Below are positions 1-64,000 of a stretch of DNA of 64,000 nt, in pieces. The number at the start of each line of letters is the position of its first letter. The first letter of the stretch is position 1. This stretch comes from Scytalidium lignicola. Its lineage: Eukaryota > Ascomycota > Leotiomycetes. The notes beneath the pieces are model-generated. The model saw only the letters and a program-made list of their open reading frames with translations. It was not told the origin of the DNA and made no database searches. The position numbers and the translations under genes were made by a program. The DNA lies in NCBI GenBank assembly GCA_002812745.2, contig NCSJ02000080.1:83089-147088 (forward strand), in the 5' to 3' direction.

Positions 1-1968
1 TCACTTCCTTAGGGATGAGTAAAGAGAAGAAATGGAAGGAGGAATACATCTGACCCCCATCATCCCATAGAAAGTGAAGGGATGGTGCTCAGCGTGAAAT
101 GTAATGATTATTGATACGCGCCTGTGTGATGACAGATCCTTCAACTAGGGACCAGCCCTATTCTGGTAGTCAGTCCTACCCTAACAGTCTAGACTCTGTC
201 AAGAGGGTCAGGAACCCGATGCTGCAAGGCTCCGGCCGTAACCCACCAGCGGTCCGGAAAATAGCGGCGGTAGAGCTAGCGCTGACCTACCTACTTCCTG
301 GGGCCAATCCCTTTCCGGAGGTTACAGACTTCCTTACTAGTACGGTATTACTGTATTTGCCTGCACTCAGGGCTGAAAACTAGTATCATAATTAGGATTG
401 CGAGACTTTATACGAGAACCGCAAGGAACTTTATTACCCTATTTGGGTTATCCGTGTTTAGGCTACAAATCCGGACTTTGAGCCGGGTAGCCGGCCCATT
501 ACGCAATTGTCCAGCAGAACTACTAAATCATCAACTTTCTCTAATGTAAATCAGCTATATTTACTCTAATTCTATTCATTTGAAGATTTCTTGAGTACAT
601 ATTAACATAACAAAATGATTAAATTGATAGTTATCTGATGCTATATTGGAGGGGCATAATATTTGTATATGCTGTACATTACAGAACTGCAAAAGAGTAA
701 TTGTGTATATCACTTGTCAAGTTTAATAACTTAATCCTGCTTTGCTGTTTATCTGCAGCGTGTATCAGTCGTGTGAACAGATCATATGATAAAAGGAAAG
801 GTCTAGATTTTTTTGAAAAGGCTAAAGCTGTAAGGTGGTGGTGGTGGCCAGGATTGTAGGTGGAGATCGATAATTGCAACTAGTACTGTACTACGGTAAG
901 CTGCCATAAATCCACTATATTTCAATATCCCAAAAATTGATCCCGACTGCATAGTAATTAGGGTACTGAGTAAGTGCCCAACTATGACGCCATTACCAGC
1001 GGGGAAGCAAAATGGCTCTCCGCCCAATAAATATTTCCTACCTCTAGGGGCAAAAACTGTTTAAACCATTCCGCGTGCCTCGATCCTTCACCTAATACCG
1101 ACTTTCCGGCTTACAGTACTCCTAAATTGGACAAGTGTGAGAGCCGCTGCCCTGGGAAACTTTGTTCGATAGGAATTCTACAAGTCGAGCTAAGCAACTC
1201 TGGATCCTTGACTCGACTTGGCTTACGGAGTACTTGACCTTGACTTATTGGAATGCGGTACAGAACATATAATGTTAATTAGCTACTTCAATGCAAATGC
1301 GCTAGGAATCAGCGGTTCTACTCTTGTAATATATAAGGTCCGACACTTCACAATGTATCAACGTGATTGATAAAGGATGCTATATGTCAGCTATTACATC
1401 ACGACACAAATAGTGAAGAATAGCAGTTAGACAGCTCGATTTGATAGCCAAGCATGCATGTATCTCTGGCACTGCCGGGATCGACAGGATTATTGGTAAA
1501 GTATTCATACTAGTAATATTTAATATATATTTGTACATACTTGTACAAATCATACATAAAGGGTCGTAGTTATAGAGATGGGAAATAAGCCGGAACGGAT
1601 ATCCGTAAACATAAATCCGTTTTTGAGTTGTATTACGGTACAATATCACGGAATAAACTAATTCCAGTGGTTAACAATTTCGTATTTGGGTAATAACGAT
1701 ACGTACATGACATTACAGCTTACGCAATAGATAGAAAGTGGAGCCAAGCACTGACTAATTTTAAGACTCTCATAAAAATTTAATTAAGCGGATTTATTAG
1801 CTGATCTTTTAGCACGGTACTAGTTATATATAAACGTGGAGGGTGGTGCTTGAGGTATGACTCGTCATTTTAGAACGAGTGCACAGTAAGCAACGAAGGG
1901 GTGGTCATATTTAATGTAAATCATGATCCGAAAATAATAAAAATATAATCCTTAGTCTAGTAAAGAAA
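1..1968. other. Left-end region without a supported gene
   Basis: No reading frame here has a convincing start, splice structure or recognisable domain. Positions about 111–510 are less AT-rich than their surroundings and could be an old LTR or other repeat remnant, but I see no terminal repeats or target duplication to prove it. The rest is AT-rich. The end next to 1969 is the 3' side of the UstYa-like gene. Confidence 0.5.
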
Positions 1969-2946
1969 CTAAGGTAAATTCTCTAGCTCGACTTCTCCTC
2001 CAATCCTGCTAAAGGCTCCAAAGTCAGTACGATGGTTATCAGCCCAATCTGAAATTGCTTGAAATTCCCGGCATTTATGACGGGTATTAAAGTCCGGAGT
2101 TGGATGTTCTAGACCACGAACCCAGTTATATGTCAGGATGGTTACATCGGCTGTACACATCAAGTTGGTTCGGAGTATTTCAATACAATGATCTAAGTGG
2201 TCACGGGCATCTTCAGCTGGTTGTTTGAAGACGTCTTCTTCCTTATAATAGTCAAGGTAACTATGTTTGCGCAGTAGATTCTGGTTAGTCGTTAGTTTTG
2301 AGGAGCGCTGGTAGATGGGGGACAGGGGTAGTTCTTACAAGGCAGTGTAATTGGTGGAAAACTTCTAGAGAGGCAACATAGCCATGGCCATGCTCGGGAG
2401 GATATCTTGCAGCATCAGAGGTCTTCCCGATCTGCTTCAGCTGAATTTCCGTGATAGGAAAAAGAGCTACATCTGCGGGAAGCGGTTAGTGAGATCCGTA
2501 TTGGAACTATGTTGAGGCTGATGATCAGCAGATGCTTACCTGTAATCCTCTCCCATGCAGCGTCTACAGCAGGTGACGGTGGCCCCCTGTATATTGATTG
2601 ATGATAAAAGCTTCCATTAAAGTAAAAGCTGCTGTATTTCACGGCCTCCAGCGCCGGCGCTAAACAAGCTCACTGCATTAGAGACCTGACTGTGACGATA
2701 ATGGGGGAAAGATCATGTAAAGGACTTGCAGTAATTAGAGAGATGGTTTACACATGACTGATCGTTAGGGGATCGAAACCCGGCAGACCCAAAGAGTACT
2801 GCAGAAAGCACAAGAATAGCAAGAGATTGGAATATAATCCAGCAATTTGTCCAAGACGAACAGAACGGCCTCATGGTTTGGGGTTTTAGAACTTGACGAT
2901 TAGCAATAAAAGCAACCGTCTCATCATTATCTCCAAGTGAGCTCAT
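1969..2946 (-). CDS. UstYa-family (DUF3328) oxidase, four exons
   Basis: I model four exons on the minus strand: 2946–2754, 2659–2540, 2472–2339 and 2280–1969, giving 252 residues. The sequence shows a cytosolic N-terminus, one membrane helix at about residues 36–56, then the family block GPPSPAVDAAWERIT. Two metal-type motifs follow, HQLHC (144–148) and HLDHC (177–181), and the C-terminus has HKCREF. This order is characteristic of UstYa/DUF3328 proteins, which in ustiloxin, phomopsin and asperipin pathways carry out oxidative cyclisation of ribosomal peptides. All key residues are present, so it is probably functional. The first intron uses a weak GTGTAA donor, and the exon 1/2 junction is the least certain. 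Neighbours are two related HxxHC proteins and a small secreted peptide gene. The family is clear; the substrate is unknown. Confidence 0.85.
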
Positions 2947-3231
2947 TGTGGGTGTTTCTAACGTTGGTATGCTTGTTGAGTCTGGATAGTGTAGCAGATT
3001 GACTACAAGGAGCCTACCGGAGGTGCAGAGCGAAGCGTCCTTATTAAATCCGTATCACTATATTAGCTTTAATCAGTAGGTATAACTGGATTTATTTTCG
3101 CGACAATGCGATATTACAGAGCAGGTCAATATAGGCAACGCCGATTCAAAATTGCAAGGAGTATATTGAGTCTATCATGCAGAGTAAGCGCTGTCATTTA
3201 CTATCTAACAGCCCAACACCACCCAAACGAC

Positions 3232-3879
3232 CTAGCACCACCCAAATAAAGAATAGCCCCTAGTCTGGATCCTGTCACGAGTCGGAGATGCATTGGTAAC
3301 ATTCAGGAGGAAGTACATGCAGTGCTCAACGTGCTCGTAACGCCCCGTTATGCGGTCTACACGGTCTCCATACCTCAGTGCATGCATGTATCTCAGATTT
3401 AAGAATACGCAGTGAGCTGCGTGTTCTCCTTCAGTCGTGTACGAATCGTTTTCCGCATCAGTCTCCGTTGCCAAAACTGACAAGTCTGAGACAATTCTTT
3501 GGCTATCCTTATCCTCCCAGTACTTCCAGTCTCCGCTTCGGAGGTATTCCTCATTATAGGTCTTAGGACATGGTTCCGGCAGCCATGTTTTAGATAACTC
3601 ATCCCAATGGCAATCTTTGCTTATGGCTTCTGAAATGGAGTGGCCGCAGTCGATCCTTGACTGTGTAGTCTGCTGTTGAGGCATTGGTAATGGCAGTTGC
3701 TTCATGGCCTCGAGACGGAGGAAGTTGGTGACAATGAGGGCAACAGTCAAAAGAACTGTAATCCCAGAGAGGACATAGAGAGCGATCCGCGTGTTGGACT
3801 TATCATCCCGGATATCAGGAGACTGGCTGTTTTCGTCTTTTGGTAACGGCGAATACGTTGATTCTTCGGTAATTGCCAT
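3232..3879 (-). CDS. Small membrane protein with paired HxxHC motifs (UstYa-related family), copy 1
   Basis: A single exon of 215 codons from the ATG at 3879. An in-frame extension to 3948 exists but starts with GTG, and the shorter start matches the usual short acidic N-terminus before a helix. It shows one membrane segment (about residues 31–55), then the block DCGHSISEAISKDCHWDEL followed by TWLPEPC, then HAAHC (153–157) and HVEHC (183–187). This CG..EA...C...WLP..C plus double HxxHC layout is a widespread but poorly characterised fungal family. From memory, members are found beside phomopsin-type RiPP genes. The twin HxxHC motif is shared with UstYa proteins and suggests a metal-dependent, membrane-anchored enzyme. 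It is transcribed divergently from the peptide gene at 4336. Function is inferred, not known. Confidence 0.7.
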   Translation of the reverse strand: MAITEESTYSPLPKDENSQSPDIRDDKSNTRIALYVLSGITVLLTVALIVTNFLRLEAMKQLPLPMPQQQTTQSRIDCGHSISEAISKDCHWDELSKTWLPEPCPKTYNEEYLRSGDWKYWEDKDSQRIVSDLSVLATETDAENDSYTTEGEHAAHCVFLNLRYMHALRYGDRVDRITGRYEHVEHCMYFLLNVTNASPTRDRIQTRGYSLFGWC

Positions 3880-4335
3880 TCTGTTTGTAGAGTAAAGATG
3901 CAAATAGAAGAAAATAATAGCAAAGATAATAGAATCAAACTTCACCACAAGAACAGTTTAACTCGCCAGGTTATAAGACACGTAACTGAGGACTATAAAA
4001 TAGCCCGGATCATTTAATTAAATATGCGGTCAGCTGAGCCTAAGCACCCGAGGTCGCCGGTAGGACTTTCTCTTCTTAGATTTATATGGTCATCTTTGTG
4101 TTATCATAAAGATTGAATAAACAAAAGATAGCTAAGGCACCTCTATCTTATTACGGAAGGTGAATAGGGAAAATAGAGCTAGGCTAGAGCATAAGAGCAG
4201 CTATAAATTCTCTCAAGCAACCTCCCAATGCTTGAAAAAGTACATATCAAACATTCAAAGCTTGTCTCATACACTCAAATACTTCTTTACCACCCCCTAC
4301 ATCTACACCATTAAGAACAACCACAATATTACAAA
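3880..4335. promoter_or_regulatory. Shared divergent promoter between HxxHC gene and peptide gene
   Basis: The two start codons lie 456 bases apart on opposite strands, so this interval must hold both promoters. On the plus strand TATAAAT lies at 4202–4208, about 130 bases before the peptide ATG, followed by a pyrimidine/A-rich leader ending in the context acaaaATG. Such head-to-head placement is often associated with co-regulation. No known operator motif is recognised. Confidence 0.5.
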
Positions 4336-4967
4336 ATGAAGCTTTTTCTGTCCATCCAGGCACTTGTCCTCTTGGTAGCCATGGCAGCTGCTGCCCCAAC
4401 TGCTGAGCCAAACCCTGATTCTAACATTGTGCGTTTTTATTAATCAATTACTATGACTCCTTACCGGTTTTAAAAATATCATAATGCTAACTATTATTTT
4501 TACATCTTAGGAAGCGGTATGTTTCATTTTATGCATTAAAAGCTTTGAATATATTAGTGAAGTTACTGATGTTATTACACTCGTAGCGTGACCCGAAGTG
4601 TGTAAGTAATCATATTTCCCTTGAAATAGCTAGAAGAAAACTGACAATCATTTTAGCTGTAAGTTATAAATGATTCAGAAAATCTGAGAGACTTTGCTCT
4701 GTTATGTTAGGCTAATGATATATCCCTTCACCTTATAAAGATTTGTAAGTGATTTATTTTTAAAATTCTTTGCAGCCATGTTACGAGTTTTGCTAATTCC
4801 AGCTAGGATGTAAGTTTTTACCTTGTTTTTTGTTTGTATAAGCGCTTTCCTCGGCAGACTTTTAACTCCCTGGTACTGGAACTAGTATGTAAGTATACTT
4901 CTTGGAAGTCTTCCAACTTAACCCCCCTCTGATGCTTCCGTAGTACAAAGGTGTTGGCAATTGCTAG
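4336..4967 (+). CDS. Tiny secreted peptide precursor built from micro-exons
   Basis: Exon 1 (4336–4428) encodes a signal peptide, MKLFLSIQALVLLVAMAAAA, and an acidic, proline-rich stretch (APTAEPNPDSNI). My best model then has exons 4511–4516, 4587–4601, 4657–4658, 4741–4744, 4807–4809, 4886–4888 and 4944–4967, for 49 residues ending EARDPKC-LFDY-YKGVGNC and a TAG. All seven introns are 55–82 nt with GT–AG ends. Five in a row have GTAAGT donors, and each has a plausible branch site (CTAAC, CTGAT, CTGAC, CTAAT, CTAAT, TTAAC, TTAAC). Two cysteines enclose a ten-residue Tyr-rich loop. The gene lies between UstYa-type genes, which suggests a RiPP-like precursor; a small secreted effector is the alternative. 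Exon 1 and the RDPKC exon are secure. The 2–4 nt exons are the most parsimonious reading but need transcript evidence. I do not recognise a family. Confidence 0.55.
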
Positions 4968-6465
4968 TTCAGTCAATATTATCCTACAACTTTGCAGAAA
5001 TGCTCTGGGACAACAATATGATAGGTCTGAATTATGCAATAAGCAGAGAAGTGTAGAGGTGGAAGCTAAAGAAGATTGTAGGAGATCAGCGGTGCATGAA
5101 CATACTCACTCATTAGTAAAACTTGAGTTCTTTATAGCTGTCAAATTATATTACAGAGCTTGAAATATCACATTCATTTAACCTAAAACTAAGTTACATT
5201 GTTGCGAGAATATTTCATAGAAAATGACCTTTCGCTTTTTAGTATACTAATAAACCGTTAGTCTTTGTTAACACTAATCGGCCTAGAACTTTAAAGCGTA
5301 AGGCAATCTAAGTTTGGAGCACAAGAGGTTCATGTATACACGGCTTCCTCATAGAGTATTATTACTTATCAATATAGCTACGGTAAGGACGGAAATTTAA
5401 CAACGAAATTCAAAGTATGCAAAGAAGACCTTCGTTCGTGATTTAAAAATACAATTAGGCACTTTTAGTTAATATATTTCAACTATGTCAGGAAATAATT
5501 TGCGTCAAGCATTTGATAGCAGGAATACTTTTGTACAAGGGCTGAGACACAAGTACAGTGCTTTAATTTGAATAAAACTTATTAGTTAANTTTTTTTTTA
5601 CATTTCTTTTTTACTTCTAATTCTGCATACTTAATTAGGAATTTACGAATAACCTTTCTTGTAACTAGAAATCAACATTATGTAGTTTATATATACCTTA
5701 ATACAAATCTAATGAGTTACCACATCCTTCCTTCAGGCCCACTCTTATTTTCTCTGATTACGAACAAGAATAAGAAAAGGAAGGTTACGCCGAGAAACTG
5801 ACCATTCACAGGTTAGTGGCAGTGATGGATTTCACAGTATGCATTAATTAATCACTGTCTGACAGTGCATTATCTCATCGAGCCCCAGAATACCAAGCTC
5901 GTTAGACCAAAATCATATGTACGTAAGTACGTACGTACGGAGGTACGTCCGATCAGCGGTTAAGTAAGGTAATAGGACTAGTAGGGGGTGCACGGTACTC
6001 AACTGAATTAAGTAGTAAAGTCGCAAGCTGTGCCTACAGTATACGGCCACAGGAGGGGCCACCCTGACTAGTGCTGCAGTATTATCTTACTTCGCCTCTG
6101 TACATCCGTAAGGATACCATCCACTCGAAATTCTTCTTTCATCCTAAAATGCCGGTAATTATAAGTTAACAGAGTGAAAAGCGGCTTCAGGTGGCTTCTG
6201 GGGCCTCAAGGGCTTCCTTACTCAATCTGAGTACCTCCCGTATCTCACACGGGTCGTTCCCAGAAAGCTGGTATACCTCCCCCTACAACCGTGTTCCTGT
6301 TTTTTTACCAGTAATCTACTCAAACAATCAAACAGCCCATTGTTATTCCAGCCCTCAACGGCAAAGGCCATAAAGAAGCCTTCTTTAGATATTCCGTTTA
6401 TCTCATTCTAGAACTCTGTGGTTTTAAATTCAAAGACATTGCAAATCCCATCCAACTCTATCTAA
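4968..6465. other. AT-rich spacer between peptide gene and second HxxHC gene
   Basis: No gene is supported. It contains a degenerate ACGT-type microsatellite at 5919–5950 and one N at about 5590. The last few hundred bases are the presumed promoter and leader of the gene starting at 6466. Confidence 0.5.
5919..5950. repeat. Imperfect (TACG)n microsatellite
   Basis: Short run of GTACGTA-type units, interrupted twice (AAGTACG, GGAGGTACG). It is self-complementary, so it could form a hairpin. No function is implied. Confidence 0.6.
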
Positions 6466-7227
6466 ATGTGAGTATGCATACTCCAAATTCTTTTGCTGAT
6501 AAAGTTGATTGTTTACTGTATCACGATTAGGAAGTTTGATTCACTGTTGTCAACTATCTCTAGTCTTCTCGGTGCGAAATCACATGAGAAAGGGACGCCA
6601 TTGTTGCAGGAAGAAGAATTAGAGGCTTTAGATGACCATAAATCAGAAAAGCCTCCAAAGCAAGCCTGGCTATTACTGTTGCATCTTACGACAATATGCC
6701 TAGCCATGTGGGGATTATTCAACCTCTGCCAGCTGGCATGGTCACACCTGACGGCTAAAAGTCCATCTTGCTACTGTGGGAAAACTCCTACAGAAGCAAT
6801 TACGCGGGGATGTAAATACGACCAGATCGCAGCAGCCTGGCTACCTGATCATTGTCGAGATGATGAATTGATACAAATGTTTGAACAAATAGGTCAGACT
6901 AATGGCCATAACTGGACCTACTACAACTATCCTGAATTAACAAAACAATTAAGTATCGCGGAAGTCTCGATGCTCGGTGCAAATGACGGCAAAGTTGGCG
7001 AAGATGTGAGTGTTGTGTACACCACGGAAGACTGGCACATGTCACATTGTTTGTATTTGTGGTGGAAGCTCTCTAGGACTGTGTCAACAGGGACAATTAT
7101 GTCACCCAGATATAACCATGAAGGCCATGTCAAACACTGTATAACTGCAGTTTGGGGCAAATTGAGGAACTTAACTGATCTTCAGAATGAAATGTCCATT
7201 ACTGGTGTTTTTATGTTTCCTGAATAA
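6466..7227 (+). CDS. Small membrane protein with paired HxxHC motifs, copy 2, split start codon
   Basis: The long frame has no ATG near its start. A 63-nt GT–AG intron (6468–6530, GTGAGT donor, GATTAG acceptor) joins the AT at 6466–6467 to a G, creating ATG-AAG-TTT and a 232-residue protein. It has one membrane helix (about residues 47–70), the block YCGKTPTEAITRGCKYDQI followed by AWLPDHC, and the motifs HMSHC (170–174) and HVKHC (200–204). It is a diverged paralogue of the gene at 3232–3879, with the same layout and length, facing away from it on the other side of the peptide gene. It is probably a membrane-anchored, metal-dependent modifying enzyme, by analogy with UstYa proteins. The family is fairly sure; the exact start and function are not. 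Confidence 0.65.
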
Positions 7228-8096
7228 ACCAAAAATCAATTTTAGGAACATAATAATAAACTATATATAGCCTTGAATATAGCTAAGCTGATGATAATTA
7301 AGATCGTACTAAGCATTGTATTCACCGATAACAAAGCTTCACTAATACAATTTGAAATTAGTAGCTTTTAGAACACGAGAGACTAAAGTAAGTGATATTA
7401 TTATAAATTGTTAATAATATTATAGTATAAGTTTAAGTTGACTTGAAATTTTAATATTATAATAATATTTTTATTCTTAAAACAAAATAAACTTGTTTAT
7501 TGATTTTCTAAAACTTTTATACCGTATAGATTGTCAGTACTAGGAAGCAGATCATTCGATAAGAAAACTAGTGTTAGATATTCCCTTACCTGGTGTAATT
7601 CCAAACTCCTAAATTTGAGATTCGGAGGTATATATTTAAAGAGACAGGTTGTACTCATCAAGGATCTTAGGTACGGTTAAGTTAAGGCCATATTAATTAG
7701 GGAGTACAGTACATACCTACTATCACGTCACTTTTCTGGTTGTGATTCATTGTTTACAGACCCTGCCTGTATCAATTACAGTAAAAGAGGGCCTCTAGTC
7801 AGCCTTTGAGAATAGGATTTTATTTTCCCTTTCCTTTCCCTATAACTTATATCCTATATATGTATCGCTTACACTACATTTATTTCCCCACCTACGCAGA
7901 ATCCAAAGAGCAATCTAATTTATTTGCCCAAGTAAAAATGTAACGGGATCCAAATATCATCTATCTATTCCGACCGCCGTGAAGCAACATATTGCGNTGC
8001 ATCGTGATGCAGATCAATTAAACAACCGGCTGACCATGCTTGGGTTGGTGACTAAAATAATGTTAGTAATAAACTCTGAAGAGACAAGAAATGAGC
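7228..8096. other. AT-rich intergenic region
   Basis: 3' flank of two converging genes. Positions 7380–7480 are almost pure A/T with ATAATATTATTATA-like palindromes. No gene or RNA is recognised. Confidence 0.5.
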
Positions 8097-11000
8097 TCAT
8101 AGAAAACCTACAGAATCGGCACAGAATGCCCCATCCTTATTCGTGAGCTCCGTCAATCCGGCCCATGGACTTTCCTGAATAGCCTTTTTGCAGCCAGCAA
8201 TCCTTCTGGTGATTTGCTGGAACGCTTCAATCCTTTGCTCGGGCGATTTCCTCCTCTTCAAATCGAATTTCAGAAGTGCTCTCAAGAAGAACCCTGTCGG
8301 CCATAACCATTCGGGCCCTTGATGGTAATTTCTTCCTTTACTAGTCGCAAAATCATCACTGTCTTCAGAATTAACGTAGAATGGTCGATAGTTCATATCA
8401 GCTGGGTCCAGAGTTGCCATACCCATTGGGCCTCGCAAGATGTCATCTGCCACAGAAAGAGCATGAAGAGCATGAGAATCATCGAACAGGTCTGGTGCCA
8501 CTGTCATGGCGATGGGGAAATTAGATCGAAGCTGGTAGTCTTCATACTCTTTTCCTGACTTATAGAGGTCTTTGTAAATACCTCGACGATTGATAATCGC
8601 AGAATTCACGTCGTATTTCTGATCATCTTTCGGATTGAGAGGGACATAATAACACCGCTCAAAATTTTTCTTGATCTTCGCTGCCCATTCTCCGAAAGAG
8701 ATGGTCTCCGAGGAGGGATTAGTTGTGCTCACGCCAGCGTATTTGTACTTCCCTTGCTTTTGTAAGGTAGATAACCAAACCAAGGTACTATAAAGGAGAC
8801 CAGTAATCTCTACGGCAGCGCCGTCACGAGGTGTTCCAGGGACACCTTTGCTACCAGCACGTTCGCTTTCACCCATCTTATCCATCCAGGTCCCACAGTT
8901 ATTCTGACTTCCCCCAAAGATAATACCGGTTGACCAATCAACCTTGATATCAATCTGGAAGCCCTCTGGCTTCATTTGCATATCGAGGTTTGGACCAGCA
9001 TTTGCTTCGCGGAAAGATATGCCAGTTGCATGGCGCTGGAGAACTTCTTGAATAATATCTTCCAAAGTGGATGACTTCGAGTATGCTCGAGGGTCATCAG
9101 AATCGAACCAGGTGTCATCATACGGCAAGAAACGCCTTTGGATCACTTCTTTTAATATGTTGATACCATCTGGAACGATGTTTGTATAGTCCTGGACAGT
9201 TTGCAGCATAAACCAAATCGAATCTCTTGAATTATACCGAGGCTGATTACCACTGCTAAGAAGATTCGGTATCATTCCATGCTTGAGAACACTAGCAAAT
9301 GCTCGAATGTGCTCTTTTGCTTCTTCATACCTACCAATTCCTAAATACAAACCCCTTGCAGATATGAAGACGTCTCTTCCCCAACATCTGGCCCATGAAA
9401 CGGAGAAATGGGGTAGACCTGCTGCCATAGACGGTACCAGTTTCTTAGGATACAGCGATGCAGATTTGACAAGTCCAGTTTGCTGTACACTGACCATAGC
9501 TAGACTCTGAAGAAACCACTGATTTTTGCGCACGTTTTCGTTCATAAGCTCTAAACCACGATTCCAAGCAGCCATATATGCTGTTCGAAGGATGAGACCA
9601 AAATATCTTGGTAGTAAGAAGCTCGGTATCGTTCGAACTGCATCAAACCGTTCTTGAAACCAATTTGTCGGTTCTAACAGGCGCTCATAACCAGATTTCT
9701 TCGATATTCTCTCAAGTCGCCCGACGATATAATCCAATGCCCATTGTCCATTTCTCAGATGTTGGCAAAGAGGATGTGCCAAGTTGTTGTCTTTTATAAT
9801 GTCTTTCAAAACACTCCACCATCCTTGAAGACCGGCATATACGAGCTTGCCATCCCCTGGTATGTGATATACACCATCTTTCCCATCGCTAGAATCCAAC
9901 TCCTCGGCCTCGCAGCGATAAAGAACGAAATTCAAATCAACCAGATCGAGTTGAGAGAACGCCTCCTTCGCGCCAGATGTAACATACGTATCAAGACCTG
10001 TGGAATGCTCTGCAGCTGGAATCCACGTTTCAAATAGAGCTATACTTCCAGGTGGGAATTTCTCTCTGACAGATATGACAGTTTCATCCTTCTTGACATC
10101 CATCCTAATACCTGGTAAATCAATAACTTTACTGGGTAAGCCCCTCAAGTATTTTGGATCGGACAAAACCTCATTTTTTGCTTCATCGCTGGTGTCAACC
10201 TCTAACATCCAGCTTCCTAGATGGCGAGCCTTAGTTCCAGTTAAATAGACTGGATTGAATCCTCCATTTCCATTACCATATCCCGGGAAAGCCGTGTGTG
10301 CAATTAAGAAGTAACCCTTTCTTGATTCAGGATGAACTCGGTGGACGGTAATATACTGATCTTCATGATGGATATGAGTCTCATCGTAGCCGTCTTTGCC
10401 CATAAGAGTATGGATCTGATTGAGAAGTTTCTTAATGCCTCCAATTCCACCTTCTCCGCCCCCAACAACGACAGGATGCCCAGATGATGGGGAAGAATAC
10501 AGTCTCGTTTCGTGTACAATCTCAACGATTTTTGGGAAAATTTCATCATAACCCATAACGCTACCAATAGAACTAGCACACATGGCTACAAGTGCGGCAT
10601 TTGGTAGCGTATCTCTAGCATCCCGCTTCTGAGCTGGCATTTCGTTATCATGAGTACAGTCCATGAATAGTGCGTGAACTGGTGTTTGCTTGATACTGTG
10701 GATGATCTCACGGCGGACCTTTGATTTGTCACTTAAATGACTATTGACTGCAAGTTGCTCCGTTCCAGAGAGCTCATCAGCCTCAAAACTCCCAATTGGC
10801 CGGCCACCATGTCTATGCACGAGCCGACTTAGTTCACCAGTACCCCAGGCTTGCATAGCTTCTCTGATAAGTGCGTTCAGCCCTAATCGTTTAACGAAAA
10901 CATAATCCATCTCTTCTGATCCAGTAAAAAGTTCTGCTACTATAAAGAGATTTGGGCGAACCCTTCGTGCCTCATCTAAGAGATACTCAGCAACATGAAT

Positions 11001-12757
11001 AGGGGTTGAATGTGCGTTATCGATCCGGAATCCAGCGAAATACTTAGCCATCAGGCGAGTATACCTGGCCATTCGGTCCCATAAAAATGGACAATCTTCT
11101 GGGCCTTTGCCGTATCTGAGTTTGACGCAGTCACCCCAGACAATGACTTCCCGGCGGAGATAAGCGCGAGATTTTGGGCCAGCATTATCTACCAAGGCAT
11201 TTGCTGCCCAAATCCAACCATTATTGACGACCGCAAGATCATCTTTCTTGTGCTTCTTTGTTACTGAGTTTAACGGTAACCTTGTAAAGTAGGTTTCGAT
11301 GAGAGGGCTTTTTTCGGTGATCGGGCCTTGTTTTGGGCCGTGATCATCTAGACGAACATATTTCGTTCTGTTGAAGATCTGTTCTAGAATTTCTGCCATG
11401 TCTCCATCATATTCCTTATACAATGGCAAGTTTAATTCATCTAGAACCTTTATGAGCCAGCTTCCGGTCGCAGCACGATCTGGCCCATCAGAACTATCCC
11501 CTTCGAATCGGCCATATATTGCAGTGATCAGCGCTGCTCCTACTGCTGGATCCACCCGCCGTCTATAACGCTCACCAAGTCTATCCATATTGAATAAACC
11601 CTTCTTGGAAAGGAACTCGGCTTGTTCTTTGAGAGAAGCAGATTTGATAGTTTCCAAACCGCCAACGCCAGAGCCGCCAAAACCACCTTCGGGAAACTTA
11701 ATATTGCCAGTTGCCCAAGCTTCCACGCAAGAGTCTGCATCACGCTTGATATCAATAACATAGTACTCCCAAAGTCTAATCTCCGCAATAACCTTCGTTT
11801 TAATACCATCCATAACTTCTATTAGATCATCTACTGATTTCAGATCGGTTGGTAGACCATATGAGCTCAAGTTTTTGCTGAATTCAAGAAGCTTTGTGTC
11901 AAGTTCCAATGCGGACTCAAGCCAAGGCGCCGTTGATACACTATATCCTACTTCCGGGTGTTCTTGAAGCCAAAGGCTGTTATGCGCAGTATGATTAAAG
12001 ACCACATCTGTAAGTCCTAAAAGACCATGTGATTTCTCCATGCTTTTTACCAGCTTCACGATATCAGCCTCACCGTTCGGAAAGCTGATAGGATCCCAAG
12101 CTAGTTGATCGTAAATACTGTAAGGTGAATTCGACAAGCCCCGAGGCTGCAGAGGTGTAAAATGTATCATATTATAGCCTCTTTCACTAATTCCCTGAAG
12201 GTGCTTCTCCCAATCAGTGGGGTACTTTCCCATGAACTTGGAGACCACCGAGAATATTGACAATGCTGGCAACGGGAGCTGACTTCCTTCCAATGTGAGT
12301 CGCGGCGCAACATCAATATAATGTAACGGTGTTTTTTCTGTCTCGGTGGTTTTGGCGTTAATGTCGGTGTCGCACAGTTTTGGTAGTTTACTGTATGTGA
12401 TATAGAAGGTAAATGCGCCGGCGCCATGAATCGGTATTGATATCTTAATGGTACGGTTAAAGTCTGGCTCTAATCTAAACTTTGAGTAAGTACACGATAC
12501 TCAGTATGCCTGGACTGTTATACTCACTTGAATGGTCGAAATTTGTCCCTCCGGAACTCAGATCCTTCTTCCGGTATATTCACCCAGAGAGTGCCATGCC
12601 TGCAGATGGAGGAGGTTCCCTCAATCTCAAAACGAACAACAATGGGTGCCGGACTCGTTGGTGTTAAATATATATAGCCACCGGGGATTTGAGGACTACC
12701 ATTATCATCTAGAGGAAGGAGATAGACCTCACTTGACTCAAGAATCTCTGGAGCCAT
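8097..12757 (-). CDS. GDB1: Glycogen debranching enzyme (4-alpha-glucanotransferase/amylo-alpha-1,6-glucosidase)
   Basis: Two exons, 12757–12528 and 12474–8097, separated by a 53-nt intron with a CTTAC branch site, give 1535 residues, the normal size for the eukaryotic enzyme. The protein transfers maltotriosyl units and then hydrolyses the alpha-1,6 branch glucose during cytosolic glycogen breakdown. The N-terminal glucanotransferase part contains the GH13-type block FRIDNAHSTP with AELFTG shortly after (about residues 550–600) and DCTHDNE near 690. The C-terminal glucosidase part has RCWGRDVFISARGL, the block INNRGIYKDL-like linker and GPEWLWPTGFFLRALLKFD. The start MAPEILESSEVYLLPL fits fungal homologues. 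Reading is uninterrupted and no catalytic block is missing. Confidence 0.95.
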
Positions 12758-13648
12758 GGCGGGGTTCCTCGGCAGCTGTGGAGTACTATTATCAGCTTTC
12801 CAGTGACAAGCACTGGAAATAAAGCCTTTAAAGATCTGTAAAAGCAAGAAAGGTAGCGAATGGAGAGGAGATGGACAGCGAGGAACGATGATAGCCGATT
12901 GCTCTGGACCTTAGCACGTCTGAAGAAACAAGGTGTCTTAAATGAGGGGACAAGCTTTGCTGGCTCCAGGTCATAGCCAAGGAANTTTGGCCTAGAAAAG
13001 CCAAAGAATATAATTTCGCGAATTGATATGATAGTCGCGTAGTAATTCTTGAGCGAAATCTATTAAACTAACATTAGTATCAAAACTAGGGAAATTAGCA
13101 AGATATCAGTCAGTTCAACAATATACGTCATAGTTGACTCGGCCTACTGGTTAGGAACTAGCATGACTAATCAAGCTGCACGTTGGTAACTAACTAGCTG
13201 GCGGGTCTGGCCGAGCTCTTCGTGCTAAACTTGCTTTCGTTCTACTGCCTTAGTGCCTGAAAACGATCTCTCTCTTGGCAGCTTGGCTACGGAGTGCAAT
13301 TTTGACAGACTTTGTGCTTTGTCTTTACTGTGGTACGGGCTATAAGTAATGTAAAGGATATAAGAATGCTGTAATTGATGGACTATCTGGTCAAAAATCC
13401 AACTTTGCCTGGCTTGGGTATGCATGGAAATTGTGGGTGGACGAAAGCGTCAGTTAATCCTCTCTTCTACTAGCTGTTTCTTGATATTTACTATCTATGC
13501 ATGCATGCATAAACTTTTGTTGAAGTAGTTCAGTATTGATTGTCAACNAAAAAAAATAAAAAATAGAAATTTTGTTCCACTAACGCCCTATCTCACTACA
13601 TACTCTAATTTTCAGCTGTCGTGGCTGTACCCCTCTAAACACCTTTTT
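12758..13648. other. Intergenic region upstream of GDB1
   Basis: Promoter side of GDB1 and 3' side of the aminotransferase gene. It includes a short GCATGCATGCAT run near 13497–13508 and single N bases near 12985 and 13548 beside homopolymers. No gene is supported. Confidence 0.5.
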
Positions 13649-14886
13649 CTATTTCCCAGCGGCATATTTATTTATATCAACCTTTTCAACCTTTGAGGTC
13701 CAGCCGAAATTATCAGGAATCTTGCCAGCCTGGATTCCCTTGAGTGTTGTGAGCAGCTTTTCACATACTGGGCCTGGCTCTTCCGAATCTTCTGGGATGT
13801 AGGAGAAGGTTTCGTTGCGCGACTTCCTTGTGATGGATTTGATAGGGACGAGTGCGGCTGCAGTACCAGCTGCCAATATCTCATCGAATGATGGGAGTTC
13901 TTCATATTTGATCTATGACACCATATTAATATTTCGATTTTCAAAATGATTGGCTTGGTGACCCGGAGGTGAGAAGACCACTTACAGATCGGATCTCGGT
14001 TTTCCATCCTAAACTCTTTCCAATATCCAAGACGCTGTCTGCAGTTACACTCTTGATAACATTCTTACTATCCGGTACAACGAGAGTATAGCTGTCACCA
14101 TCCTTCTTCACTCCGATGAATCCACTCGTGGAGAACTCGTCGATTTCGGTCCTGGTCTTGCTATCTAAATGCAGCGTAATTCCATACCCTTCATCTCTCG
14201 CCTTCTCGCTCCACCGCAGAACTGGAGCATAATTTCCTCCCACCTTTGCACTTCCAGTTCCATCAGGAGCAGCCCGATCGAATTCCTCTAAAATTAAAGC
14301 CTTGACTGGATGCACACCATGGTAAACACCAACAGGTAAGACATAGACACAGAAAGTATACTCTTCTGGAGGATTAAGGCCCAGTTGCGCTGAGCTTCCA
14401 AAAATTAATGGTCTGATATACATGGCTGCTCCGGTCTCATGTGGTGGGACGTATTCTGCATTCAGGCTTACAGCAACATGCACACATTCCGTGAACAGGG
14501 CTTCTGGAACAGGTGGAATGCTGATAAAGGAAGCTGAATGCGCCATACGAGCCGCATTACGAGTGGGTCTGAAGACCTGTATTTCACCATTGGGTGTACG
14601 GAATGCCTTCATCCCTTCGTATGCTTGCTGACCATAGTTGAGACCAGGCGCCATGCCATGAATTCGGAGGAATGGGTCGGTAACGAAGACTGGAGATGTC
14701 CATTTTCCGGTCTTAACGCTGTAGTGTGATTCAACATGGCCGTTGACTGTTAGGTTTGACTGTTATTATTTTTGTTCCGCATTGCCGTAGGATGTGGAGT
14801 GTTTTCCTTGACTCACCTTCACGAACGCGGAATCCAATGTCACTCCAGTCAATGGTGTTAACCGGGGGAGGTGGAAATGAAGACAT
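13649..14886 (-). CDS. Branched-chain amino acid aminotransferase, TOXF-like, class IV PLP enzyme
   Basis: Three exons (14886–14817, 14746–13986, 13912–13649) give 364 residues. The protein starts [19 protein letters not shown] with no mitochondrial presequence, so it is probably cytosolic. The blocks [13 protein letters not shown] and [13 protein letters not shown] (pyridoxal-phosphate lysine about residue 191) identify the fold. These enzymes interconvert Leu/Ile/Val and their 2-oxo acids. In place of the usual TEVGTMN segment it has [13 protein letters not shown], which resembles the TOXF group known from the HC-toxin pathway, so the substrate may be a related hydrophobic amino acid. The gene shares a 581-bp divergent promoter with the Erv2-like gene. 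There is no sign of a surrounding biosynthetic cluster. Confidence 0.88.
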
Positions 14887-15467
14887 GCTCAATGAAGAAT
14901 AAATTTGAATAATGGAACTCAGCTGCAGGATATACGGGTCCTATAAGAGAAAGAAAAAAGGAAATAATCAGTTGCTAGCATGCTGACTCTACTTAGGAAC
15001 AAGTAATTAACTATTGGCGTAGTACATTTTTGTGCGATTTCGGAGGTTGGCGGGGCTTGGGAGGCGGGGTTTAGAGCGATTTGGTTACTTATTAGGGGGT
15101 ACAGGTTCGCTAGCCTAAGCATTCAGGTCCCTCATTATAACCCTTGCCACCTACCCTGGCTTGGCCTGATCGGTTTCAACGAGCTGGAACCCCCCTGCTG
15201 ACTTTAATCGACAGTATTGTTATTCAACCCTCGGAAAGGAAACCGTGAAGTCAGGCCAGAGATGTGACGACTCCCGAATAAAGAATGCACTTTACCTACC
15301 TTCCCAGCAGCAGTTCTGGCCATACAGCATGACATCTTCGCGTGCTGTGTAGACGCTCTTTTCTTGAAGTCTGCTTTTTATGTCAAGCAACAACTGTGTC
15401 CAACTACTGTATGACTTTTGGCTAACGGATATACCGCGTTGGTTACGGAACCATCTAACCTATCAAC
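14887..15467. promoter_or_regulatory. Divergent promoter region, aminotransferase and ERV2-like genes
   Basis: Both neighbours are transcribed outward from this 581-bp interval. No specific binding site is recognised. Confidence 0.4.
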
Positions 15468-16118
15468 ATGGCGCGTCGTCAACATGTTTCGTTCCTTATC
15501 ATTATTGCGCTCTTTGTAATCTTTAGTTTCTTTCGTATTTTACCATCACATGGGGGAGCAAATCTAGCTGGACTCTCGGAGGATCCGCCCTTGAACACAG
15601 AATCGATTCACGTCAATGATGACATATTACGCGGGACCGCTACAGCCCCGAAGCTCGAGAATGCTACACTGAAGTATTGCTTCCCAATAGACTTCCTATG
15701 CGAATCTTCATGCTAACTTCACTGTAGAGCAGAGCTCGGTAACGCAGCATGGAAACTCCTACACACGACGATGGCAAAATTCCCCGATAAGCCAACAGAA
15801 GACGATAGCTTAGCTCTAAAATCTTATGTTCATCTCTTCGCACGCCTATATCCGTGTGGGGACTGTGCTCGTCATTTCCAGAAGATCCTGGCAAAGTTTC
15901 CTCCACAAGTCTCGTCGAGATCCTCGGCAGCTGCTTGGGCTTGCCACGTTCATAACGAGGTCAATACACGCTTGAAGAAGCCCTTATTTGATTGTTCGAA
16001 GATTGGAGATTTCTATGATTGTGGTTGTGCAGATGACGAGAAGGGGCAGAAAGCCTTGAAAGAGGATAATTTCACGCCATTAGAATTAGATAAGGAAGGG
16101 TTTGTTTTCTATTACTGA
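15468..16118 (+). CDS. ERV2: FAD-linked sulfhydryl oxidase, Erv2 type
   Basis: Two exons, 15468–15673 and 15728–16118, give 198 residues. An N-terminal signal-anchor helix (about residues 8–25) directs it to the secretory pathway. The Erv/ALR core carries the active CGDC motif (C112, C115), the FAD-binding CHVHNEVNTRLKKPLFDC signature (C141 to C158), and a C-terminal CGC pair (C167, C169) that matches the shuttle motif of Erv2 rather than mitochondrial Erv1. Erv2 passes disulfides to PDI in the ER using oxygen. The intron has a CTAAC branch site. All catalytic residues are present. Confidence 0.92.
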
Positions 16119-16732
16119 GAGTATTATTACTATACTAACTGGATATACAGGTTGACACGAGGCGGCTGAGAGATTATACGCTGCAGTAGATTTTTGCCTT
16201 AAAGTGTCTTGATTGAGCTGGATGATATGGAGAAAGGCTTAACGCGATAAGGTTTAAAGCATAGCGATTAAATTGAAGTCCCTTGAATTATGATGCTCCA
16301 GTATAAGGATGTACAATAGATTGTGAGGAAGTCAATGCCATGATTGGATAAAGCTAGTTTAAATCTAAGCCCTGCGTTATGACTATTTATTACGGTGTGT
16401 TAATTTGCATTTGTTTGAATTCTTTCACCTATTAAAACAAATTAGAGATCCAAACCAGAGTGCATAGGAGTTATTTCACACAAGTTTATATCCAATATGT
16501 GTCTAGAGCAGTCTAGTTCTGAGCTTCTGCCTCAGGCTATTAAACATTTATTATGTAATGTGATGTCACGTGAGTGAATATACCAACATTGACGCGAAGC
16601 TCAGTTGCCTTGAGCTTGAGCGAAGCTATCTTAGCTCTGCACTACAACCACGATACCCTCTACAAATTATCTATTGTACTATTTCACAATTCCCATTTCA
16701 CTATTATCCTACAAACAAGTTAAAAGCCCAAG
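16119..16732. other. Intergenic region, PRE3 promoter
   Basis: 3' flank of the oxidase gene and upstream region of the proteasome gene. The only notable motif is a CACGTG palindrome at 16566–16573. No other gene is supported. Confidence 0.45.
16566..16573. promoter_or_regulatory. TCACGTGA palindrome (E-box type) upstream of PRE3
   Basis: Perfect 8-bp palindrome with a CACGTG core, 160 bp before the PRE3 start. Fungal bHLH factors bind such sites. A chance match is possible. Confidence 0.35.
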
Positions 16733-17708
16733 ATGGAGTTCACGACAACGGGGATGCTGAACGAAGGTAATTTGGCCAAAGGATTCGCACGGTCTTCGCA
16801 AACAGCTAACTAGAGCGTTTGAAAGATGGTATTCATGTTGATATGGAACGACTGAAGAAGGGGGAAGTAAAGTAAGAACCATTCTACGGACTATATATAG
16901 CTATCTTGACTTACAATGTGGCAGCTTAGGAACTTCAATGTAAGCCCTTGGCTTCTAAAGCAAGCATAAAGTTGGTTTGGGTTCTAACATAGCTAAAGCA
17001 TGGCAATCAACTTCAAAGATGGTGTAATTCTAGGTTAGTCGGGGAAAGCAAGTTTCGATGTGGGTACTACAGAGTGCTGATGGTTTATGGTGTATAGGTG
17101 CGGATAGCAGAACGACGACCGGCGCATACATCGCAAATCGAGTTACGGACAAGCTCACCCAAATCCATGATACTATCTGGTGTTGTCGATCTGGCTCTGC
17201 GGCAGATACACAGGCGGTGGCGGACATTGTGCACTATCAACTAGGCATGTATGCCGTGATGAATGGAAGGCAGCCGACTACTCAAACAGCAGCGGCGATG
17301 TTCCAGGAACTCTGCTACGAGAACAAGGATAGATTAAGGTGAGGCTGGAGTTATGACACGAGGTATCTTCATTGCTGATCTTGCGGTAGTGCTGGGTTGA
17401 TCATTGCTGGCTGGGATGAGCGACATGGCGGGCAGGTATATTCGATACCATTAGGCGGCTCACTGCACAAACAACCATATGCAATTGGAGGATCAGGGTC
17501 GACGTACATTTACGGTTACTGCGATGCTAACTGGAAGGAAGGAATGGATGAGGAGGAAGCTGTAGACTTCGTGAAGGGTGCGTTGCAAGAAGCGATCAAA
17601 TGGGATGGCAGCTCCGGTGGTGTCATCAGGATGGTGGTCTTGACGAAGAAGGGCGCCAACAGGCATCTGTACCTGCCTGATACCAATTATGCAATCCGTC
17701 ACGAATAA
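16733..17708 (+). CDS. PRE3: 20S proteasome subunit beta-1 (caspase-like)
   Basis: Six exons (16733–16766, 16814–16871, 16925–16939, 16999–17033, 17098–17338, 17390–17708) give 233 residues. The propeptide ends at Gly33, so the catalytic threonine is Thr34. Asp50, Lys66 and Arg78 correspond to mature Asp17, Lys33 and the beta-1-specific Arg45. This identifies the caspase-like catalytic subunit of the nuclear and cytosolic proteasome. GADSRTTTG and [12 protein letters not shown] are family blocks. The third exon is only 15 nt, showing that this genome splices very small exons. No residues are missing. Confidence 0.95.
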
Positions 17709-19126
17709 GGGATTTGCATTTGTATAATAGAACGGGAGCATTAAATGGCATGGTGTTCGTGATGCACAACGTGCTGGTTAGCAGCACCGGTCTGGCTGGG
17801 CACAATGGCGGTCAACGAGCCTCTTTGTGTCTGGATGATATCAGCGCGGGCGGGCGGTGAAGTAGAAAGGACCACGATGCATGTACAGGATGTAGATGCC
17901 AGCGAATCAAGGAATTGGCAGCACCGAGTGCACCGAAATAACCACGGCGACGCTTGCTGGCCAGCAAGGCAGTCAAACACTTTTTCTAGAAACTGAAAAG
18001 CAAAGACTGGCGCATCCCCTGATCTCCCGTCACGCAAGGGAGCTCTTGGGTGAGTTGCGTTGCGTAGTGGTCCGGACAAGGCCTGTCTAACTGATACAAT
18101 TTCACCCCAAAGCACCGCCAGCCTCAGGGAAGCCCGCGACCGACCGCCCCGATTCGCCTTGTGCATCGCGAAGCCGCGCCCGTGTGTCAGCCTCTCATAC
18201 AGATTGGCCCCAGCCCCAACCTCGATTCTGCCATGGCCGCTCTGCCATCCCCGTGCCGAACTCTCTTTCAATCTACCTTTGACAAAATAAATTCTTATCG
18301 CCATCCCTTTTCTCCTTCCCCATCTGCGTGACACAGAAAATCCCACCCAGGAAGATTTATATAATAACGCGTTTGTCTTGCTAATGGAGGGGGTCTGCTT
18401 GCGGTGATTTGCCTTTGCCTCCACTCGTCCTTCGTCATCCTGCGCCTGGCATTTGATCGACATTGGTGTGAGCGCCATTTAGCCCAAAGTCCTGGCGGGA
18501 GTCGTCTATCTAATAATTGCCCCAAGCTTCGAACTCCCAAGTCCAACACGACACTCCGCCCACTTCATCATCGCCACGATATCGACCAGCACCCCCAATA
18601 AATTGAGACTCACTAGTACAACGAGGTCGTCGATAGTCTGGGCCNTTTTTTTGATCCTTTTCTGTAATTCTAGGAATGCTGCAGGTAAGCCTCTGTTATG
18701 GTAGACTTTCTCCTATTCCCCCATGCAAACAAAAACCCCCACGACACCAAGTAACTCGAGCCCGCGATGCTTCGCCATCTGAGCCTTTCTCGACTTTTCT
18801 GGTGCACGGCTAGGAGCTAGGACCTGTGCAAGCTAGGCTGTGCTGCTTCATATTCCTATGAGTTTCAAGTGAATATTGATGGCGGGTTTGAGATGTGTTG
18901 TATTGCCTGATCTTTGCCTTTCTAGCATTGCGTGCGAGAAAGTTGACCCGATAGAGACCACCACCTGTCGCTCCACCTAGCAACAACAGCTTATCGCTGA
19001 CTAGTGTTCGCCGTTCTTGATTGCCGTAACCATCCTGTTGTTTTATGGATTTGCTTTTTTTCTCCCGCACAAAAACTAATGTTATATTGCAGTTTCCTGG
19101 TGCAGCTACAAGAAAAGTAGGCTGGA
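17709..19126. other. Long upstream region of the Pho80-like cyclin gene
   Basis: Relatively GC-rich 1.4 kb. A minus-strand open frame of 245 codons (17741–18478) lacks recognisable domains and is probably chance. Pyrimidine-rich tracts around 18400–18620 and the CAG-rich leader suggest promoter and 5' untranslated sequence, perhaps with an intron. An N lies at about 18645. Confidence 0.45.
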
Positions 19127-20580
19127 ATGGCTGCAGTCGTCGGTGATTTCATGACAGACTCCTCACGCTATCACACACATACGATGATAGCTGGATCTGA
19201 TTATCAGCGATCATCTGCTGAATCTCAATATCGGCACAGGTCGCGATCACGACCCGGACATCCCTCGAGTCCTCGAACACATCGTACTCCAGTTGCGGAT
19301 ACTCCTCCAAGTACGGCGGGGCGGGATGCTGATGGCAGCACAAAGCATGAGCCCTACCAGCACATAAAGGCAGATACTCCCTCTACATCGTCAAGCTCGA
19401 ACCCGAGTCCCGATTCACACACGAGACACCAAAATACCACACAGTCTCCTGCACAAGAGCCCTTCCAAACCACACCCGACCAGACATCTACCGAATCTAG
19501 ACCGCCGAATCCATCTTCATCCACATCTTCTTCTATTCCGAGATCTGTGAAGTCATTTGACGATGTCAAGGGATATGGTGGAACCACAATAAAAGTCCGA
19601 GACCTAGCTCATATTCAGAGCTTTGCTACGGAGGAGTTCCTGTCACGACGTGGGCAGGCTGGGCGACGGCGGGCACCAGATGATCCTACGCTGAAGTACG
19701 AGATCAGTGGGATGCCAATAACAGATATTATCGAAATGGTAGCTGGGCTGCTCACGAAGATTACGACCACAAACGACCGTCAACACGAGAACTTACACCG
19801 ACCTGTCTCCTCTGCGGGAGAAAGCTCAGCAAATATGCCAGGACTTTCATCCAGTGTTCTGGCTTTTCATGGTAAAAACGTGCCTAGTATCACAATCCTC
19901 AGTTACCTAAGTCGTATACACAAGTATTGCCCAACCACTTATGAGGTCTTTTTAAGTTTGCTGGTCTACTTTGACCGGATGACTGAGCGAGTCAATGCAG
20001 GGCCATTGCAAATGCTACAGAGGGATTCTATGGATATGGACGACTCCAGGCCATCCACAAGCTATTCCGCAGAAGGCTCCGACCTGGCAGATAGCCCAAC
20101 ATCAAGAAGTGCCCCCGAAAGCCACTCTGATCTGGAACGTGCACAGTATCCACACAATAATCCACATGAACATAGTTTAGCTCAGTTTCCTTTATCGTAC
20201 TTTTTCGTCGTGGATAGTTTCAATATCCATAGATTAGTCATTGCAGGGGTCACTTGTGCCAGTAAATTCTTCTCAGATGTATTCTACACTAATTCCAGAT
20301 ATGCTAAGGTAAGCGTTAATGAGAATGCTGTATGCTTAATTGTTTTTTCCCGTTTTCTGACCATATTCAGGTTGGCGGCCTACCTTTAGCGGAACTGAAT
20401 CATCTAGAACTTCAATTCCTTTTATTGAACGATTTTCGCCTCTCTGTTCCAGTAGAGGAGCTCGAGGCGTACGGGACGATGTTAGTGGAGTTTTATGCTC
20501 GAGAGGTCATCAATCAGAGGCAAAATGCTGCTATACCGTCTGATATGGCGTACTCCGATGAACCCACAATGTCTCCCTAA
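19127..20580 (+). CDS. Pho80/PREG-like cyclin
   Basis: Two exons, 19127–20308 and 20371–20580, give 463 residues. The first ~220 residues are Ser/Thr/Pro/His-rich and probably disordered. The C-terminal half is a Pho80-type cyclin box: SILSYLSRIHKYCPTT-like start, a DRM turn, DSFNIHRLVIAGVTCASKF, then GGLPLAELNHLELQFLLLNDFRL. In yeast and Neurospora, Pho80/PREG pairs with the Pho85 kinase to inactivate the phosphate regulator Pho4/NUC-1. Another Pcl7/Pho80-group cyclin role is possible. An acidic linker of about 45 residues sits inside the cyclin box (around residues 300–345), as is common in filamentous fungi. The intron is 62 nt. Confidence 0.85.
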
Positions 20581-21866
20581 ATTGGCGCTTGAGGCTGTTG
20601 AAGTTGGGTGTAAGATAAACCAAAGCTCTCGATGAGTCCTGCCTAGACCTTCTATGGAGGTCTTATGTTCACGAAATAGATTTCCTCTGCTCAATTCCTA
20701 CGACGCTGTACCCGACACAGCAGAATTTCCGAGTTTCTCACCCTGATTCCAATAATCTTGGGATGCGATATATTTAACACCTTATACCCTCTTATACCAA
20801 GTCGATGCTTTTTATCAGACTTTACAACACTACATAATGTCATTCGCTTTGATACAATGTCGAATCATGCTAGTTGGGGGAACAGTCCTACGGCCTCGGA
20901 AATGCAGTGGTTTTGCTGAGATATTGCATATACTGGCGTTGCTCCGAGCATTCATTCCACTTTCTTACTCCAGTTTTCTAGTTCTGGATGGCTATCCACT
21001 TTTGACGACATAATTTGGGGATATTGGGTGGTGGGTGGTTTGGATTTAGGAATGTCTGATGACGAAACTAGCGTTTTTCACCTTGTTTTGCTTCGCAATT
21101 GCGAGCAACTGTTAATCCATTCATTCATGACTAAGATATGAGATGCGAAGTGGATTCTCCCATTAACGATGTTTACAACGTGATTCGGTTGATTGTTCGT
21201 AGGTGATGATATAGAGGGAGGTTCGGCGTTTAGGTGTGGAGGTTTTCGTTTTTCCACTTAAGGGAGCTATTATCTTATTTACATGAATGATTTTAGACCT
21301 CCATGACTACTCCATGCATCTCTATTGAAAGTTTTGTCAGAGAATGGTAATAATAATTTGATAGTTTGTAGGCTTCGTCTTTCCTATTCTATTTTCGACA
21401 ATTCGCGCTACTGTCGTCCTCACAATTCTTTATATCATTTTGCAAGACAAAACATTCCTTTACACTTATAAGAATGACACAGTCTAGAAAACTTCAGTAA
21501 TGTTATCCAAGTTTCAACAAGCCAAGTCTCGCGAGCTTGGCATCACTTAGAGAGTTCTCCCAGGATTGGTCCAATCACTATTCTGTGATCGCTATAAGTG
21601 AGTGGCAGCTTCTCAAACGATCGCTCACTTCATCTTGCGTCTAGCACAATGTGCGTATTTTCGAACCAGCTCGTTATGAAAGCAATTGCTCTTATAAGAC
21701 AGACGCCAGAAGAAGAAGAAATTGGGGCAAAAACTGTTATGCACGCGTCATTATTCACAACCCCGGAATAGCTGGAATCTACTTTTCAACAGTATGTTTA
21801 TTCTCTTGAATATTATATGCGTATAGCTTGTTTATCTGACATTTCATTTCCTAAATCAGCAACAAG
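20581..21866. other. Intergenic region
   Basis: 3' flank of the cyclin gene and upstream region of the BTB gene. No coding, RNA or repeat signal stands out. Confidence 0.4.
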
Positions 21867-22774
21867 ATGACTTCTCAAGGGAGCGAACTATTGATTCTAC
21901 TGTCAGCTAACGATGAAGATGATATCTCCATCTTCAAGTAAGCATGTGACTTTTAATAAGTTGTCAGCTCTAACTTACTTCTACCAGTGATATTGGTTCC
22001 GAATTAATGGTCATACACGTCGGTCCAAACCAAAAAGATATCATGGTCCACAAAAACTTGATCTGTGCAACGGGCAAGTTCTTCCAAGACATGGCGAACA
22101 ACCCCAACGGCAATATCGGAATCTGTTCCCTCCCAAACATTACCCCTGAAGCATTCAAGCTCTTCCTGTGCTACATCTACCAAAGACGTGTACCAAGTGT
22201 CAACCTAGCCGCAGACCCCGTCGCCCAAGGCACGCGTCTCCGTGAGCTGTGCCAACTATACAGCTTTATTGAGGAATATGGTCTCAATGTTTCCTTGCTC
22301 AATAAGACGATCGACAGCATCCAAGATGGTTTCCGGCTTCTAGACAAGATTCCAGAGGCACCACTGATCCAAGCCATCTACAAAAACACCAAAGCAGGTT
22401 CGAAGTTGAGAAAGTTCTGTGCTGCCACCACTCTTAGTGCTCATCGCAGTCACGTATTCAAGCAAGAATCCCTATCTAAGCTTGTCAAGATCAATGAGGA
22501 CTTCATGGAGGACTTTTTGGAGGCAGTCCAGGGCATCTTCTGGCCAGATGCTGATCCTCGCATCAGGGACTGTGCAGGAGATCCGGATTGTGTGGAATGC
22601 CATGGTACATGTTTAGAAGGAACGATTCGTCAACGTCGAGGTTTCTGGCCTTGCTATTTCCATGTTCAACCTCTCGAGGTTGTAAAGGTCAAGCGTGAGC
22701 ATGATGGCGGTGAGAAAGATTTGGACGTTATTACTCTTGGTAACAAGAGTAATTGTCATCTTTGGAAGAATTAA
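21867..22774 (+). CDS. BTB/POZ domain protein
   Basis: Two exons, 21867–21937 and 21988–22774, give 285 residues. After a short acidic N-terminus, a BTB/POZ domain (about residues 25–110) is visible: GSELMVIHVGPNQKDIMVHK, then TGKFFQDM and PEAFKLFLCYIYQRRVP. BTB domains mediate dimerisation and often recruit substrates to Cul3 ligases. The tail contains the Cys-rich stretch CAGDPDCVECHGTC and a basic block, QRRGFWPC; its role is unknown. Fungi carry large lineage-specific families of such BTB proteins. The intron has a CTAAC branch site. Family sure, function unknown. Confidence 0.75.
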
Positions 22775-23147
22775 GGCTTAGGTGACTCTTAAGAACGAAA
22801 GAGTTGGAACTTAAAATTTTGTAGATGTTCGTTAGATGCCGGAGGAGAATGGCATGAAGGAGTAGCGCTATATCTAACTTGTATTCTTCAATGATAGTAA
22901 AGAATGCATCAGAGGAATATTTCTGATTTTAGCTGATTAATGATAAGCTCGATACCCAATATCTTCGTGGATAGCCATAAGTGCCACATTATAAAGAGAG
23001 TAATGACCTATGGAATTCTACCAGTCTATATGAATCCTCCCCCTTCTTTAAGGATAAAGGGATCTCCTTCTCCATAACGCCAAATATGCGGTAATATACT
23101 CTAATATACAATGATCCAAACATTTAATATACTGCCACCAAAATACC
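22775..23147. other. Short convergent intergenic region
   Basis: Lies between the 3' ends of the converging BTB and ATP11 genes. Nothing further is seen. Confidence 0.4.
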
Positions 23148-24161
23148 CTATTCTATCTTTTCAGCTTCCTCCAGCAAATCCTCCACTCTGAATGCGCCAT
23201 CCCCTCGCCCAAACATCTCTAACAACCTCTTCCTTTCAGCCTTCTCTCCGCCAAATCCGTAGAATTTCTGCAGGCACATAATCAACCACTTTGCCTCGTC
23301 AACACTCACGCCTCTCCCTTCCATAACCTGTCCTTGTAGCAGCACCAATCCCTTATCACCCGCAAGCTCTAGATGATGTGTAATGGTGGTGTGAGGCTGA
23401 CTGAACTCCCCGCGCAACTTATACTCCGCCAGATGCGTGAACAAGACAGTGACGACATTCTCAGCCGGGAAGGTCCACTGGAGGAAATGGATTTCGGAAC
23501 CCTGGCCCTCGCGCGGGAGGGGCAGGATGAAGTGGGGATGCTTCTTCGCGGTTGCTTCAATTGTTCTGTATGATTCGAGGGGGATGGTGGCGCACAGGGA
23601 TTGAGGGTCTTTGGCGTGACGGAGGCGCCATATGGTCTCTATTTCTTTATGGGGAAGGGCGCGCACCTTGTCGAGATCGAGAAACGACGAGAGGGTTTTT
23701 ATGGGCGCTGAAGAGCCGGTTGCATTTTCGATTGAGGTCCTTGGCTTTGGCGGTGGTGGAGGAGGGGGGAAGGGAGAATTCAATGGCGCAGAGGTCTCTG
23801 GTTGTGTTGATTGCGCATTGACAACGGGTATTTTTATAGAGGCTTTCTTCTTTAGGTCTTCGATTTTGTCTTTATATGCCTCCTTAAGTTGATTGATGTC
23901 TGTGAGTCCCTCTCTGAAAGTTCAGCAATTGTGCCCGCTAAGTCTAATTGTGGCCATAAGATGATTTTGCCTGCCTCGTATGACTTACTCCTTTGCTTTC
24001 CTGTCAAGCTTCTCCCGATACTTCTCTAATATCCTATCTGACTGCTTCGTGGCCAAAAATCGCACATCGTGAACTTGCGCCCACCGCCGTTGGGCGGCTC
24101 GCATATAGGCAGAGGTGCCTGTGATGACATGACGTAAGGCAGGAACCTTATAACTTGCCAT
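23148..24161 (-). CDS. ATP11: Mitochondrial F1-ATPase assembly chaperone Atp11
   Basis: Two exons, 24161–23989 and 23913–23148, give 312 residues. The N-terminus (YMRAAQRRWAQVHDVRFLATK) is basic and amphipathic, fitting a mitochondrial presequence. A charged coil (EKYREKLDRKAKEEGLTDI) and a polyproline run follow, then the Atp11 domain: ALPHKEIETIWRLRHAKDP, PLPREGQGSEIHFLQWTF, SQPHTTITHHLELAGDKGL. Atp11 binds free F1 beta subunit in the matrix and prevents its aggregation. The gene diverges from the CoA-ligase gene. Confidence 0.92.
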
Positions 24162-24620
24162 AACGGGCGCTGATAATGTCGACTTCTGTAGAAAGGTGGA
24201 AGTAATATGTCTTTACAGACGGCGATACGGGGTGCTACCAGCCGATTTGTCCTAATAACTTCAAAAACAGTGCATTGGTGCCTTGCTCGGAGAAGCTTTA
24301 TGCCTAAGGCATAGTAGCCTTGCAACCCGAGGCTGAGGGCCAGATGATGCGTTACCGCCTCGGCATGTTTCCAGATCGAACCAATCCTTGACCCATCTGT
24401 AAAGTATTACCGACCAACTCCGCATTTCCCCAGCCTTTAGTGTACGCTAATTGGCTACCGTACTCCCCAATTGGAAACCAGGTCCTAATCACCGTTACGG
24501 ACGTATGAATCTGACTCTATATAGCGATCGTGCCCCCATAAGTGCTTTATGTGTTTTTCTTAATATCTAAGATTCACATTTTGAATTCTTTTCCCCTGGC
24601 CGATCTGTATCACCTACACA
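24162..24620. promoter_or_regulatory. Divergent promoter, ATP11 and CoA-ligase genes
   Basis: 459-bp interval between outward-facing starts. No specific site recognised. Confidence 0.4.
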
Positions 24621-26407
24621 ATGCCTACAGAATCCACCTATCCCAGACTGAACCTCCCCAACATTGACCTTTGGGAACTCCTCTTTGAGAGGAAGGATAG
24701 ACCATTTCCGGATGATAAAGGTATGTTTTGCCAATCGTCTTTAAGTCTCAATACACGATCTTAACTTTGTTCATTTGCAGTGATTTTCACGGACGCCGAT
24801 ACCTTGAGGTCCTACAATTATGCTCAGGTCAAGAGCACTGCACTCGACTTCGCCAAGGGCCTGAAATCCGCCTGGGAATGGAAGAAAGGAGATGTCCTTG
24901 CCCTCTTTACGCCAAATTGCATAGATACTCCGTCCATATTATGGGGAACACATTGGGCAGGAGGAATCATTTCCCCAGCCAACCCCGCGTACACTACCGA
25001 CGAGTTAGCATTCCAACTAAAGGATTCAGGAGCTAAAGGGTTGGTAACGCAAAAGGCATTCCTAAAAGTAGCCTGTGAGGCTTGCAAAAAGGTCGGAATT
25101 CCAGAAAACCGAATTATCCTTATCGGTGACGAGCGCGATGAGACAGCGCGCTTTAAGCATTTCACTGCTATTCGCAACCTGTCAGGAACAAGCAGGTACA
25201 GAAAAACGAAGTTGGACCCAAAGAAAGATCTCGCTTTCCTGGTTTATAGCTCTGGAACCACCGGCCACCCTAAAGGTGTCATGTTATCCCACGAGAACAT
25301 TGTTGCAAATACCCTTATGAATGATGCTATGGAAGGCGGGCGTATGACTTGGAATGGAGGCAAGGATGGCAAAGGAGATAAAATAATCGCCTTCTTACCA
25401 TTCTATCACATATATGTTAGTGTTTTCTCCATCCCGGCTCTCCCAACCTGCATTCTAAAGACATGATACTAACACTTTACAATTAGGGGCTAACTTGTCT
25501 AATCCACCAATCAATGTACACCGGTCTCGAACTTGTGGTGATGGCAAAGTTCGATTTGGAGAAGTTCTGTTCTCATATTCAGAACTTTAAGATCTCCTTT
25601 GCGTATGTGGTTCCGCCAGTGGTCCTCGCTCTTGCAAAACACCCTGTTGTCGCTAAGTACGACCTATCTTCTATACGCATGATGAACTCCGGCGCAGCGC
25701 CGTTAACACGCGATATTGTGGAGGCAGTCTGGACACGTCTCAAGGTTCCTGTAAAGCAAGGTTATGGTTTGTCCGAGACAAGTCCCACGACACACGCCCA
25801 GCCATGGGAAGACTGGAATAAGACAATCGGATCTGTTGGCAAACTCCTGCCGAATCTGACTGCAAAATATATGTCTCCCGATGAGGAAGAGGTACCTGTT
25901 GGTCAAACCGGAGAACTTTGGATGAAAGGTCCCAATGTCTTCAAGGGTTACTTGAATAACCCAGAAGGAACTAAGAATGCTCTGACTGAAGACGGGTATT
26001 TCAAGACCGGTGATGTGGGCCATCAAGATAAAGATGGGAACTTCTACATCACGGACCGTGTGAAGGAATTGATCAAGTACAAAGGATTCCAAGTTGCACC
26101 TGCAGAACTCGAGGGTCTGCTATTAGGTAATAATGAAGTGAACGATGTTGCCGTGATTGGCGTCTACGATGAAAGCCAGGCGACTGAGCTTCCAAGAGCC
26201 TACATCGTACCTGCAAATGGTATCAAAGCAGATAAAGAAACGGAGAAGAGAATCCAAGATTGGCTTGCTGCAAAAGTGTCTCACCATAAGCATTTGAGAG
26301 GTGGTATTCGATTTGTAGACGAGATACCCAAGAGCGCGAGCGGAAAGATCTTGCGGAGAGTTTTGAAAGATAGAGTCAAGGCCGAGCAGACGAAGGCTAA
26401 GCTGTAG
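24621..26407 (+). CDS. 4-coumarate:CoA ligase-like acyl-CoA synthetase, peroxisomal
   Basis: Three exons, 24621–24720, 24781–25415 and 25487–26407, give 551 residues. It is an ANL-superfamily ligase: YSSGTTGHPKG P-loop (about 189–199), GYGLSETSPTTH (A4/A5), YFKTGDVGHQDKDGNFYITDR with KELIKYKGFQVAPAELE, and the catalytic-lysine block PKSASGKILRR. It activates an aromatic or fatty acid as an adenylate and then a CoA thioester; the exact substrate cannot be read. The last three residues are AKL, a recognised type-1 peroxisomal targeting signal variant, so the protein probably acts in peroxisomes, as in beta-oxidation or phenylpropanoid-type acid breakdown. Confidence 0.9.
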
Positions 26408-27851
26408 ACATATAGACTATATTGGGTGATTCGGCCTTGTCTTTTTTATAATAGATCTTTTTATATATAGTAGCATATATAGAAGTAGGGTATTAGATTC
26501 TATATGTCCTTAGTACATATAAATGTTATGAAATGCTTTTACAAGTGCCCATATTGTAATACGCAGTGTATCCTAGTAATCTCAGTCATCTCTAGGAGCG
26601 GAACTTTAGCCTCGTTCATCGTCACATAAACCGTCTGTGATGGTAAAGAGGAACATTATTTGCAGGGCTCTTACAAAGTTTCTGCCTGAAATTAGTACTG
26701 ATAACTTCACAACGCGGTAGCACGGATCAGAAATAATTCTGTAAGATACCAGGAAGACAGAGCATCGGGGAACAATGCCAAAGTTGTGATAAATCTATAG
26801 AAAAGCTACATGAGTAATTACGACCGCTATATCCTGGCCCCGAATAAAATACCCAAGCAGTTTTCCCACCCAACCGAACCTGGAGTCCCTCATTGTCAAA
26901 GGTTATCTATCGGATGTATACTCCTGACATTTCAATTTCCAGCCAGAATAGAGCTGGGTTCTCGTATTGAAAGTCTGGTGGAATTCGCGATTGGTATCAG
27001 GGATACATCGTTCATCATTTGACGTGTGTTGCTTGGACTGCGACTGGGACTACGCATGTATCGGCAACCTATTGAAGTTTAGCCTCTTCCTCAAGACTCG
27101 TGATGATCTCATCCTTCTTTGAAGGTTGCTGGAATTTGGTATACTTACCTCGTCTGAAGCGCATTGACCGTCAGAGATGTGAATCTTCGCAACTTTTCCA
27201 AGGGGTCGAAGACCAGATGCCATCTGAATCCCCCCCTTATTGGGCTGTCCATGTAGCGCCTGGGTCGCGTAGCCGAGTGACAGGAGCTTCGAGTAACACT
27301 CAGGGAGGCGTGACCAGCCCAGCTCCACTACGACTCTTCGCATTCCGCTTAAGCGTTGACCTGCTTACTCCTAGAGCTGAGCAATAGGGAACCCTTAGTA
27401 GGCGCCCCTGCAAGCAAGCTCGCCTAGAACAAGAGTGAACTAGGCAAAAATCCCTCCTTGGCCGAGTCCAAGATGCTGGCTTCGGAGCAAAGTCATGACC
27501 ATTAGGCCATCCTTACTATCACGCTTATCTCCTTCAGAAAGGGATCCGCTTAAAGCAGTTAACGGTGGCAACTGATATCAGGTATATACTATCGATACAC
27601 CAATGATGATCAGCCAAGACCGTCCTCCAGATAGCTCAACCCGAGGGAAGTTGCTATCCTTCTATTCCACTAGCTATATACGACTTTGCAACTACGGGCT
27701 GGACATATTAGGCCTTTTTACGTCATGCCTAGGACGATATGTCCTGGAAAAAGCTCCTGAGCGTAGAACTTTAAAGAGCAAAGCTCTCCACGTAGCGTAT
27801 GGAGCTGATATATGTGAGATTGACGATCAGACCTGTAGGAACTTCTGATTC
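26408..27851. other. Intergenic region with tRNA-like remnant
   Basis: 3' flank of the CoA-ligase gene and of the Zn2Cys6 gene. Short open frames at 27100–27387 and 27603–27848 lack support. A degenerate tRNA-like stretch lies near 27445–27512 on the minus strand (see findings). Confidence 0.4.
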
Positions 27852-30669
27852 TCAACCGACGAATTCACCGGCAACAAGCGTTTCCCAAGGCTTTCCAGTC
27901 TCGAAGACTTTCTCCATAAGAGTACGAGCAGCATGCACCTAGAAAAGTTAGCAGGTAGTACCAAATTAAGAATCATTACAACTCACCTGGGTCATGCCAA
28001 GACTCTCCACACCCTTAAGTCTATCTAGGATATCTGACCTTTGCCTCTCATCCAACGTATCGCAACCGGCTGTGAACATCGGAAACAAAAGACCAGCTTC
28101 CGCACTACTACCCTTTCTGACCTTATACAGTGCTCCAAATATCTCACGAACAGCATTCTGCACATCATTATGGGTTGATGGCTTCCCCAAAACCCTACGA
28201 TAGAGATGCACTAGTCCCGCCCAGTGAAACGCTTCATTTGTAGCGGCCATCTCTAGACTATCCCAGTGGTATGCTGCTTCACCTGTTGATTGCATGTGAG
28301 GGCATGGTCGAGCGGGATGCAGGCGAGATGCGTTAAGGTCTGCCTCGAGCTTCTCCGCGCGGGCGATGGTATCCTCTGATGGTTTCCAATCCTGATCAAT
28401 TTCATGATCAGCTCCAATACGTTCGATATCGCACATCCGCCCAAGTTCTGCGACTTTAGCTAGGATATTTATACAACGGCTAGTGAACCCAAGGATGCAA
28501 TCAATAGAATAGTCATTCTCCTGATCAATCTCATAGTCCAGGACCAAAGCTGATAATGAGGAGCGGGATCTGTCACCACTTAAACTCGCAAGGACATCAA
28601 GGTAAGCAAACCAACTCCATAAGAATGACGACACTTTATCGCCGCGTGACGTTTGAAACATTTGCGGTCCACCTCTAGCTGCAATCATTTGTCTGGCAGT
28701 ATCAAGATGTATTTGCCAAGGAACTGCAATGCCGAAGGCTTTGGGTGAAATGATCTCCAGGGAAGCTAACATTATCGCAGTCGCTAGATTGGAATTTGAA
28801 ATTATCTTGTTTGGGTCATTAAGTGCATGCCGCAGGTTAGGGAAGATATCTTTGACCCAGAGAGCAATTCGCGTAGCAGGTTCGGGTTGCCGTAAAAGAC
28901 GAGCTCTATGGAACGCAGAGTATGCAAGTAGAAGATTAAGGAGATTCTCATCCCGGACTGCCATCTGTGGTAAAATGGTATTAAATGGATTGGACAAACA
29001 GTTGTGGGGGACAAGGCAACCGGCTGTGTGGTTTAGGAAATGGTGCTATACTGCATTAGTAAGGAGTGAAAAATGGAGGCTTAGATAAAAGAGGTCATAC
29101 AAAGTACTAAGAGGAATTACAAGTCAGCTGCTGGGCAAATTTTGCCAAATGGTTAAAAGGAACTCACCAACAAGTTCATTGGATTCTCAAGTAGTTTAGC
29201 CGGTAGTGGCTCAAGTGCTCGAGGTATAGAGATTGGTACAGGTTTATCGTAATACCCCCCACCCTCAAATACAGTTGTAGTATGAGTTGTTTGCATTCCA
29301 AACCCAAATTCAACTGGAGTAAGTTCCCCATCCTCATCTATTATGAGGTCGAGGTGCGCTCTTAAGGCTGTTGGAGATACGCCAGAAATAGCATTCCTAT
29401 CATCGTTCTTTCCAATATCAAGATCCTTAAAACCTCTGTCGATACCCCAGGTCGTAGTATTTTGATAGTATTCCACTGGATTCGGAGGCCATGACCGGAC
29501 ATCAATATGAATGCTTCCTGGTGGCGGTGGTACATCCTCATAGGGTATACCAGGCGGACCAGATAAGAGGGAATTGACAGACAGGCGTCGTAAACTAGGA
29601 GGGTCTTGCACGGAATATGGGGTAGCTCTAACTGGATATGCTCTGTAACCATCATCACTATGACTAGACGCAGGGGTCAGAGGACCAACAGAGCCTGGAG
29701 GTCCAGGGATTGTGGCCGTAGATCCTTGAGATTCTGTGTTAGAATATGGAGCAGCGGTCGAATTAGGAGGCGGCATAGCTGTATTGAATGCAGAATTACT
29801 TTCAAGTTCTGCTCGTAAACGTTTCATTGGTCTATCGATCGGAGGTAGCTCAGGTCCTGTCATTTCGCCTTCGTCCCTAATACTGTTATAAAACGAGGGA
29901 GTAGATGAACGAGTATCTGAAATTGGAGGTAGAATGGTACCGCGACTTAAAGGCGTACTACTAGATGCACTTCCTATACTAGACTCGGATTCAGTTACTA
30001 GTCCATCTTGTTGTCCTTCAACCTCGCGAAGCCTTGCAACGCCAGATGACCCTGCGGGTCTGGGCGCATTGGGTGTAGCTGAGCGATAACGCTCATAACT
30101 CTGTGTATATTGATATTCTGACTGGCCTGGGCTATCACCATAGAGACTATCCTGGGATATAGGCGTTACAGGTAATGTTTGTCGAACTGAAGTTGGATCT
30201 ACCACCGATAGGCCCGAAGTTGTAGGTGTGATGGCCTTTAGAGATTGCGACTGATTCCCATATGATTGTGGAATGTTTTGAGGCTTCCATATATTTGCTT
30301 GAAATCCATTGTCATAACTATGGGAAGACCCAGAGGAATCTGGGGTGTGTACTTGGTTTGGAGCCAGAGTGATCAACCCCGCAGAAAAGTCAACTTGGCC
30401 ATCGCCCTCAGGCTTCTTCTTCCCTCGTCCCTCCCAGTTGAGCCGAATACTATAGTCGCATGTTTCTGAAAGTCTTTGACAATTGAGGCAAGAAGGTTTT
30501 CCCTCATCGCACTTCACTTTTCGCGTTTTACAGGGCCTGATTCGTATCAGTAATACACTTATGACTGGAATGCAAATCCGCCAACTCCGGCATTGAAGAG
30601 AGCATACCAGCATCCATTACGACTCCGTTTCCTTGGCTCAGGCCCTCCCTCCTTCTTTGGTCGTGGCAT
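27852..30669 (-). CDS. Zn2Cys6 transcription factor
   Basis: Four exons (30669–30608, 30536–29168, 29045–27987, 27938–27852) give 858 residues. Right after the basic start MPRPKKEGGPEPRKRSRNG comes the six-cysteine cluster CWPCKTRKVKCDEGKPSCLNCQ, ending SETC (about residues 19–46). It is split by intron 1 inside the first cysteine motif, a frequent position. A long Ser/Pro/Gln-rich disordered part follows, then a fungal-specific C-terminal regulatory domain beginning NLL-HHFLNHTAGCLVPHNC and ending with VHAARTLMEKVFETGKPWE. Nuclear DNA-binding regulator; target genes unknown. No biosynthetic cluster surrounds it. Confidence 0.88.
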
Positions 30670-31067
30670 AGTACCATGAGGGAGCGAAGACAGCTATTCC
30701 TTATAAACATGCATCACCAAGCTCCTAATAGATAGACCAATCAATTTCAGCTTGCCGACTTATAAATGCGACCGGAGTTTATAACCGCCTGCCGTGAAAA
30801 GCTGGTCATCAAGGTCGCGATATACATGGGACATAATTTGAGGCCAACTGGCGGGGAGGGGAAGGGTGAAGACTCGACTCGGGGGATAGTCGTAGCTGGA
30901 AGTGAGTGCATCGACGTTGTTTGATTGGAAGTAGAGAATCCGATTGCGCGGAAGACGATAAGGTCGCGATTGCTGACTCATAACTGACAAATAGCGGTGT
31001 ACACATCCGGCTTCAAACCGAAAGAGAAAGGGGACGCACTAGAGATACCAGGATCTTTGTATTGATA
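30670..31067. other. Upstream region of the Zn2Cys6 gene
   Basis: About 400 bp between the start of the regulator gene and the 3' end of the WD40-cyclophilin gene, both on the minus strand. Nothing specific seen. Confidence 0.4.
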
Positions 31068-33027
31068 TTACATGATTTCTATATTGAGGATTTTAATATC
31101 TTCCTCGGGCTTTTCCTTGTAGACTCTCGTGTTTTCGATTTTATGAATAACATCGAGGCCTTGAATTGCTCGGCCGAAGATTGTGTGTTTGTTGTCGAGC
31201 CACGGCTGCCAAATTATATTAGATTCTCGATTTTAGAACGTTAAGGAGTGGACACTCACGGTTTTCTCGGTCGTAATAAAAAACTGACTCCCATTTGTAT
31301 TTGGACCCGCATTAGCCATACTAACAGTGTAAGGCTTATCGTGCTTCAGTGTACTGAACTCATCTTCAAACTCCTTGCCCCAAATACTCTCTCCTCCAGT
31401 ACCATCACCCAGAGGATCACCACACTGGATCATGAACTTCCTAATAACTCTGTGGAAAATTGTATTATTGTAATACCCACTTTTGGAATGGACAACAAAA
31501 TTTTCAACCGCCTTAGGCGCAGCATCGGGAAACAGACGAATATGGATGTCGCCGTAGCTGGTGTGGATGATTGCTGCTGTCCCACTCTCTGCAGGTTTGG
31601 CTTCAACGGCTTTGCGCGCATTGATATTCGTGGGCTTTTCGTTTTGGACGTCACGTTCCGATTTCGAAATTTCGATCTCATTGGTGAACATGTAGAACCG
31701 TTGCTTTCCAACTCCCGTAGCGAAGAGTATAGGATCTCGAGCTTCGGATTCTTGTAGAAGGGGATTATTGGATGCTGCCATGGCGACTGTAGTAATACCT
31801 TTCTTTTGTGGTTGACCTTGGTATATCGCTAGATTAAGAGGTCTGAAGTGCTCGTCCTTGCCGTACACCCTCACAATTCGATTGGTGTATGTATTTAGGA
31901 CTTTGACTCCAAACATAGAACCGTAGATGATAAAGTGCCCAGACTCATCGAATATAATATTGACCTTATTCCTGAAAGTTTGATTCTCGATTTCACGCTC
32001 TGTTGCAATCCGTCGTCCAAACTCAACATCATCGAGTTTTTGAAGAGCAGTTCCAGCTTGCTGCATTTCGTCGATAATTTGTAAAGATTCGTCGTAAGTC
32101 CGATGAAGTTTCCCTGTAGCAAAATCAAATACTCGGATCTTCCTATCTGGAAACGAGAAGGTCGCAAACTGGTGTCCTGAAGGTGATATGGTGAGGGAAG
32201 TAGGCAAAGACTTGGTTTTCTTGAATTCGAAAAGATTTGTGGAGCTTTTATATTCGAAGACATTATCCGGTTTTTCGTAAGTATTTGGACGCCAGTATTC
32301 AATCATACTATTCTCATCAACAGAGACAACGCAGTCATAGGCATCATTGAACGCCATCAACGACACTACACTCCGATGGAGGCCAGTAATAGTATGCACT
32401 GGTTCCTGCGTCTCTCCTCGACCATCATAGACACGAATGTTATGGTTCACCTCATCAGAAACAGCAAGCAATGGTAATGATGCGCCACGCTTATGTATCC
32501 AGCATATGCACTTCGGTGTATACTCAATCATTAACATGGACAGAAGATCAAAGGTCATAACGTCAAACAGCTTTATCGTCTTATCCACACCAGCCGTAGC
32601 AAAGCTCCTTCCATCTGCACTAACAGAAACGCTCTTAATTTCCCCAACGTGAGCTTTGAACTCCTTGACAAATTCAATTCCCTCTCCAATTTTCTTCCAG
32701 AATTTCACCACCCCATCTATAGAACTGGTAATTAGGAAGTCGGTGTAGGGTGTCATAGTCATAAAGGAGAGCTGTTCTTTGTGCATAAGAGACTTGGAAT
32801 AGCGGGGTGAGCTAGGCAGTGCAGATATGTAGAGTTTCTCGTATGGGAGGACACGGCGTTTCTTCTTTGGTGCTTCAGTGGATGGGAGCTGCGGCCCCAT
32901 ATCATCGTCGGACGAGGAGTCTGTTTCATTAATATAGGATACTCCAAGATAACTGTTGGAATTAGCACATACCATCTTCTGATCGATGTCTCTTATTAGA
33001 ATTACTGTCGCTTGCATTTTGCGCCAT
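31068..33027 (-). CDS. WD40-repeat cyclophilin (PPWD1/Cyp15 type peptidyl-prolyl isomerase)
   Basis: Three exons (33027–32973, 32920–31260, 31205–31068) give 617 residues. The start [18 protein letters not shown] joins through a 52-nt intron to [14 protein letters not shown]; reading through that intron would give a false N-terminus beginning at 33017. WD40 repeats (about residues 65–330) precede a linker and a C-terminal cyclophilin domain (about 460–610). Active-site features are [24 protein letters not shown] and [11 protein letters not shown], so isomerase activity is expected. Human PPWD1 is associated with spliceosomes, so a nuclear RNA-processing role is likely by homology. Confidence 0.93.
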
Positions 33028-33498
33028 CTTGAATATTTACAAAACGAGTGTGTTTCGGTGTTATAATTTGATAGATCAAAGCAGGTAATGAGGAATAAGG
33101 CTGAGAGCTAGATTACTAGTAAGCATTTTCTGACAGGGGTATGTTAGCGTGGTGGCCTTGTCAGGGTCGAGACCGTGATTCTCCTCGTCATTCTCTCTAA
33201 GTTGAACATCCATCTTGAATTTCTCCAAGAAGGGCTCCAAAGGATATCGTGAACCTACTAAGTCAGTTATTTTCTTTATTTGCAGTAGTCTAGCCGTCGT
33301 TAGGTTACTTTAAATCCCTACATATTTTTCACTTTATATCTTAGATTTACAGTCTAACTCGAAAAATATTGTATTCTCGAGAGCTTTACCAGTGGAAAAC
33401 TGGCAAATATCCCAAGTTCTTGATTTTCTATCTATTTCCGATTTATCTTTCCCTTCAAATCTCCTCATAGTAGTGTTGTGGTACCATACAAAATATCC
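33028..33498. promoter_or_regulatory. Divergent promoter, WD40-cyclophilin and PCH2 genes
   Basis: 471-bp interval between outward-facing starts. No specific motif recognised. Confidence 0.4.
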
Positions 33499-35096
33499 AT
33501 GGAAATCGGCAAGCTAGATATTTCGATGGGAATGTCTACTCCCATCCATAAGAACGATTTTACAAAACCGATCAAAGTGTTTCTAGAAGCTAGACTGCAA
33601 GATAAATTGTGCACTAATATAGAAGATGTACGTTAACACTCAGATTAACTCTCCGCTACTAATACGGTCTGTAGCTTCCGAAATCTTTAGAAACAGATCT
33701 AATTAATCTTCCTCCCGGGACAACCATCGAGCTGGGAGTAAATCTCATAGAGGATGCTTATAGTAAGCCAATCATCGTGTTGTAATATTGGAGAAGTACG
33801 ACGGCTTACTGCATGTTGGTAATAGCACCGTCATCAAATTTCCACATTCAATATAATCCGTATCTCTATTCATTGATACCTGTGGAGTTTATAGGTACTA
33901 CCGATGAATCCTTATCTATTGGAAGTGGAGATATTACGTTTAAAATATATCTCTATAGCCTGGACGCTTCAGAAGCAGCCTTTGACGACATTGAAATCCA
34001 TCAGGCGGAAATAATCAATATGCCTAATCGTATGTTCAAAGATAGCTGGGAAAAGTAGGTTAGCAATGATTGGCTTTTCTTTCATAGTGCTGACAAAATT
34101 AACATAGACTTGTATTTGATGAAGACCTGAAAGGCGAACTGCTATGGACGGTAACGAATTTTCGTATGTACTTAACATTGATATACATTGAACATCAACT
34201 GACATTCAAAAGTCCAAATTTCACGAAAACCAGGGTATACACGCCGTATGAATCCGTTGGTTCTTCTTCATGGACCACCTGGCACCGGCAAAACAACATT
34301 ATGTCAAGGTTTGGCTCAGAAGATATCCATCCGACTCAAATCTACTTATAGCACCACAAAATTAATTCAAATTAAAACGGCATCACTTCTCTCCAGATAC
34401 TATAGTGAAAGTGCAAAACAAGTTGAAGAGATATTCGACACCATCGAGTCTATCTGTCTCAGGGAAGTGAAAGAATTCATCTGTGTTCTCATAGATGAGA
34501 TAGAAGGAATTGCAAGCTCCAGATCCTTGGGTGTTACTCATGGCGAAGCTCAGGATTCTTTACGGGCTACCAATGCTCTCTTAAGTGGTCTCGATAGAGT
34601 CAGGCACTATCCAAATATCATAATCCTGTCTACATCAAATATGATTGACTGCTTAGATACGGCATTCACAGACAGATGTAGTATCCAGTTTGTGGGTGCC
34701 CCGGCATTTTCCTCGCAGTACACAATCTTACGTAACTGCTTTCTCAAAATGATGAATCAAGGAGTTATCTCATATGGAATGGCAGAATGTGTTAATCCGA
34801 AGCACATTATTCCACCTTTCAGGGAGGCAAACCTATATCTTGTACTTAACAAGGATGATCCGGGTACTAAGTTGTTCAACATTCTTCAACTGCAGAACAG
34901 TGATGGCTGTAGCCGCTCCCAGGGCGGAATCAGCGGACGAAAGCTTGCTCAGCTCTTAGAACAGGCCATTATGCGGTACTTACGGGATGAAGAATGCAGC
35001 CTTGAAATGGCATTTGATTTCCTTAAGCGGATAGTTGTTACCGAGAGAAGCCGCGAAGAGAAGAGGATGGCTTCAGAAACCGAAGTGGAAGGTTGA
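33499..35096 (+). CDS. PCH2: Meiotic checkpoint AAA+ ATPase Pch2/TRIP13
   Basis: Five exons (33499–33627, 33675–33762, 33826–34054, 34108–34163, 34213–35096) give 461 residues. The N-terminal part ends SWEKLVFDEDLKGELLWTV, a family hallmark, and leads into MNPLVLLHGPPGTGKTTLCQ (Walker A about 187–194), CVLIDEIEGIASSR (Walker B about 262) and the sensor-1 stretch IIILSTSNM. Pch2/TRIP13 remodels HORMA proteins such as Hop1/Mad2 in meiosis and the spindle checkpoint. The arginine-rich end of the AAA core and the lid domain (SGRKLAQLLEQAIMRYL) are intact. The start MEIGKLDISMGM is the first in-frame ATG after a pyrimidine-rich leader. Confidence 0.92.
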
Positions 35097-37996
35097 ACGT
35101 GCTTTGCAAGGGTGTGTACAACAGCTTATTATTGCTATCAGGAGATCAATCTCAATAATGGGATGAGCATTCGCTCTCTCCTTCTGAGCCGGTGGTTACC
35201 GAGGTGGCTTTACAGACATATTAATATGGTTCATATTGTCTTGATTTCTAATCTTTGGCTTGCTGGAAGTTGAAAATGGATAAAACTTCCAATTGTGCTG
35301 CTAAGAGCTATTGCGACCCAGCGTCTAGCGGCAACTACTGTAGGTGTGCTAAATATGTGCTACTATTTTTTGATATTGGAGCTCTCGAGACAAGCGAATA
35401 GAGCATAACGCTATCTTTGCACATGGTAACTTTCGTTGCGCTGTGAGAACTTACCCCTCCATCTATCCCCAGGGATCCCGCAGAACTCCAAATTCGGGTG
35501 AGGGGAAGGTGGCGCATATGCAGCTCCATTTATGCGTGTCATGTCCGCCGAGGCTACGAGTGTGTTGGAATTTGAATGATGGCTGAGAAAGAAAGAAAGA
35601 AAAAACCCTCATAATCTGCCCATTATAGAAATATCCCGTATCAGCTGGTTTCAGAACACCCTTTAGGATATCCAGCGGCACAATCTCGTCCACCGTGCCC
35701 CTCTCTTTTTCATTGGAGCGTATATATTCATACAGTAGCTTAGGTTGGGCAGCAAGCTCTCCGGTGCTACCCCGTCTAAGTGTGCAGAAGGTATGGAACG
35801 TGTGATGGTGGAGAGTTGCCTCGATGCGCTTCATGGAGCACGTTTCCAGGGCATTTGCAACCGCGATCTCGTGTCTTTCCGGGGGGAAACTGTAGGGAGT
35901 AATGCGACGCGCTCCCATGTGGAGTAAGACTGGGGGAAGAACATACATACAGGTTAGTCTGTAGCCCTTTGCGCATTTTCACGAAGTTGTGGCCCGGGCC
36001 GCACAGCAGCAGCACCAGCCGCGAACTGCGTTCTATAAAAACGATGCAGCTNGGGGGGCTAATTACATGATAGGCGGACGGAGAAATTGCGAAACCGATA
36101 GGTGCCCAACGAGATGCGCAACCTCGAACGGGAAGAAGATTCATAAATTTTTTCTCTTATGCCTTGCTTAACTCTTCGGCCGGAACTCCCATGAACCCGT
36201 GTGTTGAAGCATGACGAAAGTTTCCGATGTCCCGCAAGGCAAGTAATACTTCGGGAACAATCGGCTCTGGGGGCCTTGAGGTGTGTGTGGTTTGCTTCTC
36301 GGCATGGGCTGGGTAAATACAAGATCCTTTGCACTGTACTGAATCGTGAGTTGGGCGATTAGCCAGGCCTGGAACTCGCTGGAGCCAGTCATCTAGTTAA
36401 TCTTCACACGGGTTGGCTGGCGTCTTGTTGACTGGTTCCCTGAATTGGCCAGCTCAACGACGCTTTGGGCCTGGCTACAGGTCGAGGAAGGTAGTAATTG
36501 CCCCTCTAGTCAACGTGGATGACCTTTTTTTTTTTCTTTCCGGGAAGGACAACGAAAACTTCCCCTCTACGTGTAGCGGGGCGAGGAAGGTGTGGCTGAG
36601 GAGGGCATGCATGGCCAAACCAACCCGCAAACGCAAGGGCGAGAATAATGGCGCCGAGAGAGCGTAGGAGAGAGCAGGAGAGAGCAACATCAGCAGCAGA
36701 AACAGCAAGCAACAGTGCGTCATATCGTAATTAGCCTACCGAAGTTGTTGCGGGCTTTTGCTGTAGGGGCGTGCGAGCATTACAGTGCAGGATCCTGTCT
36801 GTACAGAGCCATCACAGCAGTAGTCTGCTCGGGATCGCGCATCTCCAGCGATGCAAGATAGCGGCAGTGACTTTCAACAACCACCGACCGAGAAAGCGCT
36901 TCATGCACGCCTGTTCAGAAGCAGCGGATAACATGAGGCCAACGACAACATCCCCTTCCTGTTGGGAACAAATTTAATCTAAAAAGATTTCTCCTGCAAC
37001 CTTACTATCTCGCAATAATCTCGCAATACAAGGTCATGGAATCCTAAGTATATGCGATGTTTTTCTTGATAGAGGGGGTTTCACGGCGAAAGTTTCTTGG
37101 GTGAGTGTCGTGAGTGTGTCTCGACCGGCCCATCCACGGAAGTTTTGCCGTTGGCCCATGCCTCCTTGGATGTCCAGATGTCCTAACCCGAGTCAGCCTT
37201 TTTCGTGCCTCCTTCATTCTCCTTGCTCGTGCAAGTGCCTAGCCCCTCCTCCTCCAAGCCCTGAACGCCAGGACGTGCATGTGCTCATACCAATTTAAGT
37301 AATCCCAGTCTCTCACAGCCGTGGTGCCTGACGTATGGCCCAGCGAGAAATTTCTCCAGCGAATGCGGCAACAGGGCATATCGATTCACATTGCATTTGC
37401 AGATATAGGTCGAGATCTCTATATCGTCATTTCTGTGTAAATACCTTCGCTTTTGCCCTTCTTCTTCTTGGGCGCATCGTCTGGCAAATCCCCTGAGCAA
37501 AAGCTCCGGCCACTCACTGACTGTGACGGCTGCCGGTGGATCTGAGGTTCTACTGGGCCCTTGCCGACCCCGCTGGAAGGACGACAAAGCCATATGACGA
37601 CAGCCGCTGCCCTCAACATCTGTGCAACGCTGCCCGCCAATCCTACGGAGTCGCCTCGACAGAAATTCCACCTGTTTCTGGACATTCACCACACGCTTCC
37701 CTCCCTGCCGTCATTGAAAGGTACCAAGACGAGAGCGTTGTAAAATACAGTAAAACAACATCACGCAACCTCTGGGAAAAACAGATATCATACCACGCTA
37801 TTCTCCCCCTCTGCAAAATTTCTCAAATTCCCAATTCTCTATCCACCTCGACTAGCACAACAGTTCAACAGCGGTTCTGCTTCTCTCTTTGACAACTGCA
37901 TGATACGTCTATCAATAGAAGGCTCTTCGGGACTGTCGTACACGTGCAACGGCTCAATTGCCCAAAGCTCTTTGGAGCTTTGCGTAAGCTAGCACA
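35097..37996. other. Long intergenic region between PCH2 and the trehalose gene
   Basis: 2.9 kb. It holds an uncertain minus-strand coding stretch (35463–35948, listed separately) and frames at 36059–36392 that could belong to the same unproven gene. Purine- and pyrimidine-rich tracts at 36500–36720 and 37760–37880 look like leader sequence. The right part must include the promoter of the trehalose gene. An N lies at about 36052. Confidence 0.4.
35463..35948 (-). CDS. Hypothetical protein, uncertain
   Basis: Open for 161 codons with mixed, protein-like composition (for example RRITPYSFPPERHEIAVANA, and KLLYEYIRSNEKERGTVDEI). No domain is recognised. The first codons overlap a possible intron (GTATGT to CCCCAG), so the first true exon may lie further right, at 36168–36392, where another open stretch begins. 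The last 45 codons could also be intronic. It may be a real multi-exon gene or a chance frame. Confidence 0.3.
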   Translation of the reverse strand: MYVLPPVLLHMGARRITPYSFPPERHEIAVANALETCSMKRIEATLHHHTFHTFCTLRRGSTGELAAQPKLLYEYIRSNEKERGTVDEIVPLDILKGVLKPADTGYFYNGQIMRVFSFFLSQPSFKFQHTRSLGGHDTHKWSCICATFPSPEFGVLRDPWG

Positions 37997-40900
37997 ATGA
38001 CCGTCTTCGTGGTCTCTTTGTAAGTAGAAACCCTTAACCTCAGTATGTGTGTAAAAAAAAAAATATGTAGAGATGCACGAATTGTGTCTCTACAGGTCTG
38101 CTGGTCTTTGAGCTATATCTCCTTTACAAGCTTCTCATTGAAGCTCCAGACTATAGACCACGATGGTCCTTAACTCATATTGTGATCCGACGAAGCACGG
38201 AGATAAACTAACTCGAGCTCCCCCTGCAGGTTTCTTCCTAACACCATCCACTTCACGCTCCCCTCTGCATCTCCTCGAGGCCGTCCTAGTCTACCGGTTG
38301 CTCCCAGACGAAAGGTCACAAAGCCAATAGACACGTCGGGCAAGCCCAGTCTTTTCCCTCAACGAGATCTCACACCACCTCACACCCCAACGGCAGACAC
38401 TGACCACGAAGAGTTCTTCGCCCAGAACGAGAATCCAGACTTGAGTGGTTACTTCCCAAAACAAGAAGGTCCTCGGTCAACCATTGCTCCTAGTGACCCT
38501 CACTCGCCGAAATGGGGTCTCGGACGGTTTTTCACTCAGCCAAAATCGAGGGCAAGCTCGCCTCCACCAGCTGATATCTTGAAGCACAACAAGACAATAG
38601 AGAAGGCTAATGCTCTCGGGAGAGCTGGTGTCCGTCAACCACAACTGGGACGGAGTGAGAGTCATGACCGTGTCTTCGCTCTTGCTGAATGGGAGGTTGT
38701 ACCTGCCGATCAAGGCAATGGTGGTCTGAGAAACGCTGTGCAAGCTGCTGGTCGGAATGGGAACCTGGAGGACAAGATCTGGGTAGGCACTTTGGGGATG
38801 CCTACAGATGCACTTGAGGACACCCAACAGAAGCAGGATATCGAGGATAGACTTGCTACGGAGTATGACTCCCTCACGGTCTTCTGCAAGGACAGTGACT
38901 TCGATGGACACTACACACACTACTGCAAGCAGATCCTCTGGCCTGTCTTCCACTATCAGATCCCCGATAACCCGAAAAGCAAAGCCTATGAAGACCATTC
39001 TTGGATATACTACGTGAAGGTCAACCAGGCTTTTGCCGACAAGATCATTAAGAACTGGAAGCGTGGAGATGTCATCTGGATCCATGACTACCATCTTCTG
39101 TTGGTGCCTCAGATGATCCGAAAGAAGCTCCCTGACGCTAAGATTGGATTCTTCCTTCACGTAGCCTTCCCATCTTCAGAGGTCTTTCGATGCCTAGCTG
39201 TACGAAAGGAACTTCTCGAGGGAATGCTTGGTGCAAACCTCATTGGGTTCCAAATCAGCGAATATGCGCGTCATTTCCTCCAAACCTGTAGCAGATTACT
39301 CTGCGTCGAGGCTACTAACGATGGAATCCATCTAGAGGATCGTTTCGTCAATATCATGCACGACGCAATTGGTATTGATCCTATCGCTCTAGATTTGAAT
39401 CGTGAGGATCCTACAGTCATGGAATGGATGAAAACGATGCAGGAGCGGTATCGTGGCAAGAAATTAATTGTTGCAAGGGACAAGTTGGATCATGTTCGAG
39501 GAGTTCGACAAAAGTTACTGGCTTATGAACTATTTTTGAACAAATACCCGGAATGGAGAGATAAGGTGGTCATGATTCAGGTAGCAACTTCTACGACCGA
39601 ACAGGCGGAGCTGGATGCTACTGTTTCGGATATCGTTACGAGAGTCAATTCGTCGTGGGCGAATCTTGCCTATCAGCCGTTGGTATACTTGAAGCAAGAT
39701 ATCAGCTATTCGCAATACTTGGCATTACTCACTGTCGCCGATGCTCTGATGATCGCCAGCCAGCGTGAAGGAATGAATCTAACATGTCACGAATATCTGT
39801 TCTGCCAAGATGGGAAATTCGAAGGCCAGAACAGATACGGATCACTTATTCTTAGTGAGTTTACTGGCAGCCATTCAGTGTTTGGTGGAACTGAGCTCTC
39901 GGTAAATCCATGGGACTACCGGCAGTGTGCTGATGCTATTAAGACGGCACTAGAGATGGGTGATGAGGAGAAGGAGAGGAGATGGAAGAAACTCTATGCT
40001 GCTGTTATGCATCATACAGCAGAAAATTGGTTTACCACGTTTATCAATAGACTTGACAAGGTCTATGAAGAACAACACAGTCGTGACATGACTTCCGTGC
40101 CTCGTTTATCGATCCATACGCTCGGAAAACATTATCAGGAATCGGAGAGGAGGCTGTTCATCTTGGACTACGAGGGGACTTTGGCTTCTTGGGGCTCACC
40201 GACAAGTATTGTGCTTACAAGTCCTCAGGTAAGATGCAACTGGGCTTTTAAATTTAGTATCAATATCAATACTTACCATTTATTATAGCGTACCCTTGAT
40301 GCTTTGAACGATCTTGTTTCCGACGAGCGTAATATGGTCTATGTCATGTCCAGCAGGCAACCTGAAGAACTTGACCAGCTATTTAAACGAGTTAGCAATC
40401 TTGGCTTAATAGCTGAAAATGGATGTTTCATTAAGGACTTTAACTCCAACAAGTGGATTGAAATGGCAGATCCTGATGAGATGCGCGCTTGGAAAGATTC
40501 CGTTGAAGGAATAATGACGTACTTCCAGGAACGGACCCCCGGATCTTGGATTGAGACACGGCACTGTAGTCTCGTATTCCATTATAAGAATGCGGAGGAT
40601 TATGATACTGCCAGTCGACAGGCCGGTGATTGCGCAAGCCATATTAATGATGCGTGTGAGAAACAGCGAGTGAAAGCTATTAATCTGGAAGGTAAGCAAT
40701 GCACCCCACAATAATGAGACAAGACCACCACAGCTTGCACTTAATCTGAAGCTAATTCCATCTCCAGGCGCTGTTGTTGTGGAGCCGATCGACTTCTCCA
40801 AAGCTACGGCCGCAACGAAGATTTTGGAGGGACTTCAGAAGAGCTCAGTGGAACCGAAGGGTGAAGACGCCGAAGGTGAGCTCAATGGAGAAGATAAGAC

Positions 40901-41180
40901 AGACCCTGTCGACTTCCTTATGGTAGCTGGGGACGGTCGAGACGACGAGGTTATTTTCCGGTGGGCAAATGATTTGTGCAAGGCACGTACCGTGAAGCAC
41001 GTTACGACGGTCAGCTTAGGGAGCAGGAATACGGACGCTAAGTATACACTTACGCAAGGAGTTACTGGTAAGTTTTGATCCCTGTCAGGATGAGGATTAC
41101 AACAAATGGATGGTTTGGCTAATTGATTATTTTTCTTAGGTGTTCTCACAGTTTTGAACAAACTCTCTCTCCTTCAATAA
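37997..41180 (+). CDS. Trehalose-6-phosphate synthase complex regulatory subunit (Tps3/Tsl1-like)
   Basis: Five exons (37997–38019, 38230–40228, 40289–40691, 40768–41067, 41140–41180) give 921 residues. The 23-nt first exon encodes MTVFVVSL and joins across a 210-nt intron to FLPNTIHFTLPS, the conserved Tps2/Tps3 start. A Pro/Ser-rich segment leads to a GT20 synthase-like domain (WIHDYHLLLVPQMIRKK, GFFLHVAFPSSEVFR, ASQREGMNLTCHEY). The C-terminal phosphatase-like domain has LDYEGTLASWG (about residue 652) where active trehalose-phosphatases have DxDGT, so the second aspartate is glutamate. This points to the non-catalytic Tps3/Tsl1 subunit rather than Tps2. GDGRDDE further on is conserved. 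Cytosolic; part of the stress-regulated trehalose synthase complex. Confidence 0.88.
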
Positions 41181-42637
41181 CCACAGCTCCCCGTCGCTTA
41201 TGGCGTTGGGAAGGAACTGAGCATCACTCTATGACAAACCGGCTCTAGCGCGCATTTGAGCATTCTATTTTCTTCTGTATGTATTGGTAATTTAGGATTT
41301 TCTTTCTTTCTTTAGGGACAAGGGAAGGGAAAAGAAGAACATTTAGAAACGAGCTCGTTCTTCAGGTCATGTCCTCAGCAGAGGACGAGGAAACGAAATG
41401 CCGGAAATGACTATGCAGACACGTAGCATCCAATGAGTATTATGAAACTCCCCTTTTCATATTTTATAATTAGAAAGTGACTGCTCTATTTTTTGGAATA
41501 GTTTATACGAGGGGCTTCATATTAATTAGTGAATTTTGTGCCTTGTCTTTCTTTTCTTCATCTAACGTGGGGTCCAGAAACGCATATCCCATCATTGTTG
41601 TCTATCAATGCGATGTTTCCCAGTTGGTAGTTAACCTTAACTTAGCTGGCGTGAGGAGGGAAACATTGTAATAGTTGAGGAATTAATCCTATTCGCAGAC
41701 ACCGATACCGAGGCCTCTAAACCCCCCTCCCCTAGTCGTGGTGGCTAGGTCTAGATCTAGCGAAAGCAGCAATGGCGCGTGCCCAACATTGCCCACATGA
41801 TCTACCCTTAATGAACCTGATTAACCCCGCTTTGATGAAAAGGTTCTAGGTGGGCATCTATCCACGTCATGGGGAATGAGTTGAACAAAAGCGCATAAGC
41901 ACAAAAAAACAGGGTAGAGAAAACAAAAAGCGGAAATTTAAAAAAAAAATTTGGACAAATCTCATCATTTTTTGCATTTTAATTACTGGGATTACTTGTA
42001 TGGTATGATATGATCGTTATATTAAGGCTGCATATACAAAGCCGCATATCATGTATGGAGTTACTGTACCAGCTCCCTTTCGTACTTGCAAGAGCCCCCA
42101 ATCCCGGTGCGGCGGGGGCTGGGAAAAGCTATCGATTGACCTTTTTTTTTTTGTACGGTAGATCCGGGGTAAGAAGTAAAGGGCTGGATTGATTCGTCCG
42201 TCTGACCNTTTTTTTTAGTCGTCCTCGGCCGTACTTTTTTCTCGTGGAATCAATCATGTGCTGTGATTTGACATGTCCTCCGCCTTTTGCCTCTTCTCTC
42301 TCTCTCTTTCTCTCTGTGCCTTGGTTTTTGCTTTTAAAATATTCAATCTTAAATCGATTGCTGTTTTTTTATTTTATAAATATTGCTATCTTGAATTATT
42401 GATTCTTGTTTGATCTTATTCTTTGTCTTTTCATTTGATAGGCTTTTAAAGGCTCGAGATTGAGAGCACCTCGTTTCACATCCGGCCTCAAAAGTCGGCC
42501 AGTTCGGCTTCTAGACGCCCACGTGGAGACTTGAGAAAATATATATTAATTTTTTCTTTCTCCAGAAGTTACGATTTTATGTTTAAATATACCTAGTCAT
42601 TTCTTGGTTCGCAGAACCAGAAGAGAAGGTGGGGGAA
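41181..42637. other. Intergenic region between trehalose gene and CAP fragment
   Basis: Mixed composition with A- and T-runs and an N at about 42208. A pyrimidine-rich (TCTC)n tract lies at 42293–42314 (inside the promoter side of the CAP gene). No gene supported. Confidence 0.4.
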
Positions 42638-42904
42638 ATGCGTGTCTACATATTATCCCTCTTCCTCCTCTCCACAAGTCGCTTTGCAGCGGCCGCGAGC
42701 ACTACCATTATCACCGAAACCGTCACTGGGTCACAACCACAGCCTACATCTACAAGTTTCACGGATGCTACTACATTTAGGAATGATATCCTAACGGCGC
42801 ATAACTTTTATCGGAGGGAGCATAATGCGTCGGCTTTGGTGTGGAATACTACGTCCGCGAGATTCGGGGCCAATTACGCTGAGGGATGCTTGTTTAAACA
42901 TAGT
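42638..42904 (+). pseudogene. CAP/PR-1/SCP domain secreted protein, only first exon present
   Basis: From the ATG at 42638, 89 codons encode a signal peptide (MRVYILSLFLLSTSRFAAAA), a short Thr/Ser-rich linker and the start of a CAP domain: ILTAHNFYRREHNASALVWN and FGANYAEGCLFKHS. The exon ends at a good GTAAGT donor (42905). In this family the next residues would be a GGPYGENLA-type block and the rest of the domain; I find none in the following 5 kb, which is AT-rich repeat. Either repeats invaded the intron and displaced the rest, or the gene is truncated. Secreted CAP proteins bind sterols and lipids. Domain call is sure, integrity is not. Confidence 0.75.
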
Positions 42905-44060
42905 GTAAGTATAATTTTAGCATTATTATATGTTTTATCGAGAAATACACTTACTCTTTTTATTCTTTATCTTATACAAATTACTGTTTTCTTTTAGGAT
43001 ATTAAAAAGCTATATAATAATCTTGCGATTTTTTTTTAAATCTTCTTAATCTTAAATTCGGGTAAGAAGATAAAAAGAAAAGGAAANGGAAAAAAAAGGA
43101 AAGGAAGAGAAGTATTTATAAGTAGGCTAGAATTATATTTACTTTATACTATATTTACTTTGTACTATATATTCATTTTGTATACAATTGATGTTTATAT
43201 ATGTACAAAGTAGAAATGAAATACATTATATAAGCATAAATATATTTTTAGTATTATTATATATTTTATCGAGAAATACATTTACTTTTTTTTATTTTTT
43301 ACTTTGTACAAATTAATATTCTCTTTTAAAATGTCAAAGAGTTATATGATAATCTTTACGATTTTTTTTTTAATTTTNCTTTATTTTAAATTCGGGTAAG
43401 AAGATAAAAAGAAAAGGAAGAGAAGGGAGAAGAGAAGAAGGGGAGTATTTATAAGCAGGTTAAGGTTATATTCATTTTGTTTTATATTTACTTTGTTTAT
43501 ATACTTTTCGACTCATTTATTATACAAGTGAATTATATAATTTACTTTTATATAATATTCTCTCTTCTACTTTACATTTTAGGATTCTCTTTAGTTTGTT
43601 ATTCTTAACGACTTTTNCGAAAATTGTATACTATAGAAAAAGAAGAAAATGTACAATGAAATTTGCGGTTAAACTTCTTAACACTGGTTTTTCACTTTCT
43701 ACTATACAAATACTCAAAGTCTAGCAGATATATATATATATATATATATTTTTCTTTTCTTTTCTTTCTTTTTTTCCCTTTTTGTTTATACTTTATTATT
43801 TTTATTTTTGTATACTATTATTCTTTTAGGATATTAAGCTGAGCTGGATAATACTTCTTGGTTTTTGTTAATATACTTTTTTGTTTTTTTTTTAATATCT
43901 TTTCTACAGTATACAAAAAAAAAGAAAAAAAAGGAGGAGAAAAAGGAGAGAAAAGAGTAGAACAAAGTATTTATAAACAAGTTAAAGTTTTATTTACTTT
44001 GCATATATACACTTTAGTTTGTTTATTATACAAGTGAATTATATAATTTACTTATTTATA
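42905..44060. repeat. Three diverged tandem copies of an AT-rich unit
   Basis: Related segments begin near 42905, 43240 and 43700. They share, in order, a TTTTATCGAGAAATACA-like motif (first two), GGATATTAAAAAGCT-like motif (42997, 43325, 43830), a polyT/AAATTCGGGTAAGAAG stretch and GTATTTATAAGCAGGTTA-like ends (43110, 43445, 43965). Differences are mostly transitions plus length changes. A poly(TA) tract lies at about 43730–43750. Origin unknown; the first copy abuts the CAP splice donor. Confidence 0.5.
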
Positions 44061-44414
44061 CTAACATTTGTGCTGTATACTTTATACTTTATTTTGTTCT
44101 TTGTATAAAGTGAACTATACAATTCTCTTATTATGTTAGTATTTTTATTCTTTAATATATACATTTTCTTTTTNGATTCGTTTGTTATATGAGTTAAGCT
44201 GTATACTTTACTCTTGTATAATATCCTCTAATTAACATTTTTTAATTAAGATTTTCAAACTTTCTCTAATCTTTTTTGTTAAAGAAATTGTATGCTATAA
44301 AGTAAAATGTATAATGAAATTCGTGGTTAAACTTAACGTTAGTTCTAACTTACTTTTATACGAAAATGCTATTAGGTCTATTATAGTATTTCTCTTTTTT
44401 TNCTTCTTCTTTTT

Positions 44415-45052
44415 TTTTCCTTTGTTTGCCTTCTGTTATTCTCGTTCTTGTATATTATGAATATTAGTGCTTTTNAAGCTTGTTCTCTTATTTTAGCTTA
44501 ACATTGATAATATATTATACTACTTAAAGTCGCTTTGACTAATTAGACTTTTAAGTTGTATAGTAAGTGCTTATTAGTATTATATACTTAGTACTAGTTG
44601 TTACTAAGACTTATGTATAAGCTTTAGTGTACATTATGCTATACAGTACTGTGCGCATAGTACTAGTAGTATAGAGTTAGTATTTCTTTTTTCTTTTTTC
44701 TTTTTTCTTTTTTCTTTTTTCTTTTTTTCTTTTTTCTTTTTTCTTTTTTTCTTTTTTCTTTTTTCTTTTTTCTTTTTTTTTTTCCTTTNACTCATTTGNC
44801 CTTCTGTTATTCTTATTCTTGTACATTATAAATGCTAGTACTTTTAAACTTGTTCTCCATTTTTAACTTAATGTTAATAATATACTATGCTGTTTAGAGT
44901 TATTCTGATTAATCAAACCTTTAAGTTGTACAACAAGCATTTATTAGTACTGTGTATTTAGTACTAGTTACTGTTAAAACTTATATACAAGCTTTAACGC
45001 GTATTATGCTATATAATACTGTGTATATAGTATTAGCAGTATAAAGTTAAGG
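44415..45052. repeat. Tandem duplication of about 255 bp separated by a pyrimidine tract
   Basis: 44415–44672 and 44795–45052 align end to end (CCTTCTGTTATTCT start, AGTATTAGCAGTATA-like end) with mostly C/T and G/A differences, as expected from RIP or deamination. Between them lies a (TTTTTTC)n tract. Confidence 0.6.
44685..44787. repeat. (TTTTTTC)n polypyrimidine microsatellite
   Basis: About 100 bp of repeated C plus six or seven T units on the plus strand, with length variation typical of slippage. Confidence 0.85.
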
Positions 45053-45059
45053 TAAAAAG

Positions 45060-47400
45060 TAGGATAAGACAAGCAAAGTTGTTTATACTATAATATAAGA
45101 AAACTTATTTACCTACTTAGTTTTATACTATAGTATAAAAAATCTAACTTTAACCTTCTTACCTGAAAAGCTTTTTTCTAGTATAACAGTATTACTTACA
45201 AAAGTTAAGTATAAAATATAAAAAAGTATTAAAANTAAAAGAAANGTCAAGATAATAACAGACTTATTAATATTAAAGATTAAATAATTAGATTTAAAGG
45301 ATAAAATAGTTTTAAAAGCGTGAAACAGATTATAAAAGAAGAGAATTAATAAGAAGGAATGGTTTGATTCTTATAAAAGAGTGAGAATTAAGAAATTAAA
45401 GATTCATTAAAAGAAACAGATAAATCTAGAGTTGTTAAGTTAAGTTATCGATAAATAAGTTTATATTATATAATAAAAGTAGTTATAAAGAAGGAAGCAT
45501 ACTTTCTAGAAGAATTCGATTAGACAAAGTTAAAAANGGATATTCACAAGTAACAAATTAAAGGTATTTATTTAAAAAGATGGCTTTTATTAAGGAAAAG
45601 ATAAAGAAGATAAAGAAGAAGGCTAATAAAGAGAAAGGAATATAAAAGAGGATATTAAAGATAATATTTTAAAAAGTTATAATAAATAGTAAAACAAGAT
45701 TAATAAAGAGAACTTGTTAGAGGAATTATAAAGTATAAACGTAAATGAACTTATAATTATAAGAAAAATAGATTAAAAAAAAGACGAAAGAAGTAAAGGA
45801 TAAAAAAAAAACAAGTAATTGATTTTAAAAAGCAAAAAGTTTATAATAATTATTCTAATAATAAGAAGAATCTAATTAAAAGATTTTTAAAATGTTTTGA
45901 GAATCTTAATAAAAATGAAAAATCAAGGAAAACGTAAAAAGAACTTATTATTAATTAAGTTAAAATAAGGAAATAACTAAAGATTATCAAAACACACGTT
46001 TTTAAAACCATTTGCTTGTTTTTGAAAGAGAAAGAGATCTAATAAAACGACGAGTTAAAGTAAGTGTAATAAATTACTTAATATTAAGTATTTATCTTAA
46101 AAGATAAAAAGTAAGACATAATATAACACACTAAGTAATGCTTCTTGGATACTTGAGGCATCCAAGGTCGTAACAAATTAAAACTATTTAGTTATATATT
46201 GTTACTTTATTAAAAAAGCGTATAAAAAGCATTATAAACTTAAAAAAGGTAAAAAAACAATTGATTATAAACAAAAGGTCTTAATAGTAATGAAAGCGTT
46301 AGTTAGAAAAGGGATAATAAGCATAAAGAGTATAATTTGTTATACTAACTAATATATAACAATTAGAGAGCCGGTTATCAACTTGATCATCTTGGAGAGT
46401 TGTACAGAACAAAATTTATATAATATAGAGTTGATAACAATTGTCATAGCTTTAAAGGAAGTAACGTTAGATTATATAATTAAGGAAGTAACGATTTTCA
46501 TTAACAACTTAACGGTAACTCAAGTAATTTACTAACCGTGGCAATAGTTAGGACAGGTTAGCATAAATTAGATATACGAAGAAGGGAAGAAGCTTCAAGA
46601 GAAGGGAATCAATTTGAAGATAGTATAAATGTTAAAGGAGAAAGAATTTGGCTTAATAGAAGAAGTTAAAGAGCAAGTTTAGATGACAATAACAGAGGAA
46701 AAAGAGTTACAAATGAAAGTATACTAAGTTAAATCAACTACAACGAAGAAAGCAGTTAAAGCTAGAAAAGCGACATCAATCTTAAAAGAAGTAGGAGAAT
46801 ACTTTAGAAGGCTAGATAAAGCGTTACCAAGAAAGCATACACGAATACTATACGACAGACTCAACAAGAACCAAGTTAGAATACTAGCGTAGTTGCGGAC
46901 AGGCAGATGTAAGCTGAACAACTATCTATTTCGAATTAAAATAGCAGAGACAGAAGTATGCGTATGTAGGCATTCCAAAGAGATAATAGAACACTTCTTA
47001 TTTAGATGTACGCTATGAGAATCACAGAGACTTCCCATGATACAGAAAGCCGGAGAGAAAGCTGAGAACCTATTATACCACTTAGGTGGAAAGGCCGAAA
47101 AAGACAAGAACTAGAGTTCCGATATAACAATGGTAAATACAACAATTGAATATGTAATGACAACTAAACGCCTTAATTACGAACCAACAACCTGAGGGGG
47201 TAACGCATGAACACAGTCACCATCACTATCACAACTATCATAACAAGCCCGATAATACACCTTCAACCCGTACCGATAGGCCTTCGTTTCAACCACCGAG
47301 AATAAGACGTTATTCGACTGGAGAAAGGCCTTCAAGCACACCTATTAACATAATCTTACGGGAACCTAACAATTAATGATTATATATAGATTGGCATTTA
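45060..47400 (+). mobile_element. Decayed Tad-like non-LTR retrotransposon (LINE), 3' part
   Basis: The plus strand carries stop-ridden remains of a LINE polyprotein. RNase H-like sequence is visible at about 46420–46560 (IALKEVTLDYIIKEVTIFIN, where active enzymes have an aspartate near the end). The typical C-terminal cysteine module is at 46890–47060 (LRTGRCKLNNYLFRIKI, then CVCRHSKEIIEHFLFRC). Stops fall where CAA, CAG, CGA or TGG codons would be expected, matching C-to-T/G-to-A decay. The 5' boundary is uncertain. No intact frame remains, so it is inactive. Confidence 0.7.
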
Positions 47401-47522
47401 GCACTGAAATTAGAGCATATAGCATGGGCTGGCGCGAGAGCGGAGTTATCTGTGTTGAATTCGAATTAGGTAGATACGTAGCACTAGTGCCCTTTTAGGC
47501 TTAGCCGGGCGGAATAGAACTT

Positions 47523-47542
47523 CATCATCATCATCATCATCA
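47523..47542. repeat. (CAT)n microsatellite
   Basis: About six and a half perfect CAT units, isolated between repeat remnants and the F-box pseudogene. Confidence 0.85.
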
Positions 47543-47815
47543 AGAGCCGTCTTATTTTTGGCAAGCGCCAGCCGGCCATAAAAAAGGCACAAAGTTCAGA
47601 TCGCAACCCGAACTGCTATCGTACTCTATATAGGTTATTATGCGAAACTCGGCCTACCACGCAGGCACTGTACGCGTCCGTAATATTATGAATGTAAGAC
47701 CATAATGACCTCACCAATTATCTGCCTACTCTTTCGTTACTATACATGTACATACATACAACTTAGAAACCACAACTTCTTCAGTGTCCATGCTCTCAGC
47801 TATCTGTTCCACGCT

Positions 47816-48290
47816 ATTTTACCCTACTTCAAAGGCGAGCCGTTCCAGCAGTATGTAACTCTTGCAAAGGTGAGCGAGACACTGCGCTCCTAACGCGTCT
47901 ATCAATACAACCAAGCAGGGACTAACGGGGAGCTCTTGCTGACAATCAAGCATAGCAGGCCATGCACTCTTGCTCGAGCGATTTGTCCAGCCTAGCCCGT
48001 TCAAGTTCATCTGGTCCAGATGGAAGTGCTTGAGAGAGGGGAGAGCTTTGAAGAGATTAATGGGGAATTCAATACGCCAACACACTCATCGTTTACCATT
48101 TTGAGGATAATATTTACCATGCGATCACGAAATCTCGATGCCGATTCCCCGCCGAAGTCAAGATGGAAGAGCGTTGAGCATTTGCAAGTCTAGCAATATC
48201 TCTTCTAAGAAGCTGGCCTACGTGCCGAGAAGAATCGTCGTACTAGGCGATATAACACTTCGTAGAGCGAGGAGTCTCGAACGTGTCAGT
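47816..48290 (-). pseudogene. F-box/LRR-like gene remnant
   Basis: On the minus strand the pieces LDFGGESASRFRDRMVNIIL and, after a frame change near 48065, INLFKALPSLKHFHLDQMNL read like the leucine-rich tail of the F-box proteins expanded in fungi. The second piece runs on to a stop at 47819. No F-box or start codon is found upstream, so this is a broken fragment. Family assignment is by style only. Confidence 0.4.
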
Positions 48291-48324
48291 TGGGTAGCAA
48301 TTTGAGTGATTCTGGAATTCTCTT

Positions 48325-49579
48325 CTACATATCTGAAAATCCCGGCGTAGCAGCGATCTCACAAACATACTTCACACCTTTATTCTTCCCGGCCTTCATA
48401 GCCTTAAGAGCATCCGAAAGTCCCTCCAGTCCGTTCGACAGTACTTCGTAAGGATGTCCCTGAATCAGCTCATTTTCAAGAGCAAAGGTCAGATAGGCAA
48501 AAGCCACCGTCGCGAAGGCTCTCAGGCCAACATTAGGACTGTTCTCTCCATCCGGACCGTCTGGGTCGTTAGGCTCCCACAGACCCGGCGCGAAAGCGAC
48601 TTGACAATCAATGTTCTGGGGTATCTTTGTTACCCCTTCCTCCAGACGGAGAGATCGACCTAGATAGGAGTTTTCGGGATGGAGCACCTGACACAGGAGT
48701 TCTGATGTTCCTTCTCCGCAGATTGCATCAAATGCGAAGTGGTTGTCCTCCGGTGTGCTCCGGATCCTTTGAATAAGCTTCTCCGGACCCTGCCTGTAAT
48801 CCAGGAACATGTCACCCTTCTTCGGGTCAAGAATCGACTTGACCACGTCACCACTCTGGCCCGCGATAGCAATGATGGGATGGAGGTTGGCAAGCGAGGC
48901 CAACTTGACAGCGAAAGCGCCCACGGCGGACGAGGCGCCATACACGACAATCGGGTGCTTAGCATCTCGCGGCGCTGGATTCCAGGGTGTTGGCAGGGGC
49001 CGATTTTTGAAGACGCCAAGTGCTGCTGTGATGTACGCCAGTCCAAACGTCGAGGCTTCTGAATGTGAACCGGCGCAGTCAGTAAGTATATCTGACGAGA
49101 GAGAGAGGTATGGAATCATGTGTGCTTATCTGCCGAGCTTGGTTGCGTACATACCTGCAAACGAGACGTGTGGTGGCAGCAACGCTGTGGTGTATACCGG
49201 TCCGACTGAGTACTCGGCGAAGCCGCTGCTGTGGTTGACAGCCGTCACTCGATCTCCAACACGAAAATTGTGAACGTTTGGGCCTAAATTTCTGGCAGTT
49301 AGACTCACAGAGCACGTTATACAACCTAACCGAAACAATGGTGAACTAGCCAACGGCATGGACGTAGCCCGCAAAGTCCTTTCCAGCAGCCCGATAGACC
49401 GGATTCTTCAGCTCTCCATGCAGAGCTACGGAATCTGCTTCTCGAGCACCTTTCCAGTCGATCGGATTTATGCCAGCGTATACCGCACAAATGATGACTT
49501 CATCCTCGCGAGGCTCGGGAATGGCAGCGTCAGGTTCGAAAGAGACGCTCAAATCTTCTTTGATAATGGCTTGCCTCAT
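48325..49579 (-). CDS. Zinc-type medium-chain dehydrogenase/reductase (ToxD/trans-enoyl reductase-like)
   Basis: Three exons, 49579–49351, 49283–49155 and 49058–48325, give 363 residues. The catalytic GroES-like half has PREDEVIICAVYAGINPIDWK, KDFAGYVHAVG and FRVGDRVTA; the Rossmann half has VVYGASSAVGAFAVKLA. These proteins reduce quinones or enoyl thioesters with NADPH; members include LovC-type partners of polyketide synthases, but none is nearby. The zinc-binding cysteines of true alcohol dehydrogenases are absent, as usual in this subgroup. Intron 1 only works as a GC–AG intron (see findings). It is an apparently intact gene on the edge of the repeat zone. Confidence 0.85.
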
Positions 49580-51279
49580 AGTTGTTTGTGACACCCGATT
49601 CCGTCAGTGAAGTGATAGTGAAACTGCTTGCTGTGGATAATCTGTAAGAAGGCCAGGTGAGGTTGGCAGGTTGATTCTTTGGAACCATGCCACGGCGTTT
49701 TAAGTAGTATTTTCCGCAGAGGAAAACCCACTGACGCACAAGCATTATCCTTCTATACTGTGGGTACGGCTTGATGAATAATCTAAGCTGCTTTCATCAA
49801 TAATCAAGGTGTCGGCCAGTGAGTGAGACTTCTTCTGTATGTTCTGAGCCGTGAGTGGTCAAAGAGTCAAACACTGCTAGTTCCAGGAGATGATTCGCTG
49901 TTGTCATCGGTCGGGCAGATCCAATCCTACTATAGAAAGACCACAAGTTCCCCATTCAATGTTTCACTTACAGTAGTGCCTACCTACATGCCGTTGCAGG
50001 TGGATGCTGACATGCGTTCACATAAGGCTTCGGTACATGGAGTGATTTAGTTTACTCCTACCACGGATCAGTGCTGTGTACCGAACATCTCAAGCTTAAC
50101 ATGACGTCTTCACTTGTTGCTTGATTAGCGTACCGAACATCTCAGGCTTAACATGACGTCTTCACTTGTTCAATCCTATGTCATCATAAGTCACCAAAAA
50201 CGTTATCTTTATAAGCCGTAACTTACCAATAAAACTTATGCCCTAAATGGGTGGTTTTAAGTAATAGTAAATGAGAAACTGCCTAAGTCGATGGTATGAC
50301 AGTAATGTTAAAAAGAAGAACCAGTATCTGAGGAAAACACAACAAAAAAANGATGTAATTCAAAGTCAGATTATTAGAATGTTCTACAAAACTAATGTAA
50401 AACTTAAAGCAGAATTTCGTTTCTCTCATATGACACAATAATCCTGATATTCAACGACAAGGTTATATCCTCAAATAAATGTTTACATTTCATGTACAAC
50501 GCTTTAAAACAAGGGAAATAAGTGAATACAAGGTTTAAAATACCATTAATTATAATAATACTAATTTAATAAGTTATTATAAAAACATTAAATGTTTTAA
50601 TTAAAGTTAATTTTACTTCTTACTATAGTATCTAAACAGTATGGTAGAACGGAGTCAGCCCTGGCACCAGGTTGTAGACCAATCAATACCCTAGTATTTT
50701 AGCGCGTTAAAGAAACCGGGGGCTCCCACCAAGATCCAGACAACCGAGTTAAGGTTATGATTTCAAAGTAGGTATTTTGACGTATAAAACATGTAATACA
50801 AGTAAGTATAGCGATTCCATATTTTGCATCAGATTTCGCATAATCCCCATGGTTAAGTTGTTATTGTCGAGTTAAGGTCGCCCCATGATTTTAGAGAAGG
50901 TTCGTTAGTCAACATTAGACGGTACCCCAGAACACCCCGGAACCAAGAGCCAAGGGTTAATACAAAGCATGTTAGTAACATGCAGGTGAGTTAAACCACA
51001 CGTAATGTAGCCAAAAAATAGCAGAACAATATAATTTGATCAAAGTCAAGGATTATAGTCTATAAAGCCCCATCCAAAGATTATAATCCATAAAGTGTTA
51101 AACGAGATAAGATTTAATGTCCCCATTAAATACCAGGATCCGCGTCACCGTAAAAACGCGTGTTACAGAATCAGAAACGATCGTAAGACAGTAATTAAAC
51201 AGTAATAAAAGAATGATAACCAGTAAATAAAAGGGTTGTAGATTATATATTGTCAAATACAGTTAAAAACACAAGGAAA
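49580..51279. other. Intergenic region at start of repeat zone
   Basis: The first few hundred bases are the reductase promoter. A 41-bp direct repeat lies at 50078–50170. Beyond about 50200 the sequence is AT-rich with short direct repeats such as GATTATARTCYATAAAG (51050–51095). No gene is supported. Confidence 0.45.
50078..50170. repeat. 41-bp tandem direct repeat
   Basis: GTACCGAACATCTCARGCTT and the following 21 bases occur at 50078–50118 and 50130–50170 with one mismatch. The period is 52 bp. Possibly a small replication-slippage duplication. Confidence 0.9.
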
Positions 51280-51552
51280 ATGAAGGAATACGTCCATTTG
51301 CCCGAGTTTCCGGCCATCATTTGTACTACATGCAAATATGGCGTTTTACGTGACCATGTCGATGCCCATTTCACAGGGGAACCCCACGAAAGGTTGAGAA
51401 AAGCAGAGCGAGCAGAGTTGATGGAAGAAAGGATCTGCTTAGTAGAGATCTACTGCAATGAATCTATTGGTCGTTACGGTCAAAATATAGTAGTCGGGTT
51501 CAATAATAAAGTATTAATCATACTTGCTCTTAGGAGCCACATGATCCTATGA
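51280..51552 (+). pseudogene. Fragment of a C2H2-like/OrsD-type (DUF3505) protein, interrupted by a MITE
   Basis: From ATG 51280 the frame reads KEYVHLPEFPAIICTTCKYG, then VLRDHVDAHFTGEPHERLRK: an initial CxxC, then spaced His residues, resembling the N-terminal zinc-finger module of OrsD-like proteins that are widespread in fungi and often sit in dynamic regions. The frame runs into the left terminal repeat of a MITE at 51522 and stops in it. Nothing recognisable continues beyond 51687. Most likely a disrupted gene fragment. Confidence 0.5.
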
Positions 51553-51687
51553 GAATTATCCTAGGAGTGGCAGCGCTCATAGGAGCATATGTGCGTGGGA
51601 TCACCACTCCCATGACCGCTACGCTCCCAGGAGTCGCTCTCCAAGGACAATCATGATCCTAGGAGCGTATAGCTCCTAAGAGCAAGT
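51522..51687. mobile_element. 166-bp MITE with 16-bp terminal inverted repeats
   Basis: ACTTGCTCTTAGGAGC at 51522–51537 is perfectly inverted at 51672–51687. The interior is full of CCTAGGAG/CTCCTAGG-type subrepeats, so the whole element could fold on itself. There are no coding bases. A target-site duplication is not evident. It is inserted in or at the edge of the OrsD-type fragment. Confidence 0.75.
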
Positions 51688-52937
51688 TGAAATTTAACCA
51701 CGTGATTGGTAAAGTTCATAAGTGATCTGCTAAGGCAAGAAGTGGCTTCTCGTGGGGTTGCCGATATTGAAATAATAAAATAAAAATAGTGGGGAGCCGA
51801 ATTTTGACCCAATGATACGAAGTACGGAGTACGCCATGTGATCAGCCTCCTGTAGTTGTGCTACGATTTGAAGTGAGCTGGTTCAGAGTAATTTCGGTTT
51901 AGGCACTCCAACACTGAGTAAAGCGAACTGTAGCATAAATAATCGGAGTGCTTCAGCTTGTAGTACCCTAAACCAGAGTGCTTCAAGTTGTAGCACTACA
52001 GATTGGAATGCTCCAAGTGGCATTGCTTCGGGGTTTCTCACCGCATGGCCTAACACTCCAAGCTTTAGTGCTGCAAGTAGATGTGCTTTGTATATAGTTT
52101 ACCTTCAAGTACAGACACGGGGTCTATCGGTCTTGCCACCTCACCACTTTGGTATCATAACTAGTTTCTTTCAGAACTTCTCTCGCCCAAGTTAGTTAGG
52201 AACCTGGTGGTTCAATTTAGATGACCACTTTAAAAATGATCGCCTTGAGATTATTCGTATTGTGAGGGTTAGTGTATATGTCAGACCATAGGTCAGGTAA
52301 TTACGCGTACGCTCAGAGAACAGTGGCATTATGCCCCTTTTTCCAGCACCCTATTCCCCACTCAATTCACACTATCATAATTAGATTGTAGAAAGTCCTA
52401 GAACCATATTTCATACTATAAATCGTACTGTGGTTAGGTCTTAGGATAGAGAATCAACTAAAAAGTTCAGTGCACTTCTATTATCACTCCTGCATAAGGA
52501 TCTGACAGTATAAACCACACATTGCTAAATCAAAGGGCCACGTGGGTCACAACGTTCGCAAGAGCGATGATCGCAGCGATGATCAGGAAATAGTGGGGGC
52601 AATGATCGCTATAGGAAGATCATCCCGCATGATCAGGGGGTAGGTTATCATAGGTGCAAGATCATTACGGTGATAACGGTCCCGATCGCTTTTAGACAAT
52701 CCCCTTTTGGAATCCTTTTGTTGGGTGGACCTCTGGAGCCTCCAACCAGTCAGATGAACCTAGATCTAGGATCCGGTGGTGTGCATCATCAGTATACTGC
52801 TGGGGGTGATCTCTAGATCATCACCATCCGAATTTTGAGGTGGATATTTCAGAATGACGTAAGATGGTGTACTATAAAATAATTAGGTTTCAGCTAAAGG
52901 CACTTTCGCGTTTGCTAAGGGCACTTGGAATAACCGA
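51688..52937. other. Spacer with patches of short inverted and direct repeats
   Basis: 51880–52090 repeats GAGTGCTTCAAGTTGTAGCAC-like units. 52560–52690 has many GATGATC/GATCATC words. 52730–52850 has a GGTGATCTCTAGATCATCACC hairpin. These may be further decayed MITEs. No gene supported. Confidence 0.45.
51880..52090. repeat. Degenerate tandem/inverted repeats of an AGTGCTTCAAGTTGTAGCAC word
   Basis: At least five related copies in either orientation (for example near 51950, 51980, 52005 and 52055) with the ends AGTGC and GCACT. They look like an old hairpin-forming element rather than coding sequence. Confidence 0.45.
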
Positions 52938-52939
52938 TA

Positions 52940-55828
52940 ACGTAATTCCCTGTATGCCGGAACACCCGGTAATAGTTGGTGCGCTCGTAGCAGTTTTATC
53001 GCTTGCCAACCACCCAGGGGTGGTTGGCGACAAAAATCCATCACCGTTCAAAAATCCGTCACCTTTCGCGAAACCTCAAACATTAGAATCGCGTACCTTT
53101 TTCGCGTTTTATACTGTTATTACCATACAATTTCAAGACAAATACATAAAATCATGACAAGGACTTTTCCTGAAATGACTTCCACCTCTGATAATCAATT
53201 GCATCAAGCCATCCAGTGGTATTTGGATAATCAAAAANGACCTTGATGATCATACTACAGTTACAGCTACAACATATATATTCAAGCTCAAAATCAACAC
53301 TCTCTGGAAAGCAATTCAACGTGAATTAAACGCAAAAAAGCCTAAAATGCAACATAAACATCCTTCCTTCTTGAAATCACATTAAATTAAAGCTTTAATG
53401 GCTCATATTCGAAATCAAGCATATGATGGAAACCTATTAAACAGAGCTATGGTTTTAAGAGTAGTTACATACTTTAATAACAACAGAGAAGAGCTATCCA
53501 TGTTATGGTTATAACGATTTATAAAAGATAATCTAGGTTTTCATATTATCAAAACCAAACCAATTAAGAAGGAATAAATTTAAGCTTAAGATAAGGAGGT
53601 TATAAAACAATAATTTTTGAAATACAAGGATTTGAAGTACAAAAANCAAGGTTAAGAAGTATAATATTTACAATATGGATAAAACAAGCTTTTAAGTTAG
53701 TATTATACTTAAAGAGGAAGTTATTATACTAATAAAAATGAAAAAGATATTAAAAATAAATATATTCTCTTAGATATATCTTTTTACTAATAAATTATTA
53801 ACTTTATAAAGGTACTTTTCAAAATCACAAGTCTGTTACTATCATAGAATATATCTTTGTTGATGGAAAAGCACTTATTCCATTAATTATACTTGTTGAA
53901 AGTATATAGATTATAGAAAATTAAGTATAAAATAACTTTCTTAACAATATACACATTATTCTTATTGAAAAAGGATATACAAACAATCAAGTTAAAGTAA
54001 TTTAGCTATATCATTTTATTAAATATTCAAGTACAAAAGAAGGAATTTAATATTCATAAAAGTGTATATATATTAACTTAGAAATAAACCAACTAATTGA
54101 AAACAAGCTTCTCCTTATTAATGGACATGAATCTTATGAATCTACTAAATTTATAAAGCTTGCTTAAAAGCATCATATTATTCTTTTAGAGTTTCCATCA
54201 CATCTTACTCATATTCTTCAACCTTTAGATGTAAAAGTATTTTAGTTATATAAGCATTATCATAAACAAGTTGTATATAAAGTACTTAGTCACCTTGAAC
54301 TTGAATATATAGTTACATCTTTTCTTCATAATTTAATTAATATTCAAGTAAAAACTTTTATAGAAGTTATTGTACATTATGCTTTTTGAGAAAGTAGTAT
54401 ATAACTAATTAATGTTAACAAAACACTTTCAAAACTTTATATTTATTCTATTCTTAATCACTTAACAAAGTTAACATTTCTAATTCTTCCTTTAATATTT
54501 AAAACTGCTTATTATAGTATTCAAGCTTTAGAAAAGCTTGAAACATGAATTCTAGAAGTATTCTTTAGTCTTTCAACTTAATAACATTTATCTACAATTA
54601 AAAGTGCAAAGTTTATACTTGATTATTTGAATCTTATTAGAATTGAGCATTCTATGACTATATCAAGGATAAATGAACTGTTAAATGCTAAAGTACAAAG
54701 TTGAAAAAGGATTACCAAGTCTAAAGATGGAGATTATATTGTTGATCTTCATGAAAAGCTTCATCTCAAGAAACAATGTAAAGAGGCAACTTTACAAAAA
54801 CAAGCTAAAATTACTTAAAAGAAACAAGAGGCACAAATTAAAAAGATATATCTTAAAGAGTTAAAAGAGTAGAAAGCAAAGGAAAGAGAGTATAAAGCTG
54901 CAATTTAACGTATTACCAAAGGAAGGAAGACTAAACAACACCTTATGCTAGCATATTTATTAGTAAAAACACCTAATAAACCAGCTAATCCAACAATACT
55001 TAAAGAAACAATAACGTCTATAGATAAAGAGCAAGGAGTTGATTTTATATTGGATAGCACATATAATTTTCTATCAAGCCAATATATAACTGTAGATAAT
55101 GTTGTTGAGCAGCCTGGAACAGTAGTAGATGATCCATAAGCAACAGATGTTACCCTTACTACAATTGCTACAACTATTATTATTACTACTACTACTATAA
55201 CTACTATAGCTACAAAACCATTATGGTTGGATCAAGATTTTATGGAATTCGAAGAGTAGATGCATTAAAATATATATCCTGTTCTTTATTCAGATACAAA
55301 TTGTATAGCAAATTGTATGGTACAGCAATCGCCGAAAGGTGACGGATTTTTGAACGGTGATGGATTTTTGTCGCCAACCACCCCTGGGTAGTTGGTAAGC
55401 GATAAAANCTGCTACGAGCGCACCAACTATTATACCGAAACACTGAAATCTACTACAAAATCAACGAAAACTGCACATTAATAGCTTAACGGTTATACAA
55501 TTATATTTAACTAAACTTTAATATCTATTTATCTAATTGATAATCAATAAGTATACAAATTTTAACGTGTTTAGCATTTATAGTATATGCTATATAATAA
55601 AATAGCCTTGTATTAAAGGTTTAAAATCTAATCTAACCATATTACAAGCACTTAAACAAAAAATCGACTAAATATTTGGAATTAAATTAAAGTAATTAGC
55701 TATTTTACAAAGAACTATTTTTTTNAAACTTTGTAGTTGTTGAGCTTTTAAAGATTGAATTTTCTCGATTTTGTAGTAAATTTCAGTGTTTCGGTATACC
55801 GGGTGTTCCGGCATACAGGGAATTACGT
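52940..55828 (+). mobile_element. Pogo/Fot1-like DNA transposon, decayed, with long terminal inverted repeats
   Basis: The left end ACGTAATTCCCTGTATGCCG starts at 52940, its inverse ends at 55828, and both are flanked by TA (52938–52939 and 55829–55830), the expected target duplication. The terminal repeats extend about 140 bp (to CCTTTCG), with only a few G/A, C/T changes. The interior (53155–55140) encodes a stop-ridden transposase on the plus strand: a start MTRTFPEMTSTSDNQLHQAI, then near 54180–54260 the hallmark LEFPSHLTHILQPLDVKVF of pogo DDE enzymes. Without the nested 365-bp MITE it would be about 2.5 kb. The transposase cannot be functional as written. Confidence 0.85.
55433..55797. 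mobile_element. 365-bp MITE nested in the right terminal repeat of the pogo element
   Basis: It begins TACCGAAACACTGAAATCTA at 55433 and ends with the inverse (TAAATTTCAGTGTTTCGGTA) at 55797. TA flanks it on both sides (55431–55432, 55798–55799). Removing it and one TA restores the pogo terminal repeat exactly as seen on the left (ACCAACTATTACCGGGTG), which proves insertion. No coding capacity. Confidence 0.88.
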
Positions 55829-55830
55829 TA

Positions 55831-56328
55831 CCGGCCCCAACCTAGCCTTACATAATTACATCTCGCACTCACATACAAATTTATACTGTGCGAAGAGACT
55901 CAGCAGTGAGATTTATGCAATTTATTCAATCCGGATAATTATTCTAGCTAATAAAGCATTAAGTAACACCTTCAACTTCGCCTGCTACTAATCAAACTAC
56001 AAGAATTCACTGGATATGTTAAAAGTATATAATAAATACAGGCTATAAAAGAAGTAATTCCTGATCAAACTCAACATTTAGTCTGGCTAAGCATGTCTCC
56101 TAAAACTTAAACATAAAAAATAAATATTACAATATGTTCAATAATTAACTAAATTAAATCGTCTGACTTTTATATGTTCATTAATTTTCCAATTTGAGTA
56201 AACTTTAGTAAGTTCTTATATTGTCTACAAAGTATTTTGTGAAAGTTCAGAATTCAAGACAATTTATACATCATAGCCGAAATTAGATATTCATAGTAAA
56301 TAGTAGTATTAACACTATTTTAAGTTAT
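55831..56328. other. AT-rich spacer between two transposons
   Basis: No gene, terminal repeat or RNA recognised. Confidence 0.4.
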
Positions 56329-56534
56329 TGTCATATCCTAAAGTGGCCTGTTTTTCGCGAATTCGAGCCCCGTGCACGCCTTTTTGCAGCGCGTACCATA
56401 GTAAATTAATGTAGAGGACTAAATCAACGAATTGACACTCTATTCGATCGATCTATCGCTTGTTTCTTGAACTAATCGAATTGACTGATATATACTGAAC
56501 GTTTTAACCCTATAATATCTATATAATCTATCCA

Positions 56535-57540
56535 ATGACTCCAAACCTTTGCAAGGAGGTAGTCGAAGCTATCGAAAGTGCTCTCTTGAACTCCGATGAT
56601 AACAAATATATGATTATTACTACTTTTGACGTTTCTTACAAAACTGTTCGATATATTGCTCAAGGTATACAACTTTATACAATCGTTGGATTAGATATAG
56701 GGAAATGCACTGGCAGACTTTTAATGGTTACCCTTGAAATCGAAGAAGCAGTTATTGAATTAGTAACAATGTCTAATGAGATATTTTAGGATAAGATCAC
56801 AGACTTTGTATACAACGAATTCAACATACAATTATTACAATCAATAGTTTCCAAACTTCTAAAGAAGCTTGATATTAACTATAAAAAGCTCAAAATCATA
56901 ACCATTTAACAAAATCAACATCTTATCAATAATTAGAATATTGAATTTGCAGAATGAAGAGTTGACCAACTTATTTTTGCAAATGAATCTAATAATACTA
57001 AATGTACAAGACATTAGAAATATGGATAAGCATTTATTAGTAAGCTAACAAAAGTTAAAAAGTAATTGAAACAATCGAAGAAGTACTTAATTTTACTAGT
57101 ATATACAATAGAAAGTTATATCATAACAATTATTGTTAAAGGAAGTATAACAACTAATATATTCAAGTAATAGATTAAAACTGATATACTGTTATTATAT
57201 AATCCTTAACTGTATAAGAGGTCAGTTTTAATAATAGACAATTGTATAATTCATAGAAAAGTATACTTTTAATTACTTTATAATATTAAAGGTGTTTTGC
57301 TCAAGTTTTTACCTTTATATTACTTATTTTTCAACTTAATCAAAGAGAGTTTCAATGATTTAAAGAAGTGGATTCATTAGTATTATACTTCTTATCAAGA
57401 TATTAAGGTTGATTTTAAAGCTCTACTCTATATTAGAATTGACAAAGTAAGAAGAAGAAGTAATTATAAAGCTGTTAAGAATACAAATAGCCATTTTCAT
57501 CATTCAGGTTATCAAATAATTGAAAATACAAAAATCTAAT
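56535..57540 (+). pseudogene. Tc1/mariner-type (DDE_3) transposase remnant
   Basis: The first 84 codons are open: VSYKTVRYIAQGIQLYTIVG, then DIGKCTGRLLMVTLEIEEAV and VIELVTMSNEIF resemble the helix-turn-helix and linker of fungal Tc1-like transposases. After the first stop the same frames continue with LLKKLDINYKKLKII and, near 57340, FFNLIKESFNDLKKWI, the last DDE block. The first catalytic acidic block reads FANESNNTK, where an Asp is expected before the Glu. Multiple stops make it inactive. Confidence 0.75.
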
Positions 57541-57968
57541 TAATTCTACTATACATAATAAAAGCTATTAAACCTCTAAATCTATAAGAATTACTATAAA
57601 GATTAATAAATCAAAGTAATTCTTGTACTCCTTTTTCTACTCTAGTATATACATTCAAACAATTATAACAATTCTATATAAGAAACCATGTAATTTAAGC
57701 TAACTATTATTAAGTTAGTTAAATAGAATAAGAAGGATATCTTAGTTTAGTAGAATTATAAGTACTAATTCAATCTTATTACTTTTTTTGATGTAAAAGA
57801 AAGTATTTATGTATATATTCAGTAAATGACAAAATTAAACCTTTATTATTATAATTAGGTTGAATAAAGCTTGATAAACAAATTGATTCCTTACTAGATA
57901 AGCTAGTTTAGCCTTAACTTGTTAGTTGATTTGAAGAGGTTAAGGTTCTTATATTGAAGATGATATTA

Positions 57969-59089
57969 TTATTGTATAATAACATTAATAAAACATTTTT
58001 AAACCTTAATTACTTTACTTTCTCTTTCTTTTACTGTAAAACAAAATATTAATTCTCCTTTTCTCTAATCATGTAAATTATCTTTGAAGATAAAGCCTTT
58101 AACATTGATCTATTCTTTTTAATCTCATCTGCTTATGCTTTTATTATTGTTATCAAAATCAGAGTATACTTGATTCTCTTATTACTTATCATCTTATCTT
58201 AACAGATTTTAAATCAATTAACATAAGTTAAAACCTTATAACAATAATACTCAAACAATATATGTACAATTTTACATGTAAGTTAATCTTCGATTATTTA
58301 ATTTAATTCTTCGATCTAAATCTTAGTTATACTTTGTAATCGTTTAATTATAAGAGTTATAACTTTGTTTTCAAATTCATTCTCTGTCAAAGCTTGAAAA
58401 ATTCATTTTAAAGATAGTTTCTCTGGTAAAACTAACTTTGTAGTTAAAACAAGTATAAGTTTGTTATATAAATCAAAGTTAACAACATATCAAACCTTAA
58501 TTTAAAGAATATCCTCTTTTTTAACAAGCTGATTTTTCAGGAGAGTTTTAAGCTTTTCTTACTTGATATTAAATGTTATATTATATTCAGTAAGCTTGAG
58601 AATACTGTTAAAATAGCACTTTAATCAGTCTTTACCTTAAAGAGGCTCTTGAATATTCTTTTACTTCATAATCTCAATAACTCTTGTTCTAGCTTACTTT
58701 ATAATATCAGTGAAATTCAGGTGATTATCTACATTTATATCTTTAAGAGACCTTTCAGATAAAACCATCAAACCTTTAAAAAACACCTTTATTCTAAATT
58801 CAAGATTGTAAGGTCGTTTTAGTAGTATATCAGTCAAATTGAGCGGAGAAAAGGAGGTGTTTCTCAACGGTTCAATAGCTATAAGAGAGTTAGAACCAAT
58901 CACTGGAGAACTAGAACTAATTGCTGAAGGTCTGACAGTTATACAAAGCGATGGAGTAGGAGTAACCCTTAGAATCAGACATGTTCGAGGTGTAGGAGGC
59001 TCTGGAGGCTTTGGAGGCTCTAAAACCTTCTTCGTACGTCGTTTGGCACGTGGTTTAGGTGCTGAACGGCGAGCTTTTTTGGGTGGCAT
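57969..59089 (-). pseudogene. Accessory frame of the Tc1-type element, function unknown
   Basis: Starting at ATG 59089 on the minus strand, 131 codons are open: a very basic, AT-hook-like start MPPKKARRSAPKPRAKRRTK, then a proline-rich stretch, and SLKDINVDNHLNFTDIIK before the first stop. Reading on past stops, and comparing with the second copy (62250–62796), reveals more coding-like sequence such as FDFDLYNELVLISITKSALL and TTKIQIEELNQIIKDQL, ending about 57969. The original protein was perhaps 370 residues. It converges on the transposase. I recognise no domain; a DNA-binding partner of the transposase is one possibility. Confidence 0.5.
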
Positions 59090-59261
59090 ATCGATTCAAG
59101 CACTTCGTACGCAAATAGCACGAAAAACAAGTGTAGAAACGTGTCGTATGGTAGTCAATTCGTTGATTTAGTCCTCTACATTAATTTACTATGGTACGCG
59201 CTGCAAAAAGGCGTGCACGGGGCTCGAATTCGCGAAAAACAGGCCACTTTAGGATATGACA

Positions 59262-59720
59262 GTAGTTCTGAATTGTAACTTTATTGTATCTTATAAGTTG
59301 TCATATTCAACAAAAAGNAAAAAAATTTGCAGTGTCAGAGAACCCTCAAGTCGATTAAAATATATCCACCACTTAATAGTTAGTAGAATTCGAGAGACTG
59401 TTTTTGTTNAAAAATATTAATCAGTATACCACCTCTACCGCACGGTACAGTTCCACCATGCAGCTACAAATTCTACGGCTATTGCTGCACTCATCACTAT
59501 TTTATGTATATTAGGCCCTTCAGTTTCTCTCTGAATCAATAACCATTTCAATTATTCTGAATCGCCCCGAAACGCAATTTAACAGTGTTTAGTAACGAAC
59601 AACTGTACAACTGAATTGTACGTGACAGGGCGCCAATATAACAGTAAAATCACAATGGCCTACTTGAATATTTTAATAATCTTCTTTGAATCAAAATATC
59701 TAATGTTATTTGTACACTTA
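59262..59720. other. AT-rich spacer, 3' side of sugar transporter
   Basis: No gene recognised. N bases at about 59318 and 59409. Confidence 0.4.
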
Positions 59721-61412
59721 TTAAGCATGCTCTTTCATATCTATAACCTCTTTCAACTCTTCTTCAACAGGAATCTCCTTTGTGGCTACTGCAAGAATAG
59801 ATGTATGAGTCATACTCTTCGCGACTTTCACCACATTATGATAACCATTTGAGCTTATAAAAATTGCATCCATATCTTCCAATGTACGTTTGTTCGTTTC
59901 CGGGAAGAACCAATATACCACTACGAAATAAATTAGCAAGAAGGCCAGACTGGCTAAGCTAATGACCTCATATCTGGAGTGAGTAGGACAAGATTTATGG
60001 CGGCGAACACTATGAAGAACTTGTACCCAAGATTTGTAAATCCTACAGGAGTCACTTCGACTACCAAAAAGTTGAAGGCCCACAGAGATCCAGTAGTAAG
60101 GGCATAGATCGGGACACGGTATGCAAGTGGAGCAATTTCTGTACCGTAGAGATAATTGATTCCGTGCGCGCCAACAGCAAAGAACAGAGTGATAAGAAAG
60201 ACACAAACGACTGCAACATCCGCACAAGCTTTGCTTTCTTGCGCATGGGATACGGTTCCTGCTAAGACGATGAAGCAAAGTCCAATTCCAGTGGTGCCAA
60301 ACATCATCAATTTGCGCCGTCCGATCCTGTCGATGGTAAAAACGCAGATGAAGTTGCAGCAGAGCTGAAATAGGAAGAGTACACCTGAGAGTATCCGGGA
60401 GACCAGGGAGTCTAATCCAATATACTGCTCGTAAAGAGTCGTTGTATAAAATCCGATAATACCGATTCCGTTCATCTGCTGAGAAAATGTGCTGAACATG
60501 GCCAATAATGCACGGTTAAGCAAGCGTTCCTCTCCGTTATGTAGAAGGCCACGAAAGCTTCCCTTTCCTGTTTCTGCTAGAGATATCTGCATTTTACGGA
60601 TATCTTCCGCTACAATAGCAGAGTCTGCTGGGAGGTCTTCCAATACAGCCATCAAAGCGATTGCCTCCTCGATTCTACCTTTTTTTAACAACCAACGTGG
60701 TGAATCCGGGAGGAATAGAATGACAGACAACAACATTAAGCAGGGCAGAATTGGAACTGCTAAAGGGAACCGCCAAGACACTGAACCTTTCGCAAAGAAG
60801 AGGCCCAGATCGATCCATTGTGAGATGGAGAGACCGAGACTGGCGAAAGCTCCTTGAAGTACCACAAGCGCACCCCGATTCCTGGCCGGAGAGGACTCTG
60901 ATTGCCATACAGGAACTGTCGCTGTGGCAGCACCCATCCCAAGACCCAGCACTAAACGGCCAACAATCAGTTGACCAAGAGAGTAACTGCTAGAAAGTAG
61001 AACGGAGTCGAGGATTTGTAGAACACATCCTACCGCAGTGGTTCGAATTCTGCCAAGATTGTCACCTAGCTTGAAGCATGCTAAAGCACCAAACATACAA
61101 CCAACGGTGTAAAGTGCGGTCACAGTACCTGTTTGGGGTATTTATTAGCTCTAGTTATGAGGGATAGCCATAAGAAGAGCTTGAGCTACCTTGTATCCGT
61201 GCATTCTCCGCCTGGGTAGAGCCGGTGGTGTGAACAGTATCAATTCTGGGAAATGTCTTAACGAAAGATTCCAATGTCAAAAGCCCACCAAAAACAGCGT
61301 TATTGTAACCCAGAAGGAAGTAGGTTGGGGCTACAATGGTGGCGATCATAAATTGAACGAGGCGGGTCCCTCTCAGGCCGAGATATTTCGCAGTCATTAC
61401 CTCCGTTTTCAT
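59721..61412 (-). CDS. MFS sugar transporter, possibly damaged near its C-terminus
   Basis: Exon 1 (61412–61190) joins across a 61-nt intron to a long exon starting at 61128. It reads as a 12-helix sugar porter: GYNNAVFGGLL, VGRLVLGLGMGAATATVPVW, LFLPDSPRWLLKKGR, QQMNGIGIIGFYTTTLYEQ and INYLYGTEIAPLAYR. The long frame stops at 59954 just after helix 12 begins (GYKFFIVFAAINLVLLTP). The expected end, WFFPETNKRTLEDMD, lies in another frame (59721–59973). A 53-nt GT–AG intron at 60026–59974 would join the frames into 525 residues but would remove normal helix-12 sequence, so a frameshift is equally possible. It imports sugars or related solutes across the plasma membrane. It lies between inverted transposon copies. 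Confidence 0.7.
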
Positions 61413-61857
61413 TTTGGCTCTAAGAAATGCAAGAGAAACTACCCCAAAATTTAGAAGGGGTCGAGATTGGGGACCCCCAGATTTATGTAGTAAATCCTGG
61501 GGTATGATTGAGGTTCCCGCGACCTGTGCTATATTGGGAATTGTGGAGTACGAGAAGAAGCTGGGGCTTCAACGAGGTCACCAACTTCTCGTTCTCTGGT
61601 TGGCTCGCCGGACATCCATCTCCGCCATGCCAAAGCTCTAAAGGTAGGATTTCCTTGAGGATCCCCGCAACTTTATTTAAAAGAGTTTGGATGGAGGACT
61701 TCATAGTCCGACTTCGACCTATAGTTACCGTGATGGGGATAATTACAGTAGGACCAAATATCCGAGATCTCTTCCTAACTCTTGACCATTGAGATTTTCT
61801 TATATATGAAAATGTCATGGCAAATTTCTCCACTTTTGTTCTAAAGTAAAATTTACC
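61413..61857. promoter_or_regulatory. Divergent upstream region, transporter gene and SDR remnant
   Basis: 445 bp of non-AT-rich sequence between outward-facing starts. It may once have co-regulated the two genes. No motif recognised. Confidence 0.35.
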
Positions 61858-62055
61858 ATGGAACAAAAACCATCTACCTCTCCTGTGGCTATTGCACCCC
61901 AAGTCGTATCCATGACATGACTGGCCAAGTTGTCCTGATTGCCGGGATTAGCTGTCAAGAGACGGGATGGGAAATGTAATAACCATCGCTGTGTTATTTG
62001 CACGCCAAGGTGCAAAAGTTTTAGCTGTAGTATTACCAGAAGCGTCACTTGTCAA
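61858..62055 (+). pseudogene. N-terminal remnant of a short-chain dehydrogenase/reductase
   Basis: From the ATG at 61858 the frames read EQKPSTSPVAIAPQVVSM, then TGQVVLIAG, then, after a further frame change, GNVITIAVLFARQGAKVLAV. That order matches the start and the first beta-alpha-beta cofactor-binding motif of SDR enzymes, where TGxxxGIG is expected between the last two pieces. At least two frame changes and a TGA break it, and nothing follows; the transposon copy begins within about 150 bp. A truncated pseudogene. Confidence 0.55.
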
Positions 62056-62199
62056 ACCTAGGATATTTTTAATGATCTACCTATTGTATTAATGAAATCA
62101 ATCTTAACGCAATTTTTACGACTGATATACTTAAGAGCTAAAAATTCGAGAATACGAACGAACATTACGTGGGTATATCTTATCAAGTAATTAGTGGAT

Positions 62200-64000
62200 A
62201 AAGAACGGGGCGTTAAAACTTTCCTAAGGAATTAGCCTGTTAAAAAAGGGGATACTCTTTGAATTAAAGTTTGATATACTGTTGACTTTGATCTATACAA
62301 CGAACTTGTGCTTATTTCAATTACAAAGTCAGCTTTACTAAAGAAACCATTTTTAAAACGAATTTTTCAAGCCTTGACAAAGAATAAATTTAAAAATGAA
62401 GTTATAACTCTTATAACTAAATAATCACAAAGTACAACTAAGATTCAGATTGAAGAATTGAACCAAATAATCAAAGATCAACTTACACATAGAATTATAC
62501 ATACATTGTTTGAGTATTATCATTATAAGGTTTTAACTTACATTAATTAATTCAAAATCTGTTAAAATAAGATGATAAGTAATAGGAGAATTAAGCATAC
62601 TCTGATTTTGATGGCAATAGCAAAAGCATAAGCAGATGAGATTNAAAAAGAATAGATCAACGTTAAAGGCTTTATCTTCGAAGATAATTTACATGATTAA
62701 AGAAAAGGAGAATTAATATCTTGCTCTATAACAAAAGAAAGAGAAAGTAAAGTAATTAAAGTCTGGAAATGTTCTATTAATATTATTACACAATAATAAT
62801 ATCATCTTTAACATAAGAATCTTAACCTCTTTGAATTGACTAACAAGTTGAGGCTAAACTAGCTTATCTAATAGAGAATGAATTCATCTATCAAGCTTTA
62901 TTCAACCTAATTATAATAATAAAGGTTTAATTCTGTTATTTACTGAATATATACATAAATATCTTCCTCTACATCAAAAAAGCAACAAGATTGAATTAGT
63001 ACTCAAAATTTTACTAAACCAAGATATCCCTCTTATTCTATTTAACTAACTTAACGATAATTAACTTAAATTACATGGTTTCTTATATAGAATTGTTATA
63101 ATTATTCAAATGCATATACTAGGGTNAAAAAAAGGAGTATAAGAATCACTTTAATTTATTAACCTCTATAGTAATTCTTATAGATTTAGAGGTTTAATAA
63201 CTTTTATTATACATAATAAAATTAATTAGATTTCTGTATTTTCAATTATTTAATAACTTAAATAATGAAAATAGCCATTTGCATTCTTAACAGTTTTATA
63301 ACTACTTCTCCTTTTTACTTTGTCAATTCTAATATAAAGCAGAGCCTTAAAATCAACCTTAATATCTTGATAAGAAGTGTAATATTAACAAATCCACTTC
63401 TTTAAATTATTGAAACTCTCTTTAATTAGGTTGAAAAATAAGTAATATAAAGGTAAAAACTTAAGTAAAACACCTTTAACATCACAAAGTGATTGGAGGT
63501 ATACTTTTCTATAAATTATACAGTTGTCTATTATTAAAACCAACCTCTTGTATGATTAGAGATTACATAATAACAATACATCAGTTTTAATCTATTACTT
63601 GAATATATTGACTATTATACTTCCTTTGACAATGATTGTTGTGATATAACCTTTTATTGTATATACTAGTAAAATCAAGTACTTCTTTGATTGTTTTAAC
63701 TACNTTTTTAACCTTTGCTAGCCTACTAATAAATACTTATCCATATTTCCGATATCTTGTACGTTCAGTATTATCAGATTCATCTGTAAAAACAAGTTAG
63801 TCAGCTTTCCATTCTGCAGATTCAATATTCCAATTGTCAATAAGATATTGATTTTGTTAAGCAGTTATGATTTTGAGCTTTTTATAACTAATATCAAGCT
63901 TCTTTAAAAGTTTAGAAACTATTGATTATAATAATTGTACATTGAATTCGTCGTATACAAAGTCTGTGATCTTATCCTGAAATATCTCATTAGACATTGC
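62200..64000 (-). mobile_element. Second copy of the Tc1-type element, inverted and truncated
   Basis: From about 62200 the sequence aligns with the reverse complement of 56.8–58.6 kb, with many transition differences. The accessory frame is on the plus strand to about 62796 and transposase remnants are on the minus strand, including a KESFNNLKKWI-type block and FTDESDNTE, where the first catalytic Asp is kept. The accessory-side terminal repeat is missing, so the copy is truncated at about 62200. The window ends inside the transposase. Confidence 0.8.

What the first reader, a model, noticed from the sequence alone, without database searches (positions are those of the whole stretch)
4336..4967. 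Secreted peptide gene apparently assembled from exons as small as 2–4 nt
Within 632 bases there are seven GT–AG intervals of 55–82 nt, five with consecutive perfect GTAAGT donors, each with a branch-like CTRAY or TTAAC motif. The only exons left between them are 93, 6, 15, 2, 4, 3, 3 and 24 nt. Joined, they stay in frame and end YKGVGNC-stop. Exons of 2–4 nt are extraordinary in fungi. The same genome has a 15-nt exon in PRE3, so small exons are spliced here.
Basis: partly seen in the sequence, partly recalled or inferred. Interest (0 to 1): 0.85.

Follow-up and report, generated by a model that had tools for sequence, protein, structure and literature searches.

The report
RiPP-like peptide gene with codon-sized exons
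Beside UstYa-type peptide-modifying enzymes, the fungus Scytalidium lignicola appears to carry a secreted-peptide gene whose last residues are spliced together from exons of only 2-4 bases, and laccase genes in the same genome indicate that 3-base exons really are spliced there.

Summary
An intron model trained on 20 homology-supported laccase introns ranks this the longest micro-exon chain in the sequence examined; 30 random 64-kb sequences never exceed three linked introns. "In frame" is weak evidence (about 11 codons tested), and the last acceptor is ambiguous.

New here: (1) The genome is Scytalidium lignicola. Three of five laccase-type genes inspected have two consecutive 3-nt exons at one place. 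Including them restores the spacing seen in 96 of 119 homologues; NCBI's model skips them. So 3-nt exons are very probably spliced in this fungus. (2) The peptide gene lies among UstYa/UstYa-like genes and an acyltransferase. Six precursor-like genes lie near other UstYa loci, none with micro-exons.

Best reading: a single-core precursor of a UstYa-modified secreted peptide, its core built from micro-exons. No transcript data were available; exact exons, product and function are inferred.

The parts
4336..4428 (+). exon 1: signal peptide and short propeptide (MKLFLSIQALVLLVAMAAAAPTAEPNPDSNI)
   Evidence: signal peptide judged by eye
4429..4510 (+). intron 1, 82 nt, GTGCGT...TTAG, branch CTAAC
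4511..4516 (+). exon 2, 6 nt (EA)
4517..4586 (+). intron 2, 70 nt, GTATGT...GTAG, branch CTGAT
4587..4601 (+). exon 3, 15 nt (RDPKC)
4602..4656 (+). intron 3, 55 nt, GTAAGT...TTAG, branch CTGAC
4657..4658 (+). exon 4, 2 nt (CT)
4659..4740 (+). intron 4, 82 nt, GTAAGT...AAAG, branch CTAAT (weakest acceptor)
4741..4744 (+). exon 5, 4 nt (ATTT)
4745..4806 (+). intron 5, 62 nt, GTAAGT...CTAG; alternative acceptor ends at 4802
4807..4809 (+). exon 6, 3 nt (GAT, Asp)
4810..4885 (+). intron 6, 76 nt, GTAAGT...CTAG, branch TTAAC
4886..4888 (+). exon 7, 3 nt (TAT, Tyr)
4889..4943 (+). intron 7, 55 nt, GTAAGT...GTAG; rival acceptors end at 4967 and 4972
4944..4967 (+). exon 8: YKGVGNC and stop
4202..4207 (+). 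TATAAA, possible TATA box 129 nt before the end of the 5' flank (ATG at 4336)
   Evidence: read; inference
3235..3948 (-). divergent UstYa-like oxidase frame, double HXXHC, divergently transcribed from the peptide
1969..2946 (-). UstYa (PF11807) gene in pieces; part of NCBI chimeric model B7463_g5111
6493..7227 (+). second divergent UstYa-like oxidase frame, double HXXHC

Best explanation
The locus is a real secreted-peptide gene that serves as precursor of a UstYa-modified fungal peptide (RiPP-like). Shown by sequence: a signal-peptide-like exon, then a chain of introns with good donors, branch motifs and acceptors enclosing exons of 6, 15, 2, 4, 3 and 3 nt, in a cluster with two UstYa genes, two divergent UstYa-like genes and an acyltransferase. 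Shown by comparison: tandem 3-nt exons at one position in three laccase genes of the same genome. Inferred: introns are recognised one by one (intron definition) and removed stepwise, because 2-4 nt is too short for both splice sites of an exon to be bound at once; the perfect GTAAGT donors make up for the missing exon sequence. The precursor enters the secretory pathway and its C-terminal part (about RDPKC-LF-D-Y-YKGVGNC, with Tyr-Tyr and two Cys) is oxidised by the UstYa-type enzymes and perhaps acylated. GAT, TAT and the pair CT+ATTT are each multiples of 3 nt, so skipping them would keep the frame and variant cores are possible.
For: Exact signals and chain statistics. The seven introns score 10.3-19.2, within the 7.4-20.7 of the 20 training introns. 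Tandem 3-nt exons in three laccase genes (C44 ATA/ATG, C157 ATA/ACG, C225 ATG/AAA); including them gives the 11-residue span found in 96 of 119 homologues, while NCBI's model of the C44 gene has 9. PF11807 at E 5e-27 and 5e-22 in the cluster; double HXXHC in both UstYa-like frames; profile match of UstYa-like to UstYa over both motifs (probability 83%, E 9e-6); Acyl_transf_3 (E 4e-11). Six precursor-like genes beside UstYa loci on C340, C365, C188, C577, C635 and C287, five of them with KR.
Against: No RNA. No relative of the peptide found (a search that needs shared 5-residue words) and no second copy in the genome. No KR or RR in the predicted peptide. One AAAG acceptor; ambiguous last acceptor. 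Reading on through exon 1 gives a 35-residue unspliced product. None of the six other precursor-like genes seen has micro-exons. No genome-wide excess of the bare micro-exon pattern. The laccase evidence is for 3-nt exons only, not for 2- or 4-nt ones.
Confidence: 0.62

Rival explanations
1. Ordinary gene with three introns: after the RDPKC exon the message runs on from 4657 (CTG TAA), so the peptide ends RDPKCL, and the later GTAAGT sites are unused or act in the 3' UTR.
For: A stop lies right after exon 4 if intron 4 is retained; no 2-nt exon was validated here.
Against: The later four donors all have AG 2-4 nt upstream and branch motifs, a chain far beyond chance; several introns after a stop would be odd for a stable message (general knowledge).
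Confidence: 0.15
2. Real micro-exon gene, but ATTT is skipped or another last acceptor is used, so the C-terminus differs; skipping ATTT opens a frame running to 5163.
For: Weights: 148-nt intron skipping ATTT 0.07, last acceptors 4967 at 0.24 and 4972 at 0.50; a 70-aa frame at 4951-5163.
Confidence: 0.08
3. Real micro-exon gene for a small secreted peptide that is not a UstYa substrate.
For: No KR site, no repeat; two Cys could form a plain disulfide loop (inference).
Against: Placed between UstYa-type genes, like precursor-like genes elsewhere in this genome.
Confidence: 0.1
4. Chance or decayed sequence: a signal-peptide frame followed by accidental splice-like motifs.
For: No homologue, no pattern excess genome-wide.
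Against: 0.03 such donor clusters expected in the genome before AG and branch positions are counted; random sequence reaches 3 linked introns at most.
Confidence: 0.05

Closest known systems
Dikaritins (UstYa/DUF3328-dependent fungal RiPPs such as ustiloxin, phomopsin, asperipin-2a; passages of PMC12048977)
   Same: Secreted precursor near UstYa-type enzymes with double HXXHC; Tyr in the candidate core.
   Different: No repeated cores, no KR site, micro-exon structure, product unknown.
Plant microexons of 1-15 nt (passages of PMC8831610)
   Same: Exons down to 1 nt, adjacent microexons in one transcript, strong GTRAGT donors at a 1-nt exon, reliance on flanking introns, missed by annotation.
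   Different: Conserved genes with RNA-seq and RT-PCR proof; here a peptide without known relatives, four consecutive exons of 2-4 nt and no RNA.
Schistosome micro-exon genes (start of abstract of PMC10526429 in a search listing: short exons 3-81 bp, introns up to 5 kbp)
   Same: Secreted protein assembled from tiny exons.
   Different: Unrelated organism; introns here are 55-82 nt.
Trichoderma virens Xlr2 microexon (abstract and passages of PMC11121469)
   Same: Microexon in a filamentous fungus.
   Different: A single switch-like microexon in a transcription factor gene.
Tandem 3-nt exons in S. lignicola laccase genes (seen here)
   Same: Consecutive 3-nt exons between 50-64 nt introns with GTAAGT-like donors.
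   Different: Conserved enzyme, two such exons, none of 2 or 4 nt.

Membership tests
Dikaritin-type RiPP | UstYa/DUF3328 enzyme with double HXXHC in the cluster | tested here: met
   for UstYa#1 only one exon was looked at and it shows one HC
Dikaritin-type RiPP | small secreted precursor close to UstYa genes | tested here: met
   peptide ATG is 388 nt from the 5' end of the UstYa-like frame; signal peptide by eye, no predictor run
Dikaritin-type RiPP | repeated core peptides | tested here: not met
   one C-terminal core
Dikaritin-type RiPP | Kex2 KR sites | tested here: not met
   no KR or RR in 49 residues
Dikaritin-type RiPP | oxidatively cyclised product | not testable with these tools
   needs metabolite analysis
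UstYa family (two divergent neighbours) | Pfam PF11807 above gathering score | tested here: not met
   10.7 bits against 25 for 3232-3948, no match for 6493-7227
UstYa family (two divergent neighbours) | double HXXHC and profile similarity to UstYa | tested here: met
Introner-like or tandem-duplicated introns | introns alike in sequence | tested here: not met
   mean pairwise score 16.8, shuffles 16.8
Micro-exon gene | most exons very small and spliced in mRNA | tested here: inconclusive
   anatomy fits; no transcript

The most novel reading that the evidence does not exclude
A hidden class of fungal RiPP precursors whose core is assembled almost codon by codon from 2-4 nt exons, so that skipping or keeping GAT, TAT and CT+ATTT could make up to eight in-frame cores from one gene. 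Such genes are invisible to gene callers and could account for UstYa clusters in which no precursor has been found.
Probability: 0.2. Interest if true: 0.92.

Novelty: new variant of a known kind. Interest (0 to 1): 0.75.

Why it matters
UstYa clusters without a recognisable precursor are a stated puzzle (lichen RiPP survey PMC12048977, passages read, considers a missing or single-core precursor). A precursor cut into 2-4 nt exons would escape standard gene callers, so this locus makes one answer testable by a single cDNA. The laccase comparison shows the same blind spot in a conserved enzyme: NCBI's models of the genes on C44 and C225 drop two residues encoded by 3-nt exons. The locus would also test how a spliceosome that pairs sites across introns handles four successive exons of 2-4 nt, and whether exon skipping edits a peptide natural product residue by residue.

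Tried and rejected
Tandem duplication of one intron: rejected, the introns are not alike. RNA structure as explanation: no Rfam match in 3900-6500, folding z-score -1.4. A relative of the peptide elsewhere: none. Micro-exons in other precursor-like genes near UstYa loci: none seen in six; two signal-peptide screens by regular expression cover only the stretches held. A 31-nt intron 4745-4775 giving PCYEFC was dropped as too short (by reading). A relative cluster may sit on the metagenome contig of 2,665 bases that encodes P0002 (49% identical to the UstYa-like protein); scans of that collection were capped at 0, so it was not fetched. The genome collection for relatives held none for this genome. 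Literature searches on fungal microexons, 3-nt exons, laccase microexons and UstYa precursors listed no report of tandem 3-nt exons in fungi; most subscription papers are not held.

Full report
What is there. Exons of 93, 6, 15, 2, 4, 3, 3 and 24 nt alternate with introns of 82, 70, 55, 82, 62, 76 and 55 nt, and GTAAGT stands at 4602, 4659, 4745, 4810 and 4889. The join is MKLFLSIQALVLLVAMAAAAPTAEPNPDSNIEARDPKCLFDYYKGVGNC. Staying in frame is weak evidence, since only about 11 codons follow the RDPKC exon and any frame soon meets a stop.

Is it more than chance? From the window's own rate, five GTAAGT in about 290 nt are expected 0.03 times in the genome on both strands; AG lies 2-4 nt upstream of 4 of 34 other GTAAGT in the window. 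I trained donor and acceptor matrices on 20 introns of three laccase genes, none from this locus. With a threshold of 14 the locus forms a chain of six linked introns (total 104), the longest among 509,642 bases counted on both strands, overlapping loci counted repeatedly, 24 loci left out beforehand. The next are two laccase loci (chain of 4; they are in the training set, so their rank is not independent) and C540 (3). Thirty Markov 64-kb sequences gave at most 3. Against this, the bare pattern has no clear genome-wide excess: 66 against 56, 82 against 87, 32 against 28, 18 against 38 and 30 against 23. What is special is the linkage of hits and the added branch and acceptor signals.

Which exons? 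So the micro-exons up to TAT are better supported than the last exon.

Does this fungus splice 3-nt exons? A pattern hit on C44 proved to be a laccase-type multicopper oxidase gene. Its N-terminal coding sequence needs the exons ATA (L065 1554-1556) and ATG (1615-1617) between introns of 53, 58 and 50 nt, giving NNTDV-Y-N-D-PPYTGVIR. The best 120 of 2,859 matching proteins were aligned: of 119 with both flanks, 96 have exactly the 11-residue span of this model, 10 have 9, 4 have 10 and 9 have other lengths; NCBI's model of this gene (P0003) has 9, as if both 3-nt exons were skipped. In solved structures the Aspergillus-type multicopper oxidase 5lwx aligns without a gap at these residues (there is a one-residue gap a few positions earlier). 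Of four further laccase-type loci read, C157 has ATA and ACG and C225 has ATG and AAA at the same place and phase; C111 and C122 have no micro-exon there. This is comparative evidence, not RNA, but it makes splicing of tandem 3-nt exons in this genome very probable. It says nothing direct about 2- and 4-nt exons.

What is the gene for? The cluster holds PF11807 matches at window 2032-2747 and, outside, at C643:81979-82422, an Acyl_transf_3 piece at C643:79723-80499, and two UstYa-like frames at 3235-3948 and 6493-7227. These two fall below the Pfam cut-off but have two HXXHC motifs each and match UstYa as profiles over both motifs (83%, E 9e-6); 13 matches of this divergent group occur in the genome, the two in the window included. 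DAHP synthase on the left and glycogen debranching enzyme on the right look like the borders. Near other UstYa loci I saw six precursor-like genes: repeats with KR on C340, C365, C188 and C635, repeats with KER/KQR on C287, and a single core with KR on C577. The peptide sits where a precursor is expected, but has neither repeat nor KR. It therefore works like a single-core UstYa substrate by position; membership in the dikaritins is not claimed.

How it most likely works. Inferred: intron-by-intron recognition with perfect GTAAGT donors, stepwise removal, secretion, oxidation of the Tyr-rich C-terminal part. Plant work reports that exons of 1-15 nt are often missed, that adjacent microexons occur, and that a 1-nt exon has GTRAGT donors (PMC8831610, passages). 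A Trichoderma paper states that functional microexons had not been described in filamentous fungi before it (PMC11121469, abstract and passages). A lichen survey notes UstYa clusters lacking a recognisable repeated precursor and considers a single core (PMC12048977, passages).

Side finding. On C38 a tandem array of 68-bp intron-like units is separated by 3-nt slots. In 23 aligned units the slots carry 12 transversions in 69 cells, all other columns 7 in 1,489. C540 has a short array of related-looking units after a protein start, and C121 holds a mutated copy of the C38 region. Whether these are spliced is unknown.

Limits. No RNA, no relative of the peptide, no product. The model is confident that a chain of micro-exons exists, less so about ATTT and the last exon, and inferential about function.

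Noticed in passing
L065 1132-1854 (C44), L082 (C157), L083 (C225): Three laccase-type genes with two consecutive 3-nt exons at the same place (ATA/ATG, ATA/ACG, ATG/AAA); NCBI's models miss them, and 10 of 119 aligned homologues have the same 9-residue span.
   Followed up: yes
C38:9334-10980 minus strand (L050, L064): Tandem 68-bp intron-like units separated by 3-nt slots that vary by transversion (12 of 69 cells) while the rest hardly does (7 of 1,489), just before an open frame with a CxxC-rich start; possibly single-codon exons. Pfam finds no family in that frame.
   Followed up: partly
L076 2050-1650 minus strand (C540): A protein start followed by 70-bp intron-like units enclosing CGT, GAA, CCA and GAT, near ankyrin-type repeats on the other strand.
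   Followed up: partly
L073 (C121): A copy of the C38 array region with many C-to-T and G-to-A changes, as expected from repeat-induced point mutation.
   Followed up: no
L009 2537, L011 328, L016 394 minus, L044 2926, L008 3202, L023 2923: Six precursor-like secreted peptide genes beside other UstYa loci, mostly with repeated cores and KR sites.
   Followed up: partly
window 1969-3948: NCBI model B7463_g5111 appears to fuse two neighbouring genes, a UstYa-like and a UstYa gene.
   Followed up: partly
C111:343827-343955: Two linked hits of the 4-nt micro-exon pattern.
   Followed up: no
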